This document shows, piece by piece, positions 1 through 64,000 of a DNA stretch of 64,000 nt (positions are counted from its first letter, which is position 1; each line of letters begins with the position of its first letter). The stretch spans positions 2,920,501 to 2,984,500 of the forward strand of contig NZ_CP107811.1 of NCBI RefSeq assembly GCF_036346105.1. The letters run 5' to 3'. Origin of the DNA: Streptomyces sp. NBC_00539 (lineage in GTDB: Bacteria > Actinomycetota > Actinomycetes > Streptomycetales > Streptomycetaceae). The notes beneath the pieces were generated by a model. It ran no database searches. It was not told the DNA's origin and saw nothing but the letters and a program-made list of their open reading frames with translations. A program made the translations under genes and the position numbers.

Positions 1-1557
<1,557 letters not shown>

Positions 1558-1686
1558 TCAGTCCTCTCGTTGCGATCCTCGGCCGCTCACCGCGACCGCC
1601 ACCGCCTAGAACGAACTACGCCCCTCGCCCCCCGGCATCAGCAGGGTGACCAGGGGCGCAGCTCAAAGCAAAACTGGAGAAGTGTC

Positions 1687-1995
1687 TTACTTCTCGACGA
1701 TCGCGAGCACGTCGCGGGCCGAGAGGACGAGGTACTCCTCGCCGCTGTACTTCACTTCGGTGCCGCCGTACTTGCTGTACAGCACGATGTCGCCGACGCT
1801 GACGTCCAGCGGGAGACGCTGGCCGTCCTCGAAGCGACCCGGACCGACCGCAAGGACGACGCCCTCCTGGGGCTTCTCCTTCGCGGTGTCCGGGATGACC
1901 AGGCCGGAGGCCGTGGTCTGCTCGGCGTCGAGCGGCTGGACCACAATGCGGTCCTCAAGCGGCTTGATGGCAACCTTGGAGCTGGCGGTCGTCAC
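1687..1995 (-). CDS. groES: Co-chaperonin GroES
   Basis: Ten-kilodalton lid of the GroEL chamber. The 102-residue product has the normal family length and the mobile-loop and roof regions ([13 protein letters not shown] near the N-terminus, [16 protein letters not shown] near the C-terminus). Translation most likely starts at the GTG at 1995, preceded by a GGGGGAGGT ribosome site. It is the first gene of the groES-groEL transcript, read from the promoter at 2124-2153 that is overlapped by CIRCE operators, so expression is expected to rise when the HrcA repressor is titrated during heat stress (family knowledge). Confidence 0.97.
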
Positions 1996-2091
1996 GATCC
2001 GACCTCCCCCTTCGGAGATCCGGGGTTAACTGTCTGAGGTGGCGACCAGGTCGATCCGTCGTCGCGGGTGCCGGACCTGCCTGTCGCTGTG

Positions 2092-2118
2092 TTGGCACTC
2101 ACCAGGGGCGAGTGCCAG
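2092..2118 (-). promoter_or_regulatory. CIRCE operator, proximal copy
   Basis: Inverted repeat TTGGCACTC-N9-GAGTGCCAG, one of two copies upstream of groES. It matches the CIRCE consensus TTAGCACTC-N9-GAGTGCTAA bound by HrcA at most positions. It sits over or just after the predicted transcription start, where bound repressor would block initiation. Confidence 0.88.
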
Positions 2119-2123
2119 GTGCG

Positions 2124-2153
2124 AGACTATTCCGGCGATTAGCACTCGGTCAA
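2124..2153 (-). promoter_or_regulatory. groES-groEL promoter
   Basis: On the minus strand there is a -35 TTGACC (2153-2148) and a -10 TAGTCT (2129-2124) with an 18-base spacer, a good match to the main actinobacterial vegetative promoter. The -35 hexamer lies in the spacer of the distal CIRCE repeat and the expected start point falls in the proximal one, the arrangement expected for HrcA repression. Confidence 0.75.
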
Positions 2154-2165
2154 GCGGAGTGCCAA
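2139..2165 (-). promoter_or_regulatory. CIRCE operator, distal copy
   Basis: Inverted repeat TTAGCACTC-N9-GAGTGCCAA, eight of nine positions per arm symmetrical and nearly identical to the CIRCE consensus. It encloses the -35 element of the groES promoter. Together with the copy at 2092-2118 it forms a double HrcA operator. Confidence 0.92.
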
Positions 2166-2309
2166 CACACCACCCGACGGAATGCGGATCACCCCCCTCC
2201 GGACGGCTCCGGAGGGCGCCGGACCGGCCCCCAGGAACCATCGTCAGGGCTTCCTCGTCGTAGTGGATATGAAGATAAAACGCCCGAATACCGACGGCGA
2301 AGGCATCCC

Positions 2310-3707
2310 GTGAGGGGACTGAGGCCGCTGACGGTGGCCGGCGCCCGCCGTCGTACCGAAGCATTGCTGCTCGTCCTCGTCACCGGCATCGCCGTTCTCG
2401 GTCATGCCGCGGCCGGTCTGGCGATGAACGGCGCACTGCCGCCGAAGCTCACCGGATTCACCATCAGCCTGACGCTGCTGTCGCTGGTGGGACACCTGGG
2501 CATCCGCCGGTTCGCGCCGTATGCGGATCCGCTCGTCTTCCCGCTCGCCATGCTGCTGACCGGGCTCGGGCTCGTCCTCATCAACCGCCTCGACCAGGGG
2601 TACATCGAGCGCTACGGTTCCGACGCGAACGCCCCCGGCCAGCTGATGTGGACCGTGGTCGGGGTCGCCGCCTGCCTGCTGGTGGTGGCGCTGCTGCGCG
2701 ACCACAGACTCCTGCAGCGCTTCATCTACATCACCATGGCCGTCGCGCTGGTGCTGCTCATCGCGCCGGCCTTCTTCGGCGCGGACACCTACGGGGCCAA
2801 GCGCTGGATCATCCTGTTCGGGTTCTCGCTCCAGCCCGGCGAGTTCGTGAAGATCATGATCGCGGTCTTCTTCGCGGGCTACCTGGTCGTCCACCGGGAC
2901 TCGCTGGCCCTGACGGGCCGCAAGTTCCTGGGCATGCGGCTGCCGCCGATGCGGCAGCTCGGGCCTATCGTCACCGTGTGGGTCCTGTCGCTGCTCGTGC
3001 TCGTCTTCGAACGGGACCTCGGTACGTCGCTCATCTTCTTCGGCGTGTTCGTGGTGATGCTGTACGTCGCCACGGAACGCACCAGCTGGATCGTCTGCGG
3101 CCTCGTCATGGCGGCGGGCGGCGCCTTCGTGGTGGGGTCCACCGAGCCGCACGTGAAGGCGCGCGTGGCCGCCTGGCTCAACCCGCTGTCCTACTACTGG
3201 ACGGACCGGCCGCCGGGCGTCACCTCCGACCAGTCGGCCCAGGCGCTGTTCAGCTTCGGCACGGGCGGCATCACCGGCACCGGACTCGGCATGGGACACC
3301 CTGAGCTGATCAAGTTCGCGGGGCGCAGCGACTTCATCCTGACCACCGTGGGCGAGGAACTGGGCCTCGCGGGGGTGATGGCGGTCCTGCTGCTCTACGG
3401 GCTGCTCGTCCAGCGGGGCCTGCGGATGGCGCTTGCGGCGCGGGACCCGTTCGGCAAACTCCTGGCGGTGGGCCTGGCGGCGGCGCTGGCGCTCCAGGTG
3501 TTCGTTGTCGCGGGCGGCGTCACGGGCCTGATCCCCCTGACGGGCAAGGCCCTGCCCTTCCTGGCGAAGGGCGGCTCGTCCCTCCTGGCGAACTGGCTCA
3601 TGATCGCCCTGCTGCTCCGCATCAGCGACAGCGCGGAACGCCAACGCGAGGCGGACGCCCACGACCCGGCGGAAACGACGCTGACCCCGGCGGGGGTGGG
3701 GGTGTAG
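2310..3707 (+). CDS. SEDS-family (FtsW/RodA/SpoVE-like) membrane protein
   Basis: Polytopic protein of 465 residues with about ten hydrophobic segments, of the SEDS glycosyltransferase family that polymerises lipid II into peptidoglycan strands. Family marks are present: a KRWI..FGFSLQPGEFVKI segment, a FERDLGTSLIFF segment, the extracytoplasmic loop ending in QSAQALFSFGTGGITGTGLG, and SDFILTTVGEELGL followed by the last helices. I chose the GTG at 2310 because GAAGG lies six bases upstream; in-frame ATG codons further 5' would run through the CIRCE region. It stands alone, with no partner class B penicillin-binding protein beside it, unlike dcw or rodA loci. Its exact role (division, elongation or sporulation) cannot be told from sequence. 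Confidence 0.85.
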   Translation: MRGLRPLTVAGARRRTEALLLVLVTGIAVLGHAAAGLAMNGALPPKLTGFTISLTLLSLVGHLGIRRFAPYADPLVFPLAMLLTGLGLVLINRLDQGYIERYGSDANAPGQLMWTVVGVAACLLVVALLRDHRLLQRFIYITMAVALVLLIAPAFFGADTYGAKRWIILFGFSLQPGEFVKIMIAVFFAGYLVVHRDSLALTGRKFLGMRLPPMRQLGPIVTVWVLSLLVLVFERDLGTSLIFFGVFVVMLYVATERTSWIVCGLVMAAGGAFVVGSTEPHVKARVAAWLNPLSYYWTDRPPGVTSDQSAQALFSFGTGGITGTGLGMGHPELIKFAGRSDFILTTVGEELGLAGVMAVLLLYGLLVQRGLRMALAARDPFGKLLAVGLAAALALQVFVVAGGVTGLIPLTGKALPFLAKGGSSLLANWLMIALLLRISDSAERQREADAHDPAETTLTPAGVGV

Positions 3708-3746
3708 AGGCGGGGTGTGGGGTGCGGGGGTGCCGGCCGGGGTACC

Positions 3747-4093
3747 GGCCGGGGCGCTCGGCCCGCCGGGCGGGTTGCGGGGGCGGGGTGTTCACCGGAC
3801 GGCCTCAGAGAGGGCATGGGGGTTTCCCGTCAGTCCGATCGTCTCTCCGCGTCGGCCCGGTCCCTCAAGAGCGCTCGCTGCGCTCGCGTCGCTTCGCGAT
3901 GGCCTTCGGCCACCCTTGACCGACCGGCCCGCCACGGATCAACGAAGACTGACGGGAAACCCCCAGAGGAACGGGCCGGTGCCTGCTTTCTGCCCATCCC
4001 CCTCACAGCTGCAGGGGCCCCACCCCGAGATGCCGCGCCAGATCGCTACGCGCTCCCCCCATCTCAGCGACTGCAGGCCGTCTGGGGCTGGAC
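3747..4093 (+). repeat. Long inverted repeat, left arm
   Basis: The 439-base gap 3708-4146 has no convincing gene. It holds one arm of a long inverted repeat whose partner lies at about 4605-4948. The first ~212 bases (to about 3958) are nearly identical to the partner, with only a few substitutions and one indel; the rest is recognisably similar but more diverged (shared CAGATCGCTACGCGCTCC). Inside the conserved core a perfect 17-base inverted pair, GGGGGTTTCCCGTCAGT and its complement, bounds about 147 bases. Open frames across this stretch are judged not to be genes. Confidence 0.8.
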
Positions 4094-4146
4094 ATAAGCC
4101 GCCCACGACCTCGTCCACCGGCCCCGGACTGCGATCGCGGGCCGAG

Positions 4147-4521
4147 TCAGCCGGCGCGTTCGGCGAGGCTGCGTTCCACGCAGAACTCGTTGCCTTCCGG
4201 GTCGGCGAGAGTCACCCATCCGGTTCCGTCGGGCCTGCGGTGGTCGCCCATCAGGGTGGCACCCAACGCGAGGATGCGGTCCACCTCTTCGTCCCGCGAC
4301 CGGTCCTGCGGTTGCAGGTCCACGTGCACCCGATTCTTCACCGTCTTGGCATCGGCCACTGTCACGAAGAGCAGAGTCGTGCCCGGCGCCTTGACCAATG
4401 CCTCGGGGTCGCCGGGGAAGTCGTCGTCAGCGAGCGAGCCGTCGAGGACGGCGGCCCAGAACTGCGCCAGGCGGTAGGCGTCGGAGCAGTCGATGGTGAG
4501 GTGTCGTATGAGAGAAGACAT
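4147..4521 (-). CDS. VOC/glyoxalase-like domain protein
   Basis: Small 124-residue protein of the vicinal oxygen chelate type (glyoxalase-like). It shows the typical opening HLTIDCSDAYRLAQFWAAVLDG, a central VHVDLQ strand, and the closing G..WVTLADPEGNEFCV motif with the terminal Glu/Cys region. Members include metal-dependent lyases, dioxygenases and binding proteins; substrate is unknown. The ATG at 4521 fits the domain start, although no clear ribosome site precedes it. Longer in-frame extensions to about 4953 would translate the flanking inverted repeat and are rejected. The gene lies between the two arms of a ~345-bp inverted repeat, so it may be cargo of a mobile cassette (inference). 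Confidence 0.75.
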   Translation of the reverse strand: MSSLIRHLTIDCSDAYRLAQFWAAVLDGSLADDDFPGDPEALVKAPGTTLLFVTVADAKTVKNRVHVDLQPQDRSRDEEVDRILALGATLMGDHRRPDGTGWVTLADPEGNEFCVERSLAERAG

Positions 4522-4604
4522 TGACGCACTATCGATCACGCGCGTCACCGATGTCCACGGACTTTGCCACCGATGCGGTCCCTCCGGAGTGGAGGGGTCC
4601 ATGA

Positions 4605-4948
4605 CCGGCCCAAGACGGTCTGGAGACGCCGGGACGGGAGGAGCGCGTAGCGATCTGGTGCGCGCGGACCCCGCCGCGGATCGCTGACGGGGCCGCTCCT
4701 CCGGGTCTCTGCCCGGTGATCGTTCTTTTGGGGGGTTCCCGGCAGTCTTCGTTGATCCGTGGCGGGCCGGTCGGTCAAGGGTGGCCGAAGGCCATCGCGA
4801 AGCGACGCGAGCGCAGCGAGCGCCCTTGAGGGACCGGGCCGACGCGGAGAGACGATCGGACTGACGGGAAACCCCCATGCCCTCTCTGAGGCCGTCCGGT
4901 GAACACCCCGCCCCCGCAACCCGGCCCGGCGGGCCGAGCACCCCGGCC
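4605..4948 (-). repeat. Long inverted repeat, right arm
   Basis: The 474-base gap 4522-4995 holds no convincing gene. Read on the minus strand from 4948 down to about 4731 it is nearly identical to 3747-3958; similarity continues more weakly to about 4605. In this arm the distal 17-base inner inverted repeat is degraded (ACTGCCGGGAACCCCCC). Both arms face the VOC gene with their less conserved ends. Confidence 0.8.
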
Positions 4949-4995
4949 GACACCCCGCCCCCAAGAGCCCCCGAGAGCCCCGAAACCCCGCCCCC

Positions 4996-5883
4996 CTACA
5001 GGTAGTCCTCCAAGCGGGCGATCTTGAAGCCCTGCTCCTGGATGCGCTTGAGCATGTTGGCGGTCATCTGGGTTTCCGTCTCGCCCTTGAGTTCCGACGG
5101 GCCGCGGAAGTGGGCGAGGATGATGTCGCCCGGGCGCAGCGCGGAGCCTTCGGCGTACTGGAAGCCGGTGATCTGCATCGACACGCGCCACAGGATGACC
5201 TGGGAGATGCCGCACTCGGAGGCGGCCTTGAGGGTGTCGTCGTTGTAGTTGCCGAACGGCGGCCGGAAGCGGGTCGGTTTGGTGCCGAAGCGCTTTTCCA
5301 GGCGTTCCTGCTGACCGCATATCTCCTTCTTCTGCGCCGCGAAGCCCAGCGTGCGCAGGTTGGGGTGGGTCAGCGTGTGGTTGTTTATCGTGCTGCCGCT
5401 GCCGTTGTCGCGCAGCGTCTGGAAGTGGCCGTAGTCGGACGAGGCCACGTTGTCCGTCAGGAACATGCTGATCGGCAGCTTGAGGTCGGCCGCCATCTTG
5501 AGGAACTGCGGGTTCTTCTCCGCGCCGTCGTCGAAGGTCAGGAAGACGACCTTGTCGGTCGGCGCGACGGGTATTCGGTCTATGACGGCCGGCTTGCCCG
5601 GCGCGGCCTGGGGGATCTGCGGCTTCTGGGAGGGCTTCGGCGCGTACTGGACCGGGGCGTTCAGCCCCCACTTGCGGTACGCGTCGTCCACCGGTGCCAC
5701 CGGCGCCGGAGAAGGGGAGGCGGCGGAGGATGCGGACGGGGAGGCCGAGGGCTTCCCCGTCTCCTGCTTGGTCTTGCGCCCCAGTCGTTCGATGGGGTCC
5801 ACGCTGTTCCCGCACCCCGAGAGGGAAAGCGCGAGCGCGCCGGCTGCGAGCGTCCCGGCTACCAACCGGCGCGCGTACTTCAC
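4996..5883 (-). CDS. NodB-type polysaccharide deacetylase lipoprotein (1)
   Basis: Predicted exported lipoprotein of 295 residues: signal peptide with lipobox LSGC (lipidated Cys24), a Ser/Pro/Ala-rich linker (about 45-65), then a NodB homology domain. Catalytic motifs are complete: FDDG (117-120), metal-binding HTLTH (H169, H173), and RPPFGNY (207-213). The family removes N-acetyl groups from GlcNAc polymers such as peptidoglycan or chitin, or from other cell-wall glycans; the substrate here is not known. It starts at a GTG that overlaps the stop of the paralogue upstream (GTGA), implying translational coupling. The two neighbours are clearly homologous and probably arose by tandem duplication. 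Confidence 0.88.
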   Translation of the reverse strand: MKYARRLVAGTLAAGALALSLSGCGNSVDPIERLGRKTKQETGKPSASPSASSAASPSPAPVAPVDDAYRKWGLNAPVQYAPKPSQKPQIPQAAPGKPAVIDRIPVAPTDKVVFLTFDDGAEKNPQFLKMAADLKLPISMFLTDNVASSDYGHFQTLRDNGSGSTINNHTLTHPNLRTLGFAAQKKEICGQQERLEKRFGTKPTRFRPPFGNYNDDTLKAASECGISQVILWRVSMQITGFQYAEGSALRPGDIILAHFRGPSELKGETETQMTANMLKRIQEQGFKIARLEDYL

Positions 5884-6824
5884 AAGTAGTCCTCCAGGCG
5901 GGCCACGGCGTATCCCTTGTCCGTGACGGTCTTCATGACATGACGGATCATGTCAGGCATGGTGCCCTTCCAGTCTTCCCGGCCCCGGAAGTGCGTGAGG
6001 ATGATGTCACCAGGGTGGAGGTCCCGGTCCCATTCCCGCCAGTCCATCCGGTTGGGGAACGCCTCGGCGTTCCACAGCGGGACGGCCTTGATGCCGCAGG
6101 ACTTCGCCGCGCGCAGGGTGTCCTGGTTGTAGTTGCCGTACGGCGGCCGGAAGAGTGACGGCCGCTTGCCGAACTGCTTCTGGATGGTGTCCTGCTGGCC
6201 GCAGATCTCCTCGCGCTGCTGTTCGTAGTCGAGGGCCGGCAGGTAGCGGTGGTTGAGCGTGTGGTTGTTCAGGGTGACGCCCGCGGCCTGCATCTTCTTG
6301 AAGTACGGGTAGTTGTCCCGGACCAGGTAGTCGCTGAGGAACGCCGTGTAGGGGAGGTGGAGCTCCTCCATCATCGTGAGGAACTCGGGGTCCTTCTCCG
6401 CGCCGTCGTCGATCGTCAGGAAGACGACCTTGTCCTCGGTGGGGACCGTGGTGAAGACGGGCGGGAGGTTCTCCTGGCCCTCGACCTCGAAGCCGTCGCG
6501 GGTGGTGATCTCCGGCTTGGTCTTGGGCGCGGGCGGGGCGGTCAGCGGCGGCTTGGCCAGTTTCCACTTCTTCGCGGCGGCGATCCGGGCCTGCTGGGCG
6601 GCCTTCTGCTGCTCGGCGGGGTTCGCGAGCGCGCCCGCCGCGCCGGCGCCCTCGGCGCCCGAGCCGCCCTTGGGCTTGGTGGCCGGCGGGTTCGAGGAGC
6701 CGCAAGCGGTGCCCAGCGCGGCGACCAGCAGCGCGGCGAGGGCCACCCCGTACCGGCCGAGCGGACGCGCCGCGGGCCGATGACCTTGTTGCGTCTTATT
6801 TCCCTTTTGTCGTACAGGCTGCAT
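5880..6824 (-). CDS. NodB-type polysaccharide deacetylase lipoprotein (2)
   Basis: Second of two tandem deacetylase lipoproteins, 314 residues. The signal peptide ends in lipobox LGTAC (Cys41), followed by a low-complexity Ala/Gly/Lys linker and a NodB domain with IDDG (138-141), HTLNH (H188, H192) and RPPYGNYN (226-233). I place the start at the ATG at 6824, which leaves a short basic N-terminus before the hydrophobic segment and has a GGGAG upstream; a longer in-frame start at 6956 would overlap the divergent methyltransferase gene. It shares 4 bases with the next gene. Both proteins end in the same A/I-ARLEDYL sequence, supporting recent common origin. Confidence 0.87.
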   Translation of the reverse strand: MQPVRQKGNKTQQGHRPAARPLGRYGVALAALLVAALGTACGSSNPPATKPKGGSGAEGAGAAGALANPAEQQKAAQQARIAAAKKWKLAKPPLTAPPAPKTKPEITTRDGFEVEGQENLPPVFTTVPTEDKVVFLTIDDGAEKDPEFLTMMEELHLPYTAFLSDYLVRDNYPYFKKMQAAGVTLNNHTLNHRYLPALDYEQQREEICGQQDTIQKQFGKRPSLFRPPYGNYNQDTLRAAKSCGIKAVPLWNAEAFPNRMDWREWDRDLHPGDIILTHFRGREDWKGTMPDMIRHVMKTVTDKGYAVARLEDYL

Positions 6825-6915
6825 AGCGCGGATACTCCCAGGACACTCCCCCGGGCCCCGGAAGACACCGCGAGCGGAGCTCGACCTTCCATCGACTGGC
6901 CCACACTGGCCGACA

Positions 6916-8103
6916 ATGGTCCCCGTGACCCCCGAAGACTTCGCCGCCCTGCTCACCCCCGAGGGGCGCGCCCTCCTCGACTCGCTCCACGACTACGACC
7001 CCGCCCAGGAGCTGGCCGTGGCCACCCGGCTGCGCCGCGAGCACCCCGCCGCCCTGGTCTCCGCCGCGCTCGGGCAGGCCCGGCTGCGGCAGCGGGCGTC
7101 CGTGAAGTTCGGGGCCGAGGACGCCTTCCGGATGTACTTCACCCCCGGCGGCGGCGAGATGGCCACGCGCGCCTCCGTCGCGTCCTACCGCGCCGGCCGG
7201 CTCGCGGCCCTCGGCGTACGCAGCGTCGCGGACCTGTGCTGCGGCATCGGCGGGGACGCCCTGGCCCTGGCCCGCCTGGGCATCCGGGTGCTGGCGGTGG
7301 ACCACGACCCGCTGACGGTCGCCGTCGCCCGGGCCAATGCCGAAGCGCTGGGGCTCGCGGACCTGATCGAGGTCAGGGAGGCGGACGTGACCACCGTCGA
7401 CACCGCCGGCTACGACGCCGTTTTCATCGACCCGGCCCGGCGCGGCGGCAGGGGCCGGATCTTCGACCCCGAGAGCTACTCCCCGCCGCTGTCCTGGGCC
7501 GTCGCGGCCGCGCGCAGCGCCCCGTACGCCGCCATCAAGATCGCGCCGGGGATCCCGCACGAGGCCGTCCCGGCGGAGGCCGAGGCCGAGTGGATCTCCG
7601 ACCAGGGGGACGTGAAGGAGGCCGTGCTGTGGTTCGGGACGGAGCCCGGCAGCGTACGGGCCACCCTGCTCCCGGGGCCGCGCGCGCTGCGCACCGCCGA
7701 TCCGCTGCCCGACCCCGAGGCGGGGCCGGTGGGCCGGTACCTGTACGAGCCCGACGGCGCCGTGATCCGCGCCCACCTGGTCGCGGAGGTCGCCGAGCAG
7801 CTGGGCGGACGGCTGATCGACCCCACCATCGCCTACATCACCGCGGACGAGCTGCGCGCCACCCCGTACGCGACCGCGTACGAGATCACCGACGTGCTGC
7901 CCTTCGGCTTGAAGAAGCTCAAGGCCCTGCTGCGCGAGCGCGGCGTCGGCGTCCTGACGGTGAAGAAGCGCGGTTCGGCGATCGAGCCCGAGGAGCTTCG
8001 CAAGAAGGTCAAACCCCAGGGGCCGCACTCGGCGACCGTGATCCTGACCCGCGTCGACGGCGCTCCCTCGATGCTGATCGGGGCGCCCGTGGAAAGGCGG
8101 TGA
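6916..8103 (+). CDS. Class I SAM-dependent methyltransferase with THUMP-like tail
   Basis: Protein of 395 residues with a Rossmann methyltransferase core: motif I DLCCGIGGDALALA (106-119), acidic AVDHD for ribose binding, and IDPARR (171-176) in the place of the N/DPPY catalytic motif. The C-terminal part (DVLPFGLKKLKALL..GVGVLTVKKRG) resembles the THUMP-like domain found in this actinobacterial family, which suggests an RNA or tRNA substrate; the target is unproven. It is transcribed divergently from the deacetylase pair and starts at ATG 6916; a GTG at 6925 is an alternative. No linked substrate gene is evident. Confidence 0.8.
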   Translation: MVPVTPEDFAALLTPEGRALLDSLHDYDPAQELAVATRLRREHPAALVSAALGQARLRQRASVKFGAEDAFRMYFTPGGGEMATRASVASYRAGRLAALGVRSVADLCCGIGGDALALARLGIRVLAVDHDPLTVAVARANAEALGLADLIEVREADVTTVDTAGYDAVFIDPARRGGRGRIFDPESYSPPLSWAVAAARSAPYAAIKIAPGIPHEAVPAEAEAEWISDQGDVKEAVLWFGTEPGSVRATLLPGPRALRTADPLPDPEAGPVGRYLYEPDGAVIRAHLVAEVAEQLGGRLIDPTIAYITADELRATPYATAYEITDVLPFGLKKLKALLRERGVGVLTVKKRGSAIEPEELRKKVKPQGPHSATVILTRVDGAPSMLIGAPVERR

Positions 8104-8171
8104 ACGGCCCGGTCGCCCGGGGATCCGGACCGCCCGTGGCCGGTTGCGCCGCCGGCGTCCGCGCCGAGCTC

Positions 8172-8795
8172 CTACGCCCTTTCACCGAAGGCGCGCACGG
8201 CCCAGCGGTGGTGCGCGCCTGCCTTGCCGAGGCCGAGGAGCGCGGTGACCCACAGGATCAGGCCGAGCCCCATCAGATACGTGACCTCGCCGTACGTCAC
8301 CTCGCCCGGCCGGGCCTCCAGCGCCGTCCCGAACGTCACCCACAGCCCGACGGCGCCGAGGGCGAACGAGGCGAGCAGCCAGGTCAGGCTCCGCCAGGGG
8401 GCGCGCACCAGGGCGGCCGCGGCGGGGTCCCGGTCGGATTCGGCCCACGCGCACAGCAGCCGGCGCAGCTGCCGGTCCCGTTCGGCGCCCTTGGCGAACC
8501 AGATCCCGGCGGGGACCAGCACGCCCGCTCCGAGCGCGCCGAAGACGGCCCCGAAGAAGTACGAGAGCGGGTCGTGGCTCTCGATCGCCCTCAGGGCCAT
8601 GCCGATGAAGCTCCAGCCGAGCGCGAAGACGGCGGCCACCGCCCAGAGCGTCAGCAGCCGGCCGGGGCCGAGGATGCGCCGGCCCAGTTCCTGGAGGAAG
8701 CGCGCCCGCTCGGCGCGCACGACGGACTCGTCCAGCCACTCCCGCAGGTGCGCGGGCGGCGGCGGGGGAGGCAGCTCACGACGGGACATGCACAT
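8172..8795 (-). CDS. Hypothetical integral membrane protein
   Basis: Unrecognised protein of 207 residues. A proline-rich N-terminus (PPPPPP) and an amphipathic stretch (about 15-45) are followed by four hydrophobic segments: LLTLWAVAAVFALGWSFI, FFGAVFGALGAGVLVPAGIW, LTWLLASFALGAVGLWVTF and YLMGLGLILWVTALLGLG. A charged cytosolic-type loop (KGAERDRQLRRLLCAWAESDRD) separates the pairs. Start is ATG 8795 or the in-frame ATG at 8789; no ribosome site decides between them. It converges with the methyltransferase gene, 68 bases away, and lies downstream of the small monooxygenase-like gene and tsaD. Confidence 0.65.
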   Translation of the reverse strand: MCMSRRELPPPPPPAHLREWLDESVVRAERARFLQELGRRILGPGRLLTLWAVAAVFALGWSFIGMALRAIESHDPLSYFFGAVFGALGAGVLVPAGIWFAKGAERDRQLRRLLCAWAESDRDPAAAALVRAPWRSLTWLLASFALGAVGLWVTFGTALEARPGEVTYGEVTYLMGLGLILWVTALLGLGKAGAHHRWAVRAFGERA

Positions 8796-8835
8796 GACCG
8801 TACGAGGACCTGATACAAAGTCACTCGACCGGCGC

Positions 8836-9108
8836 TCAGCCGCCGGCGACCTCCACCGACTCGAACCGCCAGCGGTGCACGGCCCGGGTGATCAGGTCCG
8901 CGGCCGGCTCGGGCAGCTCGGGCAGCTCCGCCGCCACGCCCTCCGCGGCCTCCCACCAGGTGACCACCAGCACCCGGTCCTGCGGGGCCCGCAGCACCTC
9001 GCGGCGCACCGGCTCCCGGGACAGGACCTGGGCGCGGGCCCATTCCAGCAGCTCGTTGCCCCGGCCGGGCACCGCCCGGGCCTCCCACATCAGCACGACC
9101 GTGCTCAT
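8836..9108 (-). CDS. Small dimeric alpha-beta barrel (ABM-like) protein
   Basis: Ninety-residue protein with the pattern of the antibiotic-biosynthesis-monooxygenase/dimeric alpha-beta barrel fold: an opening strand [12 protein letters not shown], a helix [13 protein letters not shown], and a VLVVTWWEA strand. Catalysis is not implied by the fold alone. Its ATG overlaps the tsaD stop codon by four bases (ATGA), so it is translated with the t6A genes; functional linkage is not known. Confidence 0.7.
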
Positions 9109-10238
9109 GAGTAGAGGTTGTCCTTGCTCAGCTCGTGCACGTGGTCGTGGTCATGCGTGTGCCCGTGCCCTTGCCCGTGCCCGTCACCGCCCCGCGTGCC
9201 CGGGACGTGCGGGTCCGTCACCGGCAGCGAGGAGTCCGCCGACAGGTCCCAGTCCGAGGCCGGACGGTTCCGCTTGACCATCTCCGCACCGAGCGCGGCC
9301 ACCATCGCTCCGTTGTCGGTGCACAGCTTGGGCCGCGGCACGCGCAGGATGATCCCCGCGTCGTCGCACCGCTCCTGGGCCAGCGCCCGCAGCCGGGAAT
9401 TGGCCGCGACACCCCCGCCGATCATCAGGTGGTCGACGCCCTCGTCCTTGCAGGCGCGGATCGCCTTGCGGGTCAGCACGTCCACCACGGCCTCCTGGAA
9501 GGACGCCGCCACGTCGCGCACCGGCACCTCCTCGCCCGCCTTCCGCTTCGCCTCGATCCAGCGGGCCACCGCCGTCTTGAGGCCGGAGAAGGAGAAGTCG
9601 TACGCCGCGTCGCGCGGCCCGGTCAGACCGCGCGGGAAGTTGATCGCCTTCGGGTCGCCCTCCCGCGCGAGCCGGTCGATGACCGGACCGCCGGGGAAGC
9701 CCAGCTGGAGCACGCGGGCGATCTTGTCGAAGGCCTCGCCGGCCGCGTCGTCGATGGTCGCGCCGAGCGGCCGTACGTCGGCGGTGATGTCCGGCGCGAG
9801 CAGCAGCGAGGAGTGGCCGCCCGACACCAGGAGCGCCATGGTGGGCTCGGGCAGCGGCCCGTGCTCCAGCTGGTCGACGCAGATGTGCGAGGCGAGGTGG
9901 TTGACCCCGTACAGCGGCTTGCCCAGCGCGTACGCGTACGCCTTGGCCGCCGAGACGCCCACCAGCAGCGCCCCCGCCAGGCCCGGGCCCGCGGTGACGG
10001 CGATGCCGTCGAGGTCGCGGGCGCTGACGCCGGCTTCCTTGAGGGCGCGGTCGATGGTCGGGACCATGGCCTCCAGGTGCGCGCGGGAGGCCACCTCGGG
10101 TACGACACCGCCGAAGCGGGCGTGCTCGTCGACGCTGGAGGCGATCGCGTCGGCCAGCAGGGTGGTGCCGCGGACGACGCCGACGCCGGTCTCGTCGCAG
10201 GAGGTCTCGATGCCGAGGACGAGGGGTTCGTCAGCCAT
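9105..10238 (-). CDS. tsaD: tRNA N6-threonylcarbamoyltransferase TsaD, with His-rich tail
   Basis: Catalytic subunit that transfers the threonylcarbamoyl group from TC-AMP to A37 of ANN-decoding tRNAs, working with TsaB and TsaE. The ASKHA-fold marks are clear: [10 protein letters not shown] (9-18), the metal-binding HLASH (H114, H118), LVSGGHSSL and [12 protein letters not shown] take ATG 10238, which overlaps the rimI stop by eight bases; a GTG at 10247 is possible. The product (377 residues) is longer than the usual ~340 because of a C-terminal extension containing seven histidines in about 17 residues ([12 protein letters not shown] region), looking like a metal-binding or metal-storage tail. 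Its function is unknown. Confidence 0.95.
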
Positions 10239-10776
10239 GGGTCTCACCTTGTACGGGTCCGTCCGCGAGGACGGAGTGTGCGGGATCGGAAAGTCGCATC
10301 ACGAGCGCGTCGACGTTGCCGGGCTGGTAGTACCCCCGGCGGAAGCCGATCGGCTCGAAACCGAAGCGCTCGTAGAGCTTCTGGGCGCGGGTGTTGTCCA
10401 CCCGCACCTCCAGCAGCACCTCGGCGCACTCGAAGGCGGTCGCGGCGCGCAGCAGGTCGTCGAGCAGCCGGGCGCCGAGGCCGGTGCCCCACTGGTCGCG
10501 GGCCGCGGCGATGGTCTGGACGTCACCCAGGTCCCCGGCGGCGGCCAGCCCGGCGTAACCGACGATGCGGCCGGCGGCCCCGTCCGCCGCGGCGGAGCCG
10601 CCGTCGGGAGGGATCTCGGCGACGACGTAGCGGCGGGTGGCGTGCGGGCCGCGCGCGTGGGCGAGTTCGGACCAGAACATTCCGGCGGACCAGGCGTCCT
10701 CGGGGAACAGCTCGTGTTCCAGTTCCAGCACGGGCCCGATGTCCCACCAGCGCATCTCACGCAGTACCGCGGTCAC
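10231..10776 (-). CDS. rimI: Ribosomal protein S18-alanine N-acetyltransferase RimI
   Basis: GNAT acetyltransferase of 181 residues, expected to acetylate the N-terminus of ribosomal protein S18 (and possibly other proteins) with acetyl-CoA. The acetyl-CoA site is visible as [23 protein letters not shown], followed by [19 protein letters not shown] and the terminal strand. It starts at GTG 10776, overlapping the tsaB stop (GTGA), and its end overlaps tsaD, so the three genes are translationally coupled. A tsaB-rimI-tsaD order is widespread in actinobacteria. Confidence 0.92.
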
Positions 10777-11435
10777 TTGGGGGTGACCACCTTGTAGTTC
10801 TTGGGCACCTGGGCGTCGGGCCGGCGCAGGTACATCGGTGTCGGGGGCAGGAACTCCAGGCCGTCGGCGATCCGCTGCGCCGCCAGGGCCGCGAGGGCGG
10901 CGGCGCTCTGGTGCTCGGGCCCGCGGGCGTCGGTGAAGACGTCCGGGTACAGCAGGGCGCCCTGTCCGACCGCGGGCAGCCCCGCGACCTGCTCGGCGAT
11001 GTCGGCGGGGCGGTCCACGGCGGGGTCGCCTACGCGCGTGCGCGGGTCCTCGTACCGGGCCCAGTAGACCTCCTTGCGCCGCGCGTCGGTGGCGACGGTG
11101 AAGGGGCCCTCGATCCCGGCGGCGCCGGCCGCGTGGGCCAGGCCGTCCAGGGTGCACAGGCCGTGCACCGGGACGCCGAGGACGGCGGCGAAGGTGGACG
11201 CGGTGACGAGGCCGACGCGCAGTCCGGTGTAGGGGCCGGGGCCGACGCCGACGACGATGCCGGTGACGGCTTCGAGTTTCACCCCGGCCTCGGCGAGGAC
11301 CTTGTCGACGGAGGGCAGCAGCAGCTCCCCGTGTCGGCGGGCGTCGACCTGGTTGGACTCGGCGAGGACGGACTCGCCGTCGTGCAGGGCGACGGTGACG
11401 GCGGGCGTGGCGGTATCTACAGCGAGCAAGAGCAC
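10773..11435 (-). CDS. tsaB: t6A biosynthesis dimerisation protein TsaB
   Basis: Non-catalytic ASKHA-fold partner that dimerises with TsaD and is needed for t6A synthesis. The 220-residue product opens with LLLAVDTATPAVTVAL and contains the family stretch GVGPGPYTGLRVGLVTA. The metal-binding HxxxH motif of TsaD is absent, as expected. Translation starts at GTG 11435. First gene of a coupled tsaB-rimI-tsaD-ABM string; an unrelated gene is transcribed divergently 133 bases upstream. Confidence 0.94.
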   Translation of the reverse strand: MLLLAVDTATPAVTVALHDGESVLAESNQVDARRHGELLLPSVDKVLAEAGVKLEAVTGIVVGVGPGPYTGLRVGLVTASTFAAVLGVPVHGLCTLDGLAHAAGAAGIEGPFTVATDARRKEVYWARYEDPRTRVGDPAVDRPADIAEQVAGLPAVGQGALLYPDVFTDARGPEHQSAAALAALAAQRIADGLEFLPPTPMYLRRPDAQVPKNYKVVTPK

Positions 11436-11568
11436 GCGAACAGCCTACGACTCCCGGGGCCCCGGCCCTTGCGGCCGGTCGCGGGCCACCCCGGCTGCTA
11501 CCTTTCGACCGAGGCAGTCAGTGCGGTGTTCGACCGGGCATTCCAGTGCCCGTCGGGACCGGGAACCC

Positions 11569-12177
11569 ATGACGCAGGCCCGACGAGGACGTACACGCGG
11601 GGAGACCGCGGGAAGGCGGAGCAAGGTGGCACGCAGCAGCTCGGGAATCGTGGCCGGGCTCACCGTCGCGGCGCTGGCCGTCGTCGGTTTCCTCGGCTAC
11701 CAGGCCTCGGCCACGGCGCCCGCCCGCCCCGCGAAGGCGGCCCCGCAGGCCCCCGCGCCGGCCCCGGGCCCCGCCCGGCAGGACCCGTCGAAGCCCGCCG
11801 CGGTACCGGCCGACTCCGGGACCGGGATGCGGGTCGTCTACTCGGTGTCCCAAAAGCGCGTCTGGCTGGTCGGCGAGGACGGCCAGGCGCCGAAGTCCTT
11901 CGCGGTCATGCCGAGCACGGTCCACCCGGTACCGGGCAGCTACCCGGTGGGCTCGCGCTCGGGCACGGTCACCGGCTCGGACGGGGTGCCGATCGAGCAC
12001 GTCGTGCGGTTCGCCACCACCGACGGCATCGCGATCGGTTTCAGCGCGCGGGTCGACGGAACGGTGCCGGAGCCGGACCAGTCGAAGAAGACGGGCGGCA
12101 TCCGCATGTCGCGGGCCGACGGCGACGCGATGTGGGCCTTCGCGACGATCAACACGAAGGTGGTCGTCGTTCCCTGA
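11569..12177 (+). CDS. YkuD/L,D-transpeptidase-like protein lacking catalytic residues
   Basis: Membrane-anchored or secreted protein of 202 residues. A basic N-terminus leads into one hydrophobic segment (GIVAGLTVAALAVVGFLGYQ, 26-45), then an Ala/Pro linker (46-85) and a domain that follows the YkuD pattern: VVYSVSQKRVWLV, a PVPGSYPVG turn, HVVRFATTDGIAIGF and GGIRMSRADGDAMW. In active L,D-transpeptidases these last two carry FHG and SHGC(I/V)RM. Here they read GFSA (157-160) and KTGGIRM (174-180), so catalytic His and Cys are missing. It may bind peptidoglycan without cross-linking it (inference). ATG 11569 is the chosen start; GTG 11626 would remove the basic leader. Confidence 0.7.
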   Translation: MTQARRGRTRGETAGRRSKVARSSSGIVAGLTVAALAVVGFLGYQASATAPARPAKAAPQAPAPAPGPARQDPSKPAAVPADSGTGMRVVYSVSQKRVWLVGEDGQAPKSFAVMPSTVHPVPGSYPVGSRSGTVTGSDGVPIEHVVRFATTDGIAIGFSARVDGTVPEPDQSKKTGGIRMSRADGDAMWAFATINTKVVVVP

Positions 12178-12216
12178 CGGGCACCCTTCATGTTTCACCC
12201 GTACGGGGGTGCCCGT
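12177..12216. terminator. Hairpin between convergent genes
   Basis: Ten-base perfect stem ACGGGCACCC (12177-12186) and GGGTGCCCGT (12207-12216) with a 20-base loop, between the convergent YkuD-like gene and the small lipoprotein gene. No T run follows on either strand, as is common in Streptomyces. Confidence 0.55.
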
Positions 12217-12224
12217 CGGTAACC

Positions 12225-12464
12225 TCAGGCCGCTTCGGACGCCGGAGCGGCCTGTTCCGCGTCGTGGGCCCCGGCTGCGTCGGCCCCGGCTCCACGGCCC
12301 CCGGCGGCCCCGTCCTGGGGCAGCGGCCGTACGGGGATGCGCGCGGGCGGCCTGGACACGGCGTCGGCGGCCGCGCAGGAGGCGAGCAGCGCCCCCACGG
12401 ACACGGCCGTGCCGGGCGCCCGCCCTGCTCCCGTTGCTGCGCGTGCTGCTCCTGCTGCCGACAT
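12225..12464 (-). CDS. Small candidate lipoprotein
   Basis: Unrecognised 79-residue product. It begins with an Arg/Gly/Ala N-terminus and a short hydrophobic run ending in a lipobox-like GALLASC, then a Pro/Ala/Gly-rich mature part. The strongest evidence that it is real is an AGGAGG ribosome site (12470-12475) five bases before the ATG, one of the best in this region. A perfect palindrome, TTAGGT-AC-ACCTAA, lies about 34 bases upstream of the start and may be an operator. The hydrophobic core is short, so true export is uncertain. It sits downstream of tsaE on the same strand. Confidence 0.5.
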   Translation of the reverse strand: MSAAGAARAATGAGRAPGTAVSVGALLASCAAADAVSRPPARIPVRPLPQDGAAGGRGAGADAAGAHDAEQAAPASEAA

Positions 12465-12497
12465 GGCTGCCTCCTGGACCGGCCCGGGGCGCCGTAC

Positions 12498-12511
12498 TTA
12501 GGTACACCTAA
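12498..12511 (-). promoter_or_regulatory. Palindromic operator candidate
   Basis: Perfect inverted repeat TTAGGT-AC-ACCTAA upstream of the small lipoprotein gene. The half-sites equal those of DtxR/DmdR iron boxes, but those boxes place the arms seven bases apart rather than two. It may belong to another regulator or be chance. Confidence 0.35.
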
Positions 12512-12602
12512 CCAGCGCTCGGTACCATGTCACCACGACCATCCGCCCTCGCGCAACGTTTTCCCGACGCGGTGTCGGAACGATCGGCCCGGCGCCACCC
12601 CG

Positions 12603-13187
12603 CTACCGGGCGGCGCGCTCCGCCAGCGCGGCCAGGCCGTCCGCCGCACCGGCCCAGCGCGCACCGATCCCGCGCACCGAGACCTCCCGTACGTCGTCCA
12701 GGACCTCCTCGTGGCCGACCGCGCGCGCGATCACCACGTGGAGCCGGTCGTCGGAGAGCTCCTCGACCTTGCCGTCGCCCCATTCGACGACGACCACGGA
12801 CTCGGGCAGCGAGACGTCGAGGTCCAGGTCCTCCATCTCCTCCAGCCCGCCGCCGAGCCGGTACGCGTCCACGTGCACCAGGGCCGGCCCGTCGCCCAGC
12901 GGCGGGTGCACGCGGGCGATCACGAAGGTCGGGGAGGTGACGGCCCCGCGCACGCCGAGGCCCTCGCCGAGGCCGCGCGTCAGGGTGGTCTTGCCTGCGC
13001 CGAGCTCGCCCGTCAGCAGGACGAGGTCGCCGGGCCGCAGCAGGCCGGCGAGCCGACGGCCCAGCTCGCTCATGGAGTCGGGCGAGTCGACGGTGATCAG
13101 GGTCTCGGTGACGGCGCCTTCGGCCGTCACGGACGCGAAGGCCTCAGGAGCCGGGCTGCGCGGCGCTTCTCGCGGTACTTCTTCCAT
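12603..13187 (-). CDS. tsaE: t6A biosynthesis ATPase TsaE
   Basis: P-loop ATPase that drives turnover of the TsaB-TsaD complex. The Walker A motif is GELGAGKT (60-67), followed by SPTFVIARVH and the family VHVDAYRLGG and VVVVEWGDG motifs. The 194-residue protein has a ~30-residue N-terminal extension compared with the ~150-residue core. ATG 13187 is chosen; the upstream in-frame TTG at 13196 adds only three residues. The first 44 bases overlap the end of the hydrolase gene, an arrangement that suggests coupling or a later internal start. Confidence 0.92.
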   Translation of the reverse strand: MEEVPREAPRSPAPEAFASVTAEGAVTETLITVDSPDSMSELGRRLAGLLRPGDLVLLTGELGAGKTTLTRGLGEGLGVRGAVTSPTFVIARVHPPLGDGPALVHVDAYRLGGGLEEMEDLDLDVSLPESVVVVEWGDGKVEELSDDRLHVVIARAVGHEEVLDDVREVSVRGIGARWAGAADGLAALAERAAR

Positions 13188-14427
13188 GCGCGCCAACGTT
13201 AGTCGCTCCGGAGCCCCCGGCGGATACGGCGCCGGACGCGTCCCCGGGCCCGTCCGCGGACAGCGCCTGCGGTACGGCGCCGGTGCGCGCCAGCAGCCCG
13301 GTCAGCAGTGCGGTCACCTCGTCCGGGCGCTCCAGCATCATGAGGTGCCCGGTGTCCTCCAGGACGACCAGTTCCGCGGCCGGCAGCACGTCCTTGATGG
13401 CGGCGCTGTGTTCGGGCGGGGTGATCATGTCGTGGTCCCCGGCTATGACGGTGACCGGGATGTCCGTGAACCGCTGGAGGGCGATGGACTTGTCGTGGAC
13501 CTGGAAGGCCGGGTAGAACTCGGCGACCACGTCGATCGGTGTCGCCTCGATCAGCCGTTCGGCGAAGCGGGCGACGCCCGGGTCGACCTCCCTGGAGCCG
13601 AACGAGTACTGCTTGATCATGCCCGCGAAGAGGTCGGCGGTGGCCCGGCGGCCCCGTTCCACCAGCTCCACCTGTGACCCGAGCACCCTGAGCACCCCGG
13701 GGAGGAGACGGCGTACGGCGCCCATGCCGAGGGCCGGGAGCCCGTACGTGACCTCGTCCAGCCGGCCGCTGGAGGTGCCGACCAGGGCCACGCCCAGCAC
13801 GCGTTCGCGCACCAGCTCCGGGAACTGCTCGGCCAGGGCCATGATGGTCATGCCGCCCATGGAGTGGCCGACCAGCACCAGCGGGCCCTCGGGGGTGGTG
13901 GCGTCGATCACCGCCTTGAGGTCGCGTCCGAGCAACTCGATGGTCACCGGTTCGCCGTCCGCCTGGGAGAGGCCGCGCATGCTGCGTCCGTGGCTGCGCT
14001 GGTCCCAGTAGACGGCGCGGACGGTTCCGCGCAGGGCGGCGCGCTGGAAGTGCCAGGAGTCCTGGCCGAGGCAGTAGCCGTGGCAGAAGACGACGGTCGC
14101 GGCGGGCGGCTTCTTGCGGCGCAGCCGTCCGCGCCGGCCCGGCTCCTCGGGCAGCTCGTCGACCTCGTAGTACAGCTCGGTGCCGTCCTCGGCGAGGCAG
14201 ACGCCCTCCGCCCCGCGCAGGGAGCCGTAGTCCCCGGCGGCGTCGAGTGCGAGCCGCGCCTTCCTGCGGATGCCGCGCCCCACGGTGATCCGTTCGACCG
14301 CGACACCGGCGGCCGCGCCGGCGGCTATGACACCGATGGCCGCGCCGGCCCAGCCGGCCTTGCGCCAGTTCTCGCTCACGCGGTCGCCGTCCTCACTCAG
14401 CCGTACTTCGGTCGTACGCAGCCGCAT
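13144..14427 (-). CDS. Alpha/beta hydrolase, membrane-anchored
   Basis: Alpha/beta-hydrolase fold protein of up to 427 residues. A hydrophobic segment AGWAGAAIGVIAAGAAAGVAV (24-44) is followed by the hydrolase domain with oxyanion region FCHGY, nucleophile motif GHSMGG (Ser189), the acid region AGDHDMITP, and the catalytic His in DTGHLMMLE. The substrate is unknown. The ATG at 14427 directly abuts the alr stop; a GTG at 14379 with a GAGG upstream would give a more usual N-terminus. Its low-complexity Gly/Ser/Ala C-terminus overlaps tsaE. An alr-hydrolase-tsaE order recurs in Streptomyces. Confidence 0.85.
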   Translation of the reverse strand: MRLRTTEVRLSEDGDRVSENWRKAGWAGAAIGVIAAGAAAGVAVERITVGRGIRRKARLALDAAGDYGSLRGAEGVCLAEDGTELYYEVDELPEEPGRRGRLRRKKPPAATVVFCHGYCLGQDSWHFQRAALRGTVRAVYWDQRSHGRSMRGLSQADGEPVTIELLGRDLKAVIDATTPEGPLVLVGHSMGGMTIMALAEQFPELVRERVLGVALVGTSSGRLDEVTYGLPALGMGAVRRLLPGVLRVLGSQVELVERGRRATADLFAGMIKQYSFGSREVDPGVARFAERLIEATPIDVVAEFYPAFQVHDKSIALQRFTDIPVTVIAGDHDMITPPEHSAAIKDVLPAAELVVLEDTGHLMMLERPDEVTALLTGLLARTGAVPQALSADGPGDASGAVSAGGSGATNVGAHGRSTARSAAQPGS

Positions 14428-15564
14428 TCAGCCGTTGCGGTACACCCTGGGCACTCTGCCCCCGATACGGGTGACGATCTCATACGCGATGGTGCCCGCT
14501 GCCCCGGCCCAGTCCTCGGCGGTCGGTTCTCCCAGGTCACCGGGCCCGAAGAGGACTGCCGGATCCCCGGCGCCGACGTCGGCGTCCTCGATGTCGACCA
14601 CGAACTGGTCCATGGCCACCCGCCCGGCGACCCGGCGGACCGCGCCGCCGACGAGGACCGGGCCGCTCCCGGAGGCGTGGCGCGGGATGCCGTCCGCGTA
14701 CCCCACGGGGATGAGGGCCAGCCGCGTCTCACGTTCCGTCACGTAGTGGTGGCCGTAGCTGACTCCGTGACCGGCGGGCACCGTCTTGACCAGCGCGACG
14801 GAGGCCTTGAGGGTCATCGCGGGGCGCAGGCCGAGCTGTTCGGGCGTGCCCAACTCGGGCGCGGGCGATACGCCGTAGACGGCGATGCCGCAGCGGACGA
14901 GGTCGAAGTGGCTCTCGGGGAGGGTGAGCGTGGCGGGCGAGTTGGCGATGTGCCGGACCTCGGGCTCGATGCCCTCCTTCTCGGCGTGGGCGAGCATCTC
15001 GCGGAAGGCCGTGAGCTGGAGGGCGATGGAGGGGTGGCCGGGCTCGTCGGCGCAGGCGAAGTGCGACCAGACGCCGGTGACGAGGACGGTCCCCTCGGCC
15101 TGCGCGGCGACGGCGGCGCCCACCAGTTCCGCCCAGTCCGCGGGCTGGCAGCCGGCCCGGCCGAGGCCGGTGTCGGCCTTGAGCTGCACGCGTGCGACCC
15201 GACCGGCCTCGCGGGCGGCGGCCCGTACCTCGTCCAGGGCCCACATCCCGCTGACGGACACGTCCAGATCGGCCTCGATGGCCTCCCGCCAGGGGCCGCC
15301 GGGCGTCCACAGCCAGCACATGATCCTGGACCGGATCCCGGCGGCGCGCAGTGCGAGCGCTTCCCCGGGGGTGGCGGTGCCCAGCCAGGTCGCCCCGGCG
15401 TCGAGGGCGGCGCGGGCGCAGGGGACGGCCCCGTGCCCGTAGGCGTCCGACTTGACGACGGCCATGAGCTCGGCCCGGGGCGCCCGCGCGCGCAAGGCGC
15501 GCACGTTGCTCCGCACGGCGGCTAGGTCGATCTCGGCGTACGCGCGCGTCGGTGTCTCGTTCAT
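14428..15564 (-). CDS. alr: Alanine racemase
   Basis: PLP-dependent enzyme that converts L-alanine to D-alanine for peptidoglycan precursors; cytosolic homodimer. The 378-residue length fits. The PLP lysine lies in AVVKSDAYGHG (Lys38), and the second-domain segment with the catalytic tyrosine region GVSYGHHYV and IPVGYADG is present, as is the closing AYEIVTRIGGRVPR. It starts at ATG 15564. It follows the NAD(P)HX repair gene by 84 bases on the same strand and abuts the hydrolase gene. Confidence 0.95.
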   Translation of the reverse strand: MNETPTRAYAEIDLAAVRSNVRALRARAPRAELMAVVKSDAYGHGAVPCARAALDAGATWLGTATPGEALALRAAGIRSRIMCWLWTPGGPWREAIEADLDVSVSGMWALDEVRAAAREAGRVARVQLKADTGLGRAGCQPADWAELVGAAVAAQAEGTVLVTGVWSHFACADEPGHPSIALQLTAFREMLAHAEKEGIEPEVRHIANSPATLTLPESHFDLVRCGIAVYGVSPAPELGTPEQLGLRPAMTLKASVALVKTVPAGHGVSYGHHYVTERETRLALIPVGYADGIPRHASGSGPVLVGGAVRRVAGRVAMDQFVVDIEDADVGAGDPAVLFGPGDLGEPTAEDWAGAAGTIAYEIVTRIGGRVPRVYRNG

Positions 15565-15648
15565 CGAGCACAGTCTCTCAGAACCCCCCGCCGCGCCCCG
15601 CGCCGTGCGGGTCGGGGCGCAGCGGGCGGCCCGGGGCCTGGGTGCGGG

Positions 15649-17040
15649 TCAGGGCGTGCGGACGTCGCGCCAGGCGGCCGGGAGGGCTTCGGCCACCTCG
15701 TGGGCGAGGAGCGGGGCCCCCGATGCCGCGCGTCGGGCCGCCAGGCCGTGGAGGTACGCCGCCACGGAAGCGGCGTCCGGGCCGGACAGGCCCGCCGCCA
15801 GCAGGGAGCCCGTCAGGCCCGAGAGCACGTCGCCGCTGCCGGCCGTGGCCAGCCACGGGGTCCCGGTCGGGTTGACCCGGACGGGGGCCGCGCCGTCGCA
15901 GACCAGGGTGGTCGAGCCTTTCAGCAGCACCGTCGCCCCGTACCGCTGCGCCAGTGCCCGTACGGAGGCCAGCCGGCCCGCCTCGACCTCCTCGCGCCGC
16001 ACGCCCAGCAGCGCCGCGGCCTCGCCCGCGTGCGGGGTCAGCACCGTCGGCGCCGTCCGGGCCCGCAGCGCCCCCGGGTCCAGCCCGCGCAGCCCGTCGG
16101 CGTCGACCAGCACCGGCACCGGGTCCTCGAGGACCTCCGCGCCCCGCTCGTCCCCGAGCCCGGGTCCGATCACCCAGGCCTGCACCCGGCCCCGCCCGAT
16201 CAGCGTCTCCGGGTACCTGGCCAGCACCGCCTCCCCGACCGCCGCCGGACCCACGTACCGCACCGCTCCGGCGCCGCCGCGCAGCGCCCCCGCGACGGCC
16301 AGCACCGCGGCCCCCGGGTACCGGGCCGACCCGGCGACGATGCCGACCACGCCCCGGCGGTACTTGTCGCTGGCCGCGCCCGGCTCCGGCAGCAGCTGCG
16401 CCACCTCGGCGTGTTGCAGCGCCTCCGCGTCCGGCGCCGGGAGGGTGAGCCCGATGTCCACCAGCCGTACCGCACCGGCCCGCGAGGCTCCCGGGTCGAT
16501 CAGCAGCCCCGGCTTGTAGGCCCCGAAGGTCACCGTGACGTCGGCCCGGACCGCTGCCCCGGCCACCTCGCCCGTATCCGCGTCCACCCCGCTCGGCAGG
16601 TCCGCGGCGACCACCACCGCGCCCGGCGGGATCCGCTCCACCAGCGCGGCGGCCGCGGCCCGCAGGCCGCCGCGGCCGCCGATGCCGAGCAGTCCGTCCA
16701 CCACCAGGTCCGCCCGCCCGGGCACCGCCGGCTCCACCCGGCCGCCCGCGCCCAGCAGGGCGGCCAGGCCGCCCCGGTGCATCCGCCCGGGGTCCATCGG
16801 CACGGCCGTCACCCCGGCGCCGCGCCGGGCCAGCCGCGCGCCCGCGTACAGGGCGTCGCCGCCGTTGTCCCCGGGGCCGACCAGCAGCACGATCCGCGCG
16901 CCGTACACCCTCCCCAGCAGCCCGGCGCACACGGCGGCCAGCCCGGCCGCCGCCCGCCGCATCAAGGTGCCCTCCGGCAGCCGCGCCATCAGCTCGCGCT
17001 CGGCGGCCCGTACGGTCTCCACGCTGTAAGCAGTACGCAT
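15649..17040 (-). CDS. nnrD: Bifunctional NAD(P)HX epimerase/ADP-dependent dehydratase
   Basis: Repairs damaged nicotinamide cofactors: the N-terminal YjeF_N-type half (about 1-210, with VLLVGPGDNGGDALYAGARL) epimerises R-NAD(P)HX, and the C-terminal ribokinase-like half (about 220-460) dehydrates S-NAD(P)HX at the cost of ADP or ATP. Dehydratase motifs TPHAGEAAALLG and AGSGDVLSGLTGSLLAAG are present. The 463-residue size fits the fused bacterial form. It starts at ATG 17040, 120 bases after acpS, in the glmS-acpS-nnrD-alr direction. Confidence 0.92.
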   Translation of the reverse strand: MRTAYSVETVRAAERELMARLPEGTLMRRAAAGLAAVCAGLLGRVYGARIVLLVGPGDNGGDALYAGARLARRGAGVTAVPMDPGRMHRGGLAALLGAGGRVEPAVPGRADLVVDGLLGIGGRGGLRAAAAALVERIPPGAVVVAADLPSGVDADTGEVAGAAVRADVTVTFGAYKPGLLIDPGASRAGAVRLVDIGLTLPAPDAEALQHAEVAQLLPEPGAASDKYRRGVVGIVAGSARYPGAAVLAVAGALRGGAGAVRYVGPAAVGEAVLARYPETLIGRGRVQAWVIGPGLGDERGAEVLEDPVPVLVDADGLRGLDPGALRARTAPTVLTPHAGEAAALLGVRREEVEAGRLASVRALAQRYGATVLLKGSTTLVCDGAAPVRVNPTGTPWLATAGSGDVLSGLTGSLLAAGLSGPDAASVAAYLHGLAARRAASGAPLLAHEVAEALPAAWRDVRTP

Positions 17041-17160
17041 GCCACCACCCTGCCCGAAAAGGCCGCCGGGACGACGGGGGCGGTCCCCGGCTGCCGGTCG
17101 CTGCCCGGCGGTCCGTCCCCCTCCGGCCCTCCCCCGGCGGTTCCTATCCCTCGGCGGTTC

Positions 17161-17529
17161 CTATCCCTCGGCGATGACCACGGCGGAGGCGACCCCCGCG
17201 TCGTGGCTCAGGGAGATGTGCCACGACTTCACGCCGAGCGCCGACGCCCGTGCCTCCACCGTCCCGGACACCCGCACGCGCGGCTGCCCGGTCCCCTCGA
17301 CGTACACCTCGGCGTCGGTCCACAGCATCCCGCCGGGGGCGCCGAGCGCCTTGGCGAGTGCCTCCTTGGCCGCGAACCGGGCGGCGAGCGAGGCGATCCC
17401 GCGCCGCTCGCCGCTCGGCAGGGTCAACTCGGCGTCGACGAAGAGCCGTTGCGCGAGGTGCGGCGTCCGCTCCAGGGCGGCGCCGAACCGCTCGATCTCG
17501 GCAACGTCAATGCCCACACCGATAATCAC
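17161..17529 (-). CDS. acpS: Holo-[acyl-carrier-protein] synthase
   Basis: Transfers 4'-phosphopantetheine from CoA to a serine of acyl carrier protein for fatty-acid (and some polyketide) synthesis. The 122-residue product has the AcpS motifs [14 protein letters not shown] and [14 protein letters not shown] and the closing WHISLSHD with the conserved histidine region. It starts at GTG 17529 only 12 bases after glmS, so co-transcription is likely. Confidence 0.95.
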
Positions 17530-17541
17530 AACACCATGCCC

Positions 17542-19392
17542 CTATTCGACCGTGACGGATTTGGCGAGGTTACGCGGCTGGTCCACCTCGTTCCCCCGCG
17601 CGGTCGCCAGCTCGCACGCGAACACCTGCAACGGCACCGCCGCCACCAGCGGCTGGAGCAGCGTGGGCGTCGCCGGGATGCGGATGAGGTGGTCCGCGTA
17701 CGGCACCACCGCCTCGTCCCCCTCCTCCGCGATCACGATCGTACGAGCCCCGCGGGCCCGGATCTCCTGGATGTTCGACACGATCTTGTCGTGCAGCACC
17801 GAACGCCCGCGCGGCGACGGCACCACGACCACCACCGGCAGGTCCTCCTCGATCAGCGCGATCGGCCCGTGCTTGAGCTCGCCCGCCGCGAACCCCTCCG
17901 CGTGCATGTACGCCAGCTCCTTGAGCTTGAGCGCACCCTCCAGCGCCACCGGGTACCCGACGTGGCGTCCGAGGAACAGCACGGTGTTCTTGTCGGCGAG
18001 CGAGCGCGCCAGCGCCCGTACCGGCTCCATCGTCTCCAGCACCGTGTCCACGGCCGCGGCGATGTCCGACAGCTCCCGGATCACCGCGCGGATCTCGTCG
18101 CCCCACTTCGTACCCCGCACCTGCCCGAGGTACAGCGCGACCAGGTAGCAGGCCACCAGCTGCGTCAGGAACGCCTTGGTCGAGGCGACGGCCACCTCCG
18201 GACCGGCGTGCGTGTACAGCACGGCGTCCGATTCGCGGGGGATCGTCGACCCGTTCGTATTGCAGACGGCCAGCACCTTGGCGCCCTGCTCACGCGCGTG
18301 CCGCAGCGCCATGAGGGTGTCCATGGTCTCGCCCGACTGCGAGATCGCGATCACCAGCGTCCGCTGGTCCAGGATCGGATCGCGGTAGCGGAACTCGCTG
18401 GCCAGTTCCGTCTCGCACGGGATGCGGGTCCAGTGCTCGATGGCCAGCTTCGCGATCATGCCCGCGTGGTACGCCGTGCCGCACGCCACGATCACCACCT
18501 TGTCGACCTCGCGGAGCACCGAGGCGGGGATGCGCACCTCGTCCAGGGTCAGCAGGCCGCTCGCGTCGATCCTGCCCAGGAGGGTGTCGGCGACGGCCTT
18601 CGGCTGCTCGGCGATCTCCTTGAGCATGAAGTAGTCATATCCCCCCTTCTCGGCCGCCGAGGCGTCCCAGTCCACGTGGTACGCCCGCACCGTCGCGGCC
18701 GAACCGTCGAAGTTGGTCACCGTCACCCCCTCGCGGCGGAGCTCGACGACCTGGTCCTGCCCCAGCTCGATCGCGGACCGGGTGTGGGCGATGAACGCGG
18801 CCACGTCCGAGGCGAGGAAGTTCTCTCCCTCTCCCACGCCCACCACCAGGGGGGAGTTCCGGCGCGCCCCCACCACCACCTCCGGCGCGTCGGCGTGCAC
18901 CGCGACCAGCGTGAACGCGCCCTCCAGCCGACGGCAGACCCGCCGCATGGCCTCCGCCAGGTCCCCGGACACGGCCTCGAACTGCTCGGCGAGCAGGTGC
19001 GCCACGACCTCGGTGTCCGTCTCGGACTCCAGCTTGTGGCCGCGCTCGGCGAGTTCGGCGCGCAGCTCGGCGAAGTTCTCGATGATCCCGTTGTGCACGA
19101 CCGCCACGCGCCCCGAGTTGTCGAGGTGCGGGTGGGCGTTGACGTCGGTGGGCCCGCCGTGGGTCGCCCACCGGGTGTGCCCCAGGCCCGTGGACCCGGC
19201 CGGCAGGGGATGCCCGACCAGTTCCTTCTCCAGGTTGACCAGCTTGCCCGCCTTCTTGACGGCGTCCAGTCCGCCGTCCGCGAGCACGGCGACACCGGCC
19301 GAGTCGTAGCCGCGGTACTCCAGCCGCTTGAGTCCGGCGATGACCACATCGAGCGCCGACTGCGCTCCCACGTAACCCACAATTCCGCACAT
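17542..19392 (-). CDS. glmS: Glutamine-fructose-6-phosphate aminotransferase GlmS
   Basis: First committed step to UDP-GlcNAc: fructose-6-phosphate plus glutamine gives glucosamine-6-phosphate. The 616-residue enzyme has an N-terminal Ntn glutaminase domain beginning MCGIVGYVG (Cys2 is the nucleophile) and two SIS sugar-isomerase domains (CGTAYHAG, SQSGETMDTL), ending in the family NLAKSVTVE. ATG 19392 is fixed by the need for Cys next to the start Met. No glmS ribozyme was recognised upstream. Works with GlmM, encoded at 22615-23973. Confidence 0.97.
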   Translation of the reverse strand: MCGIVGYVGAQSALDVVIAGLKRLEYRGYDSAGVAVLADGGLDAVKKAGKLVNLEKELVGHPLPAGSTGLGHTRWATHGGPTDVNAHPHLDNSGRVAVVHNGIIENFAELRAELAERGHKLESETDTEVVAHLLAEQFEAVSGDLAEAMRRVCRRLEGAFTLVAVHADAPEVVVGARRNSPLVVGVGEGENFLASDVAAFIAHTRSAIELGQDQVVELRREGVTVTNFDGSAATVRAYHVDWDASAAEKGGYDYFMLKEIAEQPKAVADTLLGRIDASGLLTLDEVRIPASVLREVDKVVIVACGTAYHAGMIAKLAIEHWTRIPCETELASEFRYRDPILDQRTLVIAISQSGETMDTLMALRHAREQGAKVLAVCNTNGSTIPRESDAVLYTHAGPEVAVASTKAFLTQLVACYLVALYLGQVRGTKWGDEIRAVIRELSDIAAAVDTVLETMEPVRALARSLADKNTVLFLGRHVGYPVALEGALKLKELAYMHAEGFAAGELKHGPIALIEEDLPVVVVVPSPRGRSVLHDKIVSNIQEIRARGARTIVIAEEGDEAVVPYADHLIRIPATPTLLQPLVAAVPLQVFACELATARGNEVDQPRNLAKSVTVE

Positions 19393-19446
19393 AGGCGGCA
19401 GGGTACGCCGGTGCCGGGCTCCTGCCCCGTACCTGAACCGGACGAA

Positions 19447-19480
19447 AACCCCGCCCCGGCGAATGTGCCGGAGCGGGGTT
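19447..19480 (-). terminator. Terminator after the lipoprotein gene
   Basis: Stem of 14 bases (19467-19480 pairing with 19447-19460, one mismatch) with a six-base loop, followed on the minus strand by TTCG. It lies between the lipoprotein gene and glmS, separating their transcripts. Confidence 0.7.
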
Positions 19481-19505
19481 GACGCGTGACCGCGGGTCAG
19501 GCCCG

Positions 19506-20306
19506 TCAGCCGAGCTTCCTCACCTGCGCGTCCACGACGGCCTTCGGCTGCTCGGCCTCGTCGCTCACGCTCAGCGCGGTGAACGTCGCGAGGGTGTTGC
19601 CCTTGCGCAGGACCACCACCCGGGTCACGTTCCTGTCGCCGTCCCCCAGGTCCATCACGGTGCTGAAGGAGACCGTCTCGTCGCCTCCGGTGAGCGCGGT
19701 GTCCGAGGTGACGCTGTCGATGTCCGTCTTCTCCCCCGCCTGCGTCACCGAGAAGCCGCCCGCGCACGCCCGCACCCCGTCCTTGACGGCGGAGAAGGCC
19801 TCCTCGGCGCCCTTGCCGTCGTAGGACACCAGCGCGACCGACGTGGCCGTCACCTTGAGGCCGGCGCCTCCGGCCGCTTCCGGCGTCTGCGCCGCACCGG
19901 CGCCCCCGGCCGCCGGCCGCGCCTTCCCGCCGGCGACGACGCGGGCGACCCCGGTGGAGGCGCCGATCGGCTGCATCCCCTCGGCCTGGGCCAGCGGCTT
20001 GCAGGCGGCCGTGTCGGTCTCGATCGGGTCGTTCTGCGCCTCGTCGTCCGTCACCGGCTCCAGCTTGTGGTCGGGCAGGTCCGCCGGGGTGACCAGCAGC
20101 GTGCCCAGCTCGGCGGCCGTCTTCCCCTTGGGCCCCGCCGCGGACGCGCTCGAAGCCGCGGCCGACGGCTGCGCGCCGCTCCGGGGGCCGGCCTTGAAAT
20201 CGGCCCCGGCGCCGCCGGGCCCGCCCGATCCGCAGGCGGTGGCCACCAGGGTCAAGGACACCGCCGAAGCGGTCAGGACAGCACGACGGACAAGCACGGT
20301 ACGCAA
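19506..20306 (-). CDS. Hypothetical secreted lipoprotein
   Basis: Predicted lipoprotein of 266 residues. A basic start (RTVLVRRAVL) and hydrophobic core end in the lipobox VATAC, followed by a Gly/Ala/Ser-rich linker and a soluble domain containing LLVTPADLPDHKLEPV and three further regularly spaced cysteines. The pattern resembles sensor-like or LpqN/PknH-like lipoproteins of actinobacteria, but I do not recognise a named family. I choose the TTG at 20306 because GGGGGAG lies seven bases upstream; the longer in-frame GTG at 20336 lacks such a site. Divergent from coaA. Confidence 0.72.
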   Translation of the reverse strand: MRTVLVRRAVLTASAVSLTLVATACGSGGPGGAGADFKAGPRSGAQPSAAASSASAAGPKGKTAAELGTLLVTPADLPDHKLEPVTDDEAQNDPIETDTAACKPLAQAEGMQPIGASTGVARVVAGGKARPAAGGAGAAQTPEAAGGAGLKVTATSVALVSYDGKGAEEAFSAVKDGVRACAGGFSVTQAGEKTDIDSVTSDTALTGGDETVSFSTVMDLGDGDRNVTRVVVLRKGNTLATFTALSVSDEAEQPKAVVDAQVRKLG

Positions 20307-20579
20307 CGGAAATCTCCCCCGGAACAAAGAACGCACAGAGACAGCCCCGGTCGGCGTGCCCTCGGTCGGGGGCGCGCACCGGAGCTGCGGCGATCAGCAA
20401 TGTACGGGTGGAAGGACGGTCGGACGATCGGGTTTTCACACAGCCTTGCCAATCGTGACCACCGCGAGACCGACACGACACTCCAATCGAGATCCGGCCA
20501 CCCACGTCCCGCCCGGGCCCGCTCCCCACGTGACCGACCACACCACCCATAAGCGAGCGCGAGCCCCGACAATGGCTCT

Positions 20580-21599
20580 GTGATCACTTCGCCGCCACGA
20601 AGCACGCCGGGCCGCCCGACGGACCGCGCCGGCCACCGCCGGCCCGCCGAGGCCTCCCCCTACGTCGACCTCACCCGGGCCGAATGGAGCGCCCTGCGCG
20701 AGCGCACCCCCCTCCCGCTCACCGCCGACGAGGTCGAACGGCTCCGCGGCCTGGGCGACGTCATCGACCTCGACGAGGTCCGCGACGTCTACCTCCCCCT
20801 CTCCCGCCTGCTGAACCTCTACGTCGGCGCCACCAGCAACCTCCGCGGCACCCTCAACACCTTCCTCGGCGACGCCGGCAACGGCCACGGCGCCCAGCAG
20901 GGCACCCCCTTCGTCATAGGGGTCGCCGGTTCCGTCGCCGTCGGCAAGTCCACCGTCGCCCGTCTGCTCCAGGCCCTGCTCGCCCGCTGGCCCGAGCACC
21001 CGCGCGTCGAGCTCGTCACCACCGACGGCTTCCTGTACCCGATGAAGGAACTCCAGCGCCGCGGCCTGACCGCCCGCAAGGGTTTCCCCGAGTCCTACGA
21101 CCGGCGCGCGCTCACCCGCTTCGTCGCCGACATCAAGGCGGGCAAGGACGAGGTCACGGCCCCGGTCTACTCCCACCTGATCTACGACATCGTCCCCGGC
21201 GAGCAGCTCGTCGTCCGCCGCCCGGACATCCTCATCGTCGAGGGGCTCAACGTCCTCCAGCCGGCCCTGCCCGGCAAGGACGGCCGGACCCGCGTGGGTC
21301 TCGCCGACTACTTCGACTTCAGCGTGTACGTGGACGCGCGCCCCGAGGACATCGAGCGCTGGTACCTCAACCGCTTCCGGAAGCTGCGCGAGACCGCGTT
21401 CCAGAATCCTTTCTCCTACTTCCGCAAGTACACACAGGTCTCCGAGGAGGAGGCCCTGGAGTACGCGCAGACGATGTGGCGGACCATCAACAAGCCCAAC
21501 CTGATGGAGAACGTGGCCCCGACCCGCGGCCGCGCCACCCTCGTCGTGCGCAAGGGCCCGGACCACAAGGTGCAGAAGCTCAGCCTGCGCAAACTGTGA
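20580..21599 (+). CDS. coaA: Type I pantothenate kinase
   Basis: Phosphorylates pantothenate with ATP, the first step of coenzyme A synthesis. The 339-residue protein carries the P-loop [12 protein letters not shown] (114-125) and the CoaA motifs [25 protein letters not shown] and [10 protein letters not shown]. The extra ~20-residue Pro/Arg N-terminus depends on the GTG at 20580, which has no clear ribosome site; a shorter start near the [11 protein letters not shown] segment cannot be excluded. CoA made here also supplies AcpS, encoded nearby. Confidence 0.93.
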
Positions 21600-21615
21600 A
21601 AGCTACTGTTCGGGC

Positions 21616-22569
21616 ATGCTGCACCTGCGGATGATCACCCCGCCCGACCGGACGCACGCCGTACTGCGCCTCATCGAGGACACGGTCGGCACCACCCACC
21701 TGGTGGTGCTGACCGGCGCGGCCCTCGCCCCCGCGGGTGACCTCGTCACCTGCGACGTCGCGCGCGAGGCGGGCGACGAGCTGCTGCACGCGCTGCGGGA
21801 GCTGGGCATCGACGAAGACGGCTCGATCACCGTCGAGAACATCGACCTGACCCTCTCCAAGAGCGCCGACCGGGCCGAGGAGGAGGCTCCCGGCGAGGGG
21901 GCCGACGCCGTGCTGTGGGAGCAGCTGAGCGAGGCGACGCACGAGGAGTCGACCCTCACGATCACCTACACCGCATTCATGATCATCGCGACGCTGATCG
22001 CCGCCTGCGGTGTGGTCCTGGACAACGCCGTCCTGATCGTGGGCGCGATGGCCGTCGGCCCGGAGTTCGGCCCGCTCGCCGGCGTGTGCACGGGCCTGGT
22101 CCGGCGGGCTCCGAAACCGGCCGCGCGCTCGCTGGTCGCCCTGCTGATCGGCTTCGCCGCCGCGATGGCGGCGACCACCCTGTTCAGCCTGGCCATGGAC
22201 GCGCTGGGCCTGTTCGAGCAGTCGATGCTGGAGAACCCGCGCCCCAACACCAGCTTCATCTGGCAGCCGGACTCGTTCTCCTTCGTGGTGTCCCTGCTCG
22301 CCGGGGTGGCCGGGGTGCTGTCCCTGACGTCCGCCAAATCGGGCGCGCTGGTCGGCGTGGCGATCTCGGTGACCACCGTCCCTGCGGCCGCCAACGCCGC
22401 GGTGGCCCTCAGCTACGGCGACGTGGGCCAGATGTGGGGCTCGGCGGAGCAGCTGCTGGTGAACCTGGGCGGGATCATGCTGGCCGGCACCCTGACCCTG
22501 TACGCGCAGAAGCAGCTGTGGCGCAGCCGGCGCGGCCTCCGGCGCCGCAACCCGCCCGGAACGGCCTGA
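21616..22569 (+). CDS. DUF389 membrane protein
   Basis: Protein of 317 residues of the DUF389 (TIGR00341-like) family. The N-terminal ~110 residues are soluble, opening LHLRMITPPDRTHAVLRLIEDT. The rest has about six hydrophobic segments including DNAVLIVGAMAVGPEFGPLAGVC, the most conserved part of the family, and LLAGVAGVLSLTSAKSGALVGVAISVTTVP. No biochemical function is established for the family; transport is often guessed. It starts at ATG 21616, 16 bases after coaA, so probably shares its transcript. Confidence 0.85.
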   Translation: MLHLRMITPPDRTHAVLRLIEDTVGTTHLVVLTGAALAPAGDLVTCDVAREAGDELLHALRELGIDEDGSITVENIDLTLSKSADRAEEEAPGEGADAVLWEQLSEATHEESTLTITYTAFMIIATLIAACGVVLDNAVLIVGAMAVGPEFGPLAGVCTGLVRRAPKPAARSLVALLIGFAAAMAATTLFSLAMDALGLFEQSMLENPRPNTSFIWQPDSFSFVVSLLAGVAGVLSLTSAKSGALVGVAISVTTVPAAANAAVALSYGDVGQMWGSAEQLLVNLGGIMLAGTLTLYAQKQLWRSRRGLRRRNPPGTA

Positions 22570-22603
22570 GCCCCGCCGCCCGCGAGGGGCGACGGGGCTC
22601 GGG
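22565..22603. terminator. Bidirectional terminator
   Basis: Seventeen-base stem with two wobble mismatches (22565-22581 with 22587-22603) and a five-base loop, in the 45-base gap between the convergent DUF389 gene and glmM. Confidence 0.7.
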
Positions 22604-22614
22604 AACGGCCGCTG

Positions 22615-23973
22615 CTAACCGAGCGCCGACTTCACGACGTCCGCGAGGCGTCCCGCGACCGCGCGGGCCTGCTCGATGTCGGCGGCCTCGACCATCACCC
22701 GTACGAGCGGCTCCGTACCGGAGGGACGGAGCAGCACCCGCCCGGTGGCGCCCAGCTCGCGCTCGGCCTCACCCACCGCGGCCGCCAGCTCACCGGAGGT
22801 CCCGACGCGGGACTTGTCCACATCGGGCACGTTGATCAGCACCTGCGGCAGCCGCTGCATCACGCCCGCCAGCTCCGCCAGGGACCGCCCGGTCGCCGCG
22901 ACGCGGGCCGCCAGCAGCAGCCCGGTGAGCGTGCCGTCGCCGGTCGTGGCGTGGTCGAGGATGATCACGTGGCCGGACTGCTCGCCGCCGAGCGCGTAGC
23001 CGTGCTCCTTCATCGACTCCAGCACGTAGCGGTCGCCGACCCCGGTCTGGACGACCTGGATGCCCTCGGCCTCCATGGCCAGCTTGAACCCCAGGTTCGA
23101 CATGACGGTGCCGACCACGGTGTTCTCGCGCAGCTGCCCCGCCTCGCGCATGGCCAGTGCCAGCACCGCGAGGATCTGGTCCCCGTCGACCTCCGCGCCC
23201 GAGGCGTCCACGGCCAGGCAGCGGTCGGCGTCGCCGTCGTGCGCGATGCCGAAGTCGGCGCCGTGCTCGACGACGGCCTGCTTGAGCAGACCGAGGTGGG
23301 TGGAGCCGCAGCCGTCGTTGATGTTCAGGCCGTCGGGCTCGGCGCCGATCGTGACGATCTCCGCGCCGGCCCGGGCGAAGGCCTCGGGGGAGACGTAGGC
23401 GGCCGCGCCGTGGGCCTCGTCCAGGACGACCTTGAGGCCTTCGAGGCGGTTGGGAAGGGCCCCGATGAGGTGCGCGACGTACTTCTCGAAGCCCTCGGTG
23501 TAGTCCGAGACCCGGCCGACGCCCGCGCCGGTGGGACGGTCCCAGGGGGCGCCGGTGCGGTGCTCGTCGTAGACGGACTCGATCCGGTCCTCCAGCTCGT
23601 CGGCGAGTTTGTGGCCGCCGCGCGCGAAGAACTTGATGCCGTTGTCGGGCATCGCGTTGTGGCTGGCGGAGAGCATCACGCCGAGGTCGGCGCCCAGCGC
23701 ACCGGTGAGATACGCCACCGCCGGGGTGGGCAGCACACCGACGCGCAGGACGTCCACGCCCGCGCTCGCGAGGCCCGCGACGACCGCGGCCTCCAGGAAC
23801 TCGCCGGAAGCTCGGGGGTCCCGGCCGACCACGGCGGTGGCCCGGTGACCGGCGAAAGTGCCCGCCTCGGCCAGTACGTGCGCGGCCGCCACGGAGAGAC
23901 CGAGCGCGAGCTCGGCCGTCAGATCCGCGTTCGCGACGCCTCGTACACCGTCCGTCCCGAAGAGTCGTCCCAC
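22615..23973 (-). CDS. glmM: Phosphoglucosamine mutase
   Basis: Interconverts glucosamine-6-phosphate and glucosamine-1-phosphate on the way to UDP-GlcNAc, directly after GlmS in the pathway. The 452-residue alpha-D-phosphohexomutase opens [12 protein letters not shown], has the phosphoserine loop SASHN (Ser104), the metal-binding DGDADR, the sugar-binding GGEQSGH and the phosphate-binding [12 protein letters not shown]. It starts at GTG 23973 behind a GGGAGGA ribosome site. It follows rpsI on the same strand but is separated by a terminator. Confidence 0.97.
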
Positions 23974-24046
23974 TGTTGTCCTCCCGAGTTCACGCTTCGC
24001 TTAGTGCCGCTGTGTGACAGGTATGTGCCGCTTGTGGCGGTAAACG

Positions 24047-24085
24047 AACCGCCCCGACAGCACAGAGAGTGCTGCCGGGGCGGTT
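24047..24085 (-). terminator. rplM-rpsI terminator
   Basis: Seventeen-base stem (24069-24085 with 24047-24063, one G-U pair) with a five-base loop, 25 bases after the rpsI stop. Confidence 0.8.
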
Positions 24086-24109
24086 TCGTTGCAGAACAGC
24101 AGGCGCAGA

Positions 24110-24625
24110 TTAACGCTTGCTGTACTGCGGAGCCTTACGGGCCTTCTTGAGACCGGCCTTCTTGCGCTCGACCGCACGGTCGTCGCGGGAGAGGAAGCCG
24201 GCCTTCTTGAGCGCCGGGCGGTTGTTGTCGACGTCCGCCTCGTTCAGCGCACGGGCCACACCGAGGCGCAGGGCGCCGGCCTGGCCGGAGACGCCGCCAC
24301 CCGAGATGCGGGCGATGACGTCGTAGCGGTTGTCCAGCTCGAGGAGCTTGAACGGCTCGTTGACTTCCTGCTGGTGCACCTTGTTGGGGAAGTAGTCCTC
24401 AAGGGTGCGACCGTTGATCTTCCACTTGCCGGTGCCCGGGACGATCCGGACGCGCGCGATGGCGTTCTTGCGACGGCCCAGGCCGGCGGCCGGCTGCGGG
24501 TCGCCGAAGCGGCCGGCGAGGGACTCGGAGGTGTAGTCACCCTCCGGCGCCTCGGACTCGAAAGTGGTAACAGCGTCGTACGTCTCGTCGCCCTCGATGG
24601 GGGTCTCGACGGTGGTCTCGGCCAC
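24110..24625 (-). CDS. rpsI: 30S ribosomal protein S9
   Basis: Small-subunit protein whose C-terminal tail reaches the P-site tRNA. The 171-residue product has the S9 core ([17 protein letters not shown], the [15 protein letters not shown] motif and closing [12 protein letters not shown]) after a ~45-residue acidic N-terminal extension typical of actinobacteria. Starts at GTG 24625, 42 bases after rplM. Confidence 0.97.
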
Positions 24626-24667
24626 GATTCTCCTCAGAATTCTCTACGTCTTAGGGGGTGGCCGGAA

Positions 24668-25111
24668 CTACTGCGCGACCTGGGTGATCTCGAACGGCAC
24701 CGGCTGCTGGGCAGCGTGGGGGTGCTGGTCGCCCGAGTAGACCTTCAGCTTCGAGAGCATCTGACGGCCCAGGGTGTTCTTGGGGAGCATGCCCTTGACG
24801 GCCTTCTCGACGGCCTTCTCCGGGTTGTTCGCCAGGAGGTCGTCGTAACGCACGGAACGCAGACCACCCGGGAAGCCGGAGTGGCGGTACGCCATCTTCT
24901 GGGACGCCTTGTTGCCGGACAGGTGAACCTTGTCGGCGTTGACGATGATGACGAAGTCGCCCATGTCCATGTGGGGCGCATAGGTCGGCTTGTGCTTGCC
25001 GCGCAGGAGGGCAGCGGCCTGGGTCGCCAGACGGCCGAGGACGACGTCCTGGGCGTCAATGACGAGCCACTGGCGCGAGATGTCGCCGGGCTTGGGGCTG
25101 TACGTACGCAC
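24668..25111 (-). CDS. rplM: 50S ribosomal protein L13
   Basis: Early-assembly 50S protein, 147 residues, with [16 protein letters not shown] and [25 protein letters not shown] 25111 is the start. It is the first gene of the rplM-rpsI pair. The predicted promoter at 25322-25351 leaves a leader of about 200 bases, long enough for structured control. Confidence 0.97.
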
Positions 25112-25321
25112 GCGTATGCCTTCGCTTCTTCAGTGGTGGGTCATCCCATAGGGCACGAGCCCCGCGGGAAGGGTCCTGACAGGGTCACCACGGACGATCA
25201 CGACAGCCGCTTGTCCACATCGGGGACGCAACCCGTGTGAACCGCTGGTCATCGGTCCGGTGGACCGGCGTAAGGCCCTTTCACGTGAGAATGAGAAAGC
25301 CAATACGCATAACAAACCAGC

Positions 25322-25351
25322 AGAGTACCCAAGAGGACCCGTACGGGTCAA
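25322..25351 (-). promoter_or_regulatory. rplM-rpsI promoter
   Basis: Minus-strand TTGACC (25351-25346) and TACTCT (25327-25322) with an 18-base spacer. The -35 element overlaps the last codons of the upstream membrane glycosyltransferase gene. The following leader (about 25314-25112) is locally AT-rich and includes the small hairpin GGTCCACCGGACC. Confidence 0.72.
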
Positions 25352-26628
25352 AACGCGGTCCGCGATGCCGATGCAGCTGACGTCGCGGCGCACTCCGGTT
25401 CGGTCCTGGGTGGGGACCCCGCAGTTGTTACTGGACCCAGAATAACCCGACCGGAGCGCAGGGTACGACGCACCAGCAGAGCCGCCAGCCCGCACAGGGC
25501 CAGCATGTCCCGGAATGCCCGCCTCTTGTGGGCCAGCTCCGAGGGCCACGGGAACAGGGCCAGCTGGGGCGCCAGGGCCGCCCAGAACCAGGGCGAGCGG
25601 GCCGCCGAGCCCTCCCGCACCCCCGAAACGATCAGCAGCGGCAGCACCACCAGCAGGTAGTGGTCGAAGGACGGCCGCGACACCAGGAATGCGGCGAGCA
25701 TCACCATGCAGGCCGTCTCCGCGAGGCGCAGTTCGTCGCCCCCCGGCGCGTCCGTCCGCCGCCAGCGCACCCACACCGCCCACAGCCCGCCCAGCGCCCC
25801 CGCCCCGGCCAGCACCACCGCGACCGGCTGCGGCACCCCCAGCCGCGGCAGCACCGCGATCGGCGAGGCGTCCCAGGGCAGCGCGTACGCGTCCTGCCCC
25901 TGGAAGAGGAACGGCAGCGTCTTGGTGAAGAACAGCGTCGGGCTCGGCATCATCAGCGCCCCCGCCAGCGACATCGCCACCGGCACCAGCACCGCCACGG
26001 CCAGCCCCCGCCACTGCCGGGCCAGTACGAACAGCAGCCCGACCGGCACGAGCATCGGCTTGCAGGCGATGGCCAGCCCCACCACCAGGCCCGCCCCGGC
26101 CCACCGCCGCCGGTGGGCGAGCAGCAGCGCCAGCGGCAGGGCGGCCGCCGAGATCGCCGTCCAGTTCCCGATCAGCACCAGGTTCACGTACGGCTTGTAG
26201 GCCAGCGCGAACAAGGCGAAACCCCCGACCGCCAAGCGGGAGCGCACCGGTACGGAGAACAGCCGCAGCGCAGCCCACCAGCCGGCGCCGATCAGCGCGG
26301 TCATGCCCAGCGGCAGGAGCCAGCGCAGCGCCCAGTGCGGCAGCAGCGCCTCCGGCACGGCCATGATCACGGCGCTGGGCAGGTACAGGAACCGCTTGTC
26401 CTCGTAGGGCGAGGCACCCGACAGCAGCGCGTCCGCGGCCTTGACCACGAACGCGTTGTCCGAGCCCCAGTTCTCACGCAGGCTCGTGGAGACGGCGATC
26501 GACAGCAGGATCACGAGGGACACCGCCTGCCAGGAGCGCGGCGCGGGCCGCAGCAGCCAGTCGACCCGCCGCCCGGCCGGAACCGGACGGGCCCACTTCA
26601 TGAGCCAGATGCCAGACCGCAGCCCCAC
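25348..26628 (-). CDS. GT87-like membrane glycosyltransferase
   Basis: Polytopic protein of 426 residues with about ten hydrophobic segments, of the DUF2029/GT-C type used for polyprenyl-phosphate-mannose-dependent mannosyl transfer. An early periplasmic loop carries the acidic GSDNAFVVKAADALLSG and SPYEDKRFLYLP motifs, followed by family-like NWTAISAAALPLALLLAHRRR and VVGLAIACKPMLVPV. The acceptor is unknown. GTG 26628 has GGGAGG four bases upstream. The C-terminal ~40 residues are low-complexity and overlap the rplM promoter. Gap of 38 bases from the ABC-F gene. Confidence 0.78.
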   Translation of the reverse strand: MGLRSGIWLMKWARPVPAGRRVDWLLRPAPRSWQAVSLVILLSIAVSTSLRENWGSDNAFVVKAADALLSGASPYEDKRFLYLPSAVIMAVPEALLPHWALRWLLPLGMTALIGAGWWAALRLFSVPVRSRLAVGGFALFALAYKPYVNLVLIGNWTAISAAALPLALLLAHRRRWAGAGLVVGLAIACKPMLVPVGLLFVLARQWRGLAVAVLVPVAMSLAGALMMPSPTLFFTKTLPFLFQGQDAYALPWDASPIAVLPRLGVPQPVAVVLAGAGALGGLWAVWVRWRRTDAPGGDELRLAETACMVMLAAFLVSRPSFDHYLLVVLPLLIVSGVREGSAARSPWFWAALAPQLALFPWPSELAHKRRAFRDMLALCGLAALLVRRTLRSGRVILGPVTTAGSPPRTEPECAATSAASASRTAF

Positions 26629-26666
26629 AACGCCTCCCTCGACCCCGCGGGGGGCGGTTCACCCCC

Positions 26667-28286
26667 TCAACGCTCGCGCTCGACCCTACGTTCGTCCCAT
26701 ACGGGTTCCCGAGTCTCCCGTACAACACCGTCTGAACCGAAGACCAAGTAACGGTCAAATGTTCGCGCGAACCAGCGGTCGTGCGTCACGCACAGCACCG
26801 TGCCGTCGTACGCCTCCAGGCCGTCCTGGAGGGCCTCCGCCGACTCCAGGTCCAGGTTGTCGGTCGGCTCGTCCAGCAGCAGCGCGGTGGTGCCGGCCAG
26901 CTCCAGCAGCAGGATCTGGAACCGCGCCTGCTGGCCGCCCGACAGCTTCTCGAACGGCTGCTCCGCCTGCCGCTCCAGCTCGTAGCGGCGCAGGGCCCCC
27001 ATCGCCTGGCCCAGGGGCTTGGCCGCCTCCGTCCACAGGATGTCGACGAGCGTGCGGCCGAACAGCTCCGGATGGGCGTGCGTCTGCGCGAAGTGGCCGG
27101 GAACCACCCGTGCGCCCAGCTTCCAGTCACCGGTGTGCTTGACGTCCTCGCCCGCCAGCAGCCGCAGGAAGTGCGACTTGCCGGAGCCGTTCGAGCCCAG
27201 CACCGCGACCCGCTCCCCGTAGAAGACCTCCAGCGAGAACGGCTTCATCAGGCCGGTCAGCTCCAGGTTCTCCACCGTCAGCGCGCGCACGCCCGTACGG
27301 CCGCCCTTGAGCCGCATCGTGATGTCCTGCTCCCGCGGCGGCTCCGGCGGCGGGCCGGCTTCCTCGAACTTCTGGAAGCGGGTCTGCATCGCCCGGTAGC
27401 GCGAGGCCATGTCGGGGCTGCTCGCGGCCTGGTTGCGCAGCCGCAGCACCAGCGCCTTCAGCCGGGCGTGCTCCTCGTCCCAGCGCCGCTTGAGCTCCTC
27501 GAAACGGGCGAAGCGCTCCTTGCGGGCCTCGTGGTAGGTGCCGAAACCCGCGCCGTGCACCCAGACGTCGGAGCCCATCGGGCTCGCCTCCAGGCTGATG
27601 ATCTTCTGGGCGGCCTGGGTCAGCAGCTCCCGGTCGTGGCTGATGAACAGCACCGTCTTGCGCGTCGCGCGCAGCTGCTCCTCGAGCCACCGCTTGCCGG
27701 GCACGTCGAGGTAGTTGTCGGGTTCGTCGAGCAGCAGCACCTCGTCCGGGCCCCGCAGCAGCGCCTCCAGGACGAGCCGCTTCTGCTCACCGCCCGACAG
27801 CGTGCGCACCTCCCGGAACTGCGCCTTGTCGTACGGCATCCCCAGCGCTGCCGTGGTGCAGACGTCCCACAGGGTCTCCGCCTCGTAGCCCTGGACGTCG
27901 GCCCAGTCGCTGAGCGCCTGCGCGTACGCCATCTGGGCGGCCTCGTCGTCCACCGTCATGATCAGGTGCTCGGCCCGGTCCACGGCCCCCGCCGCCTCCC
28001 GGATCCGCGGCTGGGCCACCGAGACCAGCAGGTCGCGGACGGTCGTCTCGTCCCGGACCGAGCCCACGAACTGTGACATCACCCCGAGGCCGCCGCTGAC
28101 GGTGACCGACCCGCCGTGCGGCTGGAGCTCGCCCGAGATCAGCTTGAGCAGGGTGGTCTTGCCGGCCCCGTTCGCCCCCACCAGGGCGACGACCGACCCC
28201 TCCCCCACGCGGAAGGAGACGTCGGGGAGCAGCACCCGCCCGTCGGGAAGGTAGTACTCCAGGTGGCTGGCTTCGAGATGTCCCAT
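26667..28286 (-). CDS. ABC-F family ATPase
   Basis: Soluble tandem ATP-binding-cassette protein of 539 residues without membrane domains. First domain: Walker A GANGAGKT (37-44) and signature LSGGEQKRLVLEALL; second: GSNGSGKS and LSGGQQARFQILLLEL, each followed by LLLDEP. A charged linker rich in Arg/Lys (EARKERFARFEELKRRWDEE) separates them. ABC-F proteins bind the ribosome E site and act as translation factors or antibiotic-resistance factors; which applies here is not known. ATG 28286 gives the usual N-terminus; ATG 28295 is three codons longer. It follows truA by 53 bases. Confidence 0.88.
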   Translation of the reverse strand: MGHLEASHLEYYLPDGRVLLPDVSFRVGEGSVVALVGANGAGKTTLLKLISGELQPHGGSVTVSGGLGVMSQFVGSVRDETTVRDLLVSVAQPRIREAAGAVDRAEHLIMTVDDEAAQMAYAQALSDWADVQGYEAETLWDVCTTAALGMPYDKAQFREVRTLSGGEQKRLVLEALLRGPDEVLLLDEPDNYLDVPGKRWLEEQLRATRKTVLFISHDRELLTQAAQKIISLEASPMGSDVWVHGAGFGTYHEARKERFARFEELKRRWDEEHARLKALVLRLRNQAASSPDMASRYRAMQTRFQKFEEAGPPPEPPREQDITMRLKGGRTGVRALTVENLELTGLMKPFSLEVFYGERVAVLGSNGSGKSHFLRLLAGEDVKHTGDWKLGARVVPGHFAQTHAHPELFGRTLVDILWTEAAKPLGQAMGALRRYELERQAEQPFEKLSGGQQARFQILLLELAGTTALLLDEPTDNLDLESAEALQDGLEAYDGTVLCVTHDRWFARTFDRYLVFGSDGVVRETREPVWDERRVERER

Positions 28287-28339
28287 GGGGCGCATTGTCC
28301 AGGCCGGGCCGCGATCCGCCCAAATGGATTAGCCGGCGC

Positions 28340-29191
28340 TCAGCAGCAGCCGGCTCCCGGCAGGGTGCGCATGTTGCGCGCTTCCTTGCTGCGGGCCGCC
28401 AGGAGCTCGTCGGCCGGGTAGCCGACCTCCTCCAGCGTGAGGCCGTGGGGCTTGACCACGTGCACCGAGGAATCCCGTACGGCGGCCCTCAGCACCTCGC
28501 CGGGCCAGCTCACGGGCCGGTGCCCGTCACCCACGTGCAGCATCGCGCCGACCAGCGAGCGGACCATGTTGTGGCAGAACGCGTCGGCGCGCACCGTGGC
28601 GGTGATGACGCCGTCCTGCGCGCGTTCCCAGCTGAGCTGCTGGAGCGTGCGGATGGTCGTGGCGCCCTCGCGCTTCTTGCAGTACGCGGCGAAGTCGTGC
28701 TCGCCGAGCAGCGCGGTGGAGGCCTCGTTCATGGCGTCCACGTCCAGCGGCCACTGGTGCCACAGCACGTGCCCGCGGCGCAGCGGGTCCACCCCGGCCT
28801 GGTGGTCGCCCACCCGGTAGGCGTAGCGGCGCCAGACGGCCGAGAACCGGGCGTTGAAGCCCTCGGGGGCCTGCGCGGCCTTCCACACCCGTACGTCGTG
28901 CGGCAGCCGCCCCGCGAGGCGGCGCAGCAGCTTGTCCTGGTGCTCCGCCCACACCTCTTCGCGTACGTCGAACTGGGCGACCTGCCCGCGCGCGTGCACG
29001 CCGGCATCGGTCCGCCCGGCCACGGTCAGCTCCACCGGCTCCGGCAGCCGCATCACGGTCCGCAGGGCCGACTCCAGCTCCCCCTGTACGGTCCGCAGCT
29101 CGCGCTGCTTCGCCCAGCCGGAGAAGTCCTTGCCGTCGTACGACAGGTCCAGCCGTACCCGGACGTGCCCGGGCTCCACCTCGTCACTCAC
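28340..29191 (-). CDS. truA: tRNA pseudouridine(38-40) synthase TruA
   Basis: Isomerises uridines 38-40 in the tRNA anticodon stem. The 283-residue enzyme has the [17 protein letters not shown] opening, the catalytic Asp62 in GRTDAGVHA, and a conserved [14 protein letters not shown] segment. It starts at GTG 29191. It sits just past the alpha operon, separated from rplQ by a strong hairpin. A C-terminal GAGCC adds two cysteines not needed for the reaction. Confidence 0.95.
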
Positions 29192-29230
29192 GTGAGTGAT
29201 CCTCTCAGCTGCGTCTTTCGAACGAATGCA

Positions 29231-29265
29231 GAACGGGCCCGCCCCGGGAAGGGGCGGGCCCGTTC
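29231..29265 (-). terminator. Terminator after rplQ
   Basis: Perfect 15-base stem (29251-29265 with 29231-29245) and five-base loop, in the gap after rplQ. It marks the end of the S10-spc-alpha cluster transcript. Confidence 0.82.
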
Positions 29266-29300
29266 AGAGCCGATCAAGCAAGCTCGATCCCAGAACGGGA

Positions 29301-29768
29301 TCAGGCCTCCTTGGTCTCCTCGGCGGCGGGAGCCTCGGCCACGGCCTCGGCGTCCTTCGCGGCACGCTTGGTGGCGGCCTCGGCCTCACCAGTGGCCTGC
29401 TGCGCGACCGTCAGGGCCTCGACCAGCTCGATGACCGCCATCGGGGCGTTGTCGCCACGACGGTTGCCGATCTTGGTGATGCGCGTGTAACCACCGGGGC
29501 GGTTCTCGTAGCGCGGGGCGATCTCGGTGAACAGCGTGTGCACGATGCTCTTGTCCGTGATCGTCTGCAGCACCAGGCGACGGTTGTGGATGTCGCCCTT
29601 CTTGGCCTTGGTGACCAGACGCTCGGCGTAGGGACGCAGGCGACGGGCCTTGGCCTCGGTGGTGGTGATGCGGCCGTGCTCGAAGAGCGCCTTCGCGAGG
29701 TTCGCGAGGAGGTGCTTCTCGTGCGCGGCGCTGCCGCCCAGGCGGGCACCCTTTGCGGGACGCGGCAT
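29301..29768 (-). CDS. rplQ: 50S ribosomal protein L17
   Basis: Large-subunit protein, 155 residues: standard L17 core with [20 protein letters not shown] and [22 protein letters not shown], then an Ala/Glu/Lys-rich disordered tail of about 35 residues, usual in actinobacteria. Last gene of the alpha operon, 139 bases after rpoA. Confidence 0.97.
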
Positions 29769-29907
29769 GGTGTTACTCCTTCATATCTGCACCGGCCGTG
29801 TCAGGTACCGGTGTCAGTTCCCCCGGAGCGGCTGCCCCGGGAAAGTCTCGATCAAGCCGTCGCCGGCGACGCGGGCCGAAGACCTCGGCCGCCGGCGACG
29901 GGAAGAA

Positions 29908-30930
29908 TCAGTACTGCTCGGTCTCGACGAAACCGGCGTCCGCGTCGTCGTCGGCGCCGAAGGCGTCGGCGGCGGCGGTCGGGTCGAATCCGGGCGGGCT
30001 GTCCTTGAGGGCCAGGCCCATGCCGGCCAGCTTCGCCTTGACCTCGTCGATCGACTTCGCACCGAAGTTGCGGATGTCGAGCAGGTCGGCCTCGGAGCGG
30101 GCGACGAGCTCACCCACGGAGTGGATGCCCTCGCGCTTGAGGCAGTTGTACGAGCGGACCGTGAGCTCCAGCTCCTCGATCGGCAGCGCCAGGTCGGCGG
30201 CCAGGGCCGCGTCCGTCGGCGAGGGGCCCATGTCGATGCCCTCGGCGTCGATGTTGAGCTCGCGGGCCAGACCGAACAGCTCGACCAGGGTCTTGCCGGC
30301 GGACGCCATGGCGTCGCGCGGGCGCATGGCCTGCTTGGTCTCGACGTCGACGATCAGCTTGTCGAAGTCGGTGCGCTGCTCGACTCGGGTCGCCTCGACC
30401 TTGTAGGTGACCTTGAGGACCGGGCTGTAGATGGAGTCGACCGGGATGCGGCCGATCTCCTGGCCCAGCTGCTTGTTCTGCACGGCGGAGACGTAGCCGC
30501 GACCGCGCTCGACGGTCAGCTCCATTTCCAGCTTGCCCTTGCCGTTGAGCGTGGCGAGGACCAGGTCCGGGTTGTGCACCTCGACACCGGCCGGGGGCGC
30601 GATGTCGGCAGCGGTGACCAGGCCGGGACCCTGCTTGCGCAGGTACATCACGACCGGCTCGTCGTGCTCCGAGGAGACGACCAGCTGCTTGATGTTGAGG
30701 ATGATGTCGGTGACGTCTTCCTTGACGCCCGGCACGGTGGTGAACTCGTGCAGGACGCCGTCCACGCGGATGCTGGTGACGGCGGCACCCGGGATGGAGG
30801 ACAGGAGCGTGCGGCGCAGGGAGTTGCCGAGGGTGTAGCCGAAGCCCGGCTCCAGCGGCTCGATCACGAACCGCGAGCGGTACTCGTCTACGACCTCTTC
30901 GGTCAGCGAGGGACGCTGAGCGATAAGCAT
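29908..30930 (-). CDS. rpoA: RNA polymerase alpha subunit
   Basis: Scaffold of RNA polymerase assembly and target of activators. The 340-residue chain has the N-terminal dimerisation domain ([20 protein letters not shown], about 1-230) and a C-terminal DNA-binding domain with [16 protein letters not shown] and [15 protein letters not shown], then an acidic tail. ATG start. It lies between rpsK and rplQ, the normal place. Confidence 0.98.
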
Positions 30931-31001
30931 GTCTGTGTTCCTTCAGTCGTGGACGCCCACTATTTGACGCCCGACATGTACTGCTGGGTACTGCAAGGGT
31001 A

Positions 31002-31036
31002 CGGGCGGCACGGCCCCCGAAGGGGTCGTACCGCCC
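31002..31036 (-). other. Hairpin in the rpsK-rpoA gap
   Basis: Sixteen-base imperfect stem (two wobble pairs) with a short loop. No T run follows. It could attenuate, or mark processing, between the ribosomal genes and rpoA. Confidence 0.45.
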
Positions 31037-31070
31037 GGACACTCAAAGACGCACAGGCGCGTCCGTCGCG

Positions 31071-31475
31071 TCAGACGCGGCGGCGCTTCGGCGGGCGGCA
31101 GCCGTTGTGCGGGGTGGGGGTGACGTCCTGGATGGAGCCGACCTCCAGGCCGGTGGCCTGCAGGGAGCGGATCGCGGTCTCACGGCCGGAGCCGGGACCC
31201 TTGACGAAGACGTCAACCTTGCGCATGCCGTGCTCCTGCGCGCGGCGGGCGGCCGACTCGGCGGCCATCTGCGCGGCGAAGGGGGTGGACTTGCGCGAGC
31301 CCTTGAAGCCGACGTGGCCGGCGGAGGCCCAGGAGATCACGTTGCCCGAGGGGTCGGTGATCGAGACGATGGTGTTGTTGAACGTGCTCTTGATGTGGGC
31401 GTGCCCGTGAGCGACGTTCTTCTTTTCCTTGCGGCGCACCTTCTTGGCAGCGCCCTGACGACCCTTGGGGGGCAT
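31071..31475 (-). CDS. rpsK: 30S ribosomal protein S11
   Basis: Platform protein of the 30S subunit, 134 residues, with [20 protein letters not shown] and the closing [20 protein letters not shown] start, 54 bases after rpsM in the alpha operon. Confidence 0.98.
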
Positions 31476-31529
31476 CTAAATCTCCTACGGGAGGTGGTCG
31501 GTCCTACAGCGCAAGACCGCTGAACAGGA

Positions 31530-31910
31530 CTACTTCTTGCCCGGCTTCTTCTTACCGGCGATCGCGCGACGCGGGCCCTTGCGGGTACGCGCGTTCGTGC
31601 TGGTGCGCTGACCGTGCACCGGCAGGCCACGACGGTGGCGGATGCCCTGGTAGCACTGGATCTCGACCTTGCGACGGATGTCGGCCTGGATCTCGCGGCG
31701 GAGGTCACCCTCGGTGCGGAGGTTGGCGTCCACGTACTCGCGGATCTTGACCAGGTCCTCTTCGGCCAGGTCACGAACGCGGGTGTTCGGGTTCACGCCG
31801 GTGGAGGCGAGGATCTCCTTGGACCGGGTGCGCCCGATACCGAAGACGTAGGTGAGTGCGATCTCCACACGCTTTTCGCGCGGGATGTCAACACCGGAAA
31901 CGCGTGCCAT
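31530..31910 (-). CDS. rpsM: 30S ribosomal protein S13
   Basis: Head protein of the 30S subunit contacting the 50S and P-site tRNA; 126 residues with [20 protein letters not shown] and [20 protein letters not shown], ending in a basic KKKPGKK tail. It is 199 bases from rpmJ, a gap that may carry a promoter, although I could not pick clear elements. Confidence 0.98.
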
Positions 31911-32109
31911 TCAATGGCTCCTGTGTGTTCGGGGGTCTTCCGCAGAACCGTTCCCGACCGCCGACCACTCCTGATGGGTGGTGGTACGTCCGGGTCCCCG
32001 GCCCCCGCCGGAGGTGCCGCCGGCCCCGTACAGGGCTGGGCGGGTTCTGCGTATGTACGTTTTCTTACGTCGCGCGAAGAACTGCGGAAGGCAGGTCGGT
32101 CGGCGTGCG

Positions 32110-32223
32110 TCAGCCCTGGCGCTGCTTGTGGCGCAGGTTGTCGCAGATGACCATGACCCGACCGTGACGGCGGATCACCTTGCACTTGTCGCAGATCTTC
32201 TTGACGCTCGGCTTGACCTTCAT
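32110..32223 (-). CDS. rpmJ: 50S ribosomal protein L36 (zinc-binding form)
   Basis: Very short protein of 37 residues, [20 protein letters not shown] at the start. The CxxC...C...H zinc ribbon ([14 protein letters not shown]) shows this is the zinc-containing form; streptomycetes usually keep a zinc-free paralogue elsewhere under zinc control (family knowledge). Longer in-frame upstream starts are rejected because the mature sequence begins at the ATG 32223. Confidence 0.97.
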
Positions 32224-32296
32224 GTGGGTGAGGTTCTCCGGGTCAGTGCCACCACCCGCGCCGGACCAGACGTCCGGTCGGGAGTGAGGACAAGAT

Positions 32297-32518
32297 CTAC
32301 TTGTATCGGTAGACGATCCGGCCACGCGTCAGGTCGTACGGAGACAGCTCCACCACGACCCGGTCATCGGGAAGGATACGGATGTAGTGCATCCGCATCT
32401 TGCCGCTGATGTGCGCGAGGACCTTGTGACCGTTCTGCAGTTCCACCTTGAACATCGCGTTCGGGAGGGACTCGATCACGGTGCCCTCGATCTCGATGGC
32501 ACCTTGCTTCTTGGCCAC
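32297..32518 (-). CDS. infA: Translation initiation factor IF-1
   Basis: OB-fold factor of 73 residues that blocks the ribosomal A site during initiation. Sequence [20 protein letters not shown] to [13 protein letters not shown] is full length. GTG start at 32518. A 184-base gap to map upstream may hold a promoter (a TAGACT -10-like hexamer lies at 32604-32599, but no good -35 was found). Confidence 0.97.
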
Positions 32519-32702
32519 GCTTCGCCCTTCGAATCGGCTACCTTGATCAGCTCCATGCTTCGCATGAGGACATGCGGATGCAAAGGAGCCGACGAGTCAG
32601 TCTACGGCAGGGCCCCCAGAAAGACGAATCCGGAAAGTTTGCCCCACAGGGTAGATCATTAACCGGGCGGCACCTCTTCCCCGTGCCGCCCGCACGGCGC
32701 TG

Positions 32703-33539
32703 CTAGCCCAGCGGGTCCGGCGCCGTCGTGATGCCGTACTCCGCCAGCTTCGCCTTGCCGCAGTCCGGGCTGGTCAGGACGATCGGGCCCTCTTCGGTCA
32801 GGGCGATCGAGTGCTCCCAGTGGGAGGACCAGGTCCCGTCCGTGGTGATGACCGTCCAGTCGTCCGCCAGGACCTCCGTGTGGGCGGTGCCCAGCGAGAC
32901 CATCGGCTCGATCGCCAGGCAGACGCCCGGGACGAGCTTGATGCCCTTGCCCCGCTTGCGCGAGACGTAGTTCAGCAGGTGCGGGTCCATGTGCATCTCG
33001 GAGCCGATGCCGTGGCCGCCGTAGTCCTCGATGATCCCGTACTTGCCGGTGGCCGGACGCGGCTGGCGGCGGATGTAGCCCTCGATCGCCTTCGAGATGT
33101 CCACCAGGCGGTTGCCGAGCTTCATCGCGGCGATGCCCGCCCACATCGACTCCTCGGTCACCCGCGACAGCTGGATGAGCTCCGGAGCGTGACCGGTGCC
33201 CACGAAGGCCGTGTACGCCGCGTCGCCGTGCCAGCCGTCCACGATCGCGCCGGCGTCGATCGAGATGATGTCGCCGTCCTTGAGGACCGTCTTGTCGTCC
33301 GGGATGCCGTGGACGACGACCTCGTTCACCGACGTGCAGATCGTCGCGGGGAAACCGCCGTAACCGAGGAAGTTCGACTTCGCGCCGGCGTCCGCGATGA
33401 CCTTGCGGGCCACCATGTCCAGGTCCCGGGTCGTGGCGCCGGGCACGGCCGCCTCACGGGTCGCCGCGTGGATCGCGGCGACGACCAGCCCCGCCTCGCG
33501 CATCTTCGCGATCTGCTCGGGCGTCTTGAGCTGCACCAT
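32703..33539 (-). CDS. map: Type I methionine aminopeptidase
   Basis: Removes the initiator methionine from nascent proteins. The 278-residue pita-bread enzyme has the metal-binding pattern of the family (SIDAGAIVDGWHGDAAYTA, GGHGIGSEMHMDP, AIEPM) including two Asp, His and two Glu ligands. ATG 33539 with GGAAGG seven bases upstream. It is 91 bases after adk, with a hairpin between them. Streptomyces usually have more than one map gene. Confidence 0.96.
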   Translation of the reverse strand: MVQLKTPEQIAKMREAGLVVAAIHAATREAAVPGATTRDLDMVARKVIADAGAKSNFLGYGGFPATICTSVNEVVVHGIPDDKTVLKDGDIISIDAGAIVDGWHGDAAYTAFVGTGHAPELIQLSRVTEESMWAGIAAMKLGNRLVDISKAIEGYIRRQPRPATGKYGIIEDYGGHGIGSEMHMDPHLLNYVSRKRGKGIKLVPGVCLAIEPMVSLGTAHTEVLADDWTVITTDGTWSSHWEHSIALTEEGPIVLTSPDCGKAKLAEYGITTAPDPLG

Positions 33540-33578
33540 GGAACGGCCTTCCACCTTCTGAAATCGGACTTCTCAACA

Positions 33579-33615
33579 GTACGGCCGCGGTGCCCCTGGG
33601 ACACCGCGGCCGTAC
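33579..33615 (-). terminator. Hairpin between adk and map
   Basis: Perfect 14-base stem (33579-33592 with 33602-33615) enclosing nine bases. It looks like a terminator or attenuator at the end of the secY-adk unit. map would then need readthrough or its own promoter. Confidence 0.6.
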
Positions 33616-33630
33616 CTGCACGACGGGGGA

Positions 33631-34278
33631 CTACTTCTTCAAGGCGTCCATCGCGCGTCGCGTGACGTCCGCGACCTCACCGAGGGCGGGGATGGTCGAC
33701 ACGAGGCCCTGGGCCTTGTAGTAGTCGATGATCGGCTCGGTCTCCGCGTGGTAGACCGACAGCCGGTTGCGGACCGTGGCCTCGGAGTCGTCCCCGCGCT
33801 GGTACAGCTCGCCGCCGCACTGGTCGCAGACGCCGTCCGCCTTCGGCGGCGCGTACGTCACGTGGAAGACGTGCGCAGAGTCCTTGCGGCAGGTCCGGCG
33901 GCCCGCGATGCGCTTGACGACCTCGTCCTCCTCGACCTCCAGGTCGAGGACGGCGTCCAGGCCGAGCCCGGCGGCCTTGAGGATCTCGTCGAGCGCCTCG
34001 GCCTGCGAGAGGTTGCGCGGGAAGCCGTCGAGCAGGAAGCCGTTCGCGGCGTCGGGCTGCTCCATCCGGTCCTTGGCCATGCCGATGGTGACCGAGTCCG
34101 GGACGAGCTCACCCGCGTCCATGTACGACTTCGCGCTCTTGCCGAGCTCGGTGCCCTGGCTGATGTTGGCGCGGAACAGGTCACCCGTGGAGATGTGCGG
34201 GATCGACAGGTTCTTGGCGAGGAACGCGGCCTGTGTTCCCTTGCCGGCGCCGGGGGGCCCGACGAGGACGATACGCAT
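33631..34278 (-). CDS. adk: Adenylate kinase
   Basis: Balances ATP + AMP with 2 ADP. The 215-residue enzyme has P-loop GPPGAGKGTQ (about 7-16), the AMP-binding LLDGFPRN, and a long lid with CRKDSAH and CDQCGGELYQR, whose three cysteines suggest a zinc-stabilised or residual zinc lid. Its ATG overlaps the secY stop by one base (TGATG), so it is translated with secY, as in many bacteria. Confidence 0.97.
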   Translation of the reverse strand: MRIVLVGPPGAGKGTQAAFLAKNLSIPHISTGDLFRANISQGTELGKSAKSYMDAGELVPDSVTIGMAKDRMEQPDAANGFLLDGFPRNLSQAEALDEILKAAGLGLDAVLDLEVEEDEVVKRIAGRRTCRKDSAHVFHVTYAPPKADGVCDQCGGELYQRGDDSEATVRNRLSVYHAETEPIIDYYKAQGLVSTIPALGEVADVTRRAMDALKK

Positions 34279-35591
34279 CAGCGGAGGAACCCTTCGTAAT
34301 TACGCTGCTGGAGCTGGCTCTCGATCTGCTTCACGGTTTCCAGACCCACACCCACGATGATGAGGATGCTCGTCCCGCCGAACGGGAAGTTCTGGTTCGC
34401 TCCGAAGCCCGCCAACGCCATTGTCGGCACGAGAGCGATCAGACCCAGGTACAGCGACCCCGGCCAGGTGATCCGGTTGAGTACGTAGCTCAGGTACTCG
34501 GCGGTAGGCCGGCCGGCGCGGATGCCCGGGATGAACCCACCATACTTCTTCATGTTGTCTGCAACTTCCTCGGGGTTGAACGAGATCGCCACGTAGAAGA
34601 AGGCGAAGAACACGATCAGGAGGAAGTAGGCGGCGATGTAGTACGGGTGGTCGCCCTTGACGAAGTGCTTCTGGATCCAGGTCGCCCAGCCCGCCGTCGA
34701 GCCGCTGAACTGCACGACCAGTGCCGGGATGTACAGCAGCGACGAGGCGAAGATGACCGGGATGACACCGGCCTGGTTCACCTTGAGCGGGATGTAGGTC
34801 GAGGTGCCGCCGTACGCGCGGCGCCCGATCATGCGCTTCGCGTACTGGACCGGGATCCTGCGCTGCGCCTGTTCGACGAAGACGACCAGGGCCACCATGG
34901 CCAGACCGACGAGGATCACCACGCCGAACTCGACCCATCCATCAGCGATCTTGCCCTGGAGCTTGATCTGCCACATGGCGCCGATGAAGCCGGCCGCGAT
35001 CGAGATGAACATCAGGATCGACATGCCGTTGCCGATGCCGCGGTCGGTGATCAGCTCACCGAGCCACATGACGACACAGGTGCCGGCGGTCATGGTGAGC
35101 ACCATCGTGATCATGGTGAAGATCGAGCGGTCCGAGACGATCTCGGTACGGAGCTGGCAGGACCCGAAGAGCGCGCCCGTCTTGGCGGTGGCCACCAGAC
35201 CCGTGCCCTGGAGGATCGCGAGCGCGACCGTCAGGTAACGCGTGTACTGGGTGATCTTCGCCGTGCCGGACTGGCCCTCTTTCTTGAGGTTCTCCAGCTT
35301 CGGGATGACCACGGTCAGCAGCTGCAGGATGATGCTCGCCGTGATGTACGGCATGATTCCGAGCGCGAAGATCGTGATCTGCAGCAGTGCGCCACCGCTG
35401 AACATGTTGACGAGGCCGAACAGGCTGTTGCCGGTCCCTGCCTGGTCCACACAGAACTGAACGTTCTTGTAGTTCACGCCGGGGACCGGGATGTGGGACC
35501 CGAGGCGGAACAGCACGATGATGGCGAGCGTGAAGAGCAGCTTCTTGCGCAGGTCGGGCGTCTTGAACGCCCGGGCGAACGCGGTGAGCAC
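34278..35591 (-). CDS. secY: Preprotein translocase subunit SecY
   Basis: Channel-forming subunit of the general secretion translocon in the cytoplasmic membrane. The 437-residue protein has the ten-helix pattern, opening AFARAFKTPDLRKKLLFTLA and including LFGLVNMFSGGALLQITIFA and GGTSILIIVGVGLETVKQIE. It starts at GTG 35591 with AGGAGG four bases upstream. A 186-base gap and hairpin separate it from rplO, so it may have its own promoter. Confidence 0.97.
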   Translation of the reverse strand: MLTAFARAFKTPDLRKKLLFTLAIIVLFRLGSHIPVPGVNYKNVQFCVDQAGTGNSLFGLVNMFSGGALLQITIFALGIMPYITASIILQLLTVVIPKLENLKKEGQSGTAKITQYTRYLTVALAILQGTGLVATAKTGALFGSCQLRTEIVSDRSIFTMITMVLTMTAGTCVVMWLGELITDRGIGNGMSILMFISIAAGFIGAMWQIKLQGKIADGWVEFGVVILVGLAMVALVVFVEQAQRRIPVQYAKRMIGRRAYGGTSTYIPLKVNQAGVIPVIFASSLLYIPALVVQFSGSTAGWATWIQKHFVKGDHPYYIAAYFLLIVFFAFFYVAISFNPEEVADNMKKYGGFIPGIRAGRPTAEYLSYVLNRITWPGSLYLGLIALVPTMALAGFGANQNFPFGGTSILIIVGVGLETVKQIESQLQQRNYEGFLR

Positions 35592-35711
35592 GGTGCCTCC
35601 TGCGACCCCCGCGCTACTGCGTCAGAGGTGACGGTCTGAGGGATCGGTGAATACGTACAAGCAAAGGTGCAGGCCACCTTACCGGCGACTGCGCCCCCCG
35701 TGGAACGACCA

Positions 35712-35745
35712 ACCGGGGATGCCCCATATGTGAGGCATCCCCGGT
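35712..35745 (-). terminator. Hairpin between rplO and secY
   Basis: Perfect 12-base stem (ACCGGGGATGCC and complement) with a ten-base loop, 32 bases after the rplO stop. Probably a terminator or attenuator at the end of the spc ribosomal genes. Confidence 0.7.
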
Positions 35746-35777
35746 CGGGTTTCAGCTATTTGTCACGTGGGTTCGTC

Positions 35778-36233
35778 TTAGACGAGCTCGGTGACGGTGC
35801 CGCCGGCAGCGGCGATCTTCTCCTTGGCGGAGGCGGAAACGGCGTCAACCGAAACCGTCAGCGCCACGGAGATCTCGCCCTGGCCCAGGACCTTGACGAG
35901 GCTGTTCTTGCGCACCGCGCCCTTGGCGACCAGGTCGGCCACCGTGACCTCTCCACCCTCGGGGTAGAGAGCGCCGAGCTTGTCCAGGTTGACGACCTGG
36001 AACTCGGTGCGGAACGGGTTCTTGAAGCCCTTGAGCTTCGGCAGGCGCATGTGGAGGGGCATCTGCCCACCCTCGAAGCGCTGCGGGATCTGGTAACGGG
36101 CCTTCTGGCCCTTCGTACCACGACCGGCCGTCTTACCCTTCGACGCCTCACCACGACCGACACGGGTCTTCGCGGTCTTGGCGCCGGGGGCGGGACGGAG
36201 GTTGTGGGCCTTCAGCGGGCTGTTCTCAGCCAT
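35778..36233 (-). CDS. rplO: 50S ribosomal protein L15
   Basis: Late-assembly 50S protein, 151 residues, with [30 protein letters not shown] and the closing AGGTVTELV. Two bases after rpmD, so coupled. Confidence 0.97.
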
Positions 36234-36235
36234 GA

Positions 36236-36418
36236 TTAGTCAACCTCCTCAACCGTCACGAGGTGGCGGACGGTCTGCACCATTCCGCGGAACTCGGGGC
36301 GGTCCTCCTTGACGACCACGTCGTTCAGGCGCTTGAGCCCGAGCGAACGCAGAGTGTCGCGGTGGTTCTGCTTGCTGCCGATGTACGACTTCGTCTGCGT
36401 GATCTTGAGGCGAGCCAT
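36236..36418 (-). CDS. rpmD: 50S ribosomal protein L30
   Basis: Short 60-residue protein beginning [20 protein letters not shown] and ending [10 protein letters not shown]. Its ATG overlaps the rpsE stop by one base (TAATG). Longer in-frame starts inside rpsE are rejected. Confidence 0.97.
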
Positions 36419-37023
36419 TACGCAGCACCCGCCCCGGCACGCGCACGAAGCAGGGCCGCGGGGGCGACGTCCTCGAGGGGCAGACCACGGCGAGCCGCGA
36501 TCTCCTCGGGACGCTGCAGGCCCTTGAGGGCCGCCACGGTCGCGTGCACGATGTTGATCGCGTTGGAAGAGCCGAGCGACTTCGACAGGATGTCGTGAAC
36601 GCCGGCGCACTCCAGAACGGCGCGCACCGGGCCACCGGCGATAACACCGGTACCGGGGGAAGCCGGCTTCAGCAGCACGACGCCCGCAGCGCGCTCGCCC
36701 GTGATCGGGTGAGGGATGGTGCCCTGGATGCGCGGAACCTTGAAGAAGTTCTTCTTGGCTTCCTCGACACCCTTGGCGATGGCCGCGGGAACTTCCTTGG
36801 CCTTGCCGTAACCGACACCTACAGTGCCGTCACCGTCGCCCACCACGACCAGCGCGGTGAAGCTGAAGCGGCGACCACCCTTGACAACCTTGGCGACGCG
36901 GTTGATCGCGACAACGCGCTCAACGTAAGCGGTCTTCTCGGCGGCAGGGCCACCGTCGCGACCCTTCCGGTCCCGCCGCTCGCCGCCACCGGCACCGCTT
37001 CCGCGGCGCTGGGGTCCAGCCAT
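36418..37023 (-). CDS. rpsE: 30S ribosomal protein S5
   Basis: Decoding-fidelity protein of the 30S subunit, 201 residues. A Gly/Arg-rich N-terminus precedes the double-stranded RNA-binding domain ([20 protein letters not shown]) and the [15 protein letters not shown] segment. Forty-five bases after rplR. Confidence 0.97.
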
Positions 37024-37068
37024 TGGATTACCTCTCTCTGTTACGTCCGTGAGTCCCGGAACCGGGGC

Positions 37069-37452
37069 TTAGAACTTCAGCCCGGCTTCGCGGGCGGCGT
37101 CAGCCAGAGCGGCAATGCGCCCGGCGTATCGGTTGCCACCGCGGTCGAACACGACGGTCTCGACACCCGCGGCCTTGGCACGCTCGGCGACGAGCGCGCC
37201 GACAGCCTGGGCCTGGGCGCTCTTGTCGCCTTCGCCACCGCGGATCGAAGCGTCCAGGGTCGACGCGGACGCCAGGGTGTGACCCTGGAGGTCGTCGATG
37301 ACCTGAGCAACGATGTTGCGGTTGGAACGCGTCACGACGAGGCGCGGACGCTCCGCCGTACCCGAGACGTTCTTGCGGATGCGGATGTGGCGGCGAGCCT
37401 TGGCAGCGCGCTTGTACGCGTCGCCCTTGGCGATCTTCACACCGTATGCCAT
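37069..37452 (-). CDS. rplR: 50S ribosomal protein L18
   Basis: 5S rRNA-binding protein, 127 residues, with [20 protein letters not shown] and the closing [20 protein letters not shown]. Two bases after rplF. Confidence 0.97.
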
Positions 37453-37454
37453 GG

Positions 37455-37994
37455 CTACTTACCAGCCTTTCCGACCTTGCGGCGGATGACTTCGCCGGCG
37501 TACTTGACACCCTTGGCCTTGTACGGGTCGGGCTTCCGCAGCTTGCGGATGTTGGCGGCGACCTCGCCGACCTTCTGCTTGTCGATGCCCTCGACCGTGA
37601 ACTTGGTGGGCGACTCGACCTTGAAGGAGATGCCCTCGGGCGCCTCGATCAGGATCGGGTGGCTGTAGCCAAGCTGGAACTCCAGGTCGGAGCCCTTCGC
37701 GGCGACGCGGTAACCGACACCGCTGATTTCGAGAGCCTTGACGTACCCCGTGGTCACACCGGTGATCATGTTCGCCACCAGCGTGCGGGACAGGCCGTGC
37801 AGGGCCTTGTTCTGACGCTCGTCGTTCGGGCGGATGACGTTCAGAACGCCGTCCTCACCCTTGGCGACGGCGATGGGCGCAGCGACGGTGTGCGAGAGGG
37901 AACCCTTGGGGCCCTTCACCGCGACCGTGCGGCCATCGATGGTGACGTCCACACCGGCGGGAACCTGGATGGGGAGCTTGCCGATTCGCGACAT
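37455..37994 (-). CDS. rplF: 50S ribosomal protein L6
   Basis: Protein of 179 residues near the sarcin-ricin loop, [20 protein letters not shown] to [19 protein letters not shown], with the signature [14 protein letters not shown]. Twenty bases after rpsH. Confidence 0.97.
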
Positions 37995-38014
37995 TGCTTT
38001 TCCTCCGTTCCCGA

Positions 38015-38413
38015 CTACCAGACGTAGGCGAGGACTTCCCCACCTACGCCCTTCTTGCCTGCCTGCTGGCCGGTGAGGAGACCGTGGGACGTGGAGATGA
38101 TCGCCACGCCCAGGCCGCCGAGCACCTTGGGCAGGTTGGTGGACTTCGCGTACACGCGCAGACCGGGCTTCGAGATCCGCTTGATGCCCGCGATGGAGCG
38201 CTCACGGTTCGGCCCGAACTTCAGCTCGAGGACGAGGTTCTTGCCGACCTCGGCGTCCTCGACCTTCCAGCCGGTGATGAAACCCTCCTGCTTGAGGATC
38301 TCTGCGATGTGCGACTTGATCTTGCTGTGCGGCATCACGACGGTGTCGTGGTACGCCGAGTTAGCGTTACGCAGACGGGTCAGCATGTCTGCGATCGGGT
38401 CAGTCATGGTCAT
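38015..38413 (-). CDS. rpsH: 30S ribosomal protein S8
   Basis: Central-domain assembly protein, 132 residues, [20 protein letters not shown] to GGEVLAYVW. In enterobacteria S8 autoregulates the spc operon. ATG 38413 is used; a second ATG two codons in is less likely. A 222-base gap with a hairpin precedes it. Confidence 0.97.
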
Positions 38414-38527
38414 GAAGTGGCCTTCGGCCTCTCTCGCCGGGGTTTCCTGTATGCGCCATCCCTCTCCCCACTCAGTGGCGGGACGGGTGCGGTGCGGGGA
38501 CCTACGGCGTAGTAAGTCGTTATGGGC

Positions 38528-38578
38528 GGCGGACGCCCAACCACACAAGCCTAAGGCATGCGCGGCCGGGCATCCGCC
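38528..38578 (-). other. Hairpin in the rpsN-rpsH gap
   Basis: The 222-base gap 38414-38635 holds no gene. An 11-base stem with one wobble pair (GGCGGATGCCC with GGGCGTCCGCC) brackets about 29 bases. It could be an S8-responsive leader or a processing site; no known motif was recognised. Confidence 0.4.
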
Positions 38579-38635
38579 GACCAGATGCTTACCGAGAGTG
38601 CCTGGAACTTCCCAAGTCCTTGCGGACGGAGGGAA

Positions 38636-38821
38636 CTACCAGGAGCTCTTGGTCACGCCCGGCAGCTCGCCACGGTGAGCCATCTCACGAAGGCACACGC
38701 GGCACAGGCCGAACTTGCGGTACACGGAGTGGGGACGACCGCAGCGCTGGCAGCGGGTGTACGCACGCACACCGAACTTGGGCTTGCGGGCAGCCTTCGC
38801 GATGAGAGCCTTCTTCGCCAT
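38636..38821 (-). CDS. rpsN: 30S ribosomal protein S14, zinc-binding type Z
   Basis: Protein of 61 residues with the zinc ribbon CQRC...CRVC, the short zinc-dependent S14 form. A zinc-free longer paralogue is expected elsewhere in streptomycete genomes (family knowledge). Five bases after rplE. Confidence 0.97.
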
Positions 38822-38826
38822 CTCGC

Positions 38827-39378
38827 TTACGCCTCCTTGAAGGGGAAGCCGAGGTGACGAAGGAGGGCACGGCCCTCGTCGTCGTTGGTCGCCGTGGTGA
38901 CCACGGTGATGTCCATACCCCGGGTACGGTCGATCTTGTCCTGGTCGATCTCGTGGAACATGACCTGCTCCGTGAGACCGAAGGTGTAGTTGCCACGGCC
39001 GTCGAACTGCTTCGGCGACAGACCACGGAAGTCACGGATACGCGGCAGCGCGAGCGACAGCGTACGGTCCAGGAACTCCCACATGCGGTCACCACGGAGG
39101 GTGACGTGGCAGCCGATCGGCTGACCCTCACGCAGCTTGAACTGCGCGATGGACTTGCGGGCCTTCGTGACGGCCGGCTTCTGACCGGTGATCGTCGTCA
39201 GGTCGCGGATGGCGCCGTCGATCAGCTTGGAGTCGCGGGCGGCGTCGCCCACACCCATGTTGACCACGATCTTCACGAGGCCGGGGATCTGCATGACGTT
39301 CTCGTAGGAGAACTCCTCACGCAGCTTGCCCGCGATGTCCTCGCGGTACTTCGTCTTGAGACGCGGAGTGGTAGCCAT
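38827..39378 (-). CDS. rplE: 50S ribosomal protein L5
   Basis: 5S rRNA-binding protein of the central protuberance, 183 residues, with [20 protein letters not shown] and the closing [13 protein letters not shown]. Its ATG overlaps the rplX stop by one base. Confidence 0.97.
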
Positions 39379-39701
39379 CAGATGTCCTCACCCGTCCGCT
39401 TGGCAACGCGGATCTTGTTGCCCTCGTCGTCGAAGCGGTAGCCGACGCGGGTGACGACCTTCTGGCCGTCCTTTTCCACGACCAGCTGAACGTTGCTGAC
39501 GTGGACCGGCGCCTCGGTGATCACGATGCCACCGGTCTGCGAACCACCAGCGGTCTGACCGGCCTTGGTGTGCTTCTTGACCCGGTTGACACCCTCGACG
39601 AGGACACGGTTCTCGCTGGGCATGGCCGCGATGACCTTGCCCTGCTTGCCCTTGTCCTTACCGGTGATGACCTGAACCAGGTCGCCCTTCTTGATCTTCA
39701 T
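39378..39701 (-). CDS. rplX: 50S ribosomal protein L24
   Basis: Assembly initiator of the 50S subunit, 107 residues; KOW motif [20 protein letters not shown] at the N-terminus. Two bases after rplN. Confidence 0.97.
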
Positions 39702-39703
39702 GC

Positions 39704-40072
39704 TTACAGCACCTCCGGCGCGAGCGAGATGATCTTCATGAACTTCTTCTCGCGCAGCTCACGGCCCACGGGGCCGAAGATACGGGTGCCGCGAGGGTCG
39801 CCGTCGTTCTTGAGAATGACAGCGGCGTTCTCGTCGAAGCGGATGTACGAGCCGTCCTGGCGGCGGCGCTCCTTGACGGTGCGAACGATGACCGCCTTGA
39901 CGACGTCACCCTTCTTCACGTTGCCACCGGGGATCGCGTCCTTGACGGTGGCGACAATGACGTCACCGATGCCCGCGTAGCGGCGACCGGAGCCACCGAG
40001 AACACGGATGCAAAGGATTTCCTTGGCACCAGTGTTGTCGGCGACACGCAGTCGCGACTCCTGCTGGATCAC
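39704..40072 (-). CDS. rplN: 50S ribosomal protein L14
   Basis: Intersubunit-bridge protein, 122 residues, [20 protein letters not shown] to [13 protein letters not shown]. It starts at GTG 40072 and is the first gene of the spc operon in the classical scheme, 131 bases after rpsQ. Confidence 0.97.
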
Positions 40073-40203
40073 GTCTATCTCCTGATTGTCTGCCGGTTCC
40101 CGGCGGGGGGTCCGTTACCGGAGCCCCTCGCCGAGCCTGGCGGAACTGACCTGAGGGAAACCCCCCAGGCTATGTCTGGCGGAACTCGCTCGCGCGAGGT
40201 TCC
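40073..40203 (-). other. S10/spc operon boundary region with inverted repeats
   Basis: This gap between rpsQ and rplN falls at the S10/spc boundary. On the minus strand a seven-base AGCCTGG/CCAGGCT stem encloses about 24 bases, and a GTTCCGCCAG element occurs twice about 38 bases apart. No clear promoter hexamers were found. Confidence 0.4.
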
Positions 40204-40488
40204 TTACTTGGCCTTCTCGAGGATCTCGACGATGCGCCAGCGCTTGCTCGCCGACAGCGGACGCGTCTCCATGATGAGGACGCGGTCGCCGACACCGGCA
40301 GCGTTCTGCTCGTCGTGAGCCTTGAGCTTGTTCGTACGGCGGATGACCTTGCCGTACAGGGCGTGCTTGACGCGGTCCTCGACGGCGACGACGACGGTCT
40401 TGTCCATCTTGTCGCTGACGACCAGACCCTCGCGGGTCTTGCGGAAACCGCGCTGCTCAGTGGTCTCAGTCACGTTCTTCTCGCTCAT
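40204..40488 (-). CDS. rpsQ: 30S ribosomal protein S17
   Basis: Early-assembly 30S protein, 94 residues, with the OB-fold segment [20 protein letters not shown]. Its ATG overlaps the rpmC stop by one base. Last gene of the classical S10 operon. Confidence 0.97.
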
Positions 40489-40712
40489 CAGGCGCTCTCC
40501 ACCGTCTCGATACCGAGCTCACGCTCGTGCATCAGGGTGTAGATGCGAGCGATGTCCTTACGGACGGACTTGAGCCGGCCGTTGTTCTCCAGCTGACCCG
40601 TGGCCGCCTGGAAGCGCAGCTTGAACAGCTCTTCCTTGGCCTCGCGCAGCTTGCCAACGAGCTCCTCGTTGCCGAGCTCACGCAGCTCGGACGCCTTGGT
40701 TCCCGTCGCCAT
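40488..40712 (-). CDS. rpmC: 50S ribosomal protein L29
   Basis: Two-helix protein at the tunnel exit, 74 residues, containing [20 protein letters not shown] and [15 protein letters not shown] 40712 overlaps the rplP stop by one base. Confidence 0.97.
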
Positions 40713-41131
40713 CACGACTCACCTGCCTCGCGCCGAACAATCCGGCACTTCATCGGAAGCTTGTGAGCAGCGCGGGTGAGCGCCTCACGAGCAATCTTCT
40801 CGTTCGGGTAGGACAGCTCGAACATGACCCGGCCCGGGTGCACGTTCGCGATCCACCACTCGGGAGAACCCTTACCGGAACCCATGCGGGTCTCGGCGGG
40901 CTTCTTCGTCAGCGGACGGTCCGGGTAGATGTTGATCCAGACCTTGCCGCCACGCTTGATGTGGCGGGTCATCGCGATACGAGCCGCCTCGATCTGGCGG
41001 TTCGTCACGTACGCCGGGGTCAGCGCCTGGATGCCGTACTCGCCGAACGAGACCTCAGTACCGCCCTTGGCCATACCGCGGCGCTTCGGGTGGTGCTGCT
41101 TGCGGTGCTTGACCCTACGAGGGATCAGCAT
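40712..41131 (-). CDS. rplP: 50S ribosomal protein L16
   Basis: A-site-proximal 50S protein, 139 residues, opening [20 protein letters not shown], with [19 protein letters not shown]. Five bases after rpsC. Confidence 0.97.
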
Positions 41132-41136
41132 GTCGG

Positions 41137-41976
41137 TCAGGCCTCCGTTCCGGTGCTCTCGGCCGGAGCGGCGGCGGGAGCGTCGGCCTTGGGGGCCTCG
41201 GCACCAGCAGCCTGCTGCGGCTTGCGGCCACCACGGCCGCCGCGCTCGCCACCACGGCCACCACGGCCGGCGGGACGGTCGCCAGCGCCGGCACCACGGG
41301 CCGGGCGGTTACCCGCACGGGCCGCAGCGTTCTCGGCGCGAACCTCGGCGATGTTCTTGACGTCGCCCTTGTAGATCCAGACCTTCACACCGATACGGCC
41401 GAAGGTGGTCTTGGCCTCGAAGAAGCCGTAGTCCACGTTCGCGCGCAGCGTGTGCAGCGGCACACGACCCTCGCGGTAGAACTCGGAGCGGGACATCTCG
41501 GCGCCGCCGAGACGACCGCCACACTGGATCTTGATGCCCTTGGCGCCGGCCTTCATCGTGCCCTGCATGCTCTTGCGCATGGCACGACGGAAGGAGACGC
41601 GGGAGGAGAGCTGCTCGGCAACGGCCTGGGCGACCAGCTGGGCATCGAGCTCGGGGTTCTTGACCTCGAGGATGTTCAGCTGGACCTGCTTGCCCGTGAG
41701 CTTCTCGAGGTCACCGCGGATGCGGTCGGCCTCGGCGCCACGGCGGCCGATGACGATGCCCGGACGAGCGGTGTGGATGTCCACACGCACGCGGTCACGG
41801 GTGCGCTCGATCTCAACCTTCGAGATGCCGGCGCGCTCCATGCCGGACGTCATCATCCGACGGATGGCGACGTCTTCCTTGACGTAGTCCTTGTACAGCT
41901 TGTCGGCGTACCAACGCGACTTGAAGTCGGTGGTGATGCCGAGCCGGAACCCGTGCGGGTTTACCTTCTGGCCCAT
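41137..41976 (-). CDS. rpsC: 30S ribosomal protein S3
   Basis: mRNA-entry-site protein. The 279-residue chain has the KH domain with [20 protein letters not shown] and the standard S3 C-domain, then a ~60-residue tail of Arg-Gly repeats and Ala/Pro that is predicted disordered. RG-type tails often bind RNA. Overlaps rplV by one base. Confidence 0.97.
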
Positions 41977-42323
41977 TACCGGGAACCTTCCTTGCTGCTG
42001 ACGACCACGGTGATGTGGCTGGTCCGCTTGCGGATCCGGTAGGCACGGCCCTGGGCACGCGGACGGAACCGCTTCAGGGTCGGACCCTCGTCCACGAACG
42101 CCTCGCTGATGAACAGCGAAGAAGCGTCCGGGTGGTTGTAGTTGTGTGCGGCGTTGGCAATGGCGCTGTCCAGCACCTTGCCGACCGGCACGCTCGCGGC
42201 CTGCGGGGCGAAACGCAGGACCGCCTGAGCCTCCGTGGCATCCATGCCACGGATAAGGTCCACCACGCGGCGGGCCTTCATGGGCGTGACGCGGATGTAC
42301 CGCGCCTGGGCCCTGGCTTCCAT
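41976..42323 (-). CDS. rplV: 50S ribosomal protein L22
   Basis: Exit-tunnel protein whose loop contacts macrolide sites. ATG 42323 gives a 115-residue chain starting [20 protein letters not shown] with GAAGGGAC upstream; in-frame upstream starts add a non-conserved 12-residue leader and are less likely. Forty-three bases after rpsS. Confidence 0.95.
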
Positions 42324-42366
42324 GGTTGTCCCTTCGGTGTAAGTCATAGTCGTTACCACCCCGCCT

Positions 42367-42648
42367 TTAGCGGCGCTTCGACTTCCGGTCGTCCTTGACG
42401 TGGCCGCGGAAGGTGCGAGTCGGCGAGAACTCGCCGAGCTTGTGGCCGACCATCGACTCGGTGACGAACACCGGGACGTGGGTCTTGCCGTTGTGCACCG
42501 CGATGGTGTGACCCAGCATGGCCGGGATGATCATCGAGCGACGGGACCAGGTCTTGATGACGTTCTTGGTACCAGCTTCGTTCTGAGCGTCCACCTTCTT
42601 GATGAGGTGTCCGTCGACGAAGGGTCCCTTCTTGAGACTGCGCGGCAT
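42367..42648 (-). CDS. rpsS: 30S ribosomal protein S19
   Basis: Head protein of the 30S subunit, 93 residues, [20 protein letters not shown] to [14 protein letters not shown]. Twelve bases after rplB. Confidence 0.97.
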
Positions 42649-42660
42649 CTAAACCCGCTC

Positions 42661-43497
42661 CTAGCGCTTCTTGTTCGTCTTGCGGCGGCGGACGATGTAC
42701 TTGCTCGAAGCCTTCTTCGGCGAGCGAGTACGACCCTCCTTCTGACCCCACGGGGAGACCGGGTGGCGACCACCGCTGGTCTTGCCCTCACCACCACCGT
42801 GCGGGTGGTCAACCGGGTTCATCGCGACACCGCGGACGGACGGGCGAACGCCCTTCCAGCGCATGCGGCCGGCCTTGCCCCAGTTGATGTTCGACTGCTC
42901 GGCGTTGCCGACCTCGCCGACCGTGGCGCGGCAGCGCGCGTCGACGAGACGGATCTCGCCGGACGGCATGCGGAGGTGGGCCATGGTGCCCTCCTTCGCC
43001 AGCAGCTGCACGGACGCACCCGCGGAGCGGGCGAACTTCGCACCGCCGCCGGGACGCAGCTCGATCGCGTGGATGGTCGTACCAACCGGGATGTTGCGCA
43101 GCGCCAGGTTGTTGCCGGGCTTGATGTCGGCCGTCGGGCCGTTCTCAATCCGGTCACCCTGCTGCAGACCGCGCGGCGCGATGATGTAGCGCTTCTCGCC
43201 GTCGGCGTAGTGCAGCAGCGCGATGCGCGCGGTGCGGTTGGGGTCGTACTCGATGTGCGCGACCTTGGCCGGCACGCCGTCCTTGTCGTGACGACGGAAG
43301 TCGATCACGCGGTAGGCGCGCTTGTGTCCACCACCCTGGTGGCGAACGGTGATCCGACCGGTGTTGTTACGGCCGCCCTTGCTGTGCAGCGGGCGAACCA
43401 GCGACTTCTCCGGCGTGGACCGCGTGATCTCGACAAAGTCGGCGACGCTGGAGCCACGACGGCCCGGGGTCGTCGGCTTGTACTTGCGGATACCCAT
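42661..43497 (-). CDS. rplB: 50S ribosomal protein L2
   Basis: Core 50S protein needed for peptidyl transfer and subunit joining, 278 residues, [20 protein letters not shown] with the catalytic-region motif [13 protein letters not shown]. Forty bases after rplW. Confidence 0.98.
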
Positions 43498-43537
43498 TTC
43501 TCAGTCCTCGTCCGATTCCGGACGACTCAGGACTCCG

Positions 43538-43861
43538 TTAGGAGGCCTGGCCGCCGAAGATGTCGATTCGGTCGCCCTCAGCGAGGGTCACGATGGCGCG
43601 CTTGGTGTTGGCGCGCTTGCCGAAACCGGTCTTGGTGCGCTTGCGCTTACCCTGACGGTTGATCGTGTTGACCCCGGTGACCTTGACCGAGAAGACCGCC
43701 TCGACGGCCTGCTTGATCTGGGTCTTGTTGGCGCCAGGCGCGACGATGAACGTGTACTTGTTCTCGTCCAGCAGCGCGTAGCTCTTCTCCGAGACAACCG
43801 GCTTGATCAGCAGGTCGCGCGGGTCAGTGAAGGTCTTGCTGGTAACGGTCGCCTCAGACAT
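43538..43861 (-). CDS. rplW: 50S ribosomal protein L23
   Basis: Tunnel-exit docking site for trigger factor and SRP, 107 residues, with [20 protein letters not shown]. Its ATG overlaps the rplD stop by one base. Confidence 0.97.
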
Positions 43862-44511
43862 CAGGCGTCGCTCCCTTCGGTCTCGTCGGCCTTGGGGCCA
43901 GACACGAAGGACTCCAGCGCGGCCTGGGTGAAGACCACGTCGTCAGAGACGATCACGTCGTACGTGTTCAGCTGGCCCGGCTCCAGGATGTGAACCTGGG
44001 GCAGGTTGCGGGCGGACAGCCACGCGGCCTCGTCGGCGCGCTCGACGACCAGGAGCAGGTTCTTGCGCTCCGAGATCTTGCCGAACAGCGTCTTGGCGGC
44101 CTTCGTGGAGGCGGCACCCTCGACCACGCCGGTGACGACGTGGATGCGGGAGTGACGCGCGCGGTCCGAGAGGGCACCGCGGAGGGCGGCGACCTTCATC
44201 TTCTTCGGGGTCCGCTGCGAGTAGTCACGCGGCTGCGGGCCGTGGACGACGCCACCGCCGGCGAACTGCGGAGCGCGGGTGGAACCCTGACGCGCGCGGC
44301 CGGTGCCCTTCTGGCGGTACGGCTTGCGGCCACCACCACGGACTTCGCCACGGGTCTTGGTCTTGTGCGTGCCCTGACGGGCAGCGGCCAGCTGTGCGAC
44401 GACGACCTGGTGGATCAGCGGAACGCTGGTCTTCGCGTCGAAGATCTCCGCGGGGAGCTCGACGGTACCGGCCTTGTCGCCTGCCGGCGAAAGGATGTCA
44501 ATGGTGCTCAT
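43861..44511 (-). CDS. rplD: 50S ribosomal protein L4
   Basis: Exit-tunnel protein and, in enterobacteria, autoregulator of the S10 operon. The 216-residue chain starts [20 protein letters not shown] and has the loop [22 protein letters not shown] 44511 lies five bases after rplC. Confidence 0.97.
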
Positions 44512-44516
44512 TAACC

Positions 44517-45161
44517 TCAAGCCCCCTTGGCCGCGGTACGGACCAGGACGAGGCCGCCGTTCGGACCGGGGACTGCGCCCTTGATGAGGAGCAGACCCTT
44601 CTCCGCGTCTACCGCGTGGATGGTCAGGTTCTGGGTGGTGACGCGCTCGTTGCCCATACGACCAGCCATGCGCATGCCCTTGAAGACACGCCCAGGGGTG
44701 GCGCAGCCACCGATCGAACCGGGGGAGCGGTGCTTGCGCTGCACACCGTGACCGGCGCCGAGGCCCCGGAAGTTGTGCCGCTTCATGACACCGGCGAAGC
44801 CCTTGCCCTTGCTGTTGCCCGTGACGTCGACCTTGACGCCGGACTCGAACACCTCAGCAGTGATCTCCTGGCCGAGCGTGTACTCGCTGGCGTCGGAGGT
44901 GCGGAGCTCCACCAGGTGGCGGCGGGGGGTCACGTCGGCCTTGGCGAAGTGGCCCTTGAGGGGCTTGTTCACCTTGCGCGGGTCGATCTCGCCGAAGGCG
45001 ATCTGGACCGACTCGTAGCCGTCGATGTCGTTCGTACGGACCTGGGTAACGACGCAGGGTCCGGCCTTGACCACGGTCACCGGGACGACACGGTTGTTCT
45101 CGTCCCAGACCTGGGTCATGCCGAGCTTCTCGCCCAGGACGCCCTTGATCTGCTTTGCCAT
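44517..45161 (-). CDS. rplC: 50S ribosomal protein L3
   Basis: Early-assembly protein near the peptidyl transferase centre, 214 residues, [20 protein letters not shown] with [17 protein letters not shown]. Fourteen bases after rpsJ. Confidence 0.97.
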
Positions 45162-45175
45162 CTTCTCGACGCCTC

Positions 45176-45484
45176 TCAGAGCTTGATCTCGATGTCAACG
45201 CCGGCCGGAAGGTCCAGGCGCATCAGCGAGTCAACGGTCTTGGGAGTCGGGTCGAGGATGTCGATCAGGCGCTTGTGCGTGCGCATCTCGAAGTGCTCGC
45301 GCGAGTCCTTGTACTTGTGCGGCGACTTGATGACGCAGTACACGTTCTTCTCAGTGGGCAGCGGCACCGGGCCCGCGACCGACGCACCAGTGCGCGTCAC
45401 CGTCTCGACGATCTTCTTCGCCGAGGAGTCGATGACCTCGTGGTCGTAGGCCTTGAGCCGGATGCGGATCTTCTGTCCCGCCAT
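45176..45484 (-). CDS. rpsJ: 30S ribosomal protein S10
   Basis: Head protein (also NusE, a transcription antitermination partner of NusB), 102 residues, [20 protein letters not shown] to [12 protein letters not shown]. First gene of the S10 operon, starting at ATG 45484, behind a leader of about 390 bases predicted from the promoter at 45880-45907. Confidence 0.98.
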
Positions 45485-45559
45485 GGCTACTCCGTAGTCC
45501 TGTCTGTTGTGGAAACGCTCTGGCTCCCGGGCGGCTGTGGATACCTCCACCGCTTCTCT

Positions 45560-45584
45560 CCGACCCACGCGGTCGGGCGTGTCG
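45560..45584 (-). promoter_or_regulatory. Hairpin motif shared with rpsL leader
   Basis: A 25-base element identical at 24 positions to 59045-59069 in front of rpsL. Its core CCGACCGCGTGGGTCGG can form a six-base stem with a five-base loop in the mRNA, 76-100 bases before the rpsJ start. Confidence 0.6.
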
Positions 45585-45879
45585 CACTCCCTCCAAGAAA
45601 ATTCCCATACGGAAATTCCCTCGTCCAAGGGGGTGCGGTACCGAGACCGCGGTTCGGGGGAGAAACACCCACCGGGTGCCTGGTGGGCCCCGTGCTGACA
45701 CTTCCCGAAAGATTCCCGTACGTCCGCCCCCATTGCTGCCCCGAGGGACAGATAGAGGCGACGAGTACTGTGGGACTCGCTTCCGGTCCTCCCGGCGGGA
45801 GGCGCGCAGCATCGGCACTCAACCGAGCAACTTGAGTAGTCTGCCACACGAGACACGTACTGCGCCAATCGGGCGCAGA

Positions 45880-45907
45880 ACAATACCCCGCCGCGCGGAC
45901 ACGTCAA
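45880..45907 (-). promoter_or_regulatory. S10 operon promoter
   Basis: Minus-strand TTGACG (45907-45902) and TATTGT (45885-45880) with a 16-base spacer. Transcription would start near 45873. Confidence 0.6.
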
Positions 45908-45944
45908 ACCTGCCCCGCGACGGGGAGCCACTGCGGGGCCCGGG

Positions 45945-47144
45945 TCAGGAGCGGGAGACCGTCCCGCACTCCTTCGGCAGCGCCGCCACGTCCTTGCTGC
46001 GGTCGTAGGGATCGGTGAGCGGTCCCGTCGCTCCCGATGACGGCCGGGTCTGCCGGTCGGCCGCGAACATCGGGTGGAGATAGCCCTCGCCGTCGCGGGA
46101 GCAGTCGTCGTTGCCCGCCGACTCGGACCAGCTGACGATCTGCAGCTTGCCGGGAGTCGCCGCTATCCGTTCGGGGTCCGCCAGGGCCACGGTGAGCTCC
46201 CGCCGCACGATGGTGCGCGCCACCTCGTCCGCACCGGTCCGCGCCTGCACCAGCGGGTAGACGAAGGTGTAGTCGGAGTGCACCAGCACCTCACCGGAGC
46301 GGGTGCTGTCGAACCACATGCGCCCGCGCGTCTTGACCACGTCGCCGTGCACCCGCGCGTGCGCCGGATCGAAACGGCTGAACAGCCACAACGGGTCGGC
46401 GTCCTTGGACGGCCGGACCAGAGCCTTCTCCATCAGCCCGCGGCCGTCGTCCTGGAGCGGGTCCAGCAGGTCCAGCGCCGCCTGCGGGCGCTCGCCGCGC
46501 AGGGTGGCGGGCTCCAGATTGGCAGCCGCCAGCAGCCGGCCGGTCTTCGCGACCGCGTCGGCCACCTGCTCCTTGGACAGCCCGCCCACGGCCTTGGCCT
46601 CGGGCAGCTCGATCCCGGCGGCGCCATCGGCCCACTGGAGCGCCGGCGAGCCCCGGAAGGGGTCCTGGAGGGTCGGTTGGTCCGGGTACTGCTGGGCGGG
46701 CGCGGCCGTCGGACGCGCGGTCTCGCCGGGCAGCGGCGCGGCGTTCCGGGCGTCCTTCCTGGCCTCCGCCTTGCCGGTGAGCCGGTCGATCACCAGCTCC
46801 GGCCGTACGGCGATCAGCGCGAGCGCCGCGATGAACACGATGGCCGCGGTCGCCTTGAGCCGCCGCTTGCCCTTCCCGCGGCCTTCCCTCTCCTGCCAGG
46901 CCGGCCCGGTCCGCCATCCGGCGGGCTCGGCTGCCTGCCGGGCCTTGCGGGCCTTGCGCCCCTTCCAGCCCCGCTCCCGCGCGGCCCGCTCCTCGTCCTG
47001 GCGGCGCAGCCGCTCGGTCACCATCCTCGCCCGCGCCGACGGCTCCTTCGGGGCCTCCCCCACCCCGGCCTCGGCGTCCCGCACGAACCGCGCCCACTCC
47101 TCGTCGGAAACGCCGGTTCTGCGCGCGTCGTCGTTGTTCCCCAC
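45945..47144 (-). CDS. Hypothetical single-span membrane protein
   Basis: Unrecognised protein of 399 residues. A charged cytoplasmic N-terminus (about 1-105, Arg/Lys/Glu-rich, with [15 protein letters not shown]) precedes one transmembrane helix ([21 protein letters not shown]). The extracytoplasmic part has a Pro/Ala linker and a soluble domain with [20 protein letters not shown] and two cysteines ([14 protein letters not shown]) that could form a disulfide. I start it at GTG 47144, behind an AAGGGGGGG site; a longer frame to 47285 would overlap the divergent WXG-like gene's upstream region. It shares a 152-base divergent promoter region with the toxin module, so a role with it is possible but unproven. 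Confidence 0.65.
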
Positions 47145-47296
47145 AACGCCCCCCCTTGAGATGTCCACACCATGCGCTGCGGAGCCTCTCACACCCCCCG
47201 GACCAGCCGTTTTCCACCCCCTGACCAAATCCGCACCACCTGGCACCCCCCTGTCCGGGGCGCCGCATACCCTTGCCCGAACCATGGGGGTGGATC

Positions 47297-47920
47297 TTGA
47301 ACGCCGACAACGGCAAAGACCTGGAGATGGACCCGGTCGCCGTCAAAAACATCACGGCCGGCCTGCGCGGGGCGATCGCCGAACTGCGCGAGTTCGCGCC
47401 GGACGCCGGCGCGACGGTGGGAGCCGGGCTCGAAAAGCTCACGCTGACCGGCATGGAGGCCGGCCACCCGGACGTCACCGCCGTCTTCCACGACCTCTGC
47501 ACGCGCTGGGACTGGGGAGTGCGCGCCCTGGTCGAGGAGGTCAGCGGCCTGACCGCCGCGCTGAACATCTCGGCGGGGATGATCTGGGAGGAGGACCAGT
47601 ACCGCAGGGGCACGTTCAAGGTCGCGGCCAACTCCGTGATCGGCAATCCGCACGCCGACGAGGACACGGCCGAGAGGACCTCCTGGGACGAGATCAAGGC
47701 ACCGTTCCGCCACGAGACCCCGGAAGAGGCCCAGAAGGCGCGCGACGAGTTCGGGCAGCAATGGGAACAGGCCAAGCGGGACGCGGTGACGAAGGGCAAC
47801 AGCGCCCGCCTGCTGGACGGAGCGGCCGATCTCGGCCAGCTGGACCCCTCGGCCCTCGCCCTCGTCCGGGAACGGGCGCACCAGGCGGAGCACGACGCCC
47901 CGCAGCAGGGTGAACGCTGA
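47297..47920 (+). CDS. WXG-like small protein upstream of RHS toxin
   Basis: Predominantly helical 207-residue protein. The first ~100 residues are a helical bundle of WXG100 size with WDWG (WxWG) in the middle (CTRWDWGVRALVEEVSGLTA), and the C-terminal half is charged and coiled (EAQKARDEFGQQWEQAKRDA). Such proteins commonly sit beside RHS/polymorphic toxins and can serve as secretion partners. Start is uncertain: TTG 47297 with GGGGG six bases upstream, or ATG 47327. Its stop meets the toxin start directly (TGATG), indicating coupled translation with the RHS gene. Confidence 0.6.
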   Translation: MNADNGKDLEMDPVAVKNITAGLRGAIAELREFAPDAGATVGAGLEKLTLTGMEAGHPDVTAVFHDLCTRWDWGVRALVEEVSGLTAALNISAGMIWEEDQYRRGTFKVAANSVIGNPHADEDTAERTSWDEIKAPFRHETPEEAQKARDEFGQQWEQAKRDAVTKGNSARLLDGAADLGQLDPSALALVRERAHQAEHDAPQQGER

Positions 47921-50900
47921 TGGGGCACGACCTGCAGGGGTGGCTGGACGCCGGTAAAAAGGCCGTCGGCGAGGGCGTCGAATGGGTGGGCGACAAGGCG
48001 GGGGCCGGGCTCGACGAAGTAGGACTCCACGAGGCCGCCGATGTCGTGCGGGACGGCACGGACAAGGTCGCGAACCGTCTCGGCGCGGAGGTCGCAGAGG
48101 CCGAGCTGGGCCACACCGACGACCCGAAGAAGCTGGTCCACGGCAGCCCGTCCAAACTCCGCGCGACCGCCTCCCACTTGGCCGACTTCCAGGCGGCCTT
48201 CGACAAGACCGGCGAGGGCCTCAAGGGCCTGGACGAGGACGGCATCAAAGGTGCGGCCGCCGAAGGCTTCCGGGTGCTCGCCCAGAAGCAGCCGCCGAAG
48301 TGGTTCAAGGCAGCGGACGCCTTCGAGACGGCGGCAGGGGCCCTGAACCGGTTCGCGGACACGGTGGAGTGGGCCCAGGGCCGCGCCCGGGAAGCCCTGG
48401 ACGAGTACACGACCGCCGTGAAGACGTCGCAGGCGGCCCGTGAGGCCTACGACAAGTGGGTCGACACGTACAACGCGGCGCTCCGCAGCAAGCAGGAGCC
48501 GTTGCCGGCCCGTCCGATGGGCTTCACCGACCCGGGGGCCGACGGCATCAAGGCGGCCCGGGAGAAGCTGGCCGAGGCGCGCCACCAGCGCGACGAGGCG
48601 GCCCGGACGGCGGTCCAGGCGCTGACGAAGGCACGGGACGCCGCCCCGCCCCTGCCGTCCGTGGCCGAGCAACTGGTCTACGAGGGGGCCATTCGCGGAC
48701 TCGGGCTGGAACACCAGGGCGGCGGGTTCATCAAGGGGCTGGCGGCCACGGTCGACTTCTTCCGTGCGGTCGACCCCCTGGATCCGTACAACCGCATGCA
48801 TCCGACCGAATACAAGATGCGGCTCAGCGGCCTGGGCGTCGGCATGCTGACGATGGCCAACGATCCCGTCGGGGCCGGTTCCCTGATGTACGTGCAGTTC
48901 ATGAAGGACCCCGACGAGGGGATCGGCAAGATCTATGCCGAGGTCGCCGGGGCGAAGGGGACGAGCGCCGTCACCGGTCCGCTGCGCAGGACCTCCTTCC
49001 TGAGCCGGCTGGCCAACGGCGAACTGCCCAAGCCGCCCAAGCTGCCGCAGCGGCCGGCGTCCGCACACACGCCCTCGACCCGTGAGGCGCTCCACGGGAA
49101 CGAGGGGCCCGGCGCCCGCGAGAAGAAGGACGTCCCGTGCGAGGGGGACCCGGTCGACGTGGCGACGGGCCGGATGCTGCTCCCGCAGACCGACCTCGTC
49201 CTGCCGGGCTCGTTCCCGCTCGTCTTCACCCGGACCTTCGAGTCCTCGTACCGCTCGGGCCGCTGGTTCGGCCCCACCTGGGCATCGACGGTCGACCAGC
49301 GGCTGGAGACCGACGCCGAGGGCGTGATCCTCGTCTGCGAGGACGGAAGCCTGCTGGCCTACCCGCACCCGGAGCAGGCCGGCCCACCCGTCCTCCCCTC
49401 CCACGGCCGGCGATGGCCGCTGACGCTCGACCCGGACGGCGGCTACACGGTCACCGACCCCGAGTCGGGCCACGTACGCCATTTCGCGGAGGACGGCGTC
49501 CTCACCCAGCTGGACGACCGCAACGGCGCCTGGATCGTGTACACGTACGACGACACGACCGGCGCCCCGCTGTCGATCTCCCACAGCGGCGGCTACGAGC
49601 TGCGCCTGACCTCTTCGGGTGGCCGAATAACCGGCCTGTCCCTGGCGGACGGCACCGAAGGCCTGCGCTACGGCTACACGGACGGCCACCTCACCGAGGT
49701 CACCAACTCCTCGGGCCGGCCCCTGCGCTTCGGGTACGACGCACTGGGCCGGATCACCTCCTGGACCGACACCAACGACCGGCGCTTCGACTACGTCTAC
49801 GACGAGCGGCACCGCTGCATCGCCCAGTCCGGTACGAACGGCCACCTCAACATCAGGTTCGCCTACGAGGACGGCGTCACGACGCTCACGGACTCCCTGG
49901 GCCACCGCAAGCGGTACGTGATCAACGAACGCGCCCAGGTCGTCGCGGAGCTCGACGCGGCGGGGCTGACGACGCACTGCGAGTACGACCGGTACGACCG
50001 GCTGCTGTCCCGTACGGACCCGCTCGGCCGCACCGTCCGCCTGGAGTACGACGAGGCCGGCCGCCTCACCTCCGTGACCCGCCCGGACGGCAAGGTCTCG
50101 CGGGCGCGGTACGACGCCTCGGGCCTGCCGGTGACGCTCGTGTCGGCGGACGGCGCGACGACGACCCACACGTACGACGAACGGGGCAACCGCACCTCGA
50201 CGACCGATCCCACGGGTGCCACCACCCACTTCGCCTACGACGCGCGCGGTCACCTGTCCTCGGTGACGGACGCCCTCGGCCACACGAGTGCCTTCGTCTT
50301 GGACCGGGCCGGACTCCTCGTCTCGGCCACGGACCCCCTCGGCGCCACCACCACCTACACCCGCGACGCCTTCGGCCGCCCGGTGACCGTCACGGATCCC
50401 CTGGGCCGTACGACCCGCCACACCTGGAGCACCGAGGGCCGGCTGCTGCGACGCGTGCACCCGGACGGCACGTCGGAATCGTGGACGTACGACGGGGAGG
50501 GCAACTGCCTGACGCACACCGACGCCGCGGGCGGGGTGACCGTCAACGAGTACGGCGATTTCGACCTCCTGACCGCCCGCACCGGTCCCGACGGCGCACG
50601 CCACACGTTCGACCACGACACCGAACTGCGCCTGACGCAGGTCACCAACCCGCAGGGTATGAGGTGGAGTTACACGTACTCCCCCACGGGCCTGCCGACC
50701 TCGGAATCGGACTTCGACGGTCGCAGCCTCACCTACGAGTACGACGCGGCCGGCGCCCTCACCGCCCGCACCGACACACTGGGCGCCCGCACCACCTACA
50801 CCCGCAACGAGCTCGGACAGTTCACCCGCAAGACGACGGCGTCGGGCTCGACGGTTTACGGCTACGACGGCTCCGACCGCTTGGCCTCACTGATCTCGCC

Positions 50901-52467
50901 GGAGTCCTCGGTCACCTGGCTCCGCGACGGGACGGGACGGGTCCTGGCGGAAACGGTCGACGGCCGCACGCTCACCTACGCCTACGACGCCCTGGGCCGT
51001 CGGACGACCCGCACCACGCCCAGCGGGGCGCAGTCCCACTGGACGTACGACGCGGCGGGGCACCGCACCGCACTGACGACGGCCGGTCGCACGATCACCT
51101 TCGAGCGCGATGCGGCAGGACAGGAACTCACCCGCACCCTGGGCCCCGGCCTCGCCCTCACCCACGAGTACGACCCCCTGGGCCGGCTCTCCTCCCGGAC
51201 GGTGGTCGGCCGGGACGGCCGTACCCTCCGGCGCCGGGGCTACAGCTACCGTGCGGACGGCTACCTCACCGGGATCGACGACTCCCTGACCGGCCCGCGG
51301 ACGTTCACCCTCGACGCGGCCGCCCGCGTGACGGCGGTGGACGCCGGATCGTGGTCGGAGCGGTACACCTACGACGAGGCGGGCAACCAGACCCACGCCA
51401 CCTGGCCGGACCGCCACCCGGGCGCCGACGCGCAGGGCGGCCGCTCGTACACGGGCACCCGCATCACCCGCGCGGGGGCGGTCCGCTACGAGCACGACGC
51501 ACTCGGCCGGGTGACCGTGCGCCGCAAGACCCGGCTCTCCCGCAAGCCGGAGACCTGGCGGTACGAGTGGAACGCCGAGGACCAGCTGTCGGCGGTCACC
51601 ACTCCGGACGGCACCCGCTGGCGGTACACGTACGACCCGCTGGGCCGCCGCACGGCGAAGCAACGCCTGTCGCCGGCCGGCGCGGTCGTGGAGGAAACCA
51701 CCTTCACCTGGGACGGCGCCACCCTGTGCGAACAGTCCACCGGCCCGGTCACCCTCACCTGGACCCATCAGGGCCTGCACCCGCTCACCCAGTCCGAGCA
51801 CATCGACGACGACACGGTGGACGACCGCTTCTTCGCCATCGTCACCGACCTCATCGGCACCCCGACCGAGCTCCTCACCGAGGACGGCACCACGGCGTGG
51901 CGCACCCGCGCCACCCTCTGGGGCACCACCACCTGGAACCGCGACGCGACGGCCTACACCCCGCTCCGCTTCCCGGGCCAGTACTTCGACCCCGAGTCGG
52001 GCCTCCACCACAACGTCTTCCGCACCTACGACCCCGAAACGGCCCGCTACCTCACCCCGGACCCCCTGGGCCTCTCCGGTGGCCCGAATCCATGCTGGTA
52101 CGGACCCAACCCGCTGGAATGGGTGGACCCCCTCGGTCTGGCTCTCTGCCGAGCCAAACCGAGGCTGGAAGACGGGAATGCCAAAGAGGGCTGGCAGCAT
52201 ATAGATGAGCGCCACATTACGGGCAATCACCCATCAGGCCACGGAGATTTGATGCCTCCCTCCACGACCAGGGAGCAAGTGGGCGAGGCCGCGGCGAAGA
52301 TGATCGAGAAAGGCAATCGCGTGTCTGACCCAAGCCGCCGAATGCAGGTATTTGAGAAACGTATGACTGTCAACGGCATGCCCGCCCGCTATCGCCTGCT
52401 CGTGGACTCACACGACGGGAACCGGATCATCACCTTCTTCCCCGTCGGAAAGAGCTACGTCCCGTGA
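47920..52467 (+). CDS. RHS-repeat polymorphic toxin
   Basis: Giant protein of 1515 residues. The N-terminal ~400 residues are helical and alanine-rich (WVGDKAGAGLDEVGLHEAAD; YDKWVDTYNAALRSK). A DUF6531-like start of the RHS shell follows (CEGDPVDVATGRMLLPQTDL at 407; FTRTFESSYRSGRWFGPTW), then some 30 YD repeats (forms of GRxxxxxYD, about 500-1370) that build the toxin cocoon. The RHS core ends RYLTPDPLGLSGGPNPCWYG and VDPLGL (1402-1407). The last ~108 residues are a different, locally less GC-rich tip that is probably the toxin, with HIDERH (His1427, His1432) and STTREQV. The fold may be a BECR-type ribonuclease, but this is a guess. Confidence 0.88.
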   Translation: MGHDLQGWLDAGKKAVGEGVEWVGDKAGAGLDEVGLHEAADVVRDGTDKVANRLGAEVAEAELGHTDDPKKLVHGSPSKLRATASHLADFQAAFDKTGEGLKGLDEDGIKGAAAEGFRVLAQKQPPKWFKAADAFETAAGALNRFADTVEWAQGRAREALDEYTTAVKTSQAAREAYDKWVDTYNAALRSKQEPLPARPMGFTDPGADGIKAAREKLAEARHQRDEAARTAVQALTKARDAAPPLPSVAEQLVYEGAIRGLGLEHQGGGFIKGLAATVDFFRAVDPLDPYNRMHPTEYKMRLSGLGVGMLTMANDPVGAGSLMYVQFMKDPDEGIGKIYAEVAGAKGTSAVTGPLRRTSFLSRLANGELPKPPKLPQRPASAHTPSTREALHGNEGPGAREKKDVPCEGDPVDVATGRMLLPQTDLVLPGSFPLVFTRTFESSYRSGRWFGPTWASTVDQRLETDAEGVILVCEDGSLLAYPHPEQAGPPVLPSHGRRWPLTLDPDGGYTVTDPESGHVRHFAEDGVLTQLDDRNGAWIVYTYDDTTGAPLSISHSGGYELRLTSSGGRITGLSLADGTEGLRYGYTDGHLTEVTNSSGRPLRFGYDALGRITSWTDTNDRRFDYVYDERHRCIAQSGTNGHLNIRFAYEDGVTTLTDSLGHRKRYVINERAQVVAELDAAGLTTHCEYDRYDRLLSRTDPLGRTVRLEYDEAGRLTSVTRPDGKVSRARYDASGLPVTLVSADGATTTHTYDERGNRTSTTDPTGATTHFAYDARGHLSSVTDALGHTSAFVLDRAGLLVSATDPLGATTTYTRDAFGRPVTVTDPLGRTTRHTWSTEGRLLRRVHPDGTSESWTYDGEGNCLTHTDAAGGVTVNEYGDFDLLTARTGPDGARHTFDHDTELRLTQVTNPQGMRWSYTYSPTGLPTSESDFDGRSLTYEYDAAGALTARTDTLGARTTYTRNELGQFTRKTTASGSTVYGYDGSDRLASLISPESSVTWLRDGTGRVLAETVDGRTLTYAYDALGRRTTRTTPSGAQSHWTYDAAGHRTALTTAGRTITFERDAAGQELTRTLGPGLALTHEYDPLGRLSSRTVVGRDGRTLRRRGYSYRADGYLTGIDDSLTGPRTFTLDAAARVTAVDAGSWSERYTYDEAGNQTHATWPDRHPGADAQGGRSYTGTRITRAGAVRYEHDALGRVTVRRKTRLSRKPETWRYEWNAEDQLSAVTTPDGTRWRYTYDPLGRRTAKQRLSPAGAVVEETTFTWDGATLCEQSTGPVTLTWTHQGLHPLTQSEHIDDDTVDDRFFAIVTDLIGTPTELLTEDGTTAWRTRATLWGTTTWNRDATAYTPLRFPGQYFDPESGLHHNVFRTYDPETARYLTPDPLGLSGGPNPCWYGPNPLEWVDPLGLALCRAKPRLEDGNAKEGWQHIDERHITGNHPSGHGDLMPPSTTREQVGEAAAKMIEKGNRVSDPSRRMQVFEKRMTVNGMPARYRLLVDSHDGNRIITFFPVGKSYVP

Positions 52468-52898
52468 TCGTGGAATTTGCCGTTCGACCGGGTCAGGGCG
52501 AGTCCAGTGGGTTCGATCTCGGGGACATGGTCTGGGTCGGCGAGCTGGGGGAAGCGCGGTCGGCGGGGCAGTCGCCCGATCAAGGGATGATGATCTACGC
52601 CTCGGTGACCCAACTCCTGGACTGCCTGCACGACTTGCTGCGAGGCCGAACAAGGAGTGCCTTGTTCACGGGCGTGGACTCCTCGTTCCGGCTGACATTC
52701 GCCAGGAGCAAGAAGGGCATCCGCACCACCGGCCCGTCCGGTCCCGTCTCGATCCTCGCACCCGACGAATTCGCGGGGACCGTTCTTGCAGCGGCGGAGG
52801 AACTGGCACGCACGCATCTCGGCTCCCTGCCCTCCGACGGCGTGGCAGACGACTATCGGGCCGCCCTTGAGGGCTTCAGGATCCTGGTGGCGCCATAG
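52464..52898 (+). CDS. Probable immunity protein for the RHS toxin tip
   Basis: Unrecognised 144-residue protein. GTG 52464 overlaps the toxin stop (GTGA), the usual place and coupling for a cognate immunity gene, which protects the producer from its own toxin. It has a GESSGFDLGDMVWVGELG start and a helical second half (DEFAGTVLAAAEELARTHLG). No signal peptide or membrane segment, consistent with neutralising a cytosolic toxin. Function is inferred from position only. Confidence 0.65.
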   Translation: MIVEFAVRPGQGESSGFDLGDMVWVGELGEARSAGQSPDQGMMIYASVTQLLDCLHDLLRGRTRSALFTGVDSSFRLTFARSKKGIRTTGPSGPVSILAPDEFAGTVLAAAEELARTHLGSLPSDGVADDYRAALEGFRILVAP

Positions 52899-52944
52899 AG
52901 TCGCCCCGAACAGATCAAGCAATTCCTCAGAGAGGCTTATAAGC

Positions 52945-53226
52945 GTGGATGAACGTAACGACGTCCGGCTACACGTGGCGTCGGTCGAGAGCGCTTCCGC
53001 GACAGAAGCCGTCTGCGCGGTCAGGAACATCGGCGGGGAGGCGAGCGTAGGCATGATCTTTCGATCAAGCGTTTCCCCCGCCATCGAGATTCGCATCACC
53101 GAGATCCTTCGGTACGGACGATCCGTTCCCATCTTGGACCAGGCCTATACGGCAAGGGTGACCTTCATCGGGCCTGGGGCCGCCGGAATCGAAGCTGGGG
53201 AAACCCTGGTCAGCGCCCGGGATTAG
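52945..53226 (+). CDS. Small hypothetical protein after immunity gene
   Basis: Unrecognised 93-residue product starting at GTG 52945 with GAGAGG nine bases upstream. Strand-rich sequence (VRLHVASVESASATEAVCAV, IEIRITEILRYGRSVPI) and a closing TARVTFIGPGAAG. It may be a second immunity protein or an orphan left by tip exchange. Its upstream spacer (CTTATAAGC) is AT-rich for this genome. Confidence 0.5.
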   Translation: MDERNDVRLHVASVESASATEAVCAVRNIGGEASVGMIFRSSVSPAIEIRITEILRYGRSVPILDQAYTARVTFIGPGAAGIEAGETLVSARD

Positions 53227-53373
53227 GAGACCCACCGCAACGCGGGGGCCGCGATGCGGTGGGCCGGGGGGTGGCGGGGTGAGAGGTAGGGGTGAGTACT
53301 CGGGAAGCGAAAGAACCTCGCCAGACCCCACCAGCCTCCCGTCGGGGGCGCTTCGCTCGGATGGGTGAATCGG

Positions 53374-53427
53374 GACAACTCGGCTGGCTTCCCCGGGGGT
53401 TGTCGGGCATATGCTCGGCGCGACAAC
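53374..53427 (+). promoter_or_regulatory. GACAAC half-site cluster upstream of DNA-binding gene
   Basis: The 279-base gap 53227-53505 has no gene. It contains GACAAC (53374-53379), GTTGTC (53400-53405) and GACAAC (53422-53427), three alternating half-sites able to form two palindromes, upstream of a winged-helix-like gene. Autoregulation is possible. A TATGCT -10-like hexamer (53410-53415) lies between them. Confidence 0.4.
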
Positions 53428-53505
53428 TCCAGACATACGTCGGCCCCCGACGGGACTCGCAATCCCGGCGGGGGCCTGGCCAAGCAGGAAGAGAACAGCT
53501 TCCCG

Positions 53506-54453
53506 ATGGATACCCAGAAGCCTAACCCCGTCGTGCTCGCCTCCGGGCGCAATCGCGGCGATGCCCCCCGATCAGGTGTCATCCACGTCAACGTCCGGCA
53601 CACCCGCCGCTTCACCGTGGTCGGCAACCACCTCGCGCAGCACGCGGAGATGTCCCTCGTAGCGATCGGTCTGGCGCTCCACATCCAGTCCCTGCCCGCC
53701 GGCTCACGCATCGGCATCAAGGACCTCGCCGGCCGCTTCCCCGAGAGCGAGCACCGGATCGCCCGTGCGCTGCGCGAGCTGGAGGCTTACGGATACCTGG
53801 AGCGGACCCGCGTGCGGCTGCCCGGCGGGCAGGTGATCACCCGGACCGTGTCCTACAACCGCCCCGGGTGCGTGGACAGCGACCCGCACCCCGGCCCGGA
53901 CCCGCATCCCGGCCCGGCGCCCGCCGCCCAGGCCCCGCCCGCGACCACCCCGGCCGCCGCCGCGCCGGAGGCCCGCGCCCCTCAGCCGCCCGCCACCCCG
54001 CGCGCTCCCGGCGGGTCCCTCCCCCGGCCCCTGAACCCCGACAACCCCTGGCGGCACGAGGCGGCCGTCACCGTCCTGACGGACCTGCGCCGCCTCGACT
54101 CCCGTCTCCTGCTCGGCCGGCAGGACATCGAGCGCCTCGCCCCCGCCGTCGAGGCCTGGCTGGAGCGCTGCGCCCGCCCCGGCAGCATCACCGCCGCCCT
54201 CACGGCCAACCTGCCGCCGCAGCCCCGCAATCCGGCCGGACTGGTGGCGTACCGGCTCACCGCCCAGCTGCCGCCGGCCCTGGCAGACGTACCCCGCCCG
54301 GCCGCCCACGTACCGCCGGACCCCTTCCAGACCTGCGAGGACGAGACCTGCGGCCTCGCCTTCCGGTCCCGGGAGCCGGGCCTGTGCGGGGAGTGCCGGG
54401 CGGAGGCGGGCGGAGGCGGGCGCCGCATGAGGACCGTGACGCGCCCCGCATAG
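53506..54453 (+). CDS. Winged-helix-like DNA-binding protein
   Basis: Protein of 315 residues of a kind common in Streptomyces. N-terminal helix-turn-helix region (about 20-110): HTRRFTVVGNHLAQHAEMSL, a SRIGIKDLAGRFPESEHRIA recognition segment and RALRELEAYGYLERTRVRLP wing. A Pro/Ala linker (about 125-180) follows, then a helical domain and a C-terminal cysteine cluster (CEDETCG, GLCGEC) able to bind metal. It likely regulates transcription; targets unknown. ATG 53506 is used; the ribosome site is weak. It converges with tuf. Confidence 0.72.
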   Translation: MDTQKPNPVVLASGRNRGDAPRSGVIHVNVRHTRRFTVVGNHLAQHAEMSLVAIGLALHIQSLPAGSRIGIKDLAGRFPESEHRIARALRELEAYGYLERTRVRLPGGQVITRTVSYNRPGCVDSDPHPGPDPHPGPAPAAQAPPATTPAAAAPEARAPQPPATPRAPGGSLPRPLNPDNPWRHEAAVTVLTDLRRLDSRLLLGRQDIERLAPAVEAWLERCARPGSITAALTANLPPQPRNPAGLVAYRLTAQLPPALADVPRPAAHVPPDPFQTCEDETCGLAFRSREPGLCGECRAEAGGGGRRMRTVTRPA

Positions 54454-54547
54454 GCACCGGGGCATAGCCACCGGGGTAGGCGCCGCATACGCACCCGGCC
54501 GGGACGTCCCCGCACAGCAGCCGGCAACGCCCCGCGGATACGACGAA

Positions 54548-54587
54548 GGGCCCTTCCCCCACCGCCGGAGCGGTGGGGGAAGGGCCC
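54548..54587. terminator. Bidirectional terminator, tuf and DNA-binding gene
   Basis: Perfect 17-base stem (54548-54564 with 54571-54587) with a six-base loop between the convergent genes. Confidence 0.85.
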
Positions 54588-54638
54588 CTCTGTCAAACGT
54601 GGTGCCCGCTCGCGCGAGCTACCAGGTCAGAGCACGAA

Positions 54639-55832
<1,194 letters not shown>

Positions 55833-55983
55833 GGGGGTCCTCCTGGAGAGTGGTTCTGGTACGCCTGACAGATCGGCGCCAGGTGATCTTTGCTGGGATG
55901 CCAGTCCCTCCGGGCAACAAGAGCGGATGCTCCTGTTGCCCCAGAGGTACCGGTGACAAGCCTAAAGCGTGAGCTCCGAAGAG

Positions 55984-58110
55984 TTACTCGCCCTTGGCCT
56001 TCGCGATGATCTCCTCAGCGACGTTCCGGGGAACCTCGGCGTAGGAGTCGAACTGCATCGAGTAGCTGGCGCGACCCGAGGTCTTGCTGCGGAGGTCTCC
56101 GACGTAGCCGAACATCTCCGAAAGCGGCACGAGGCCCTTCACGATGCGAGCACCGTGACGCTCGTCCATGGCCTGGATCTGGCCACGACGAGAGTTGATG
56201 TCGCCGATGACCTCACCCATGTAGTCCTCGGGCGTGGTGACCTCAACGGCCATCATCGGCTCAAGGAGCACGGGAGAAGCCTTGCGCGCGGCCTCCTTGA
56301 AGGCCTGCGAACCGGCGATCTTGAACGCGAGTTCGGAGGAGTCGACCTCGTGGTAACCACCGTCGAGAAGAATGACGCGGACGCCAGTCATCTCGTAGCC
56401 GGCGAGGATGCCGAACTTCATGGCTTCCTGGGCACCGGCGTCCACCGACGGGATGTACTCACGCGGGATGCGTCCACCGGTGACCTTGTTGACGAACTCG
56501 TAAGCCGCCTCGCCGCCCTCGATGGGCTCGATCGCGATCTGCACCTTGGCGAACTGACCGGTACCACCGGTCTGCTTCTTGTGGGTGTAGTCGTGACGCT
56601 CGACGGACTTGCGGATCGTCTCGCGGTAGGCCACCTGCGGCTTGCCGACGTTCGCCTCGACCTTGAACTCGCGACGCATGCGGTCGACGAGGATGTCGAG
56701 GTGAAGCTCGCCCATACCACCGATGATGGTCTGGCCGGTCTCCTCGTCCGAGTGAACCTGGAAGGAGGGGTCCTCCTCCGCGAGACGCTGGATGGCAACA
56801 CCCAGCTTCTCCTGGTCACCCTTGGACTTGGGCTCGATGGCGACCTGGATGACCGGGGCCGGGAAGTCCATGGACTCCAGGATGACCGGGGCCTTCTCGT
56901 CGCACAGCGTCTCACCGGTGGTGGTCTGCTTGAGGCCCATGACGGCGACGATGTCACCGGCGCCCACCGACTCGATCTCCTCACGCTTGTTCGCGTGCAT
57001 GCGGTAGATCTTGCCGATGCGCTCCTTCTTGCCCTTGACGGAGTTCAGCACCGCGGTGCCGGCCTCCAGGCGACCGGAGTAGATCCGGACGAAGGTGAGC
57101 TTGCCGAGGTGCGGGTCGCTCGCGATCTTGAACGCGAGGGCCGACAGCGGCTCGGAGTCGGCCGGCTTGCGCTTGACGACGACCTCCGCGTCCTTGACGT
57201 CGTGGCCTTCGATGGCCTCGACGTCCAGGGGGGAGGGAAGGTAGCGCACGACGGCGTCGAGCAGGGGCTGGACGCCCTTGTTCTTGAACGCGGTGCCGCA
57301 GAACACGGGGGTGACGGTGGTGTCGCCGCCCTTGCCGGACGCGATGGTGATACGACGGACGGCGGCGTAGAGCTGCTCCTCGGTGGGCTCGGTGCCCTCC
57401 AGGAACAGTTCCATCATCTGCTCGTCGTTCTCGGCGACCGTCTCGACCAGCTTGGCGCGCCATTCCTCGGCGGCCTCGGTGTGCGAGGCGGGGATGTCGA
57501 CGACGTCGTACATCTCGCCCTTGGAGGCCTCGGCGGACCACACAAGAGCCTTCATGCGGACCAGGTCGACGACGCCCTGGAAGTCCATCTCGGAGCCGAT
57601 GGGCAGCTGCATGACGATCGGGGTCGCGCCGAGGCGGTCCACGATCATGTCCACGCAGCGGTGGAACTCGGCGCCGGTACGGTCCAGCTTGTTGACGAAG
57701 CAGATGCGCGGCACGCCGTAACGGTCGGCCTGACGCCAGACCGTCTCGGACTGCGGCTCCACACCGGCGACACCGTCGAAGACGGTGACGGCACCGTCGA
57801 GGACGCGGAGCGAACGCTCGACCTCTACGGTGAAGTCGACGTGACCCGGGGTGTCGATGATGTTGATGGTGTGGTCGACCTCGTCAAGAGGCCAGTGGCA
57901 GGTCGTCGCGGCAGACGTGATGGTGATACCACGCTCCTGCTCCTGCTCCATCCAGTCCATCGTGGCAGCGCCGTCGTGGACCTCACCGATCTTGTACGAC
58001 ACACCGGTGTAGAACAGGATGCGCTCGGTGGTGGTCGTCTTGCCCGCGTCGATGTGGGCCATGATCCCGATGTTGCGGACCTTGGCCAGGTCAAGCGAAG
58101 TGGTAGCCAT
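55984..58110 (-). CDS. fusA: Elongation factor G
   Basis: Translocase GTPase, 708 residues, with [17 protein letters not shown] and NKLDRTG, and the domain IV/V segments to the end [11 protein letters not shown]. Thirty-nine bases after rpsG, in the str operon. Confidence 0.98.
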
Positions 58111-58149
58111 AAGGCTTCGGTCTTCTCTCGGTCTCGATGTGGGGTGGGA

Positions 58150-58620
58150 CTACCAGCGGTAGTGCGCGAAGGCCTTGTTGGACTCGGCCATCTTGTGCGT
58201 GTCCTCGCGCTTCTTGACGGCAGCGCCAAGACCGTTGGAGGCGTCGAGCAGCTCGTTCATGAGGCGCTCGGTCATGGTCTTCTCGCGGCGGGCGCGGGAG
58301 TAACCCACGAGCCAGCGCAGCGCGAGGGTCGACTGGCGACCCGGCTTGACCTCGACCGGAACCTGGTAGGTCGCGCCACCGACACGGCGGGACTTGACCT
58401 CGAGGGACGGCTTGACGTTCTCCAGCGCGCGCTTCAGCGTGATGACCGGGTCGTTGCCGGTCTTCTCGCGGAGGCCTTCCATGGCGCCGTAAACGATGCG
58501 CTCGGCGGTGGAGCGCTTGCCGTTCAGGAGGATCTTGTTGATGAGCGAGGTCACCAGAGGAGATGCGTAGACCGGGTCGATGATGACCGGGCGCTTCGGG
58601 GCGGGGCCCTTACGAGGCAT
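58150..58620 (-). CDS. rpsG: 30S ribosomal protein S7
   Basis: Assembly nucleator of the 30S head, 156 residues, [20 protein letters not shown] to [11 protein letters not shown]. Two bases after rpsL, so coupled. Confidence 0.98.
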
Positions 58621-58622
58621 TC

Positions 58623-58994
58623 TTACTTCTCCTTCTTGGCGCCGTAGCGGCTGCGGGCCTGCTTGCGGTTCTTGACAGCCTGGGTGTCAAGCGCACCGCG
58701 GATGATCTTGTAACGAACACCCGGCAGGTCCTTCACACGGCCACCACGCACGAGCACGATCGAGTGCTCCTGCAGGTTGTGTCCCTCACCCGGAATGTAA
58801 GCGGTGACCTCGATGCCGGAGGTCAGACGCACACGCGCGACCTTACGGAGCGCCGAGTTCGGCTTCTTCGGGGTGGTCGTGAACACACGCGTGCAGACGC
58901 CGCGACGCTGGGGCGAAGCCTCGAGCGCGGGGGTCTTTGTCTTCTCGACCTTGTCCTGCCGGCCCTTACGGACCAGCTGCTGGATCGTAGGCAC
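58623..58994 (-). CDS. rpsL: 30S ribosomal protein S12
   Basis: Decoding-centre protein, 123 residues, starting at GTG 58994 ([20 protein letters not shown]). The streptomycin-relevant segments [11 protein letters not shown] and [11 protein letters not shown] read as wild type. GGAGAA lies just upstream. First gene of the str operon. Upstream in-frame extension to 59627 is rejected. Confidence 0.98.
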
Positions 58995-59044
58995 TACTTC
59001 TCCGGTTTCTGTGTGCCGTGTAGTGAAGCTAACCTGGAACGTTG

Positions 59045-59069
59045 CCGACCCACGCGGTCGGGTGTGTCG
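59045..59069 (-). promoter_or_regulatory. Hairpin motif shared with rpsJ leader
   Basis: Twenty-four of 25 bases match 45560-45584; core CCGACCGCGTGGGTCGG. It lies 51-75 bases before the rpsL start. The 433-base region 58995-59427 otherwise holds only leader and promoter elements. Confidence 0.6.
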
Positions 59070-59183
59070 GATCCGGTGGAGCTCCGCGCAAACGAAGAAC
59101 ACGTGGATCGCGGTGGCTGATCGGCTCTTATGCGGTTGATGGACACGCACGGGAGCCCAGGCACACCCCAGGCACAAGGTCTG

Positions 59184-59212
59184 AGCGTACCCATCCCATC
59201 CACTCCGGTCAA
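59184..59212 (-). promoter_or_regulatory. str operon promoter
   Basis: Minus-strand TTGACC (59212-59207) and TACGCT (59189-59184) with a 17-base spacer. Start point near 59177 gives a leader of about 180 bases containing the shared motif. Confidence 0.65.
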
Positions 59213-59427
59213 AACAAAGGCCCGGCGGCCCCGGCCGGGCCACCCTCCCCACAGACCCGCAGGCCAGACGCGGCAACGGATCCGGGCCCCCACCGCCCTC
59301 CCCCACCGGCTCGGACGTGCGGAACCCGCACGCGTGTGGTACGTGACCGCGCGCTCCCCGCACCGCCCTAGACTGACGAGCCGGACAAACCGCCACCCGG
59401 CGAAGTCGATCAGCAGGGAGCAGCGCA

Positions 59428-61884
59428 TTGGGAACCGTGGCCTCGGAGCCCACCACGCAGGAGGCTCCCGCCCGGCGGCGGCCCACGGCCACCCGGCGCC
59501 GCCTCGGCCGCCTCCGCGGCCCGCTGCTCGCCTTCCTCCTCACCTCCGGCGCGTTCTGCGCGGCCTGGGTGGCCCGCGGCAGCTTCCCCTTCGGGAACAC
59601 CGGCCGCGCCCTCAACGACCAGGCCAACCAGTACGTGCCCTTCCACCGCGCGCTGTGGGACCTGGTGCACGGGCAGGCCGCGGGCGACCTGCTGTTCAGC
59701 TGGCGCGGCGGCTTCGGCCAGCAGTTCCTGTCCGACTACTACACCTACCTCGGCAACCCGTTCTCCTGGCTCGCCGTCCTCGTACCCCGGGCCCACGTCG
59801 ACCTCGCCGTCTTCGCGGTCACGCCGCTGACCATGGGCGCCGCGGCCGCCGTGATGACGGTGTACCTCGGCAAGCTGCACCCCGGCCCCTGGTGGCAGCG
59901 CGGGGTGCTGGGGGCGACGTACGGGCTGTGCGGATGGGCGCTGAGCGACGCCTCGTACATCCCGATGTGGCTGTGGGGGCTGGTCGCGCTGCCGCTGCTC
60001 GGCATCGCCGTCGAGTGGTGCCTGGAACAGCGGCGCTGGCCCGGCGTCGCGCTGTTCGTCGCGCTCGCCTGGTTCGGGAACTTCTACACCGCGATGATGG
60101 CCACGATGGCCGCCTGCGTGCTCCTGGCCGTCCGGCTGGCCACCCGCGAGATGTCGGGCCCCGAGCGGCTGCGCGCCGTGTGGCGGGCCGGCACGGCCAC
60201 CGTGACCGGCATCCTCCTCACCCTGCCCCTGCTGCTGCCGTCCTTCCTGTCCAGCGGCTCCGCGCAGCCCACCCGGGCCGGCTCCTTCGAACCGGTCCGG
60301 ATCGAGATCCTGCTGTCCGGGATGCTCCCCGCCACGCACCTGTGGGGCGGCCGGCCGCGGCTGTACGTGGCCTCGCTGGGGCTGATCCTGGCGGGCGCGT
60401 TCCTGTTCAACACCGCGATCGCGGTGAGGACCCGCCTGGTGTGGGCCGCGGCGACGCTGCTGGTCCTCGCCTCGTTCCAGTTCCCGCCGACCCAGTACGT
60501 GTGGCACGGCCTGGCCGTCCCCAACGGCAACCCGTACCGCGAGGCCTTCGTTTTCAGCGGCATGGTGGTGATCGCCGCCTGGCTGTCGCTCGCCCACCGC
60601 CCGCGCCCGCTGCACCTCGCGCTGTCGGCCGCCCTGCTGGTGCTGGCCACCTTCGTGCTCCGCCACACCGACGACTTCGGCGGCTGGACGTGGCCGGCCG
60701 TGCTCGGTGGCGGGGGCCTGTCACTGCTCGCGCTGGTCCTGCTCTCCCTCGGCCGCGGGCGCCGCTTCCTCGTCCCGGTCGCGGCCGTCCTGATGGTCGG
60801 CGTCGTCTTCGCGGAATCCACCGCCGCCGCGCTCAACGCGGACACCCGGCGGGCCCGCGAACGCTGGGCGGCCCCGGCCCCCACCTCGAACGAGTCGATC
60901 AGCCGCCACTTCGACGCCGTCCGGGGCGTCGACGGCTGGCCCGCGTACCGGACCGACTCGGGCGCGCCGCAGACCTCGTACAACGACGCCCTGGCCCTGC
61001 GTGCGGAGGGTCCGCAGTACTACAGCAGCTACCTCCCCGAGGTCACGTACCAGGCGCTGGAGCCCCTCGGATACGGCTTCAAGAACGACGGCCGGACCTT
61101 CTTCGGCGCCGACAACCCGGTCCTCGACGCGATCTTCTCGATCGGGGCGCGGGTGCGGCCGGGCGCCGCGGAGAACAGCTGGACCGCCTCGACGTTCCCG
61201 GCCCCGCCCCTGGTGACGGTCCGCAGCGGCCCCTACGCCTCCCCCAACCCGGCCGACAGCGTCTGGGCCCGCCAGGAGAACGTCCTGGGCGCCACCGTCT
61301 ACCAGGTCCCGCAGGTCACCCGGGGCGGCACCGCCACCGCCCAGACGTACGCGGCCCAGTGCACGCCCGGCTCCGAGGCGTACTGGTACTCCCCCGAGCT
61401 CTACGGCACCCTCTCCCGGGGCACGCTCTCCCGCCCCCTCCAGGACCGCATGAGCGGGGTCGTGCCGATCGGCACGGTCCCCGCCTCCGGGCGGCTCGAC
61501 GTCTCCGTGGCCACCCGCACCGCGAACGCCACGGCCGGCTCCCACCCCATCGGCTGCCTGGACCGGGCCGGGCTCGACGCGGCGGTACGCCACCTCACCA
61601 CCACCGGCGCCACGAAGGTCACCGCGGACGGGCACACCATCGAAGCCACCCTCCCGACGGGCGCCACCGGCACCGCCGTCTTCGCGATGACGGCCGTCCC
61701 CGGCTGGCAGTGCTCCGCCCCCACCACCGCCTTCCACGGCCTGGTCGCCCTCTCCGTGCCCGCCGGCGCCACCAAGGTCTCCTGCACCTTCACCCCGCGC
61801 GGCCTCACCCCGGGCCTCGCCGCCGCCACCCTCGCCCTCCTGGCCCTGATCTCGGTCACGGTCGCCTCCCGCCGCCGCGCCTGA
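59428..61884 (+). CDS. YfhO-like polytopic membrane protein
   Basis: Protein of 818 residues with the YfhO/GT-C layout: an N-terminal transmembrane segment, a first loop with [20 protein letters not shown] and [20 protein letters not shown], about a dozen further membrane segments to residue ~470, a large extracytoplasmic region, and a final helix near the end ([20 protein letters not shown]). In Firmicutes, YfhO glycosylates lipoteichoic acid; the acceptor here is unknown. TTG 59428 is chosen because GGGAG lies seven bases upstream; GTG 59437 is the alternative. A TAGACT -10 (59369-59374) could serve it. Divergent from rpsL, convergent with rpoC. Confidence 0.8.
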
Positions 61885-61976
61885 GGGCCGCCCCCGGGGG
61901 CCGGAGACCCCGTGCCCGAGGGGCCGGAGACCCCGCGCCCCCGGCGCCCGGCCCTCCGGCCCGTCCCCCCGGACAC

Positions 61977-62022
61977 GAAGAAGCCCCCCGCCGCTCCTCT
62001 CGGAGCGGCGGGGGGCTTCTTC
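61977..62022. terminator. Strong bidirectional terminator
   Basis: Perfect 21-base stem (61977-61997 with 62002-62022) and four-base loop between the convergent YfhO-like gene and rpoC. T-rich tracts (CTTCTTC) flank both sides. Confidence 0.92.
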
Positions 62023-62032
62023 ATACGAGCTG

Positions 62033-64000
62033 TCAGCCGTTGTACGGGCCGTAGTCGTAGTCCTCCAGCGGGACGGCCTGGCCGGAGCCGGTGCCGAAGG
62101 GCGAGTAGTCGATGTCGTCGTAGCCGACGGCCGAGTACATCGCGGCCTTGGCCTCCTCGGTCGGCTCGACCCGGATGTTGCGGTAGCGGGACAGACCCGT
62201 ACCGGCCGGGATGAGCTTACCGATGATGACGTTCTCCTTGAGGCCGATCAGGGAGTCGGACTTGGCGTTGATCGCCGCGTCCGTCAGGACCCTGGTCGTC
62301 TCCTGGAAGGACGCCGCCGACAGCCACGACTCGGTCGCGAGCGAGGCCTTGGTGATACCCATCAGCTGCGGACGGCCGGAGGCGGGGTGACCGCCCTCGG
62401 TGACCACACGACGGTTCTCGGTCTCGAACTTCGACCGCTCGACCAGCTCGCCCGGCAGGAGCTCCGCGTCGCCGGACTCGATGATCGTCACGCGGCGCAG
62501 CATCTGCCGGATGATGATCTCGATGTGCTTGTCGTGGATCGACACGCCCTGCGAGTTGTAGACCTTCTGGACTTCGCCGACCAGGTGGACCTGGACGGCA
62601 CGCTGACCGAGGATGCGCAGCACGTCGTGCGGGTTGGTGGCACCCATGGTGAGCTTCTGGCCCACCTCGACGTGGTCACCCTCGTGCACGATGACCTTGG
62701 CGCGCTTGGAGATCGGGAAGGCCGTCTCCTCGCTGCCGTCGTCGGGCGTGATGACGATCTTCTTCGTCTTCTCGGTCTCCTCGATCCGCACGCGGCCGGC
62801 GGCCTCGGAGATCGGGGCGACACCCTTCGGGGTACGGGCCTCGAAGAGCTCGACGACACGCGGCAGACCCTGCGTGATGTCGTCACCGGCCACACCACCG
62901 GTGTGGAAGGTACGCATCGTCAGCTGGGTACCGGGCTCACCGATGGACTGGGCGGCGATGATGCCGACCGCCTCACCGATGTCGACCAGCTTGCCGGTGG
63001 CCAGCGAGCGGCCGTAGCAGAAGGCACAGGTGCCGACCGCGGACTCGCAGGTCAGGACGGAGCGGGTCTTGACCTCCTCGACGCCGTTCGCGATGAGGGC
63101 GTCGATGAGCACGTCACCGAGGTCCACGTTCGCCGGCGCGATGACCTTGCCGTCGATGACGACGTCCTCGGCCAGCATGCGGGCGTACACGGAGGTCTCG
63201 ACGTCGTCGGCCTTGCGCAGAACGCCGGCCTCGTCCTTGACACCGATCTTGAGCTTGAGGCCGCGCTCGGTGCCGCAGTCCTCCTCGCGGATGATGACGT
63301 CCTGCGAGACGTCCACCAGACGACGGGTGAGGTAACCCGAGTCGGCGGTACGCAGGGCGGTGTCCGCCAGACCCTTACGGGCACCGTGCGTGGAGATGAA
63401 GTACTCCAGAACGGTGAGGCCCTCACGGAAGGACGCCTTGATCGGACGCGGGATGGTCTCGTTCTTCGCGTTCGACACCAGACCACGCATACCGGCGATC
63501 TGTCGCATCTGCATCATGTTTCCTCGGGCACCCGAGTCAACCATCATGAAGATGGGGTTCGTCTTGGGGAAGTTCGCGTTCATCGCCTCGGCAACCTCGT
63601 TGGTCGCCTTGGTCCAGATCGCGATGAGCTCCTGCGTGCGCTCGTCCTTGGTGATCAGACCGCGCTCGTACTGCTTCTGGACCTTCTCGTCCATCGCCTC
63701 GTAGCCCGCGACGATGGCCTTCTTGGCCTCGGGCACGACGACGTCGGAGATGGCCACGGTGACGCCCGAACGGGTCGCCCAGTGGAAACCGGCCGCCTTG
63801 AGGTTGTCGAGCGTCGCCGCCACGATCACCTTGGGGTAGCGCTCCGCCAGGTCGTTGACGATCTCGGAGAGCTGCTTCTTGCCCACCGAGTAGTCGACGA
63901 ACGGGTAGTCCTCGGGCAGCAGCTCGTTGAAGAGCGCGCGGCCCAGGGTGGTCTTGAGACGGAAGCTGTCGCCCGGCTGGAACTCCTGCTCGCCCTCTTC
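62033..64000 (-). CDS. rpoC: RNA polymerase beta' subunit, 5' end outside window
   Basis: The C-terminal 655 residues of the largest RNA polymerase subunit; the frame is open to base 64000. Bridge-helix region [19 protein letters not shown] and trigger-loop region [20 protein letters not shown] are present, as are the zinc-binding [13 protein letters not shown] part and [14 protein letters not shown]. It ends with the actinobacterial [10 protein letters not shown] tail. About half of the ~1300-residue chain is missing at the N-terminus. rpoB is expected just beyond the right edge. Confidence 0.97.

Follow-up and report, generated by a model that had tools for sequence, protein, structure and literature searches.

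Several described toxin systems resemble the locus analysed here. The Listeria T7SSb toxin LrhA (PMC10327511) is reported as an Rhs toxin tied to the type VII secretion system (T7SS) and accompanied by a probable immunity gene and by small accessory genes, an arrangement close to the present one. LrhA is encoded beside essC, whereas the locus in Streptomyces sp. NBC_00539 lies far from both EccC loci of its genome, between ribosomal operons, and its T7SS is of the actinobacterial kind. For Serratia Rhs1, PMC10539506 reports that C-terminal tips are exchanged naturally and that the locus includes an orphan immunity gene, and both features have counterparts here; that system has a T6SS carrier and NADase tips, unlike the T7SS_signal-type carrier and RNase-like tip of the present locus. 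Among the closest known systems are also the CdiA-CT/CdiI pairs (PDB entries, e.g., 6cp9, 7m5f, 4ntq and 5hkq) and the Tox-EndoU/BECR ribonuclease tips (PF14436). In PMC3482391, the BECR fold is described as an N-terminal helical segment followed by a four-stranded meander, the Tox-EndoU pattern is listed as H, H, [SNT], [SNT], the immunities listed for it are Imm-SUKH, Imm-SuFu and Imm28, and polyimmunity loci have their precedent in print. The locus is well supported as a new member of an established class of bacterial weapons. Searches of the open-licence paper library listed no work devoted to T7SS-type RHS toxins in Streptomyces.

The stretch of DNA analysed, hereafter the window, is 64,000 nucleotides long (contig NZ_CP107811.1). 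Its relevant features are the following:

45176-45484, minus strand: rpsJ
45945..47144, minus strand: SCO2583-like membrane protein, a neighbour outside the toxin module
47297..47920, plus strand: small protein of WXG-like type, 207 aa, with a TTG start; presumed T7SS partner or chaperone of the RHS protein
47920..52467, plus strand: RHS polymorphic toxin, 1515 aa, ATG start, TGATG overlap with the WXG-like gene
47938..48657, plus strand: T7SS_signal domain, RHS residues 7-246 (Pfam PF21725, E 3.3e-88), a putative type VII secretion signal
52144..52464, plus strand: C-terminal toxin tip, RHS residues 1409-1515, a predicted BECR/EndoU-like ribonuclease
52464..52898, plus strand: 144-aa gene, the cognate immunity gene by gene pairing, GTG start, GTGA overlap with the RHS gene
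52945..53226, plus strand: 93-aa gene, a probable orphan immunity gene from another tip, GTG start
54639-55832, minus strand: tuf
55984-58110, minus strand: fusA

The first-pass annotation had described a module of four genes (WXG-like, RHS, 144-aa and 93-aa), and all four were recovered at these positions. As rpsJ, tuf and fusA lie on the minus strand, the module sits in the rpsJ-tuf gap, 9154 bases long in the window, antisense to both operons. No tRNA, as a possible insertion target, was found in 44000-56000. The terminator scan gave 3 against 3.0 expected, and the promoter scan 1 against 0.3 expected, the latter on the opposite strand, behind rpsJ. The locus is quite probably a T7SS-targeted RHS toxin operon with a BECR-type ribonuclease tip, a 144-aa immunity protein and a left-over 93-aa gene. 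Confidence in this reading is tempered because the EndoU count given below uses an E limit of 1, and because of locus L062 and the relic in genome G078.

The domain matches of the RHS gene are far too strong to be due to chance. RHS_repeat is matched in 19 stretches (Pfam, E 4.9e-93), DUF6531 at residues 409-481 (Pfam, E 3.9e-24) and Rhs_assc_core at residues 1333-1407 (NCBIfam, E 2.7e-22). This is the hallmark arrangement of RHS polymorphic toxins: RHS/YD repeats and an RHS-associated core, then a variable tip, which is a different one in the related G078. With the consistently paired next gene, it bears out the proposal of a polymorphic toxin module. Over 1408 RHS codons, the window and G078 differ at 88, 63 and 212 first, second and third codon positions, respectively, and the frame is supported as coding because these differences fall mainly on third positions. 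The same pattern, like a frame open over 1515 codons, speaks against a decaying remnant without present function, a very improbable reading that could draw on the relics of the same tip in G174 and G078. In a functional toxin operon, the reading preferred here, the RHS repeats would form a shell enclosing the C-terminal tip. The first-pass annotation had advised a search for further RHS loci in the same genome; contig 1 carries RHS-repeat genes at 0.44, 7.02 and 7.04 Mb, and they also occur on contig 2.

Export by a T7SS is the best guess for the RHS protein. The WXG-like protein and the T7SS_signal domain would bring it to one of the two T7SS machines of the genome; the suggested search for EccC-like genes located two genes each for EccC and EccD, all over the cut-off, near 2.06 and 4.21 Mb. 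A homologue of the WXG-like protein is encoded directly upstream of five genes with a window-type RHS N-terminus (34-92% identity). These are the RHS genes of G318, of the genome's own second locus at 7.02 Mb, of G078 and of L059, and the gene of a non-RHS protein of G013, whose N-termini match the window's RHS protein from about residue 9-16 on. The homologues share a W[DE]WG motif. The WXG-like profile found a member at 5 of the 27 loci searched, all five being the profile's own members, and none elsewhere. L062 has no WXG-like gene; its N-terminus matches that of the window weakly (30%, from residue 68). The claim of a WXG-type partner gene is supported, but the name calls for correction: the protein contains no W-x-G tripeptide and has no Pfam match, and so none to the WXG100 family by profile.

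The export motif of ESX substrates is YxxxD/E, and it is found neither in the WXG-like protein nor in RHS residues 1-260. This, together with one phage-sheath-family gene in the genome, would fit an exit by another route, for example loaded into a contractile injection system or released by cell lysis. Such a route is improbable, given the T7SS_signal domain with its E-value of 3.3e-88, the WXG-like partner that accompanies this N-terminus at 5 loci and occurs at 0 of the 22 others searched, and the Listeria Rhs toxin encoded beside essC (PMC10327511).

For the tip, weak EndoU_bacteria matches and similarly weak fold matches of a structural model, whose nearest entries are CDI toxins and BrnT, suggest a BECR-fold ribonuclease. 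At the permissive limit of E 1, EndoU_bacteria (PF14436) is matched by 9 of the 18 members of the tip family (Pfam, best E 5.5e-4). The window's own tip matches no Pfam family at E up to 1 and stays short of the PF14436 cut-off; in this it differs from the Tox-EndoU tips, with which the family shares the weak profile match and conserved His/His and Ser/Thr residues, along with a predicted fold that may be BECR-like. The 11 best matches of the modelled tip in the structure comparison include 4 CDI toxin entries, 1 BrnT and several entries of MqsR/RelE type. BrnT is a ribonuclease by title, and the CDI toxin, MqsR and RelE entries are BECR-type RNases. The model includes a low-confidence region. 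The invariant residues of the tip, H19, H24, S61, S89 and T97, fit the Tox-EndoU pattern as listed in PMC3482391.

The same toxin/immunity logic could also hold for a tip that is a different nuclease or another enzyme. This is rather unlikely: the agreement of the invariant residues and the ribonuclease toxins among the best structural matches argue against it, while the weakness of the Pfam matches and their absence for the window's own tip speak in its favour, as do the low-confidence region and the fact that one fold may serve several activities. As the predicted EndoU-like ribonuclease of BECR fold, the tip would enter a competitor cell and cut RNA there.

Compared with the PDB by sequence, the tip gave a match at the RHS junction only, and two rows returned by the tip profile were both taken as chance. 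Pfam, NCBIfam and PADLOC, run on the window's genes, returned no family for the tip, the 144-aa protein or the 93-aa protein. Scattered matches, in NCBIfam to NuoB among others and in Pfam to families that include TetR_C_41, Antiterm and LPD3, each confined to one to three relatives, were likewise attributed to chance.

The gene overlapping the end of the tip had been proposed as a coupled immunity gene, and this role gains its support from gene pairing and co-divergence rather than from an assay. A 144-aa homologue lies downstream of the tip at all 18 tip loci by profile, of which 14 went into building that profile and 4 did not, and at 17 of the 18 by tblastn with the single sequence, the Gilliamella locus being missed. 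The distances among tips and among 144-aa proteins correlate (Mantel r 0.78, p 0.0001, 15 pairs), also within groups (0.88 in 7 Streptomyces and 0.92 in 7 Proteobacteria). The 144-aa protein would bind the tip and protect the producer and its kin. It has no Pfam match to the immunity families listed for Tox-EndoU in PMC3482391. A sequence search against the PDB returned 37 rows for it, mostly glucocorticoid receptors (E 0.0079-1.2), which were rejected because the 15-member immunity profile returned none. The tip/immunity pair is small, and the immunity protein is without a Pfam family; both are suited to expression tests.

The distribution of the tip is patchy within the genus, yet it is spread over several phyla. 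A search of 393 same-genus genomes gave matches at E 0.001 or better in 7. The full-length tip is present in 4 of the 393 (G000, G318, G246 and G277), and G174 holds a tail fragment. The matches in G016 and G230 (E 6e-4 and 8.5e-4) were set aside as chance, with no profile match and with frames that encode an unrelated protein; tblastn gave a 52-residue match to the tip in G016 and none in G230. The scan of genome contigs yielded 18 tip loci, 17 near full-length and 1 partial, whose hosts are 9 Streptomyces, 1 Amycolatopsis, 1 Myxococcaceae MAG, 3 Pseudomonas, and one each of Gilliamella, Achromobacter, Variovorax and Parachitinimonas. Within Streptomyces, this tip is combined with no fewer than three N-terminal types: T7SS_signal in the window (Pfam) and in G318 and L059 (tblastn), a DWHVLDLDKDPTPGDP-like N-terminus in G246 and G277, and one of WXG100_2 type in L058 (Pfam, E 1.3e-10). 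The T7SS_signal family is called "putative" in its own description. Among plasmids, a single record, from Oscillatoria, matched the tip (51% over 78% of its length), within a HINT-domain protein.

The immunity gene is more widespread. The 144-aa gene has homologues in 25 of the 393 genomes, and 4 of those have the full tip. For 19 of the other 21, the 4.6-8 kb around the homologue contain 0 full tips and one tail relic (G302, E 0.008); 4 of these 19 genomes (G293, G336, G011 and G148) are weak or partial matches to the immunity profile. Two genomes outside this set of 19, G174 and G078, both have tip tail relics. In G033 and G302, one gene separates the 144-aa homologue from a preceding RHS gene whose tip is different. 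The plasmid search with the 144-aa gene gave one record, from Streptomyces.

Over window positions 45146-52142, up to the DPLGL motif, the window and G078 are 90% identical at the DNA level; from there, no match is found until 52395. Identity is 79% over the end of the tip and the 144-aa gene (52395-52900); nothing at the corresponding place matches the 93-aa gene, and from 53229 to the end of the compared stretch, the identity is 88%. The gene order in G078 is an RHS gene with another tip, a 106-aa gene, a tip relic, an intact 144-aa homologue (74% identity) and, in the position that the 93-aa gene has in the window, a 110-aa gene matching Pfam CdiI_3 (E 1.8e-12). The relic corresponds to the last 23 residues of the window's tip (tblastn E 2.8e-5) and was missed by the tip profile at E 0.01. 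The simplest reading of this alignment is that the window's tip was once present in both lineages and was replaced in G078, which would have kept the old immunity gene. The case for tip exchange draws chiefly on this one relative, and the direction of the exchange is inferred. Tips would be swapped by recombination just after the DPxGL motif, with the old immunity genes remaining after the swap. Read in this way, the locus catches a tip exchange between related Streptomyces genomes, the old immunity gene being retained. An "ADP-ribosyltransferase-like" label for the G078 tip and for the tips before some 93-aa homologues was dropped; it is no evidence, because Pfam gave no family for either tip group.

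The 93-aa gene is probably such a left-over, an orphan immunity gene from another tip. Homologues are present in 24 of 150 genomes, its own included. At L096, L100 and L090, they stand behind tips of one common type (the tip and RHS core of L090 lie in different frames). At L091, a 227-aa frame that follows another tip ends in the homologue, and at L084, the homologue lies one gene past a further tip. About eight homologues elsewhere are parts of a longer protein that is conserved, six of them in frames of 249-254 aa and two in longer frames, and others show no RHS tip in the stretch examined. A second cognate immunity gene, or a functional partner of the window's tip, is a doubtful alternative. 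The gene is on the same strand, 46 bases past the 144-aa gene, and in G268, a 93-aa homologue adjoins a 144-aa homologue; set against this, it is absent with this tip at the other loci searched, and its homologues follow unrelated tips. The first description is refined in this respect: the gene is probably an orphan and stands outside the cognate pair. Mimicry of EF-Tu by the 93-aa protein was considered and discarded, as blastp gave no match to the window's EF-Tu and a best E of 3.0 to EF-G.

The interval that holds the module is variable, as had been suspected. Across 21 genomes, namely, the window's and 20 others, with six picked for holding RHS in the gap, the shortest rpsJ-tuf gap, in G064, has 482 bases, and the longest exceeds 19.9 kb. 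RHS/T7SS_signal-type genes within 20 kb of rpsJ were found at 8 places in only 7 of 80 genomes (those with rpsJ found, out of 81), all 8 on the tuf side; they are not fixed core content. For the 142 RHS places entered (second pieces of already entered genes being left out), 0.67 would be expected near rpsJ by chance, given 8.5 Mb genomes and independent places. The 8 observed against this 0.67 are only a guide, because the places were found via the window's own N-terminus and the related genomes break the independence. A weak RHS-core match in G044, 15-18 kb from rpsJ (25% identity), is not in the RHS list and was not counted.

The divergent membrane gene beside rpsJ had been considered a possible accessory of the toxin. 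Its product resembles the SCO2583 family (NCBIfam NF052260, E 3.9e-30, below the cut-off of the model), and each of the 81 genomes searched has a homologue at E 0.001 or better. At least 17 genomes have the gene within 6 kb of rpsJ, a lower bound, since the count covers 26 rows of the membrane-gene matches listed; of these genomes, only G000 and G078 have the RHS gene there. The gene is regarded as a neighbour and no accessory because it adjoins rpsJ without RHS in at least 15 other genomes.

There is about an even chance that two proposals hold jointly: that Streptomyces repeatedly arms itself at the rpsJ-tuf gap, where RHS and non-RHS T7SS-type toxins with changing tips are swapped in amid the chromosome's most conserved genes and growing immunity arrays remain, and that the tip and the 144-aa protein form an unnamed RNase/immunity family. 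The pair would move from one carrier to another, these being of T7SS type in actinobacteria and RHS proteins in Proteobacteria. The spot is also a simple place to seek more such toxins in any Streptomyces assembly. In G013, a T7SS_signal-type protein without RHS repeats occupies the gap. The RHS tips of G040, G009, G027 and G024 are, by eye, unlike each other and unlike the window's, and that of G040 is a PIN domain (Pfam). G009 has two such places, with tuf beyond the stretch compared. In G246, a genome outside the 80, the window's tip is carried by another RHS type beside rpsJ.

The own genome of NBC_00539 carries a second RHS locus of the same type, and a related protein occupies the rpsJ-tuf spot in G013, another Streptomyces:

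L034 5414-10641 (contig 1 of the own genome, ~7.02 Mb): second WXG-like and T7SS_signal-type RHS locus
L039 15973-18390 (G013): T7SS_signal-type protein at the rpsJ-tuf spot

The N-terminus at the second locus is 51-53% identical to that of the window's RHS protein; its tip is unrelated to the window's, and the next gene encodes 164 aa. The G013 protein is without RHS repeats and has a different C-terminal domain.

The window's tip was also found on another carrier:

L067 4930-6303 (Myxococcaceae MAG): 457-aa protein carrying the window's tip

No match to the RHS core was found in this carrier, whose start, by eye, resembles a lipoprotein signal.

The domain of the 93-aa gene, followed by a second domain, lies within a conserved 249-254-aa protein (L085, L086, L089, L092, L101). 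By eye, the gene ahead of it resembles one for an acetyltransferase. A second domain of similar appearance forms a gene of its own in G268 (L105). Between the 93-aa gene and tuf lies one more frame:

Window 53506-54453, + strand: open reading frame encoding at most 315 aa, with a counterpart in the relative G078

Pfam gave no match for this frame, and its product, judged by eye, is presumably similar to a helix-turn-helix regulator.
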